Shown here piece by piece: positions 1 through 29,306 of a DNA stretch of 29,306 nt. The position numbers and the translations under genes were made by a program. Numbering within the stretch: position 1 is the stretch's first letter; each line of letters begins with the position of its first letter. The notes below the pieces were generated by a model, which saw only the letters and a program-made list of their open reading frames with translations, was not told where the DNA came from and ran no database searches. Origin of the DNA: a virus; the IMG/VR virus record IMGVR_UViG_3300025655_000199, positions 1-29,306 of that record, one strand, 5' to 3'.

Positions 1-95
1 AACAACAGTACCATGATTATAAGGAATTAGGTTGGGCCGAAACGGAATTTGAACTTAGCGATTGGTTCAAACTTTCGGCCTTTCAATCCAAATGA
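1..95 (+). CDS. 3' end of small unknown protein (second copy of 28376-28654)
   Basis: The frame runs from the left edge to TGA at 93-95. It encodes the last 31 or so residues of the same 92-aa protein that is complete at 28376-28654, ending in ...SAFQSK. The DNA is identical to the right-hand copy up to base 100. The 5' part lies outside the window only because the circle was cut here. The stop overlaps the start of the next small ORF in an ATGA at 92-95. Confidence 0.85.
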   Translation, partial: QQYHDYKELGWAETEFELSDWFKLSAFQSK

Positions 96-217
96 AAGCA
101 CTAGAATTTGCCAATTCTTACGTAAAATATAAAAGCAAAATAACCAAGAATTTGAACTTTTATGAATGTCTAAAAAAACGCTTTGCTTTTCATTTTATCC
201 CTGCACCGCACGCCTAA
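92..217 (+). CDS. Small ORF, 41 aa, translationally coupled to the upstream gene
   Basis: ATG at 92-94 overlaps the TGA (93-95) of the preceding gene in an ATGA arrangement, and the frame runs to TAA at 215-217. The product is basic and aromatic (starts MKALEFANSYVKYKSK, ends in FIPAPHA), with no signal peptide or known motif that I recognise. ATGA coupling is common in this genome (for example 14230-14233, 22473-22476), which supports translation. The right-hand copy of the region has lost all but the first three codons through the 191-base deletion, so the gene is dispensable in that variant. It is short, so chance remains possible. Confidence 0.5.
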   Translation: MKALEFANSYVKYKSKITKNLNFYECLKKRFAFHFIPAPHA

Positions 218-219
218 TA

Positions 220-307
220 AGTGAGATGATGCACTAGTTTACTCATTGACTTCTAGGAAAAGACTAGACATAAGAGAGGTAGATCATCCTACGCTCTCTT
301 TTTTTAT
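220..307 (+). ncRNA. Structured 3' RNA element, copy A (tandem hairpins plus terminator)
   Basis: Three stems can be drawn. AGTG/CACT (220-223/232-235) encloses a loop with GATGAT (225-230). TCTAG/CTAGA (252-256/264-268) has loop GAAAAGA. A long stem, AGAGAG-GTAG (273-282) with CTAC-(bulged G293)-CTCTCT (289-299), has loop ATCATC (283-288) and is followed by a T run. It matches the element at 12127-12252: U280-A291 is replaced there by C-G and A273-U299 by G-C, and the one-base bulge on the 3' arm is kept. The GATGAT and ATCATC loops are complementary in both copies. Here it forms the 3' UTR of the plus-strand cassette ending at 217. Function unknown; it could be a stability or processing element, or an sRNA released from the 3' end. 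Confidence 0.7.
273..307 (+). terminator. Intrinsic terminator of the right-end plus-strand cassette
   Basis: A 10-bp stem interrupted by a single bulged G, hexaloop ATCATC, then a run of T from 299. It ends the transcript that begins upstream of the kinase-like gene (27751) and passes 28376-28654 and the 41-aa ORF. In the right-hand copy only the 3' arm and the T run remain (28660 onward), which shows that the right-hand variant is the deletion derivative. Confidence 0.8.
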
Positions 308-357
308 TTCTAATAAAACGAAATTTCTTAAATATAAGATACTTTATAAAAAGTATT

Positions 358-388
358 TAAGGTCATCTCGTTTTATTAGATGACCTTA
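358..388. terminator. Strong hairpin between convergent genes (bidirectional terminator)
   Basis: TAAGGTCATCT (358-368) pairs perfectly with AGATGACCTTA (378-388) around loop CGTTTTATT. It lies between the plus-strand cassette end and the minus-strand connector stop at 454. An overlapping alternative fold exists: TCTAATAAAACGA (309-321) with TCGTTTTATTAGA (368-380), enclosing a smaller hairpin near 330-357. In the right-hand copy the change at 28751 turns a T-A pair into a G-U pair in plus-strand RNA, so pairing is kept on that strand. Confidence 0.65.
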
Positions 389-453
389 GATTATTATTTT
401 TATTAAAGAATAAACGTAGCTTTTCAATGTTACGTTCTGTGGCTTTTGTAGGT

Positions 454-1056
454 TTATAAACCTCCTCCTGCCGGGTATACAACCGGGTAATCTTCATAAC
501 ACCAATTTGATCTTCGTCCGTAAATTATTGGACCGTATGCATTAGTTGAAGGCATAGAAAATTGCGATGATGCTTGTTCATTGCGATCTGGAACAATTCC
601 TTTAAAATCTGGAGAAACGTACTCGGGATACAAATAATTGTATTGAACAAGATGATTGCGTAATCTGTCCGAATAAAAGGTTGCTGTATTCAATTGATCA
701 TTACGTAAGTATTGAAACTCTTCTAATGAAATTGTATTAGCAGTTTCGCTTGATGGGGAAAGAACGCTTTTATTAAGTAACTTCCATTTAATATTAGGTA
801 GTATACGCCATACTGCTTGGTTTAATAAAAACGGAGCAATAAACTCATTTATTAAATTTGTTTCATCAACCGATAGAGTATTTGCTAAAATACGTGCTTT
901 AAGACCATCATAAAACTTAGAACCAAGTAGGTTTTGTAAATCTAAATCTTGTGATGCAATCAAGCCGGGAATTAAATCCGATACGTAAACATTTTCATTA
1001 ACGTCCGTAAATGACTTAATTTTTTCTTCGGAGATAAAAAATACTTCTGTTGCCAT
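454..1056 (-). CDS. Head-tail connector (adaptor)-like protein, 200 aa
   Basis: Start at 1056, seven bases after the portal stop, and last gene of its minus-strand run. The protein is soluble and mostly helical by eye, with an N-terminal part (residues 1-60, MATEVFFISEEKIKSFTDVN) of the kind found in small connector proteins next to portals in Bacteroidota phages, and a glycine-rich C-terminus. The assignment to a connector that docks on the portal ring rests mainly on position and on resemblance recalled from similar phages, not on a catalytic motif. A variant copy, truncated by the window edge, lies at 28822-29306. Twelve of the thirteen differences between the two are synonymous, so the gene is under purifying selection. 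Confidence 0.6.
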   Translation of the reverse strand: MATEVFFISEEKIKSFTDVNENVYVSDLIPGLIASQDLDLQNLLGSKFYDGLKARILANTLSVDETNLINEFIAPFLLNQAVWRILPNIKWKLLNKSVLSPSSETANTISLEEFQYLRNDQLNTATFYSDRLRNHLVQYNYLYPEYVSPDFKGIVPDRNEQASSQFSMPSTNAYGPIIYGRRSNWCYEDYPVVYPAGGGL

Positions 1057-1063
1057 AGCTTAA

Positions 1064-2338
1064 TTATTTTTGTGGTATACCGGTTAATAGTTTAGTTTTA
1101 AGGTTTTCCATAAGGGTATTATCAATGGGTTGACCCGTTGCAGGATTTTTACCTAAAGGTTCGTCTGTATCAACTCTTTCAACTTGTGGTACATCTTCTG
1201 CAATAATGATATCCTCGTCAAGAAGTGGAGCATTTTCAATTTGGATATCTGGCATTTCAAATCCCATATACTCAAACATTTTATTTACTTGTTTAAGTAA
1301 TATTTTTTGATCGGGTTGTACAACAGTATTAATAAAGTGTGAATAAGCCATTAACAGTTCCTGGCTATTTGATCCTAAACCGTTTCCGCCTTCACGAATT
1401 CCTAAAAGTAGTGGCGATGAGATCCTATGTCCAGTAAGAATTCTGCTTGACAATCTTTGTTCTAATTGAATATAGTATTGGTCGTTAGTTAAATTTAATG
1501 GCGTAATTTCTGGCGCAGTTTCTGGCGTATCGCTAAATGTAAGAAAGAATCTGCCTGCGTTCCCGGCACCTGCGTAACTTTCTTGGAACTCACGGTAAAT
1601 TTTATCACGTGTTGATTTATCGGGGATACCATTACGCATTGATATAAACATACTTGGAACAAGTCCATTGTTGAGATTTGCCGCGTGGAATAGGGATAAC
1701 TGTCTATCAATCTCTATATCATTAAGTGATCCAATATAACTACTAAGAGGATAGTATTCCATTCCGGGTTGGTAATCGTAATAATAATAGATTTGAGATG
1801 CGTTATCGCCTTGAGTATTTTCTGGATCAAACGTTGGATATGCAATTGGTTTATACTTGGTACCGCGTACTTTGTAAAGATCCCAACGTGATGAATAGTA
1901 ATAGTGAGTAATTTCATCTTCATCATTATGCTTACCAGATCTTAGTTTAGAAAAATCAATATGATATACTTCGGAGATTTTGTCTCCAGCACGATTCCAT
2001 ACTACATTTAACGCAAAACCACCAAACAGTTGATAATCTAATGCAATCTTTTGGAATACTTCATCCCAGTTTTCTTTAGGGTTTGCTCTTCTTAAGCGTG
2101 CATTTATTGTTAAATCATCCGAATAAAGACCTAAACCGCAAATTGCATCTACTTTAGAAATAATGCAAGTATGATTAATAGCACTTCCATTAAATAAATC
2201 AATGATACGATTTGGATAAAGATTGGCTTCACCCCAAGCAACCCAATCTTTTGAATCATACTCGAAATAGTTCGGTGTTAATTCCGGGTCGATATACCCA
2301 TAAACGTTAAATGCATATTTATTATCTTTTTCGCTCAT
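1064..2338 (-). CDS. Portal protein, 424 aa
   Basis: Portal proteins form the dodecameric ring at the head vertex through which DNA is packaged and ejected. Supporting features: an N-terminal segment with WVAWGEANLYPNRIIDLF (about residues 32-50); a region around INHTCIISKVDAICGLGL typical of the portal wing; a central LFGGFALNVVWN segment; and a C-terminal helical stretch (LLMAYSHFINTVVQPDQKIL) followed by an acidic, proline-rich tail. The length is within the 400-550 aa range of portals. The gene lies between the LamG/C1q adhesin (6-base gap) and the connector (7-base gap). Its place near the end of the structural genes, far from terminase in transcription order, is unusual. Confidence 0.85.
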   Translation of the reverse strand: MSEKDNKYAFNVYGYIDPELTPNYFEYDSKDWVAWGEANLYPNRIIDLFNGSAINHTCIISKVDAICGLGLYSDDLTINARLRRANPKENWDEVFQKIALDYQLFGGFALNVVWNRAGDKISEVYHIDFSKLRSGKHNDEDEITHYYYSSRWDLYKVRGTKYKPIAYPTFDPENTQGDNASQIYYYYDYQPGMEYYPLSSYIGSLNDIEIDRQLSLFHAANLNNGLVPSMFISMRNGIPDKSTRDKIYREFQESYAGAGNAGRFFLTFSDTPETAPEITPLNLTNDQYYIQLEQRLSSRILTGHRISSPLLLGIREGGNGLGSNSQELLMAYSHFINTVVQPDQKILLKQVNKMFEYMGFEMPDIQIENAPLLDEDIIIAEDVPQVERVDTDEPLGKNPATGQPIDNTLMENLKTKLLTGIPQK

Positions 2339-2344
2339 GACTTA

Positions 2345-3601
2345 TTATATGTTTGAACCTAAAGCGTAACGGCTGTAAAGGTAATTGTTTAGTTGTGTAA
2401 AGGTTGCAGCGTCTGGTATTTGGTTACAAACAATCAATTCTGCAATGTAACCAATCGGAGTAAAATTAAACGTTGCACCTGTAGTTGCACCTCCACCAGT
2501 TGCTGCTTTCAATGTATAGGTTGAAGTTACTGTGTTTGAACCTGGTAAACTGTTTACACTTGGGTTATCTGTGAGTGAATAAGGTGTAATACCTCCATCC
2601 ATTGTGTAGTAATCATAACATTGAATGCGAGCATTTATTGCTCCTGGTGCTGGAACCCAATCACGAGTTGTGATTGTACCATCCCATACAGAGAAAACTT
2701 CAACAGTATCACCTGCATTGAGGTTGAGAGTTTTTGTAAATGCACGTGCAGTTGTTCCAGATACCGCTGTATTTGAAGAGTAGGCAGTATAAGCACCACC
2801 ATTTATTTTTACACCAAGCGATGCATTACCTGTTGCAACAACGTTTGTAAAAACTGCAGTTGCACCAATAGTATATTTACCAGTAGTTGGAATTGTGATT
2901 ACATTTGATACAACAGTAAATCCTCCAACATTTACAGAGGTTGCATCAAATGGTATTGAAATCTCTGCTGCAGTACCTGCGCTTCCACCTGGTATATTTT
3001 TTGATAGTTCAACTCTACGACCTCTACGTGCACCGTATGCCCACCAATGTGGATCACCAGCAGCCAGTGTTGGTGAAAACAAACTTGTCATTGATTGGCT
3101 AGGTTGAGCAGCAGCACCAATAAGTCCCATACTGTGTGTAACCAAAGTTTTACTACGTGTGTGATAAGCACTTGCGGTTGAACCACCTGCCCATCCGATA
3201 ATATCAAAACTATCCCTTACTCCTGTATTTGCACTGCTTGAAAGTTCCATTGTTTCAACCATCAACACAAAGAATTCATCTGTGTTGGCATAATCCATCA
3301 ATTTGGCTGGTGCATCCATTGCTAGACCTTGACCGTTTGTATCGTGAAAGATTGTTGGTTGACCATTTATAGCACCAACTGCATCATAATTTGGTTGCTT
3401 ACCGGCATTTGGTTGTGAAAGAGGTGAAGCAGTTCCTGCAATAGGTGCCCATTCACTTACATAACTTCCATTTAATGTAACACCTTGATCTCCTCTCCAC
3501 CAACCTATAAGACCAGTCAAGCTTGACGGATCAAAAGGCGATGGACCTGCACCTCCTGCTTTTCTGGTAGCACCTATTGTGTTAGTGGCTAGATTAATCA
3601 T
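2345..3601 (-). CDS. LamG-like virion adhesin with an inserted C1q-like domain, 418 aa
   Basis: The N-terminal part (residues about 25-190) has the LamG/concanavalin-type signature LIGWWRGDQGVTLNGSYV. The same module is found at the C-terminus of the 1318-aa tail protein (16321-20277). Residues about 205-330 look like a C1q/TNF-type jelly roll (GKYTIGATAVFTN, LNAGDTVEVFSVWDG), and the last part (LIVCNQIPD...LNNYLYSRYAL) resembles the C-terminal strand and helix of the LamG module. The order therefore suggests a C1q-like domain nested inside a lectin-like one. The likely role is binding of a surface carbohydrate of the host. Start overlaps the stop of the upstream gene by four bases (ATGA). 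Fold assignments are by eye. Confidence 0.6.
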   Translation of the reverse strand: MINLATNTIGATRKAGGAGPSPFDPSSLTGLIGWWRGDQGVTLNGSYVSEWAPIAGTASPLSQPNAGKQPNYDAVGAINGQPTIFHDTNGQGLAMDAPAKLMDYANTDEFFVLMVETMELSSSANTGVRDSFDIIGWAGGSTASAYHTRSKTLVTHSMGLIGAAAQPSQSMTSLFSPTLAAGDPHWWAYGARRGRRVELSKNIPGGSAGTAAEISIPFDATSVNVGGFTVVSNVITIPTTGKYTIGATAVFTNVVATGNASLGVKINGGAYTAYSSNTAVSGTTARAFTKTLNLNAGDTVEVFSVWDGTITTRDWVPAPGAINARIQCYDYYTMDGGITPYSLTDNPSVNSLPGSNTVTSTYTLKAATGGGATTGATFNFTPIGYIAELIVCNQIPDAATFTQLNNYLYSRYALGSNI

Positions 3602-3852
3602 AACTCTTCTTCTATTCTTTCTGGATGTGTAAACGGATACTCCTCACTTACTTTAGTAGGGTCATAAGTGAGATTGTCAAGCATCCATTCATTCATTGGA
3701 ACGGTAAACTCTTCTGCGTTTTCGGGATTAGCTTCTGGGTTTGCCCAAGTTTGTGTTTTAGTACGAACGTTTGGGTAACCATAGTAGGTATCTGCAGATG
3801 CAACGATTTCATTGCATTGTGCTTCGGATCCGACAAACCACTTATATGCCAT
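3598..3852 (-). CDS. Small virion-cluster protein, 84 aa, unknown
   Basis: Acidic soluble protein rich in Asn, Glu and aromatic residues (MAYKWFVGSEAQCNEIVASA...). It has no membrane segment or known catalytic motif. It sits between the spike-type protein upstream (TAATG overlap at its start) and the LamG/C1q adhesin downstream (ATGA overlap), so it is translated with the fibre and spike genes. It may be a fibre chaperone or a minor fibre component; this is inferred only from position. Confidence 0.55.
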   Translation of the reverse strand: MAYKWFVGSEAQCNEIVASADTYYGYPNVRTKTQTWANPEANPENAEEFTVPMNEWMLDNLTYDPTKVSEEYPFTHPERIEEEL

Positions 3853-4106
3853 TACAGTAATGCGATTATGTTAGTTGCGTCTGTGCCAGTGGCATACACT
3901 CTTTTCACCAGGATTGGAAGAAAAGTACCATCTGGAACATTGATAAAGGTAACAGTGCCGCCGTTTGCCATATCGACTTTGACGTCACCAGTTGCTCCAA
4001 CATACAATGCAGCTGGCCATTGTGCCAAATCTGCAGAGTTGTTAGGTGTAACATCATAAGCCTCTTGTGCTTGTGTTACTGGAGTTGATGTAGGTAGATT
4101 GCTCAT
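3852..4106 (-). CDS. Head-spike-base-like small protein, 84 aa
   Basis: Residues 30-84 carry the pattern WPAALYVGATGDVKVDMANG, then TVTFINVPDGTFLPILVKRV and ATGTDATNIIALL. I recognise this as the small family that includes the spike base protein of the Rhodobacter gene transfer agent (rcc01079), also common as an unnamed protein in tailed phages. In the GTA the family forms the base of a spike on the capsid surface; a similar surface role is likely here. The gene lies between the collagen-like fibre and an unknown 84-aa protein. Recognition is from memory of the motif and was not searched. Confidence 0.6.
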   Translation of the reverse strand: MSNLPTSTPVTQAQEAYDVTPNNSADLAQWPAALYVGATGDVKVDMANGGTVTFINVPDGTFLPILVKRVYATGTDATNIIALL

Positions 4107-4123
4107 TGTTTTTGTTTAGTTTA

Positions 4124-6433
4124 TTAGCAAGTGCCGCTAGTGTTATATGTTGATAGGTTATAATTTGCCATTAGCCAACCATTGTTTGATCCATCAAAAC
4201 TTGAAATGTATACAAATTCCCAAATAGCCCAACCACTACCGGGTACTTCTCTTACACAAGTAAGTGTTGCACCTCCAGCTTGTGCGTTTGGAATATCACC
4301 TGGATGTTTGAAATCCGAACCAAAGGTTACAGTAAATTGGGTACTGCTATTATAAACACTTATACGAAGCATTTGACCGTTTTGGAATGTACCAGTTGGA
4401 TTATTAATTGTAAACGCAGAACTAGCAATTACATGATAATGTGGATAATCACCCGGTACTGGCGTAAAGGTTGTGGTTTTACTTGCATCAACTTTATAAC
4501 CATGTGGACCTCTATGCATTTGGTTAATCTTAGCGCTGTTTGCAATATTGTTAGTATCGCTAGCACCTATCATAATAGTATCTGTTGCAGTGGCATTAGC
4601 TTCACGACCTATAGCAATAGCTCTCGTAGCAGTACCAGTCGCGACATGTCCTATAACTACGGCGCTTCCACCAGATACAGTAGCAGCTGCTCCAAGTCCA
4701 ATAGCATCTTGTGCACTATTATTAGCATTGGTACCAATCATGATTGATCCACCACCTACGCTATTTGTTACTCCAGTTCCAATTGTAATTCCGTAAGTTG
4801 CATTGTTTCCATTTGCGTTACCTCCGATTGATACTGCGAATTCTTCTGCTACTGCAAAACCTCCAATGGCAACAGCATCTGTACCTGCCGCTTCACTATT
4901 ATTTCCTATTGATACACTTCTAAGACCTGCTGCGTTTCCTGCTGTACTAGCTGCAAAAGTTGAGCTTTGCATTGCATTTGTTCCAGTACCTGGTACTAAA
5001 CCTGCGTTTCCTGCCGAACCTTGTGCTCCTTGTGCTCCTTGTGCTCCTGCTGCTCCAGTAGCACCAGTGGGACCTGCTATACCCTGTGGACCTTGTGGTC
5101 CAATAGGTCCAGTATGTCCAGTAGCTCCAGTGTGACCGGTATGTCCTGTATGTCCTGTATGACCAGTTGCACCTGTATGACCTGTATGACCTGTGTGTCC
5201 AGTTGCTCCAGTAGCACCTTTTGCTCCAGTATGTCCAGTTGCTCCAGTATGTCCAATAGGTCCAGTTGCACCAGTATGTCCTGTGTGTCCAGTATGACCT
5301 GTATGTCCAGTAGCGCCGGTTGCACCTTTAGCACCTGTAGCACCTTTTGCTCCAGTATGACCAGTAGCACCTGTGTGTCCTGTATGACCAGTGGCTCCAG
5401 TAGGTCCAGCAACACCCTGTGCTCCTTGGGCTCCAGTTGCTCCTGTTGCACCAATTTGTGAGTACATCACTTGAGAAAGTTCAACAGAGCAAGAAGCGGC
5501 ATCTGGAATACCTACACCTGTAGTTGCATCAAGTGATAGATCTGTTGAAGTTCCTTGCCAATAGATTTGCACATAATCGTTTGGAGAAATCGATTGACCA
5601 ATAAACATGAAATTGATAATCGTTTCCGAAGGAGTAGCAGGATTCTTTTGCTGTTGTACAGTTGCATAGTGTGCAGAATCTGGGTAATCAACTCCATTGA
5701 ATTTCAACCAAAACGTTACATCTTCTGGTTGGTTACTTATGTTTGCAATCAAGAAGGTAGCACTCATTCGGTAAACACCTACATTTGCAATAGTAATCTC
5801 ATCTCCATTTTGAATTGAGATACCATTTGAAATAGAAGTGGAGTTGATAGTGATTACCTGTGGTGTCCCTGCGACAGCGATTGGTTGGTCTGTGGTATCA
5901 AAGAATGCGCCGTAGTATCCAATCGCACCACCTGCGCCTTGAGGTCCAACGGGACCAGTTGCACCGGTTGCACCTTTAGCACCAGTAGCTCCAGTAGAAC
6001 CAGCGCCCGTTGCTCCTTTAGGTCCAGTTGCTCCTTGTGCTCCACTAGATCCAGTTGCACCTTTTGCTCCTTGTGAGCCCTGTGCTCCAGTTAAACCTGT
6101 AAAACCTTGAGCACCTTGTGCACCTACACTACCTTGTGTACCAGCGCTACCTTGTGGACCTTGTGGACCTTGAGGACCACCAGCAGGGCCAGTAGCACCA
6201 GTAGAACCTTTTACACCTTGGAAACCTTGTGCTCCAATGTTACCTAATACAGTTGCACTAGTTACATCAACTACATCGGTAAATGTAACAGTGGTATCGG
6301 ATACCTCCATTGGAAGTGGATTACCTACACCATCTGTAAGCGGTTGTGATGTAGCAGATAACGCGGCATTATCCTCGGTTTTAATTAAGCCTGGATATGT
6401 GTCCTGTATCTTATTATTTGTTAGACTTGCCAT
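4124..6433 (-). CDS. Collagen-like / C1q-like / YadA-head-like tail or head fibre, 769 aa
   Basis: Modular fibre. Residues 1-65 form the attachment region. Residues 67-169 are a first Gly-X-Y collagen-like stretch. Residues 170-325 are a C1q-like jelly roll ([27 protein letters not shown]). Residues 327-479 are a second collagen-like stretch very rich in GAT and GHT triplets. Residues 500-625 contain SVSIG, AVAIG, AIGLG, AIAIG and IMIG repeats at roughly 14-residue spacing, typical of the left-handed roll of YadA-type trimeric adhesin heads. Residues 640-769 are a globular tip. All these modules are trimeric in their known families, so a trimeric fibre for host binding is likely. Start is seven bases after the stop of the preceding gene. 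Confidence 0.8.
4559..4936 (-). repeat. YadA-head-like repeats within the fibre gene
   Basis: Encodes fibre residues 500-625. Degenerate repeats of about 14 residues end in (A/S)xxIG, for example [39 protein letters not shown] and DTIMIG. In YadA-type adhesins such repeats form one coil each of a trimeric left-handed parallel beta-roll that binds host surfaces or matrix. The repeats are diverged at DNA level, so they are old. Confidence 0.7.
4997..5455 (-). repeat. Collagen-like repeat block 2 (Gly-His-Thr rich)
   Basis: Nine-base repeats encode Gly-X-Y triplets (fibre residues 327-479). About 17 triplets are GHT, mixed with GAT, GAK and GPI. The DNA is low complexity (on the plus strand, repeated variants of CCAGTATGTCCTGTATGA) and is a likely site of repeat-number change by slippage or unequal recombination. 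Reading-frame shadows rich in Ser, Cys and Met on the plus strand are an artefact of this block. Confidence 0.85.
5927..6235 (-). repeat. Collagen-like repeat block 1
   Basis: Gly-X-Y triplets at fibre residues 67-169, rich in GAQ, GPQ, GAK and GAT, without the His-containing triplets of block 2. Together the two blocks flank the C1q-like domain. Confidence 0.8.
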
Positions 6434-6439
6434 ATATTA

Positions 6440-6931
6440 TTAAGCATTTTGCCATTCTGCGGTATCTAGTTGCCATTCAAATGTAGTTGTGTTCCACACT
6501 TGATCACCAGGAGTTGGAGTTGCTGGCGTAACAAAAACATATGCAGATGTATTTGGATTGTTTCCTTGAAAGAAATGATATTGGATTTCTGGAGCAATGT
6601 TCTCTGTTAAGAGTTTCATCTCTCCCTGTTCAAGAAGATTTATATTTTGGTAAGATAGGTTACTTTCCCAAAGTTGATATGTATACTCACCCGCAGGATA
6701 GTAACCACCTCGCAAAGAAACAATCCCATTATCTTGATCATCAAAATAGGATTCCGTAAAATCAAGTAAAATATAACGAGCATTCTCTGTTACTACATTA
6801 GGTATTACGTACTTTTCGTATTTAGTTATTGAGTTCTTAAAAATGAGTTTATAGATGCCACTATACGATAGCTTGTTCTCTACCGCAGTAAAGGCAATTT
6901 CATTATTATCGTTTCTTTGGACGAGTATCAT
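6440..6931 (-). CDS. Virion-cluster protein, 163 aa, beta-rich, unknown
   Basis: First gene of the fibre-to-portal run, starting at 6931. Beta-rich by eye: MILVQRNDNNEIAFTAVENK, then YKLIFKNSITKYEKYVIPNV, a GEYTYQLWES segment, and a C-terminal stretch GDQVWNTTTFEWQLDTAEWQ. Proteins with this N-terminal pattern occur near tail-fibre genes in Bacteroidota phages and may join the fibre to the particle; that role is inferred. Six bases separate its stop from the fibre start. Divergent from the plus-strand gene at 7016. Confidence 0.55.
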   Translation of the reverse strand: MILVQRNDNNEIAFTAVENKLSYSGIYKLIFKNSITKYEKYVIPNVVTENARYILLDFTESYFDDQDNGIVSLRGGYYPAGEYTYQLWESNLSYQNINLLEQGEMKLLTENIAPEIQYHFFQGNNPNTSAYVFVTPATPTPGDQVWNTTTFEWQLDTAEWQNA

Positions 6932-7015
6932 ATAATAATAGATATAAATTTTGCTTATGTTGTAAAATATTTCGTGAAACCTTTTATAAAATGTGTATAT
7001 AAAGATAAAAAGAAT

Positions 7016-7348
7016 ATGATAAAAGAAACACCTGAAGTACCTATTAGAATTGCAGCATTTTTTGCTTTATCTACAGAAGGTATTGCTTTAATTGAGCATT
7101 CAACCGAAATTAACGTTTATATAAAAACTTTACAAAAGTATTTTACTATACGTGGTATTAAATGGAATCCCGTATGGTATACTGACAAACAGACTGAAAA
7201 GAAAACAATGATTTGTTATTTTTGGACTAATAAAGACTTTCAAATCTTTGGATTTACTAAACATCGTAATAAAGAGGGAGAAATAACAACATACCCATTT
7301 CATTTACAAGATATCGTTAAACCCTTAATTGTTAAAGGGGTTTTTTAA
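7016..7348 (+). CDS. Unknown protein of a plus-strand cassette, 110 aa
   Basis: The open frame extends back to 6917, but that would overlap the start of the minus-strand gene at 6931 and encode an atypical AT-rich leader. The ATG at 7016, preceded by an A-rich stretch, gives MIKETPEVPIRIAAFFALST and is preferred. The protein is basic with TTYPFHLQDIVKPLIVKGVF at the C-terminus. No catalytic motif recognised. The gene stands alone and ends two bases before a tandem-hairpin terminator. Confidence 0.65.
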   Translation: MIKETPEVPIRIAAFFALSTEGIALIEHSTEINVYIKTLQKYFTIRGIKWNPVWYTDKQTEKKTMICYFWTNKDFQIFGFTKHRNKEGEITTYPFHLQDIVKPLIVKGVF

Positions 7349-7350
7349 GG

Positions 7351-7396
7351 TCTAGTATTTTACTGCTAGATACAGGTCGCTTCGGCGACCTTTTAT
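7351..7396 (+). terminator. Tandem hairpin plus UUCG terminator
   Basis: TCTAG/CTAGA (7351-7355/7366-7370, loop TATTTTACTG), a four-base spacer, then GGTCGC-TTCG-GCGACC (7375-7390) followed by TTTT. The layout, and the sequence CTAGATAC after the first hairpin, match the element at 12200-12252, although the second hairpin is a plain terminator here. Confidence 0.8.
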
Positions 7397-7423
7397 ATTA
7401 ATCAAAGTTTTTTTTGAAAAACC

Positions 7424-7454
7424 TTTTTTAGTTCCAAAATACTTTATATTTTTA
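7424..7454 (+). promoter_or_regulatory. Cassette promoter (T-run / TAnnTTTA type)
   Basis: A run of T ending in TTTTTTAGTTCC (7424-7435), about 17 bases, then TATTTTTA (7447-7454), matching TAnnTTTA of Bacteroidota promoters. Four bases later the leader hairpin begins. The same arrangement occurs at 12090, 23441 and 23814. Confidence 0.65.
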
Positions 7455-7458
7455 TACT

Positions 7459-7477
7459 GTTAATCAAGGTGGTTAAC
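7459..7477 (+). promoter_or_regulatory. 5' leader hairpin, copy 1
   Basis: GTTAATC (7459-7465) pairs with GGTTAAC (7471-7477) around loop AAGGT, with a U-G pair in the sixth position. It starts about where transcription should begin. Compared with the copies at 23477 and 23851 the stem sequence differs but pairing, the wobble position and the A-A-R-G-U pentaloop are kept. Likely protects the 5' end or binds a regulator. Confidence 0.65.
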
Positions 7478-7502
7478 AAAAAGTTCTTTAAAATATCATA
7501 AA

Positions 7503-8036
7503 ATGGAACAAACAAAAGCAGCTAGCAGTACAAAATCAAAAACAACTGCTACTAAAATGACTGTCAAAATGAATTCATTGGACATGTCAAAGCCGGAGAT
7601 CAATAAAATGGTTACCAAAGTAATTAACCACGATCCTGTTGTTAATGCTTCCGAACAAACCTTTTCATTACCTGCAACATTGGAAATGGAAAAAGTAGTA
7701 CGGAAATATAAAATTCAACATGCTCATTATCGTGTAGTTATCCAACAAAATAACGATAATTATAAGGTATTCATTCTTATTAATCGCAAGGCAAATGAGA
7801 AGTTCTTTAAAGATAACTTTACGGTACAGCGCAAAAAAGCATATCTTAACGTTACTGAATTTAAAAATGATTCAAAACGTATTGGACGTACGGTTAAATT
7901 TGAACAACTATCAAATGTGTTAAATAAGTATAATGAAATTTTGCTTACTTATAACACAACTGTTGAAACTCAAAACGTTGCTAAGGTAGAAAAAGTTGAA
8001 ACTGCAGCAAAAGAACTTTTGAATTCAATGGAATAA
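7503..8036 (+). CDS. Unknown basic protein, 177 aa
   Basis: ATG at 7503, 25 bases after the leader hairpin. The N-terminal 25 residues are low-complexity Lys/Thr/Ser/Ala (MEQTKAASSTKSKTTATKMT) and look disordered; the central part (about 60-150) is mixed alpha/beta with many Lys and Asn residues; the C-terminus is a helix (KVEKVETAAKELLNSME). The charge suggests nucleic-acid binding, but no known domain is visible. It is the largest product of the short plus-strand cassettes, and is flanked by its own promoter, leader hairpin and terminator. Confidence 0.75.
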   Translation: MEQTKAASSTKSKTTATKMTVKMNSLDMSKPEINKMVTKVINHDPVVNASEQTFSLPATLEMEKVVRKYKIQHAHYRVVIQQNNDNYKVFILINRKANEKFFKDNFTVQRKKAYLNVTEFKNDSKRIGRTVKFEQLSNVLNKYNEILLTYNTTVETQNVAKVEKVETAAKELLNSME

Positions 8037-8039
8037 AAA

Positions 8040-8063
8040 AGGGGACTTTGGTCCTCTTTTTTT
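8040..8063 (+). terminator. Terminator after the 177-aa gene
   Basis: AGGGGAC-TTTG-GTCCTCT (8040-8057) with one G-U pair, followed by seven T, three bases after the stop at 8036. Confidence 0.9.
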
Positions 8064-8067
8064 ATGT

Positions 8068-8098
8068 AAAAAAAAACCGCTAGATTTCTCCAGCGGTT
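8068..8098 (-). terminator. Terminator of the capsid/tail-tube run
   Basis: On the minus strand a 10-bp stem AACCGCTGGA/TCTAGCGGTT closes a GAAA tetraloop and is followed by a run of T (the A run at 8068-8074 on the plus strand). One pair is G-U on the minus strand and A-C on the plus strand, so it works for minus-strand RNA. It faces the plus-strand terminator at 8040-8063. Confidence 0.9.
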
Positions 8099-8120
8099 CC
8101 TTAAAAAAATATAGAATGGC

Positions 8121-8135
8121 TCTAGTCTTTCCTAG
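8121..8135 (-). other. 3' UTR hairpin sharing an exact 15-mer with the 12200 RNA
   Basis: Read on the minus strand this is CTAGGAAAGACTAGA, identical to 12201-12215 on the plus strand, and to 253-268 apart from one extra A. CTAG pairs with CTAG around loop GAAAGA. It sits two bases after the stop of the tail-tube-like gene and about 20 bases before its terminator, the same relative place as in the plus-strand elements. Confidence 0.6.
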
Positions 8136-8137
8136 TG

Positions 8138-8674
8138 TCAAGCTTCTACAACAGTAGAGTCTATTTCAAACATTGGATTAGATTCATAACCTGAGATCGT
8201 TAGCGTATAGCCATTGCGATCTCCGTATGCCTGTCCTGTGCCATTAGATCCAGCAGACATTTCTGCCCCTTTCTCTAATCCACATGACCAATATCTACCA
8301 TTGTTGTCTTTTACTACCACCAAAAGCTTGGTGTTTTGTGCTAGTAATAGTAGTTGATTGCGGGTGTTACATTGTAATTTATTGAACACTAGCGCTACAT
8401 CTTGCTGGTACCATACGGTTCCATTTTCTTGTGATACATTCACAGTTTCTGTATAGCTTGAGCTCTGCTTCGGTACTTCAAATTTATAGAAGCTACCGGT
8501 AGTAAGAGCTACTCCGCCAACATAAATTGCATCAATTTCACAAGTTGATCCAGACACTAAATCATAAGTTACAGCACCATCCGCATTCGCTACAAATACA
8601 TATTCGATTCCACCCACATTGTCTCGGCAATCTAGTGGAATATTACTGGTTATTGCGCAAGCAGATAAACTCAT
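8138..8674 (-). CDS. Probable major tail (tube) protein, 178 aa
   Basis: Beta-rich protein with an N-terminal DCRDNVGGIEYVFVANADG pattern, a central FEVPKQSSSYTETVNVSQEN region and a C-terminal YGDRNGYTLTISGYESNPMF. I recognise this layout from abundant virion proteins beside the capsid gene in Bacteroidota siphoviruses, where it fits a tail tube subunit: about 180 aa, strand-turn-strand with a GxxxxGYTLTxxG ending. It follows the major capsid gene, separated by 50 bases, and ends the run. A head decoration protein is the main alternative. Confidence 0.55.
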   Translation of the reverse strand: MSLSACAITSNIPLDCRDNVGGIEYVFVANADGAVTYDLVSGSTCEIDAIYVGGVALTTGSFYKFEVPKQSSSYTETVNVSQENGTVWYQQDVALVFNKLQCNTRNQLLLLAQNTKLLVVVKDNNGRYWSCGLEKGAEMSAGSNGTGQAYGDRNGYTLTISGYESNPMFEIDSTVVEA

Positions 8675-8724
8675 TTCTTATTAGGTTTTTTTAAAGGGCG
8701 GCTGTTACCCCGCCCTTATTAAAT

Positions 8725-9654
8725 TTAGACGTTAGAGACAAATTGGTTCGATAACGCGGCCGTCCCGAAGCGGAATTTACTCATGAATTTAACCACGTCC
8801 ACACTTGGATCGTAGTAGAAACGGAAATTATCTTGGTCGTCAATCAATCCTGTTCCCATGAAAGCGTACTTTTTAGGACCAACAATTACTTGAGAAGTAG
8901 AAATTCCGGGTGCACCGAAAATAGTTACGTTAGTTCCAGGAAAAGTAAAAGCTTGTGCTATGCCTCCTGTGCCGTTTGAAAGATTAGGATACTGTGCAAT
9001 GATTGCGTTACCCTGGTTCATCAAACCTTGTACAACTTTAGAGTATTGAGACATTGACATGTACATTACCAAGTCGTCTTCTTGCTTCAACTCGTTAGAG
9101 AGAAGATCAATCATTCCCCATACATTTGCAAATGAGTTAGAAGCAGTCCAAGCGCCTGCGTAAGCAGTACCGTCCGCAGCACCATTAGCTACAGAAATTT
9201 GATCAAGAAGACCAACTACGCAAGATCCAGAAGTACCATCTCCAGCCCAAATGCTTTCTTCGATAAATTTACCGATTTGACGTACTTTGTAATCCGCTAC
9301 TGCAGTTTCAAATGGTACTACGTCTTGATAAGCCGAAGGACTCATTTGAGAAGATAACCAATACTCACGAAGAGTGTCTGGGCAAAGTTCCTCTTTAACT
9401 TGGTATCCCTTTACGCAGAGGTCGGTTTGTGTGAATGCGGTAGTGTTATTACCAACTTGAGCTGCTCCAAATCCACAAGAAAGATCGGTAACGTCTACAA
9501 CACCACCAAGGATGTTGATGGCGGTAGTTCCTGCCGTAAGTCCAGGACGAACAGTCAAGTATGAAACTGATTGTGGCTTAAGTATAGATCGAGTTACAAG
9601 TTCGGTACTTAACTGATCCGTGTATGCGCTTAAGCCTGATAGATTAAATGACAT
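8725..9654 (-). CDS. Major capsid protein, 309 aa
   Basis: Expected HK97-type shell protein: MSFNLSGLSAYTDQLSTELV at the N-terminus, a central spine-helix region (VADYKVRQIGKFIEESIWAG, about 125-150), an A-domain-like segment with LVMYMSMSQYSKVVQGLM, and a C-terminal FYYDPSVDVVKFMSKFRFGT ending. It lies directly after a scaffold-like gene (16-base gap) and before the tail-tube-like gene, a standard capsid neighbourhood. No delta-domain is visible; the separate acidic 192-aa protein upstream would provide scaffolding. Confidence 0.85.
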   Translation of the reverse strand: MSFNLSGLSAYTDQLSTELVTRSILKPQSVSYLTVRPGLTAGTTAINILGGVVDVTDLSCGFGAAQVGNNTTAFTQTDLCVKGYQVKEELCPDTLREYWLSSQMSPSAYQDVVPFETAVADYKVRQIGKFIEESIWAGDGTSGSCVVGLLDQISVANGAADGTAYAGAWTASNSFANVWGMIDLLSNELKQEDDLVMYMSMSQYSKVVQGLMNQGNAIIAQYPNLSNGTGGIAQAFTFPGTNVTIFGAPGISTSQVIVGPKKYAFMGTGLIDDQDNFRFYYDPSVDVVKFMSKFRFGTAALSNQFVSNV

Positions 9655-9670
9655 AATTTATTTGATTTGT

Positions 9671-10249
9671 TTATTTTTTGTAAAATTCTCTACGAAGGTT
9701 AGCAATACGTGAGTATGCATCAAGCACTTCGTTTTCTGTTTTGTTAAAGTTCAATTTAGAAAAAGATTTCTTCATTGACTCTTTTGCAGGACCATTTTTA
9801 TACTCCTCAAAAGATTTTTTCATTTCTTCAACTTCGGTTTTAATTGCTTGAATTTCTTCAACAATAGGAGCAACTAACTCCAAGATAGCCTCTGGAGTCA
9901 TCCCAGATTCTACAACTGCTTCGGCAACTTCAAGAACAGAAGATTCCTCTTCCATTTTTTCCTCTTTACCGGCTTCTAAAGATCCTTCCCCTTCTGCATC
10001 TGGTTCTTTTACACCCGTGATTGTACCCTCTGCGTCAACAGTAATTACAATTCCACTTTCGGTTGTATGTTCTCCCTCTGGGGCAGAAACCTTATTACCT
10101 TCCGAGTCGATAACAAAAAGCTTTTGCCCTGGAGCAAAACTTTCGTCCGAATCATTCATAATTTTGGTTCCGTCCGCTAAGGTAGCTTCATCGAACTTAT
10201 GCATGCCAAGTAGTACTTTAATTACACCTAATACTTCTTTTTTAGTCAT
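9671..10249 (-). CDS. Probable scaffolding protein, 192 aa
   Basis: Very acidic and low in aromatic residues, with a disordered Glu/Gly/Ser-rich middle (about 80-105, with EGEGSLEAGKEEKMEEES) followed by a coiled-coil region (about 120-155, PIVEEIQAIKTEVEEMKKSF) and a basic C-terminal end (NLRREFYKK). An acidic coiled coil with a basic C-terminal end, immediately upstream of the capsid gene, is typical of scaffolds, which are removed by the head protease during maturation. First gene of a run with its own promoter at 10285-10314. Confidence 0.75.
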   Translation of the reverse strand: MTKKEVLGVIKVLLGMHKFDEATLADGTKIMNDSDESFAPGQKLFVIDSEGNKVSAPEGEHTTESGIVITVDAEGTITGVKEPDAEGEGSLEAGKEEKMEEESSVLEVAEAVVESGMTPEAILELVAPIVEEIQAIKTEVEEMKKSFEEYKNGPAKESMKKSFSKLNFNKTENEVLDAYSRIANLRREFYKK

Positions 10250-10284
10250 GCGGTTTTTATTTTTTTTAGGTTAATACCTATTAT

Positions 10285-10314
10285 TAAATATAGCGTATAT
10301 CTGTATTGACAAAA
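10285..10314 (-). promoter_or_regulatory. Promoter of the scaffold-capsid-tail tube run
   Basis: On the minus strand TTTTG (10314-10310), 17 bases, then TATATTTA (10292-10285), a good match to the Bacteroidota TTTG / TAnnTTTG promoter. Transcription would start near 10278, about 28 bases before the scaffold ATG. It lies just downstream of a terminator, so the capsid run is an independent unit. Confidence 0.65.
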
Positions 10315-10322
10315 GTTATAAC

Positions 10323-10348
10323 AAAAAAAAGGGGACCGAAGTCCCCTT
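10323..10348 (-). terminator. UUCG terminator of the small minus-strand gene
   Basis: On the minus strand AAGGGGAC-TTCG-GTCCCCTT followed by eight T: an 8-bp stem with a C(UUCG)G tetraloop. It isolates the transcript from 10671 from the capsid promoter. A second hairpin precedes it, GTTAGT/ACTAAC at 10381-10399, echoing the hairpin-then-terminator layout elsewhere in the genome. Confidence 0.85.
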
Positions 10349-10416
10349 AAAAAACAAAATAGCTATAGATTTACTATGCTGTTAGTATCATGAACTAACA
10401 TATTATATATCGGACT

Positions 10417-10671
10417 TCACATTTTTTTTTTCACACTATACCCATTATTATCTTTATGCGCGTTATGTTTATAATATTTTGGGTTACCCGTTTTACCATT
10501 TGCCATTTGCCATACGTAATGGGTAGAGTGACCAACATGTTGTGCTGCTTCACGTAAGGTTTTATATGAACAAACATATTCATCATTTAAAAAAATATCC
10601 CAACCAGCCCCGGATGGACCTTTACCCGTACCATTAATACCCCTTAAATCTCCGCGTTTATTTAATTTCAT
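10417..10671 (-). CDS. Small DNA-binding-like protein (NUMOD/HTH type), 84 aa
   Basis: The frame extends upstream to 10761, but that part would be an AT-rich hydrophobic stretch overlapping the divergent plus-strand gene. ATG at 10671 (MKLNKRGDLRGINGTGKGPS) is preferred. Residues 25-70 contain an EYVCSYKTLREAAQHVGHST segment followed by WQMANGKTGNPKYYKH. This resembles the NUMOD-type helix-turn-helix at the C-terminus of phage homing endonucleases. No HNH or GIY-YIG nuclease part is present, so it is either a free-standing DNA-binding protein or the remnant of a homing endonuclease. It stands alone with its own terminator between the 137-aa gene and the scaffold. Confidence 0.55.
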   Translation of the reverse strand: MKLNKRGDLRGINGTGKGPSGAGWDIFLNDEYVCSYKTLREAAQHVGHSTHYVWQMANGKTGNPKYYKHNAHKDNNGYSVKKKM

Positions 10672-10714
10672 TACTAATAACATATATATTATATATATTA
10701 TATAACAATAGTTT

Positions 10715-10894
10715 ATGTTTAAACCTATTAAAATTACATCGAGCGAGTTTATTGAAAGCAATGGAAGTACTCAAAAAATTTATTATACGCTTGCAACACA
10801 TCCCGAGTTTGAGTCATTAACACGAGACACAGTTTATATCTCTATTAACGGAACCAAATATTTTTTTTATAAAACTAAACAAATCGAAGATTAA
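10715..10894 (+). CDS. Small unknown protein, 59 aa
   Basis: ATG at 10715, TAA at 10892-10894. Begins MFKPIKITSSEFIESNGSTQ and ends KYFFYKTKQIED, a mixed alpha/beta composition with normal amino-acid use. The gene diverges from the minus-strand gene starting at 10671, with an AT-rich dyad region between them, and is followed by a strong terminator at 10941. Codon use resembles the other small plus-strand genes. Function unknown. Confidence 0.6.
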   Translation: MFKPIKITSSEFIESNGSTQKIYYTLATHPEFESLTRDTVYISINGTKYFFYKTKQIED

Positions 10895-10940
10895 CCTATA
10901 GAAACAAATAATAAGTTTAGATTTATTATATTTTTTTTTA

Positions 10941-10973
10941 AAAGGAGGGTACGGGTCGCCCTCCTTTTTTTTT
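10941..10973 (+). terminator. Terminator after the 59-aa gene
   Basis: AAAGGAGGG (10941-10949) and CCCTCCTTT (10959-10967) pair around a short loop, followed by a T run. The T run may also serve as the upstream element for the next cassette, which starts at 11012 with TATATTGA about a dozen bases later. Confidence 0.85.
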
Positions 10974-11011
10974 GAAACATATTTTATATTGAGTATATAA
11001 AAATAAAAAAA

Positions 11012-11215
11012 ATGAGTATATCTAAAATTATTCCCAGTAACCAATTTTATTATTATACCTATATTAATGGTAATAACATAGAAGAATACCAAGGATTTTG
11101 TATTGACCAGGGATATGAATGGAGACACGTTATTAACGGCGAAATAAAAAATACAAAGTTTTTTGAAAGTTTTACTCAATGGTTTAATTTTAACCTTGAA
11201 AAAAGAAACAAGTAA
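11012..11215 (+). CDS. Small unknown protein, 67 aa
   Basis: ATG at 11012 after an A-rich leader. Starts MSISKIIPSNQFYYYTYING and ends FTQWFNFNLEKRNK; aromatic-rich and soluble, with no known motif. Possible promoter TTTTATATTGAG just upstream (about 10982-10993). No terminator follows directly; transcription would run into the disrupted reading frame at 11238-11583. Confidence 0.6.
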   Translation: MSISKIIPSNQFYYYTYINGNNIEEYQGFCIDQGYEWRHVINGEIKNTKFFESFTQWFNFNLEKRNK

Positions 11216-11237
11216 AAACCTTGTTAATATATAATAT

Positions 11238-11583
11238 AACTATTTTACATACGACCTAGGCGCAACCCTAGAGCAAATTTAAATTCCTAAGCAATTAGGT
11301 GCCGAAACCGTAAGATCTCGGATGAACTTTCTACGGGCTCAATATGAGTTGTTCGAGTTTGGAATAGACATAATAATTAGACCCATTGAAACGGCCCGCG
11401 AAACTTTTGTAAGTATTTGGAGCGCCCTAGCGGATATCCCTTCAATCGGCATTACTCTTTTTTAAAAAATTAAACTTACAGCAGCGGGCGCATGGTTCAC
11501 TTGAAATACCAAATAAAAAAAATAAGTTCTGGTTTAAACCAAATAAAATAAAGGAACTTTATAAGATGTATTCAAAAGTGTGA
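11238..11583 (+). pseudogene. Disrupted protein-coding region of about 115 codons
   Basis: One frame encodes YDLGATLEQI, stops at TAA 11280-11282, and continues as IPKQLGAETVRSR then MNFLRAQYELFEFGIDIII... to TAA at 11463-11465. At the six-T/six-A run (11458-11469) a +1 shift leads into a frame reading KKLNLQQRAHGSLEIPNKK and on to TGA at 11581-11583. The residues look like real protein throughout. Intact parts are the 47-aa ORF 11322-11465 and the tail frame. Explanations: a decaying gene, sequence errors at homopolymers, or, less likely, a programmed +1 shift. I do not recognise the protein. Confidence 0.55.
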
Positions 11584-11597
11584 AACACTTGAATACA
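11567..11597. terminator. Hairpin between the disrupted ORF and the 137-aa gene
   Basis: TGTATTCAA (11567-11575) pairs with TTGAATACA (11589-11597), and after a two-base bulge GTG pairs with CAC around loop TGAAA. It lies between convergent frames (stops at 11583 and 11606). The flanks are AT-rich rather than a clean T run, so termination strength is uncertain. Confidence 0.5.
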
Positions 11598-11605
11598 GAT
11601 TAAAG

Positions 11606-12019
11606 TTACTCTTCGTATACCCAGTACTTTAAATTAAGTAATACTTCAATTGGTTCGTCGTTAACAACAGTTAACACTTGAAACCAATTCACACCATCAA
11701 CATCCTTAAACACTGTTTGAAGAACACCTTGAGTTGGATGTAAACCTTGTTTATATTCCTTCTTGATTTGAGCAAGTAAATCTGCATTGGGTGCACTACC
11801 TCTTGGATATACCTTTACCTTTCTACCACATGAAAACGAGTTAAGAACTTGATCTATAATGATTGGTTCTTCGTCGTTTTCAATCCAAATCTTTTGATTA
11901 AAAAAATACTCATCTTCGTCGTCTACGACGAAAGCACCGGTAGGTGCTAAAAATGGTACATAATTATCTTCTGGTATATACCTTGTATTAGGACTTGGAT
12001 AGGGATAGGTTTTTTCCAT
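11606..12019 (-). CDS. Unknown protein, 137 aa, in the head-gene region
   Basis: ATG at 12019. Acidic and proline-rich N-terminus (MEKTYPYPSPNTRYIPEDNY), then beta-rich segments (EEPIIIDQVLNSFSCGRKVK, VLQTVFKDVDGVNWFQVLTV). No known motif. It lies alone between the head protease and the NUMOD-like gene. About 210 bases separate it from the protease, a space that holds the plus-strand RNA at 12127-12252. It may be a virion or assembly protein by position. Confidence 0.6.
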   Translation of the reverse strand: MEKTYPYPSPNTRYIPEDNYVPFLAPTGAFVVDDEDEYFFNQKIWIENDEEPIIIDQVLNSFSCGRKVKVYPRGSAPNADLLAQIKKEYKQGLHPTQGVLQTVFKDVDGVNWFQVLTVVNDEPIEVLLNLKYWVYEE

Positions 12020-12089
12020 AACAACTCGATTTGTTATTTTAACAAAGGCTAGTTTTAATTATAAATTGATTAAAAAAAAATATATTCTA

Positions 12090-12122
12090 GTTTTTTTAAT
12101 TCAATATTTTGGTTTATATTTA
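12090..12122 (+). promoter_or_regulatory. Promoter of the free-standing RNA
   Basis: TTTTTTTAATTC (about 12092-12103), then TATATTTA (12115-12122) and four bases (CACT) before the first hairpin at 12127. This matches 23441-23472 (T run, TATATTTA, CACT, hairpin) closely. Confidence 0.7.
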
Positions 12123-12126
12123 CACT

Positions 12127-12252
12127 ATCTTTAGGATGATATAAAGATAAAGATTAGTGTTCATTCATTTGAATTTTAGTTTTTGATTTTAATTTGACTT
12201 CTAGGAAAGACTAGATACGGAGAGGCAGATCATCCTGCACTCTCCTTTTTTT
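12127..12252 (+). ncRNA. Free-standing structured RNA of about 125 nt (copy B)
   Basis: Promoter upstream and terminator at the end, with no ORF between. Stem 1: ATCTTTA/TAAAGAT (12127-12133/12142-12148), loop GGATGATA. A U-rich linker follows. Stem 2: TCTAG/CTAGA (12200-12204/12211-12215), loop GAAAGA. Stem 3: GGAGAG-GCAG (12219-12228) with CTGC-(bulged A12239)-CTCTCC (12235-12245), loop ATCATC, then seven T. Loops 1 and 3 are complementary (GATGAT with ATCATC), allowing a kissing interaction. Copy A (220-307) keeps the pairing through compensatory changes. The 3' end overlaps the last codons of the convergent head protease gene, so it is also antisense to that mRNA's end. Confidence 0.7.
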
Positions 12253-14233
12253 CTTTTACCATTTCACCAAAAAAACCTTCAACAGAAAAACCTTTGATTT
12301 TACCCTGTTTAATTAAATCCCAACTTGTATTATCCATAACCCTCATAGAGATCATCCAAGTCCCTTTGGGTAACTTAAAGCCCATCGCTTTTGACTTATC
12401 CATTTCGGGATCTTCAATAATCCAAGACTCGTATACATAGTTCTTTTCTCTTACATCTTCGGTATCATGCTCAATGTTTGTTTGATTGAGCTTCATTTGT
12501 CTCATGAATTTTTCCGCGATTTGACGTATTGTATCTTCGGTAAAATAAACGTAATACTTAGAACCATCCTCTGCTTTACGAGGTATTTCAATATCGGGAA
12601 TCATTGCTGGACCTGTTACAATACGTTTATCCTCTGCAAAATGGTAATCTGCAGTTGTAACAGGATAATCGCTAGCCATTCGTCTACGAACTCTATAAAA
12701 ATTATTACCCGGATTTGCTATGTCACCTGCGATACCAACAGCAGGTCCTTTATTTTCTAATTTATTATCTGTTACATTAACATAATACTTTTGCCAGCGA
12801 TGCTTACAGTTAACGCCTCCTTTGTATTTCCAAATAGAATATGTAGATGTACCACCTTCACCAAACCCTGCGTTAACCGCAATGTTTTCCATTTCTTTAA
12901 TATCTTGATAAGTATACCAACGGTTAAGTTGTATCATTTGTCTACAAAACTGTCTCTCTGGTGTAGGCCCTTCATACTTATAAACTGTAAATCCTGTATC
13001 TTTACCTGCATATTCTTTAAGATCTTCAATATCATTTGAATTACCAATATTAGGGGCAATCTCTGCGTTTGCAAATGCTTGATGTGGATACCCTAAACGA
13101 GCAGCAGCAAACAGTATTGCTCTTGTAACTAAATCATCCTTTTTATCTTTATCCTTTGTTATTTCGTCAACATAAACCGGTAAACCCGTTGTATCAATTG
13201 TAAAATCTTGATCTGGGATATATTCGGCAATCACATCTAAATGCCCAGTCATATATGATACGTTATGATACATTTTAAGCTGTTCGTCAATTTCAACAAT
13301 TAAATCCATGAAATCATTAACAAGTATACTTGCTTCGTATAAATCATTAACCGTTGCGTGTTTTTCCGTAATTGCTTTTTGTTCAATACCAAATACAGTA
13401 TCCGCTAAAATTGCAGCGCTGCGTATCATACCCGCAACCTCTTCGTCTGGATTCATTGCAATTAAATGCTTAAAGGTTTTTTGGGCGCCGGGACACAATT
13501 TAAAATGACGTGTTGTATAACCCAATACATCCATTTCGCCTTCGGTTAACTCTGCCATTGACATTCGGATTTCTTCCAATTTGTTTGATGCCCACTCAAT
13601 TCCTGCAGTACCACCCCAAGCATCCCACATTAATCCACCGCAGCCTTCGCTATATGGCGTATCGCTGTTTTGTTTGTGACGAGCAAAGGATGCCATACGT
13701 GCAATTGTTTCTTCGCTTATATTTTCACGTTTTGCCAATTGGTTTGCACGTGCCCATCCAACAGGAGTACCACACTTTTGATCTGGGTTTTTGTCTCGCC
13801 ACTTTAAAGCGCGTTTAGCGGCATTTGTTGCAGATTCTGGGTAATCATTATAAGTTTCAAATTTCTCGGCAGACGATTTAACTGGCACACAATTAGGCAC
13901 CATTTTACCACCCTTACCAGGCTTTAAACCAATTGCTTCGTAACCTGGCCAACACGCATCTTCCAAACCCTCAAATTGTGCTTCACCCTCCCAATAAGAA
14001 TAGCATACAGCTAAACGTTGATCCTCTTCTGGAAACTCACCAGACAGATCACTCATACAGCGACCAATGAAATCACCTTCATCTTCCCCTGCTCTAGGTT
14101 CTACAAATCTCTCTTCCTTGAAATATAAAAACGTTTCTTCGATAGCAGGATTTTCTACTAATGCGATAGCATCAACGCCTAGTTTAAGGTTGTCATCCTC
14201 TGCTATTACTAATTCAACTACTCTTTTGTTCAT
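12230..14233 (-). CDS. XkdF-like head maturation protease with extra domains, 667 aa
   Basis: The C-terminal 170 or so residues fit the XkdF-type phage protease: GPAMIPDIEIPRKAEDGSKY, LNQTNIEHD with the probable catalytic His, then PKGTWMISMRV and KIKGFSVEGFFG with the probable catalytic Ser. The N-terminus (LGVDAIALVENPAIEETFLY) is also typical. Between them lie GRCMSDL...AVCYSYWEGE, a CGTPVGWARANQLAKRENIS segment common in phage proteases, and FCRQMIQLNRWYTYQDIKEM...STYSIWKYKGGVNCKHRW. It would remove scaffold and trim capsid. Start overlaps the tape-measure stop by four bases. At 667 aa it is longer than the family's usual size, reflecting several accessory domains. Confidence 0.75.
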   Translation of the reverse strand: MNKRVVELVIAEDDNLKLGVDAIALVENPAIEETFLYFKEERFVEPRAGEDEGDFIGRCMSDLSGEFPEEDQRLAVCYSYWEGEAQFEGLEDACWPGYEAIGLKPGKGGKMVPNCVPVKSSAEKFETYNDYPESATNAAKRALKWRDKNPDQKCGTPVGWARANQLAKRENISEETIARMASFARHKQNSDTPYSEGCGGLMWDAWGGTAGIEWASNKLEEIRMSMAELTEGEMDVLGYTTRHFKLCPGAQKTFKHLIAMNPDEEVAGMIRSAAILADTVFGIEQKAITEKHATVNDLYEASILVNDFMDLIVEIDEQLKMYHNVSYMTGHLDVIAEYIPDQDFTIDTTGLPVYVDEITKDKDKKDDLVTRAILFAAARLGYPHQAFANAEIAPNIGNSNDIEDLKEYAGKDTGFTVYKYEGPTPERQFCRQMIQLNRWYTYQDIKEMENIAVNAGFGEGGTSTYSIWKYKGGVNCKHRWQKYYVNVTDNKLENKGPAVGIAGDIANPGNNFYRVRRRMASDYPVTTADYHFAEDKRIVTGPAMIPDIEIPRKAEDGSKYYVYFTEDTIRQIAEKFMRQMKLNQTNIEHDTEDVREKNYVYESWIIEDPEMDKSKAMGFKLPKGTWMISMRVMDNTSWDLIKQGKIKGFSVEGFFGEMVKEKKESAG

Positions 14234-16299
14234 AATTTAGATAATCTTTCGATTTGGAAGCTAGCCTGTTGTGCACTTGTTACCTCATTTGCGATAACAT
14301 AAGTACGTATAGGCATAGATCCCATTGAGTTTAATTGGTTTGATGTGTTTTCAATGGTACCACCATCTGCGTATTGCGGCCTTGCGGTTGAGTTAAGGCT
14401 TTGTGCCATTGAAGCAACTCCAGGAACTTGCATTGCTGCGCGATTTATAATGTATTCGCCTCCTTCTGCTTCGATGGGAACTCCACCGTTTGCGTGTGAT
14501 GGACCTACAATGTATCCACCTAAAGCAGCTTTTGGTGGATTTTTAATTGTTTGTACGTTCTTTAAACCTGCAGCAATTGCGGCGCCTGCTGCTGCAACAC
14601 CAAGTGCTGGACCAACAACTGGAATTCCAGCAAGAGATTGGTATGCCTTAGTCGCAGAAAGAAATGTGTTAATATAGGCTTGTGCAATAGCAGCGGATTT
14701 ACCAGCTTCTGTCTCTTTACCAAGCAAATCCGAAAGTTGACCGTAAATATCACCAACTGCTTGTAAAGATGTTTGTAGGTTTGCTTGACGTTGCTGTGCT
14801 TCTGTCTTTGCAATCTGTGCACGCTTTTGTGCGTAGATCTCATCATTTGCAGTAACCAGTTGTTGGTACTGTTCACGAGTAATTAATTCATCGGTTAGCT
14901 GGCGATCCAATGCAGTTTGCGATGCAAGATACTCATTGTTAAGTTGCTCTTGTGCAGTGGTTGCTGTTGCGTTTTGTAAGGCAAGGAGTTGATCATCAAA
15001 AGCACGTTGCTTTTGTAACTTAGTTGCTTCATCCTGTGCTTTCTTATCTGCTTCGGTTTTAGCAGCGGCATCGTTTGTCTGTTGAACCTTTTCATTATAC
15101 GCATTTACACGCTGGATACCTAATTGGTTATAGTATTCTTCAAGTTGCGCAATTTGATCTGCGGTTGCACCTTTTGCTTTTAATGATTCTATTGCTGCTG
15201 TCTTTTCTGCAGCAAGCGTTTGGTTAATTGCTTCTAACTCATCGGTAAGGGTTTGAAGACGAAGTTTTTCAAGAGCTGCTGCAACATCTTTAGCATCTTG
15301 AATTTTCTTATCTTTTTCTTCTTTTCGTTTTGCAGCGGCTTCTTTAACACGTTCGTTCTCTTCTTTACGTAGTTCTCTTTCGGCTTTACCTGCGTCGTAA
15401 ATAGTATTGTTTAACTGTGTTTGAGAATCAATAAGTGATGCTTGTGTTTCTGCAATTTTAAGTTCTAATTCTCTACGCTTTTCATAGTTTTTCTCTAATG
15501 CTAACTGTGCTTTAAGCTCCGCAAGGTTTGCTTGCGTAAGAGCGATTTGGTTCTTTGCAAGTTTTTGTGTTGCAGCATTAACCTTTTGTAACGCAGCAAG
15601 ACGTTCATCATATGATAATGTAGTATCCTCTAAAACTTTCTTTTGACCTTCAATCTCTTTGTTGAGTTTAGCATTCTCAACTGTAAGTTTTTTGGTTTGT
15701 TCAAATAGAGTCTTTTGCGCTTTAAAAAGAGTATCCGTTTTCTTTGCTGCTTCAACCGCTTTACCTCCAATACCTACAATTCCATCAATAAAACCTCCAA
15801 AGTCTAAGTTAACCAATGCCATAAAGGCTTCGGTAAGACCATCCATGATTGCACCTAAAACGTTAAGAGCAGTCTGTAATGCCTTTGCGCCACCTTCAAA
15901 GTTTTTAAACCAACCAACGAGTGCGGTAATTGCTGCAATTAAAAGTGGTATACCCAATGCAGATAAGCCAACTGCAAGACCTTTTGCTGCTTTAGTTCCA
16001 AGTCCTAATGCTTCACCAAACCCTTTGATTGCGTTAACACCACCAGCAAATCCTTTTTTAAGATCTCCTGTAAATCCAGCGAAATCTTCTTTAAGGCCTT
16101 TAATTCTTTTTGATACTGGACCTAAAGAATCCTCTTGTTTTTTAGCAGCGTCTTTGGCTTGTTCACCTGTTTTCTTAGCAGCATCTCCAGCTTTTTTGCT
16201 TTCTTGTTCTGTTTTCTTAATTACTTTTTGTAGCTCATCAAAGTCCTTAACGGCCTGTGTTACACCATTAATAGTAATCGTAATCTCTGCTTGTGCCAT
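14230..16299 (-). CDS. Tail tape measure protein, 689 aa
   Basis: Sets tail length and is ejected with DNA. N-terminus MAQAEITITINGVTQAVKDF; Lys/Ala/Glu-rich coiled coils (about 20-65, 190-350 and 380-530); hydrophobic stretches near 105-128 (GLAVGLSALGIPLLIAAITA) and 560-595 (VVGPALGVAAAGAAIAAGLK); and the usual C-terminal GGYIVGPSHANGGVPIEAEG and EYIINRAAM. With about 0.15 nm per residue, the family rule, a tail near 100 nm is expected. No sheath gene was seen, so a long non-contractile tail is likely. It follows the tail-tip genes here rather than preceding them. Confidence 0.9.
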   Translation of the reverse strand: MAQAEITITINGVTQAVKDFDELQKVIKKTEQESKKAGDAAKKTGEQAKDAAKKQEDSLGPVSKRIKGLKEDFAGFTGDLKKGFAGGVNAIKGFGEALGLGTKAAKGLAVGLSALGIPLLIAAITALVGWFKNFEGGAKALQTALNVLGAIMDGLTEAFMALVNLDFGGFIDGIVGIGGKAVEAAKKTDTLFKAQKTLFEQTKKLTVENAKLNKEIEGQKKVLEDTTLSYDERLAALQKVNAATQKLAKNQIALTQANLAELKAQLALEKNYEKRRELELKIAETQASLIDSQTQLNNTIYDAGKAERELRKEENERVKEAAAKRKEEKDKKIQDAKDVAAALEKLRLQTLTDELEAINQTLAAEKTAAIESLKAKGATADQIAQLEEYYNQLGIQRVNAYNEKVQQTNDAAAKTEADKKAQDEATKLQKQRAFDDQLLALQNATATTAQEQLNNEYLASQTALDRQLTDELITREQYQQLVTANDEIYAQKRAQIAKTEAQQRQANLQTSLQAVGDIYGQLSDLLGKETEAGKSAAIAQAYINTFLSATKAYQSLAGIPVVGPALGVAAAGAAIAAGLKNVQTIKNPPKAALGGYIVGPSHANGGVPIEAEGGEYIINRAAMQVPGVASMAQSLNSTARPQYADGGTIENTSNQLNSMGSMPIRTYVIANEVTSAQQASFQIERLSKL

Positions 16300-16320
16300 A
16301 TAATATTAGATATTCAATTT

Positions 16321-19300
16321 TTACAGATTGTACCTAGTTGATAAGTAACTTGCGAAGTTTGCTCTATCGGTTGCATCAAGATCTTTGTGTAACATCCACA
16401 TCTCTACAAGTTGACCTTGAAAATAATTAGTACCACCCAATGTATTAGGTACGGGTACTCCATTACCTAAATCTACTCCTGCGGTAAGCCATGCAGTTGT
16501 TGATGCCCAGGTTCCATTTATGTTACCAGTTCCACTCAATACAGAAACATCATCTTTACGGTAATCATAAGCACCTGTTGAAGCCTTATAAGTAGCCATC
16601 ATCCAATTTGCTGTAGTCCATGAGGCATTTGTTCCTAAAACTTGTACTGTAGGAGAATTTGCAACCTGGTTATCAAATCTAGTAAATGCAGATCCGCCAC
16701 TTCCAAACCCAAAAGTACTAAAGGTTAGAGCTCCACCAGTGCGTGATAAAAGACCTAAGAACTGTTGACCGGTGTGTCCTGTTTTATAAACATACATAAA
16801 TGCGGTATCTTCACCCGCAGTATGTGGCATATAGTTAGGATATGTCAAAGGAGATATAAGATACTCTAAATTCAATCTAGTGAAAGAAATAGAAGGTTTG
16901 TTATTGAAATTAGCATCTGTTGCGTTCCATACTGGTTGACGCGCTGCAGTTGCTTGTGATAGAGGAATCGATTGAATAATATCCTCCCAACTTGCAACAT
17001 CGGATCCGTTCAATGTAATTCCTTCCGAAGCTCTCCACCAACCTTGTGTTTCGGTTGGAACTGTTTGTACTTGGAATGCTTGAGTGTCGACATCTGTAGC
17101 ATATCCGTTATATGCAGTAAGAGTAACCGTACGAGATGGGAACAACTCTGTGCCAGCAACACGATCGTAAACGTGAATTGGGTTAGTTGCAGTTGAAGTA
17201 TTACCATCACCAAAATTCCATAGGTAATTTGTGGCACCTGTTGTTGTATTGGTAAACGTTACAGTGATACCATCTTCTGCTATTGAATATGTAAAACCAG
17301 CCACAGGTGGAGTTAAAGTAAAATTTAATAACTTCAACATTTCAACCTGGGTAGATTGTGTTTCACCTATCTGTAGATCCTTGATTTTGAGAACCCTATA
17401 GTAAGAATCCTTTACAAAGATAACGTCTTTGAATTGGAAATCTTTGAGATCGTAGTGGTTTAACACAAAGTTACCGATAAACTTACGAGCGAATGGTGAA
17501 TACTGCTCATTTACAAAATCCTCCCAGTACTCTTCGTAAACAGTGGGTTGCCCGCTTACAGAGTTAGTAAGTGTTTCGATATAGTAAGGTGGCTCGTCCT
17601 CAAAGTTTAGATTGAGACCCGTTGCACCAGTTGCACCAGGAGGTTGCAAATACGGAGACATAAGTGGATATGTGCTCGAAGAACCGGTTGCTCCTAGGTC
17701 TGTGTCGTAATACCATGTGTAACCACCATTACGTTTACCATTGTAGAAACAGAGACGAATGTTTGGTCGAATAGGTACCACTTTAGCGTAGTTGCCAGTG
17801 GCTTGTGCGTTTTCATCTGCCTCTACGTTTACCAATCGAGGTAACACGAAATCTGTAGATGATACCGTACCTGTTGCGCCAGTTGCTCCACCGATTATGC
17901 TTGTAAGAATCGTTGGTGAAAAGATAGGTTCAAAGGTTCGTTGTTCATTCAACAGCTCTTGTTGTGAATCATAGATGTATGTGCCAAAGACCTCTTTGAA
18001 TTTGGTCTCATTCTCAAGATTGAAAAAGTCTGCATCGCTTTTGTATGCAAATCTAATTGTTGCGGTGTTGTTGAAGAAGATAGGTTCGATCTGGAAATCC
18101 ACAGAGGTATCCAGTTTATCTGTCCAGTCACGTAAAACACCACTACCAATATAATCATTGTAGGGCTCAATGATTAGGTTATTTTCATTCGCAGGATCTG
18201 GTGCAACTACAAGTTTAAACAGATTCACAATTGATTTGAAAAAATCGATTGTTTTAATGTTGTCCTGTAAGAGTGCGCATGGATTCGTAAGCTCAATAGG
18301 TGCAAATGTGCAACTAAAGGTTGCCTCTTGACAATAGAATGTGAGTGCGCTTACAACCCAAGAACCAACAACTACAAATATAATTTCGTCTCCTGCGTTT
18401 AGGGTAAGTGAAAGAGTACCACTAAATGGAGATGTAAGAGATGTTGAACCTGGTGTACCATTTGTACCTAATAATACTGGAGTACCATTGAGGTAATAGT
18501 AGTAATCATGTTGTATAGAACCTACAGGTGCTACTGCAGTATAAAATATTGCAGACCATTCAAAAACATAATCACCAGTAGTTGGTGCAATAAAAGTAGT
18601 ATTGCTCATTACTTCACTGGGATCCGAAATAGTAACAGGAAACTCTATTGTTTGTGGAATCGTAGAAATTGGTGTAAGGGTTTGCCCCAGGTTCAATACC
18701 TCAAACTCACCAGAACCAATCTCTGTGTTGATTACAGATTGCGCTGTGTTACCAGTAGCGTTTACATACAAACCATCAAATAGGGTTGAAGTAAAGAAGT
18801 TTGAAGTGTATGTGTAATCGGTTCCACTAAAGATTTTATCGATAAGGTATTTTGCACGAATCCATGGACGGAAGTAGGTACGATCGATTCTGTTAGCTCC
18901 AATTGTGAATGGCTTTGAATAACCTGTGTAACCTGTGCGTTGTACTCCAACCTGTGCCTCAATAGGTGTGCCATCGTCATTCCAGGAGTAACCCATATCA
19001 ATCAAGGGATACACAATATCTCCAGATAATAATCCATTTGAGGTGCCTGCAACAGCATCCCAGGATGTAACAATGTTACTCATTAGAAGATCGTGATCGA
19101 GGTCAAAACAGAGCAGGGAGTTTAGGAAACCCTCACCAACTTGGCCTGCAAAATCTTTGGATTCACCAAGGAAGAATATCTCGTAATCTGTTCTATCCGA
19201 AAACTCGTTTGTGTAAATCTTGTTGAGACGAATCTGGCCTTTACTAAAATACTCTCCATCCACAAAGATCTCTGCGGGTACCTTGACGCTTACATCATAA

Positions 19301-20277
19301 TCGGTTGAGTTGACGTAGAAAGCGTTTTGAAAGAATTTGTTGTTAGTGCCAGTGGCTGGAATCCTAAAGGTACGTGAGAAGTTACTTGAGATAACAGGCA
19401 ACTCTTGGTAATCATCGATTTGGAAGTTAAGCAACATTGGATTCTCATCATACAGATCGAGGTACACCTTGCTTTCGGTAAGGTTAGTGCCAAGGTATGG
19501 TGATTGGATATCGTAACGAAGCAGCATGTAGTTTGCCAATTCATTGAGATCCTCTTGTCTCAAGAAACCTTTTGTAACAATTATTTCACAAATGTAACCA
19601 TCAAGGAAGTTTGCGGGTGCACCAGATTGGCCGTTTGCACCAACCCAGAATGGATCAAAAGAGCGAAGAGCCAGGTTTGCAGTAGCAGCGCCAGCTGGTG
19701 TAAGGAACTGTTCGTTAGAGAAAACATTGATTGCACTGGTACCACCAGAGTGATTATAAGATACACCAGTCCAGTTTAGATTTAGAACGTCTGCATCAAC
19801 ATCTGTAGCTGTAGCAATACCAGCATCTGGGTGACCAATTCGAGTATCAAGCGTGGAAGCTGCTGTAAACAGGGTTGCGAGGGTAAACACAGTTCCTGCA
19901 GAAACACCCTGTGAGTACACATACTCGGTTGTACCAGTGGTTTTACCACGTTGTACTGTGATGATTGACACATCGTCACCTGCAGTAAAGGAGAGACCAG
20001 CACTACCACCACTCATGTATTGTGATGAAGCAGAGAAAAACTCAAGTGCTGCTTGACCGTTTGCTTGGCTTGTAGATGCTAGGTAACCTGGTCTCAATAG
20101 AGCATTTGGCTGTGTAAGGTTACGTCCACCTATTTGATCTGTCCATTGCGATACGATATTTGATGGAGCTGTAATCCCTAAATCGGCTCTCCACCAGTGC
20201 ACTGCATTTGATAAATCTCTAGGTGTCCACTGTGCTCGTGGATCTGTTGCAAGTAATTGAACTTTAGATTGTGCCAT
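16321..20277 (-). CDS. Large tail-tip protein with two LamG-like lectin modules and a PKD domain, 1318 aa
   Basis: Residues about 20-256: LamG/concanavalin-like module (VHWWRADLGITAPSNIVSQW ... LNELANYMLLRYDI). About 265-500: tail/baseplate core (LLNFQIDDYQELPVISSNFS, FRIPATGTNNKFFQNAFYVN) of the kind found in Bacteroidota phage tips. About 550-680: C1q-like jelly roll (FIAPTTGDYVFEWSAIFY, LNAGDEIIFVVVGSWVV). About 690-985: second core part with short GATGATG inserts. About 988-1074: PKD domain (YLWNFGDGNTSTATNPIHVY). About 1075-1318: second LamG module (GWWRASEGITLNGSDVASWE). Likely the central tail tip and receptor-binding protein. One base separates it from the upstream gene. Confidence 0.75.
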   Translation of the reverse strand: MAQSKVQLLATDPRAQWTPRDLSNAVHWWRADLGITAPSNIVSQWTDQIGGRNLTQPNALLRPGYLASTSQANGQAALEFFSASSQYMSGGSAGLSFTAGDDVSIITVQRGKTTGTTEYVYSQGVSAGTVFTLATLFTAASTLDTRIGHPDAGIATATDVDADVLNLNWTGVSYNHSGGTSAINVFSNEQFLTPAGAATANLALRSFDPFWVGANGQSGAPANFLDGYICEIIVTKGFLRQEDLNELANYMLLRYDIQSPYLGTNLTESKVYLDLYDENPMLLNFQIDDYQELPVISSNFSRTFRIPATGTNNKFFQNAFYVNSTDYDVSVKVPAEIFVDGEYFSKGQIRLNKIYTNEFSDRTDYEIFFLGESKDFAGQVGEGFLNSLLCFDLDHDLLMSNIVTSWDAVAGTSNGLLSGDIVYPLIDMGYSWNDDGTPIEAQVGVQRTGYTGYSKPFTIGANRIDRTYFRPWIRAKYLIDKIFSGTDYTYTSNFFTSTLFDGLYVNATGNTAQSVINTEIGSGEFEVLNLGQTLTPISTIPQTIEFPVTISDPSEVMSNTTFIAPTTGDYVFEWSAIFYTAVAPVGSIQHDYYYYLNGTPVLLGTNGTPGSTSLTSPFSGTLSLTLNAGDEIIFVVVGSWVVSALTFYCQEATFSCTFAPIELTNPCALLQDNIKTIDFFKSIVNLFKLVVAPDPANENNLIIEPYNDYIGSGVLRDWTDKLDTSVDFQIEPIFFNNTATIRFAYKSDADFFNLENETKFKEVFGTYIYDSQQELLNEQRTFEPIFSPTILTSIIGGATGATGTVSSTDFVLPRLVNVEADENAQATGNYAKVVPIRPNIRLCFYNGKRNGGYTWYYDTDLGATGSSSTYPLMSPYLQPPGATGATGLNLNFEDEPPYYIETLTNSVSGQPTVYEEYWEDFVNEQYSPFARKFIGNFVLNHYDLKDFQFKDVIFVKDSYYRVLKIKDLQIGETQSTQVEMLKLLNFTLTPPVAGFTYSIAEDGITVTFTNTTTGATNYLWNFGDGNTSTATNPIHVYDRVAGTELFPSRTVTLTAYNGYATDVDTQAFQVQTVPTETQGWWRASEGITLNGSDVASWEDIIQSIPLSQATAARQPVWNATDANFNNKPSISFTRLNLEYLISPLTYPNYMPHTAGEDTAFMYVYKTGHTGQQFLGLLSRTGGALTFSTFGFGSGGSAFTRFDNQVANSPTVQVLGTNASWTTANWMMATYKASTGAYDYRKDDVSVLSGTGNINGTWASTTAWLTAGVDLGNGVPVPNTLGGTNYFQGQLVEMWMLHKDLDATDRANFASYLSTRYNL

Positions 20278-20278
20278 A

Positions 20279-21766
20279 TTATCCTCTTTGTACTCTTGGA
20301 TTTACTGCGGTGTTAAATGTAATGGTATAACGGAAAAGCTTGTCGCGACCAAAAGTTTGATACTCGTATTGGTTGCTTGTTAACTCAACGCTTTGCCACT
20401 TACCATCCCAATAGATGTTTACACTAGGTGAAACAAAAAGGCTACGTAAGTACTCTCCTTCCAATTCACTCATATAATCTGTTTGTGCAGTCCATGATTG
20501 TACGATAGATGTAGAATAGGTTCTGCTACCACGGTTGTGTGGGTTAATTGAATAAGTAGAATCGCTCCATGTGCCTGGTAACTGGTAATAGTTGTTACGA
20601 GTTATGTTATCGGTTTCTGTGTTACGTTTGTAGAACGTGTAATAGTCATGGGTACCCGTAGATCCAATCCAGCTAAATCGTATAGGTTCAAATTTCTGGC
20701 AATCATAAGAAACCACATCGTATCTCATTTCATAGATTGGATCCAATAAGAAATCCGAAATATCCGTAAAGTCCGTGGGATCCAGTGTTGGTTGTAATTG
20801 ATCTGTCCAGTAACAACTATCAAAAGTCCAAATACGAACAAAGTAATGTGAAAGGTTTGCTGCAGTAGGAGCAGTACACCATAGGTTTACGGGATATGAT
20901 CCACTGGCATCAATATCTTTTAGGTTTTGTGGACCAACACCAAACTGTCCAATGTAATCTTCAACATTAAATGTATAGGGACCGTGATCGTTGATAGTTG
21001 CACGAGGACCTACATTAAACGTACCAGATAGGGTTGCAAAGGTTTGTTCGTTTGCACCAGCAGTTGTATAATAATCAAACTGGATTACATAGGGTGCAAA
21101 GTTGTAAGTATCAAATGTCGCTGCATTATCGAGGTAATTCCACCAAGACAGGGTTGCATACTCATCCAATGCTATACGTTGATTAAGACCTGTAAGAGTG
21201 CCAGTTACATCACGATACGGGAAATCTGTAAGGTATCTCCAATCAACAGTTGTAACACCCATATCATTTATATTACCCTCACAAGCTTCTACTGTAAGAT
21301 CTGGTGCATATAATAAAGTGTTAGGTAACCAATTTAATTCGTAAAAATCTTTGTACCCATTCAACACATATTTGTAACCCGAGTAGTTGGTCCAAGAGAT
21401 GACGTTATCGGTAACAGAGCCATAACGGATTCTGTATTTGAGAATCACATTACCACCGTTAGAGGTACCACCAAAATCCTCGTTACCGTTTGTTCCAGCA
21501 ATAATCGTTTCAAAAGCAGGGTATGGAGTGTCAAAATCTGGCGCATCAAACTCTGGCGACAGGTAACTTTGCAAAAGCTTTGAAGCATCAAAGATACATT
21601 TACCTGCAGGGTTTGCTGGTTGTTGGAAGGTTGCCACTGTGTTGCCGTCAACCTCGACTGCGAGAGCGTATGCATCCTCTACAGACGTAAGACCAGAAAG
21701 AACCCATACATTGGGTCCTACCACTAGGTTCTCATCGCTGGGTACTTGTGTAATTGAAATCGCCAT
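20279..21766 (-). CDS. Tail or baseplate protein, 495 aa
   Basis: Starts MAISITQVPSDENLVVGPNV. Beta-rich with many Tyr, Trp, Asn and Asp residues (FDASKLLQSYLSPEFDAP, DFYELNWLPNTLLYA). The C-terminus SNQYEYQTFGRDKLFRYTIT looks like a structural beta domain. Its start overlaps the chaperone stop (TAATG) and it is followed after one base by the tail-tip protein, so the two are probably made together and contact each other in the tail tip. A distal-tail role is inferred from position. Confidence 0.55.
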   Translation of the reverse strand: MAISITQVPSDENLVVGPNVWVLSGLTSVEDAYALAVEVDGNTVATFQQPANPAGKCIFDASKLLQSYLSPEFDAPDFDTPYPAFETIIAGTNGNEDFGGTSNGGNVILKYRIRYGSVTDNVISWTNYSGYKYVLNGYKDFYELNWLPNTLLYAPDLTVEACEGNINDMGVTTVDWRYLTDFPYRDVTGTLTGLNQRIALDEYATLSWWNYLDNAATFDTYNFAPYVIQFDYYTTAGANEQTFATLSGTFNVGPRATINDHGPYTFNVEDYIGQFGVGPQNLKDIDASGSYPVNLWCTAPTAANLSHYFVRIWTFDSCYWTDQLQPTLDPTDFTDISDFLLDPIYEMRYDVVSYDCQKFEPIRFSWIGSTGTHDYYTFYKRNTETDNITRNNYYQLPGTWSDSTYSINPHNRGSRTYSTSIVQSWTAQTDYMSELEGEYLRSLFVSPSVNIYWDGKWQSVELTSNQYEYQTFGRDKLFRYTITFNTAVNPRVQRG

Positions 21767-22476
21767 TATGCTTTTTTCATTTTATTTTGTAATTCAACCA
21801 TGTGCATACGTTCTTCGTTCATCTTTGTTTTTTTCCAAGCAAGCCAGTTAAATGCTTCTCTAAATGGACGTCTTACAACATAATCAATGTTTTCAAACTT
21901 ACCATCACAAAGAACCATTACAGACTCATACCAAGCGTGTGCTGGAGTTAACCTCTTATCATCTGGTGAACTTTCTTCTGTAAGATGTGTATCCTTATAG
22001 TCAAACAGTTCTTTGTAACTCTGGTATACAGAACGACGCCAAGAGTTATAGTTTACAATTGCTGGATAGGCGATTGTGATATCTAAAGCCTTTGCCTTTT
22101 CGATTGGCATTTTATAAAGACTAGAAATTAATTGATCTATTTTAGCATCAATTGCAATTACATCTAAATCTATAAACTCACCAAGCGTAAGGGTTTCTAG
22201 GTTTAACAAGGTGTACTCATCAATCTTTGATTGTATACCTTTACTTGTAAGGTTAAGGCTTGCGAAAACAAGAGAAATAGCAAATGTAAGCATCTCTGGA
22301 TCTTCGGTTTCCATTAGTTGTAACGGACCGATAGGTGCACCTGTAGCCGCAGCAACTATGTAAGGCCATTCATCCTTTTGCTTGATGTTCCAATTAGAAA
22401 GCTTCATCCATTTTTCAACAGTAAAACTATCTGGAATCTCGTATGATTTGTCCTCTATCCTTACTGCGAACTTCAT
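21766..22476 (-). CDS. Tail assembly chaperone-like protein, 236 aa
   Basis: Begins MKFAVRIEDKSYEIPDSFTV followed by a helical region (LETLTLGEFIDLDVIAIDAK) and a C-terminal FNWLAWKKTKMNEERMHMVE, a pattern I associate with tail assembly chaperones, which coat the tape measure before tube growth. Soluble and helical. There is no visible slippery sequence giving the G/GT type frameshift product. Start overlaps the upstream gp10-like gene by four bases and its stop overlaps the next start (TAATG). Confidence 0.5.
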   Translation of the reverse strand: MKFAVRIEDKSYEIPDSFTVEKWMKLSNWNIKQKDEWPYIVAAATGAPIGPLQLMETEDPEMLTFAISLVFASLNLTSKGIQSKIDEYTLLNLETLTLGEFIDLDVIAIDAKIDQLISSLYKMPIEKAKALDITIAYPAIVNYNSWRRSVYQSYKELFDYKDTHLTEESSPDDKRLTPAHAWYESVMVLCDGKFENIDYVVRRPFREAFNWLAWKKTKMNEERMHMVELQNKMKKA

Positions 22477-22949
22477 TGTGTTGTGCTTGTTTGTAATATT
22501 GATTGTATTGCTGTAGCTAAATCTTCTCCGAACTCATCCACAAATGGTTGCGGTATAATTGGTTCTCCTGTTAATGGATTCGTTGCCCAGCCAGTTGCCC
22601 TTAATCCAAACTTTCTTATATTTACACGTATTCCATATTCATAATCATCATCTCCAACAACATATGATGATAAATTACCACCAACTGGAGCAAGTGTACC
22701 ATACTTTGTACGTTTATCTTTAAATGAAAATGGAGAGTTAGGTGCTTTATCGGATGAAACAACACCACGAACACCTAAATCCTGGTATACTCCATACTCT
22801 AAGTAACTAATAACTAAACCGTCTTCATCTACTCCGTATGTTATAGAATCTCTAAGTGCACCTGTTTTTCTTGGAGCCCGTTCTTTTAAGTATTGAACAA
22901 GCTTGGTTCCAAATACATTTAACGCTTGGATGTATTCTTCTTCTAGCAT
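22473..22949 (-). CDS. HK97 gp10-like head-tail/tail completion protein, 158 aa
   Basis: YLKERAPRKTGALRDSITYG near residues 18-38 is the signature of the HK97-gp10/minor tail completion family (basic helix, then KTGxLRxSI). A beta-rich remainder includes LEYGVYQDLGVRG and a C-terminal PFVDEFGEDLATAIQSIL helix. Such proteins complete the head-tail joint. It overlaps both neighbours (TAATG at the start, ATGA at the end). Confidence 0.7.
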   Translation of the reverse strand: MLEEEYIQALNVFGTKLVQYLKERAPRKTGALRDSITYGVDEDGLVISYLEYGVYQDLGVRGVVSSDKAPNSPFSFKDKRTKYGTLAPVGGNLSSYVVGDDDYEYGIRVNIRKFGLRATGWATNPLTGEPIIPQPFVDEFGEDLATAIQSILQTSTTQ

Positions 22950-23401
22950 TACTTAAATGGCGCGATACATTTATCCAGCGCGAACGGAGTCTCTATTTGT
23001 ATTTGAAAGGTAGCACCGCTTAAAGAGTTATCAAACCTTTCAACGAATGGTATCACTGTAAGCGGTAGGATCACATCACCATCTGGACGTGGCACGCTAA
23101 AGTTCCAATACGCAATCAAGTCTTGGCCAATCTGGATCATATCCGAGATTGTGTTAGTCTCCTTATCCATGTTTGGTTTAACACGATCTGCGATGATAAG
23201 GTTAAAGTTGTACAGCATTCTGCCCTGCGCAAGTTGTCCACCTGTTGGTTGTAAAAACACATAAGGATACACCGCAGGATTTTGATTATCTTTGTTTCCT
23301 ACTTCAAAATCGCTAAGTAATGGGCTTGTGCTAAACTCATTTACTTGGTAATGAAGGTTGCAAGCCTGCTTGAATAAATCAATGATATCTTCGTATGTCA
23401 T
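22949..23401 (-). CDS. Probable tail terminator/neck protein, 150 aa
   Basis: First gene of the tail run, starting at 23401. Layout MTYEDIIDLFKQACNLHYQV, a VYPYVFLQPTGGQL segment, LIIADRVKPNMDKETNTISD and a final ATFQIQIETPFALDKC resembles small neck or tail-terminator proteins: an N-terminal helix followed by a beta sheet with a long helix, near 150 aa. No enzyme motif. Function is inferred from size, pattern and position before the gp10-like gene. Confidence 0.5.
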   Translation of the reverse strand: MTYEDIIDLFKQACNLHYQVNEFSTSPLLSDFEVGNKDNQNPAVYPYVFLQPTGGQLAQGRMLYNFNLIIADRVKPNMDKETNTISDMIQIGQDLIAYWNFSVPRPDGDVILPLTVIPFVERFDNSLSGATFQIQIETPFALDKCIAPFK

Positions 23402-23440
23402 ATATTATTAGATATTTCTTTAGATAAATTTGATTAAGGA

Positions 23441-23495
23441 TTTTTTTATTACGAAGATTTGTATTATATTTACACTGTAATTCAAAGTGGATTAC
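23441..23495 (+). promoter_or_regulatory. Cassette promoter and 5' leader hairpin, copy 2
   Basis: TTTTTTTATTAC (23441-23452), TATATTTA (23465-23472), four bases, then GTAATTC (23477-23483) pairing with GGATTAC (23489-23495) around loop AAAGT. The stem has a U-G pair in the sixth position, as in the copy at 7459. Confidence 0.7.
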
Positions 23496-23519
23496 AACGT
23501 TCATTTAATTTTTTTAATA

Positions 23520-23771
23520 ATGACAGAATTTGAATTTCATCAACGGATTCCCAGTCAAAAAGATAATTATTTTATACGACTTACAGAAAACAACATTGTT
23601 TGTCTTTATAATTATTTTATTGAAGATGATGAAGCGTATACTCAATTTGTTCGTTTCTATCCTACAACATATGAAAAAGCGATTGATATAATTCATCATC
23701 TTATGGAAATAATAGATGATGAAGAAAAATTACGACAATATACTGGAGAATGGGAAGTAAAGCTTCATTAG
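23520..23771 (+). CDS. Small unknown protein, 83 aa
   Basis: The frame is open from a GTG at 23487, but that codon lies inside the leader hairpin. The ATG at 23520, after an AT-rich leader, is the sensible start and gives MTEFEFHQRIPSQKDNYFIR. Acidic and soluble, with FYPTTYEKAIDIIHHLMEII as a likely helix. No known motif. Flanked by its own promoter and terminator in the gap between the tail run and the terminase run. Confidence 0.7.
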   Translation: MTEFEFHQRIPSQKDNYFIRLTENNIVCLYNYFIEDDEAYTQFVRFYPTTYEKAIDIIHHLMEIIDDEEKLRQYTGEWEVKLH

Positions 23772-23773
23772 GT

Positions 23774-23806
23774 ATAGGTGCTCTAGAAATAGGGCACCTA
23801 TTTTTT
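23774..23806 (+). terminator. Terminator after the 83-aa gene
   Basis: ATAGGTGC (23774-23781) pairs with GCACCTAT (23794-23801) around a 12-base loop, followed by a run of T. It begins three bases after the stop. Confidence 0.85.
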
Positions 23807-23813
23807 CACAAAA

Positions 23814-23869
23814 GTTTTTTTAGTTCACGTTTATGTATTATATTTGTATTGTAATTCAAAGTGGATTAC
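23814..23869 (+). promoter_or_regulatory. Cassette promoter and 5' leader hairpin, copy 3
   Basis: TTTTTTTAGTTC (about 23815-23826), TATATTTG (23839-23846) matching TAnnTTTG, four bases, then GTAATTC (23851-23857) and GGATTAC (23863-23869) around loop AAAGT. The 19-base hairpin is identical to that at 23477. Confidence 0.75.
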
Positions 23870-23894
23870 ACCTAATGCCTAATAATTAACACTA

Positions 23895-24290
23895 ATGACA
23901 AATTTAAAAACCGTGGAGTCATTCGGAGAAGATTTCAATTTTCTAGAAACACAAAATGAATTAGGTGAATTCATTTATGAATGTGATCAAACAAACTTTG
24001 GATTATATTCTCATCCCACATATAAGGATTTATTAATTGAAGTAAAAGATTGGAATATCGATAAATTTATTCAACATTGCGAAGAACCAGATGCATTTAG
24101 TGGAATGATGGTTACTTTATACAAAAATAATTGTGATAAACTCTTTTCATTTGGAGTAATTGCAGATTATTGGGAACAGTTAATTGTTGATTTACCCTGG
24201 TGGGAAACTGCATTTATAAAAACTAAAGAGTCATATACTCAAGTAAAAATTAATAAATTATTTGAATTGCTTAAGCAGATGAGTAAGTAA
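23895..24290 (+). CDS. Small unknown protein, 131 aa
   Basis: ATG at 23895, 25 bases after the leader hairpin, the same distance as for the 7503 and 23520 genes. Acidic protein (MTNLKTVESFGEDFNFLETQ) with aromatic patches (DYWEQLIVDLPWWETAF) and a basic C-terminal helix (YTQVKINKLFELLKQMSK). No recognised family. Ends before a strong terminator that faces the large terminase gene. Confidence 0.75.
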   Translation: MTNLKTVESFGEDFNFLETQNELGEFIYECDQTNFGLYSHPTYKDLLIEVKDWNIDKFIQHCEEPDAFSGMMVTLYKNNCDKLFSFGVIADYWEQLIVDLPWWETAFIKTKESYTQVKINKLFELLKQMSK

Positions 24291-24306
24291 TTGAATTTAT
24301 TATTAT

Positions 24307-24330
24307 AGAGAGTTTCGGCTCTCTTTTTTT
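24307..24330 (+). terminator. Terminator whose T run overlaps the terminase stop codon
   Basis: AGAGAG-TTTCGG-CTCTCT (24307-24324) followed by seven T. The T run reaches 24330 and overlaps the TAA of the convergent large terminase gene (24329-24331), leaving no spare bases between the two units. Confidence 0.85.
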
Positions 24331-25579
24331 ATCTCATAAGAATGTATTGGCCTACAGTCTCACCACTTAATGCGTAACGTATTGCGTCCATTGCGTGGTT
24401 ATATTCATCTATAGGTTTATTGATACCCTGCATCCAACGATAGTTCTCGTACTCATTCCAAATGTTTTTGGAATTGATATCCACATAAACCTCTTTTGCT
24501 AATAGTTTTGAGATTCCACTACGTATACTGTCGGGTCCTTTAACTGCAGGTCGTACAGTAAATCCTGCCCTTCGAATCTCTTCAATTGATTTAGGTTCCG
24601 CGGAATCTGCGATAATCACATCGTTTCTTGTTACTCCAGTTTTGTGTAAGATCTCTGCCAAGTCTTGGTTTGTCATTGATGTACCGTAAAACAGTTCTTT
24701 AACCCAGATTTTTGTATTCTTTATACGCACATCTATTACTGCGGTAGGATCGTTTGAAAAACCAAAGTCAATACCGATAATCCGTTTAGCCTCCATATCG
24801 GGATCAAACCCAGGTTTCCAATTATCAAATATTTGTCCTTCTGCTATTTCCTGCCACTCACCAAGTATATGTTTAGAGTAATATTTAGTATCTAGATCGC
24901 GCATCCGTTGCCACTCCTTAACCTTTAATGGATCCAAGTATGGGTTATCTTCAAACGTTGTATGTATAAAACAATGATCGTCTAACCATTTAGGATTTGG
25001 TTTACCGTTTAGGTACCAACGCTTATAAATCCAATGTGCTTTTGATTCCGGGTTAAATAAGAGAATAATTTGAGTGTGACCTTGTGTATTACGAAACGAG
25101 TCATTTAATTGGATAAACGCTTCTTCATTTGGGATCTCCTGTGCTTCATCGACAATTAACATGGTTGGGTTTGCAATACCTTTTGATTTAGCAACCGCGG
25201 CTTTATCTGTTAACTTAAACGAGTGCGTCATAATACGGTTACCGTTTTGTATGTTAACAATGTCTTCGCCTTCAAACTTAACAAATGGCATAAGACCAAA
25301 CTTTTCTAATAGATCTAGGATATCGCGATAGATTGAAGATTTAATAGAACGTTGGGTGTATCGAGCAATCACAATTCTTACATACTCATTAGAATCAAAT
25401 AATTTGTAAATACAATACGCAACAGTGTTATAAGTTTTACCACCAGCTCGACCACCGGAGATTAAAAAATACCTATGATCATAATAAAACAATGGCGCAT
25501 ATGCATCAAGAAATCTAAATACCGGTTCCTCCCTTGTTGGATTGTCCTCCATGTCCGTTAGATACATCGCCCTTGGCAT
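24329..25579 (-). CDS. terL: Terminase large subunit, 416 aa
   Basis: Packaging motor that pumps DNA through the portal and cuts genome ends. ATPase part: Walker A GGRAGGKT (42-49), Walker B LIVDEAQE (141-148), coupling motif ILLFNP (172-177). RNase H-like nuclease part: IGIDFGFSNDPT with Asp 271, IIADSAEP with Asp 325, and HAMDAIRYA with Asp 398. PBSX/Terminase_3 type, and full length. It follows the probable small subunit after 41 bases. The start at 25579 is the most upstream ATG; the Met at residues 5 and 10 are alternatives. Confidence 0.95.
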   Translation of the reverse strand: MPRAMYLTDMEDNPTREEPVFRFLDAYAPLFYYDHRYFLISGGRAGGKTYNTVAYCIYKLFDSNEYVRIVIARYTQRSIKSSIYRDILDLLEKFGLMPFVKFEGEDIVNIQNGNRIMTHSFKLTDKAAVAKSKGIANPTMLIVDEAQEIPNEEAFIQLNDSFRNTQGHTQIILLFNPESKAHWIYKRWYLNGKPNPKWLDDHCFIHTTFEDNPYLDPLKVKEWQRMRDLDTKYYSKHILGEWQEIAEGQIFDNWKPGFDPDMEAKRIIGIDFGFSNDPTAVIDVRIKNTKIWVKELFYGTSMTNQDLAEILHKTGVTRNDVIIADSAEPKSIEEIRRAGFTVRPAVKGPDSIRSGISKLLAKEVYVDINSKNIWNEYENYRWMQGINKPIDEYNHAMDAIRYALSGETVGQYILMR

Positions 25580-25620
25580 CTTTGATTATTTGATTGATCC
25601 ATTCTATTACTCTTTTATCG

Positions 25621-25929
25621 TTAATCTTGTGCTGTGGAACTGGTGTTTTCATTCGGGTTTTGTGGTAATATAAGATTAATGGGTTTCCAATCTTCGGGTG
25701 TGTTGATCTCCGTTTTCTTTGGTAACACAAAAGGTGAAAGCTTGATAAGACAATCGATTGCTTTTTGTGGATCCCGTTCTGCTACGTCTTGTAACCACAG
25801 AGTAATGTTATCAAGGTTACCGTGAATAAGGTTTGCATAGGCTTCACGGATCTCTTTTGTGACTTTATTTGGAGTACCGGGTGGACGTCCACCTCCACGG
25901 TTTGGATCTTCGCCTTTAACAAATGGCAT
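25621..25929 (-). CDS. Probable terminase small subunit, 102 aa
   Basis: The N-terminus contains GGGRPPGTPNKVTKEIREAY, the 'GRPxGxxNK' element common in small proteins immediately upstream of terL (DUF5681-like). A helical middle (ANLIHGNLDNITLWLQDVAE) and a disordered C-terminus follow. Small terminases bind the packaging site and hand DNA to the motor. Three bases separate its start from the stop of the upstream gene. Identity rests on motif and position. Confidence 0.6.
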   Translation of the reverse strand: MPFVKGEDPNRGGGRPPGTPNKVTKEIREAYANLIHGNLDNITLWLQDVAERDPQKAIDCLIKLSPFVLPKKTEINTPEDWKPINLILPQNPNENTSSTAQD

Positions 25930-25932
25930 AAT

Positions 25933-26190
25933 TTAGTCGTTATTTTTAATTACTATTTTGCCGATATTATTAAGTTCCTTGTATTGGTTTACAAAGTTTA
26001 AAAGATCGGTACGATGACAGGCTCCGCATCCATTAGGTACTTTTTTTACTCCAAAGAATTGAGGCCAAAGTTGGTATATTACGCGAGTATTTAGTTTTAA
26101 CCCGCCCTTGTTATGATTTGCTACAAGATGTTCGATTTGGTTGATTTGCTCTTGGGTTAATTCAATTTGAGTTTCTGGTAAATAAGTCAT
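25933..26190 (-). CDS. Small unknown protein with a CGACH motif, 85 aa
   Basis: Two predicted helices (LTQEQINQIEHLVANHNKGG) and a C-terminal NGCGACHRTDLLNFVNQYKE. A single CxxCH pair could bind a metal ion as a dimer or be a redox motif; a c-type haem site is unlikely without a signal peptide. It sits between a small membrane protein (ATGA overlap) and the probable small terminase, so it may take part in packaging. Confidence 0.6.
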   Translation of the reverse strand: MTYLPETQIELTQEQINQIEHLVANHNKGGLKLNTRVIYQLWPQFFGVKKVPNGCGACHRTDLLNFVNQYKELNNIGKIVIKNND

Positions 26191-26432
26191 AATTTGTAAT
26201 ATTGGGATTCTGTAAGGTTAGCAGCCAGTGAAGCAACACCAGCAAAAAGGATAAACACTGGATTCCAAAAGATACCAGTGATAAATACCGCCCAGTAGGA
26301 TAAACAGACCGGACAGTTAAATGGTTTTACATTAATGCGTAAAAAGTTTAGCAATATGGTATAGGGTTGGCTCATTGTTAACGTAGCGCCCAGTATACCA
26401 ATAGCAATTGAAAGGATTAAAAATTCAATCAT
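26187..26432 (-). CDS. Small membrane protein with a CPVC motif, 81 aa
   Basis: ATG at 26432 (MIEFLILSIAIGILGATLTM) is preferred to the one 12 bases upstream. Two hydrophobic segments (residues about 2-20 and 45-68, AVFITGIFWNPVFILFAGVA) flank a loop with NCPVCLSYW. Small proteins with this CPxC loop occur beside terminase genes in Bacteroidota phages and prophages; their function is unknown to me. Two membrane segments would suit a holin, but the cysteine loop is not typical of one. It overlaps both neighbours. Confidence 0.6.
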   Translation of the reverse strand: MIEFLILSIAIGILGATLTMSQPYTILLNFLRINVKPFNCPVCLSYWAVFITGIFWNPVFILFAGVASLAANLTESQYYKL

Positions 26433-26640
26433 GGATATCAACAATCATTGAGTCTTTTTTTGATGCAACAAAGATACCATCAATATCTTCAAGCGTGAAT
26501 ACGATATCTTTGCCCTCATCGGTTTCTAGTTGTATGGGTCCAAGTTTTTGCGTCCATCTCATTACAAACTCTTGTGTTTCTTTTACAGTATAATGCGTTA
26601 CTATATAATCACGATAGTTATTTGCGCTTATGTATTTCAT
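26425..26640 (-). CDS. Small unknown protein, 71 aa
   Basis: Soluble, mixed alpha/beta (MKYISANNYRDYIVTHYTVK, DIVFTLEDIDGIFVASKKDS). No known motif. Start overlaps the sigma-like gene stop by four bases (ATGA) and its end overlaps the next start by eight, so it is translated within the same run. Confidence 0.6.
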   Translation of the reverse strand: MKYISANNYRDYIVTHYTVKETQEFVMRWTQKLGPIQLETDEGKDIVFTLEDIDGIFVASKKDSMIVDIHD

Positions 26641-27146
26641 CCATAATATTTTTGTTTAATCTCTTTACGAGCACGATCTACAGATTTTGATATTGATGTA
26701 CGGGAAATACTTGTTACCACAGAAAGCTTAGAGTAATTTGGTGTTTCGGCATATAACTCTACTAATTTAGCGTGGTACCAACCCGCATCGTTACGATTTT
26801 CACTCATGTGATCAAGTATGGTTTTTACTTTATCAATATCCCAATCGGGTTCTTCTGCAGATTCATAATACCAATCCGAATTATCTAATTCATCAATACT
26901 TTTAAAATCATTGGACCTATAAATTTTATAAAAGGGTGAAGTTACGCTTCGCCATTGATTCATCATCATACGTACAATATAAAATCTTGCGTAACCATTT
27001 TCAATAATATTTTGTGACTCTGGTTTTTCAAGAAAATCAATTACACAGTGCTGTAATAAATCATTCCATAATACATTATTTTGTGAAATATTACGTGCTG
27101 CTTGTTGTAACTGTTTCCAGTTTTGTGTCATCCAATCATTTTTCAA
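26637..27146 (-). CDS. Sigma-factor-like protein, 169 aa
   Basis: N-terminal region with WNDLLQHCVIDFLEKPE (27-43) and GYARFYIVRMMMNQWRSVTS-PFYKIYR (51-77), the pattern of the sigma-like proteins of Bacteroidota phages, corresponding to sigma region 2. The C-terminal NYSKLSVVTSISRTSISKSV (137-156) is a helix-turn-helix like region 4, followed by DRARKEIKQKY. It probably directs host RNA polymerase to phage promoters or modulates it. An acidic linker (85-105) separates the halves. As the second gene of the terminase run it could switch on later runs; the T-run/TATATTTR promoters are candidates, but no direct link is visible. Confidence 0.65.
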   Translation of the reverse strand: MKNDWMTQNWKQLQQAARNISQNNVLWNDLLQHCVIDFLEKPESQNIIENGYARFYIVRMMMNQWRSVTSPFYKIYRSNDFKSIDELDNSDWYYESAEEPDWDIDKVKTILDHMSENRNDAGWYHAKLVELYAETPNYSKLSVVTSISRTSISKSVDRARKEIKQKYYG

Positions 27147-27666
27147 GTTGATGTATATCTTTTAATCTATAAACAGATTTACCCTTACGCTCTTTTAAAT
27201 ATTCCAATTTAATATAACCCGGTAAATTTAAATCATCCTTATTAGGGGAATCGATTACATAATTATGCTGTTTAAATCCCTTTACCTCATATGAAGAAAA
27301 GTAGTCTTTCCAATAAATGGTATTTTTATTTTTATTATTTAAATTCCAGGGAATTAAAATTTTATGCTCTTCGGCTATTGAGTTTACATACATTTTATAA
27401 TTACAATCGGTTTTATAAATAACGTTTAAAGTATTTTCAATGTATTTTAAAAGTGGCAGCTTTGAATTTTCACACATAGTACTCGAGTCATAAACCTCAA
27501 ATAAAACTGTTTCAATAAACTCAAAACGATTATCAATACTGTTTAATGGCAAAAGCACAAAGCATTTTTTTTCCCACCCCTTCGTGATTTGAATCCGATG
27601 TATGTAAGCAGTATACCGTTTCCAAGTTTCTAAGCCAATAGGACGTGATGTTATAGTATTTATCAT
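27136..27666 (-). CDS. Unknown protein, 176 aa
   Basis: First gene of the terminase run; ATG at 27666, and its end overlaps the sigma-like start by 11 bases. Basic, Asn/Lys/Tyr-rich (MINTITSRPIGLETWKRYTA; ITKGWEKKCFVLLPLN; C-terminal GYIKLEYLKERKGKSVYRLK). No recognised domain. Coupling with the sigma-like gene suggests a regulatory partner, by position only. Confidence 0.65.
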   Translation of the reverse strand: MINTITSRPIGLETWKRYTAYIHRIQITKGWEKKCFVLLPLNSIDNRFEFIETVLFEVYDSSTMCENSKLPLLKYIENTLNVIYKTDCNYKMYVNSIAEEHKILIPWNLNNKNKNTIYWKDYFSSYEVKGFKQHNYVIDSPNKDDLNLPGYIKLEYLKERKGKSVYRLKDIHQLEK

Positions 27667-27734
27667 TCTAAGTAATATATTTTTATATGGCTTATAAACT
27701 TAAAGTTTCATTGTATATATAAATTAAAATTTTT

Positions 27735-27746
27735 GTATTATATTTG
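27735..27746 (+). promoter_or_regulatory. Promoter -7 element directly before the kinase-like gene
   Basis: TATATTTG at 27739-27746 matches TAnnTTTG exactly and ends four bases before the ATG at 27751. With the usual spacing, transcription would start at or next to the A of the start codon, giving a leaderless or nearly leaderless mRNA. The clear T-run upstream element of the other cassette promoters is not seen here. Confidence 0.6.
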
Positions 27747-27750
27747 TAAA

Positions 27751-28353
27751 ATGAAAATCATACACATCTGTGGTCCACATGCTTCTGGTAAATCAACCTA
27801 CGTAAAAAACCTTATACTTGAACATCAAATAAGTATTGATGATCACGTTTTAACCCTACCGTATAATAATAACCGTAATGATTTATACGTAAAAAATAAC
27901 GTTGGTTACTTTGGTAATCATCGCCAACTCGAGTTTATGTGTTATAAAAAACAATTAGCACTTAACGATGTAAAAATGGCTGTGGCAAAGGCAAAAGAGC
28001 TTGGTGTTGAAAAACTTTACTTTAACTCTGGAGTTATACCCGGAAGCACACCATTTAAACTAGAGCTGTTTAATAAGTATCCCAATGAATATGAAGTTGA
28101 GTATATGCATATATCCCTAGAGGATTTAATACAAAGACTTGCAATCCGTAATAAAAACATACCAACTCAAAAATTTAAATCCGAAGAGGAATTATTACAT
28201 TTTGCTAAGATAGCAATTAATAAGTTTATTAATCAACAAGTTATTCTTCAAGAGTTAAATTGCCCTATACGTTTTATTCCAAGTAACTCAATTGAAGATA
28301 AAGGCGGTAACAAAGATTTACCCATGTTTAAACCCGTCGTAAACCTTTTTTAA
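27751..28353 (+). CDS. P-loop kinase/AAA-type protein, 200 aa
   Basis: The frame extends to 27733, but that codon lies inside the promoter, so ATG at 27751 (MKIIHICGPHASGKSTYVKN) is chosen. GPHASGKST (8-16) is a Walker A loop. The size and the single-domain layout fit the polynucleotide- or nucleoside-kinase-like P-loop group (AAA_33 type). A possible lid region with arginines is LEDLIQRLAIRNKNIPTQKF. The substrate cannot be told from sequence; DNA or RNA ends and nucleotides are the usual ones. It is the only recognisable enzyme outside packaging and protease. Followed after 22 bases by 28376. Confidence 0.7.
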   Translation: MKIIHICGPHASGKSTYVKNLILEHQISIDDHVLTLPYNNNRNDLYVKNNVGYFGNHRQLEFMCYKKQLALNDVKMAVAKAKELGVEKLYFNSGVIPGSTPFKLELFNKYPNEYEVEYMHISLEDLIQRLAIRNKNIPTQKFKSEEELLHFAKIAINKFINQQVILQELNCPIRFIPSNSIEDKGGNKDLPMFKPVVNLF

Positions 28354-28375
28354 ATTTCATATATAAAATAAAAAC

Positions 28376-28654
28376 ATGACAGAAGAGCATACCTCATTTA
28401 TTAACGCCATTAGCAATATTTACGAGTTTGTTGGTTATAATGCCGATGAAAATATTCTTGTATTTTATGAGCTGTTTGACGGTAAAGCAGATCCCGATTA
28501 TATTTCTTATGTTGTAATTGAAGACGGATACTGTACTGTTGATTACATAGTCGGACCTAAACAACAGTACCATGATTATAAGGAATTAGGTTGGGCCGAA
28601 ACGGAATTTGAACTTAGCGATTGGTTCAAACTTTCGGCCTTTCAATCCAAATGA
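28376..28654 (+). CDS. Small unknown acidic protein, 92 aa
   Basis: ATG at 28376 after an A-rich leader. Strongly acidic (MTEEHTSFINAISNIYEFVG; ELGWAETEFELSDWFKLSAF), with no known motif. An acidic small phage protein could be a DNA mimic or inhibitor, but nothing specific supports this. Cotranscribed with the kinase-like gene. The 3' end is repeated at 1-95, where it couples by ATGA to the 41-aa ORF; here that ORF is broken by the 191-base deletion. Confidence 0.7.
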   Translation: MTEEHTSFINAISNIYEFVGYNADENILVFYELFDGKADPDYISYVVIEDGYCTVDYIVGPKQQYHDYKELGWAETEFELSDWFKLSAFQSK

Positions 28655-28728
28655 AAGCACGCTCTCTTTTTTTATTTCTAATAAAACGAAATTTACTAAA
28701 TATAAGATACTTTATAAAAAGTATTTAA
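28651..28728 (+). pseudogene. Truncated remnant of the 41-aa ORF fused to terminator sequence
   Basis: ATG overlaps the TGA of 28376-28654 as in the left copy, but after three codons the deletion joins the frame to the old terminator 3' arm and runs on to TAA at 28726-28728, giving 25 aa of AT-rich sequence. Probably not functional. Confidence 0.5.
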
Positions 28729-28756
28729 GGTCATCTAGTTTTATTAGATGGCCTTA
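28726..28756 (+). terminator. Hairpin terminator, right copy
   Basis: Equivalent to 358-388: TAAGGTCATCT and AGATGGCCTTA around loop AGTTTTATT, with one G-U pair in plus-strand RNA. In this variant it is the first remaining terminator for the plus-strand cassette. Confidence 0.6.
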
Positions 28757-28821
28757 GATTATTGCTTTTATTAAAGAATAAACGTAGCTTTTCAATGTTA
28801 CGTTCTGTAGCTTTTGTAGGT

Positions 28822-29306
28822 TTATAAACCTCCTCCTGCTGGGTATACAACCGGGTAATCTTCATAACACCAATTTGATCTTCGTCCGTAAATTATTGGA
28901 CCGTATGTATTTGTTGAAGGCATTGAAAACTGTGATGATGCCTGTTCATTACGATCTGGAACAATTCCTTTAAAATCTGGAGAAACATATTCGGGATACA
29001 AATAATTGTATTGAACAAGATGATTGCGTAACCTGTCCGAATAAAAGGTTGCTGTATTCAATTGATCATTACGTAAGTATTGAAACTCTTCTAATGAAAT
29101 TGTATTAGCAGTTTCGCTTGATGGAGAAAGAACGCTTTTATTAAGTAACTTCCATTTAATATTAGGTAGTATACGCCAAACTGCTTGGTTTAATAAAAAC
29201 GGAGCAATAAACTCATTTATTAAATTTGTTTCATCAACCGATAGAGTATTTGCTAAAATACGTGCTTTAAGACCATCATAAAACTTAGAACCAAGTAGGT
29301 TTTGTA
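28822..29306 (-). CDS. Connector-like protein, second copy, 5' end beyond the window
   Basis: Same protein as 454-1056, cut by the right edge; the visible part encodes the C-terminal 160 or so residues. Thirteen base differences from the left copy: twelve at third codon positions without amino-acid change, one giving Ala to Thr in STNAYG/STNTYG. The reading frame is intact. Confidence 0.8.
   Translation of the reverse strand, partial: QNLLGSKFYDGLKARILANTLSVDETNLINEFIAPFLLNQAVWRILPNIKWKLLNKSVLSPSSETANTISLEEFQYLRNDQLNTATFYSDRLRNHLVQYNYLYPEYVSPDFKGIVPDRNEQASSQFSMPSTNTYGPIIYGRRSNWCYEDYPVVYPAGGGL

Follow-up and report, generated by a model that had tools for sequence, protein, structure and literature searches.

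A candidate small RNA unit without an open reading frame in a Bacteroidetes-type phage, and a hairpin it shares with other phages

Introduction

Phage non-coding RNAs are poorly catalogued, and gene-based annotation passes over cassettes that hold no open reading frame (ORF). One such stretch lies at positions 12090–12252 on the plus strand of the virus record IMGVR_UViG_3300025655_000199, all 29,306 bases of which were analysed and are called the window here. What would this stretch make, if not a protein? The record codes for a portal, a large terminase, a tape measure protein and a head protease, and we read a further product as MCP-like from the gene order. The minus strand carries the late genes, the plus strand a set of small cassettes. 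The phage is a Bacteroidetes-type tailed phage.

Layout, ORF absence, folding, insertion relative to the nearest relative, and the recurrence and covariation of one hairpin were all read from the DNA. With somewhat less than even confidence, we propose that 12090–12252 is a small inserted transcription unit making a non-coding RNA of about 120–125 nt. This RNA would most likely act as an OOP-like antisense RNA, and the hairpin that it shares with other phages most likely binds a conserved partner.

Architecture of the unit

The promoter region (12091–12126, plus strand) was assigned by consensus. It contains a −7-type element, TATATTTACA, at 12115–12124 with a T-rich stretch upstream, and it belongs to a four-copy repeat family (D7). 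In alignment it matches three coding cassettes of the window and two cassettes of the relative L030. The pattern TATATTTRYA occurs six times in the window, against 0.88 expected, and none of 100 shuffles got to six. TAnnTTTG is the known Bacteroides −7 promoter consensus (e.g., PMC7366714). The promoters of this phage appear to carry a Bacteroidetes-like −7 element of the TAnnTTTG type, here TATATTTRYA. The match to the host-type promoter is only partial, because the strict pattern TTTG-N19–23-TAnnTTTG is not enriched in the window.

Positions 12091–12146 are one of four copies of a 56-nt repeat made of this promoter and a leader hairpin, and the other three copies precede ORFs at 7503, 23520 and 23895. 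A preliminary description of the locus had likened its layout to that of the coding plus-strand cassettes, and the repeat confirms the likeness. The 5′ leader hairpin of the unit, AUCUUUA-GGAUGAUA-UAAAGAU (12127–12148, plus strand; −3.9 kcal/mol, z −2.6), is placed as the leader hairpins of the coding cassettes are. The latter hairpins (7462–7480, 23475–23497 and 23850–23870 in the window, and those of the L030 cassettes) keep the loop UCAARGUGG and vary in their stems; this loop may be a ribosome-related or stability signal.

The same description held that the cassette has no ORF, and none of at least 40 aa is present on the plus strand of 12090–12252, where direct reading gives at most a 9-codon GTG frame. 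The sequence supports a stand-alone unit of putative transcription that follows the plan of the coding cassettes and lacks an ORF.

The predicted RNA (12127–12252) folds with −35.7 kcal/mol (z = −4.27), a value that none of 200 shuffles equalled. Stems are present as described earlier, and their number is four rather than three: 12127–12148, 12149–12184, 12200–12215 and 12219–12245. The second is an AU-rich imperfect hairpin (12149–12184, plus strand) found in both the MFE and the centroid structure. It is weak alone (z −2.1 for 12149–12198), and no relative of it was found. The third belongs to the shared hairpin discussed below. The fourth is the stem of an intrinsic terminator, GGAGAG-GCAG-AUCAUC-CUGC-A-CUCUCC-U7 (12219–12252, plus strand; −16.7 kcal/mol, z −4.6), which from 12230 onward overlaps the end of a 667-aa gene on the opposite strand.

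GATGAT (12135–12140) in the first loop is complementary to ATCATC (12229–12234) in the terminator loop, as had been noticed before. A match of at least six between any two of four loops of such sizes arises in about 0.5% of random cases (a chance of about 0.005), for a match singled out post hoc.

No Rfam family fits 12090–12252, in line with the earlier remark that it was not recognised as a known RNA family. When the full cassette was compared with phage records and 14 relatives, no homologue was found except a promoter piece in L029. A search of viral contigs for the terminator core, GAGGYAGATCATCCTRC, gave chance matches only.

Insertion between two late genes

The cassette is flanked by two minus-strand genes. 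The 667-aa protein (12230–14233) is of the head protease type, with PHROG head maturation protease matches, and its C-terminal tail gives way to another one where the cassette begins to overlap it. On the other side is a 137-aa gene (11606–12019). Protein-led scans for nearer relatives gave one good relative (L018/L030/L034) and none in species genomes; the 206-aa kinase-like neighbour had no relative in these scans.

L018 is the closest relative, with 61–86% protein identity across the neighbouring genes. There the stop of the protease gene is at 7796, and the homologue of the 137-aa gene, which comes next, begins at 7774 or 7786, so the two overlap and the unit is absent, whereas the window has a 210-nt gap that holds the cassette. 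DNA homology picks up again at 12260, directly beyond the T-run of the terminator. The protease tail is GEMSPAEKDEELYNQIRNLVASWNGK in the relative and GEMVKEKKESAG here, and the terminator, read in antisense, supplies the final codons of GEMVKEKKESAG. Among more distant relatives, almost nothing separates the protease gene from the scaffold gene after it.

Since the closest relative lacks the unit and its two flanking genes overlap, the unit has the look of a moron-like cassette that was inserted in antisense orientation to the late operon. Phage morons are accessory cassettes with their own promoter and terminator. The unit resembles them in being inserted between genes that overlap in one close relative, in lying on the opposite strand, and in having its own promoter and terminator. 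Morons encode an accessory protein, whereas the unit has no ORF. If the unit is real, it shows that morons can carry RNA in place of protein.

A strong plus-strand terminator inside a minus-strand operon could also act as an insulator, with the promoter–terminator pair blocking or balancing transcription between opposed units and the RNA itself having no role. Few plus-strand genes read toward the unit, however, and the shared hairpin and the loops would go unexplained, so we consider an insulator highly improbable.

A 3′ module also found at an mRNA end

Within the record, blastn showed the unit to be homologous to 246–309 only (85%, E 1.3e-12). The common part comprises a CUAG hairpin and the terminator. 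In this copy B (246–309, plus strand) the hairpin has a 7-nt loop, GAAAAGA, and is followed by the terminator AGAGAG-GUAG-AUCAUC-CUAC-G-CUCUCU (−11.4 kcal/mol, z −4.2). Between the two terminators, direct reading shows that GCAG/CUGC changes to GUAG/CUAC and the basal G-C to A-U. Pairing is kept both times, and the loop AUCAUC is unchanged.

Copy B closes an mRNA. The ends of the record overlap, and the end of the ORF 28376–28654 is therefore present again at the record's start. After this ORF come a 41-codon ORF (92–217) with an ATG overlapping the preceding stop (ATGA), and then GATGAT, the hairpin and the terminator. This GATGAT (222–227, plus strand), found by direct reading and folding, is complementary to the copy B terminator loop. 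The arrangement folds differently from 12127–12252, and more weakly. The preliminary description had set 220–307 beside the unit as a second copy for a covariance model; the homology is real over 246–309 only (85%), with its own GATGAT and ATCATC loop, and this copy is the 3′ end of an mRNA rather than another free-standing RNA. It had also expected the stems to be kept by paired changes. Such changes support the 3′ module (the unit against copy B) and the CUAG hairpin (27 phage sequences) only, and not the 5′ and AU-rich stems, because no full-length homologue was found. The reading of a private two-copy RNA is corrected: judged from its parts, the unit is a mosaic. Its leader is common to coding cassettes, its middle is unique, and its 3′ module also occurs at an mRNA 3′ end and includes a hairpin found again in phages of several bacterial phyla. 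A look-alike 3′ end at 7351–7390 (plus strand), after an ORF ending at 7348, has a TCTAG-N10-CTAGA hairpin followed by a terminator and lacks the GGAAAGA core.

The ends of the record overlap (1–938 and 28560–29306), with 101 nt at 100% and the rest at 97% (20 mismatches in this remainder). The end copy of the overlap is without 102–290, a variant missing the 41-aa ORF and copy B of the module. The overlapping ends represent either a circular genome with a deletion variant or two strains assembled together.

The mosaic build bears on the main rival explanation, in which the unit is a decayed coding cassette: a moron that lost its ORF by deletion, so that the 5′ leader was fused to a 3′ end, with an RNA perhaps still made and inert. 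An ORF-less remnant would be expected to look as the unit does, with a 5′ part that aligns with coding leaders and a 3′ part that aligns with an mRNA 3′ end. The variant with 102–290 deleted suggests that such deletions do occur in the population, and the unit is not conserved in relatives. Two features of the 5′ part speak against decay. The 5′ 59 nt alone, with the terminator excluded, fold better than all 200 shuffles (z = −3.54). The 5′ loop departs from the coding-leader type UCAARGUGG and reads GGAUGAU, matching the terminator loop. We regard decay as possible, if rather unlikely.

A hairpin shared among phages

The 3′ half of the unit carries an element of the form UGACU(G/U)-NUAG-GAA(N)AGA-CUAN′, with the outer pair kept. 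In the unit it reads UGACU-UCUAG-GAAAGA-CUAGA (12195–12215, plus strand) and scores 38.2 bits with the R1 model (E 1.3e-6 in 342 kb), a model that contains 12195–12215 itself. A third copy in the window, copy C (8118–8143, minus strand; R1 25.2 bits, E 0.0026), also folds and lies just past the stop of a 178-aa gene, before a terminator at 8102–8071. The pattern CTAGGAAAR-N0–3-CTAG occurs three times in the window (12201 and 253 on the plus strand, 8135 on the minus strand), against none in 100 shuffles, each time immediately upstream of a terminator.

Outside the window, the pattern TTGACN{1,2}CTAGGAAAN{1,2}ACTAGA matched eight stretches in viral contigs and three in species genomes. Every match carries the exact GGAAAGAC, although that letter and the gap were left free in the pattern. 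Searches by blastn with 31–45 nt queries found the hairpin in phages of Acinetobacter, Cellulophaga, Vibrio, Streptococcus, Microbacterium and others; together, the carriers are phages or prophages of Streptococcus, Vibrio, Acinetobacter, Cellulophaga, Microbacterium and Providencia, and a crAss-like phage. Phage records hold one to three copies, and the window is dense with three in 29 kb. Cultured phages with a single copy include Cellulophaga phi19:3 and Streptococcus thermophilus 5093. The R1 model gave two matches in the Providencia host (the L041 and L043 places) and none in 59 other genomes of the same family. Chance matches of the model are rare, judging from these 59 genomes and from L049, a virus record of 38.9 kb in which the L041 place is found again. 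One hairpin query had no match in E. coli genomes.

The base pairs covary. In an alignment of 27 phage sequences (A3), 94.8% of cells are paired around a loop of 6, 7 or 8 nt. The covariation score reaches 0.320, where shuffles gave 0.110 (0 of 500 as high) and sliding gave at most 0.078; kinship among sequences also inflates such scores. The second pair is C-G, A-U or G-C, the outermost G-C, U-A or G-U (unpaired in 7 of 27), and the third U-A or U-G. Some A-U and G-C members were found with queries spelling those variants. The change at the second pair is not a search effect, because phi30c and phiS10 (G-C) and K249 (A-U) came from a C-G query.

In 16 of 18 annotated records viewed the hairpin is fully intergenic; it overlaps the last codon of a capsid gene in one and lies under a doubtful small ORF in another. 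A few further records have a hypothetical protein annotated at the hairpin. Wherever the upstream gene is shown, the hairpin has its orientation. In Streptococcus phages it precedes scaffold or portal genes, and in phiS10 an unnamed gene in the same region. In several phages it adjoins tRNAs.

A phage tmRNA (RF00023 match) around 4462–4819 (minus strand) of L033 includes UUGACUUCUAGGAAAGACUAGA, the same 22 letters as in the RNA of the unit. Six Acinetobacter phages of 45-kb and 95-kb types (L051, L053, L055, L061, L067 and L068) have non-coding tracts of about 300–1000 nt, some with embedded tRNAs. These contain common blocks (e.g., GCAACTATTCGCACGTTGCCGATCAAT, GAAGTGAA...TTCACTTC) together with the hairpin, match nothing in Rfam except tRNA, and are a candidate large structured phage RNA. 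In the crAss-like phage cr128_1 (L070), 1272–2798 spans 1.5 kb without annotated protein genes, with tRNA-Arg on both sides of one hairpin copy.

Several simple roles were considered and rejected. Many copies begin with a possible start codon, giving a coding reading NTG ACU NNU AGG AAA GAC UAG (M-T-x-R-K-D-stop), but the stem pairs persist in copies whose frame is broken, by a spacer deletion or by a loop length that varies among 6, 7 and 8 nt. A set of stop codons covering every frame is lost in the G-C and A-U variants. In a CsrA site the GGA would be partly paired. A rule that a terminator always follows the hairpin holds in this phage and in two Streptococcus phages but fails in general.

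The last observation bears on the idea that only the hairpin and terminator are functional, as a general transcript-end or processing element, with the small RNA a by-product or a decoy for the hairpin binder. The hairpin stands right before terminators at three transcript ends here and in the two Streptococcus phages, and many other phages carry it in contexts that differ widely. Elsewhere, however, it is usually away from terminators, inside longer non-coding tracts or leaders, and we consider this explanation improbable.

Apart from the tmRNA case, no Rfam family covers the hairpin. Its core in a phage context was not found in the literature searched, a body with subscription journals mostly outside its coverage. 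The hairpin is too small to be a class of system; it is a specific, testable RNA element, apparently undescribed. It weighs more than the unit itself: a covarying element of 22 nt turns up in phages that are not related to one another, and its settings include a tmRNA, the surroundings of tRNA islands and positions before scaffold genes. Recurrence in such varied settings suggests a common RNA-binding partner, seemingly unnamed, an idea that can be tested in cultured phages. A broader version, which we advance only tentatively, is that UGACU-NUAG-GAA(N)AGA-CUAN′ is a phage-wide recognition element (in phages of Firmicutes, Proteobacteria, Bacteroidetes and Actinobacteria) for a single conserved partner supplied by the host. 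The phage studied here would employ it both where mRNAs end and in a small RNA dedicated to acting through the hairpin.

Proposed role of the unit

In the antisense reading that we prefer, the unit would be a moron-like cassette without a gene, composed of a promoter with a 5′ hairpin, an AU-rich stem, a hairpin widespread in phages, and a strong terminator. The hairpins at both ends would protect the RNA, and their loops could kiss. The RNA would be complementary throughout to the late structural mRNA where the head protease gene ends and the leader of the 137-aa gene lies. A duplex formed at this junction would open it to cleavage as double-stranded RNA or keep the downstream gene from being translated. 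As for the shared hairpin, its most likely function is to bind a conserved partner (a protein or the ribosome), and this partner would stabilise or process the transcript. The antisense role is proposed from the position of the unit. A duplex scan of the RNA against the phage translation starts found none beyond shuffled RNA (best z −1.7), and hence no sign of trans targets.

Lambda OOP RNA overlaps cII by 52 bases and ends at tO, and RNase III-dependent cleavage has been proposed (PMC5869508). Like OOP, which was compared by description, the unit would make a short phage RNA from its own promoter (here by consensus) to its own terminator, without an ORF, on the strand opposite to an operon and overlapping the end of a gene (here 12230–12252 over the ORF 12230–14233). 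It differs in that the coding overlap is only 23 nt, the operon is a structural one of a Bacteroidetes-type phage, and the shared hairpin is extra; the Rfam search gave no match for the unit. The large phage RNAs GOLLD and ROOL are held together by kissing loops (PMC12286853). As the unit's product would be, they are phage non-coding RNAs; they lie near tRNA islands, and in other phages the shared hairpin also lies in long non-coding tracts with tRNAs; unlike the unit, they are several hundred nt long. No Rfam model, those of GOLLD and ROOL included, had a match in the window, and in the tRNA-linked loci only tRNA and tmRNA models matched. Taken as a small RNA between a promoter and a terminator, the unit's product has counterparts among known phage RNAs; the novelty lies in the insertion of a unit without an ORF and, on a wider scale, in the hairpin.

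Other features of the record

A near-perfect hairpin, UGUAUUCAA..UUGAAUACA (11555–11610, plus strand; z −3.7), lies between an ORF at 11322–11465 and the 137-aa gene and is not terminator-like. A 769-aa fibre protein (4124–6433, minus strand) has long collagen-like GxT/GxP repeats in 9-nt units. A terminator with GGUGCUCUAGAAAUAGGGCACC at 23774–23806 is 97% identical to positions 1059–1090 of L030, and the genes that precede it differ between the two phages.
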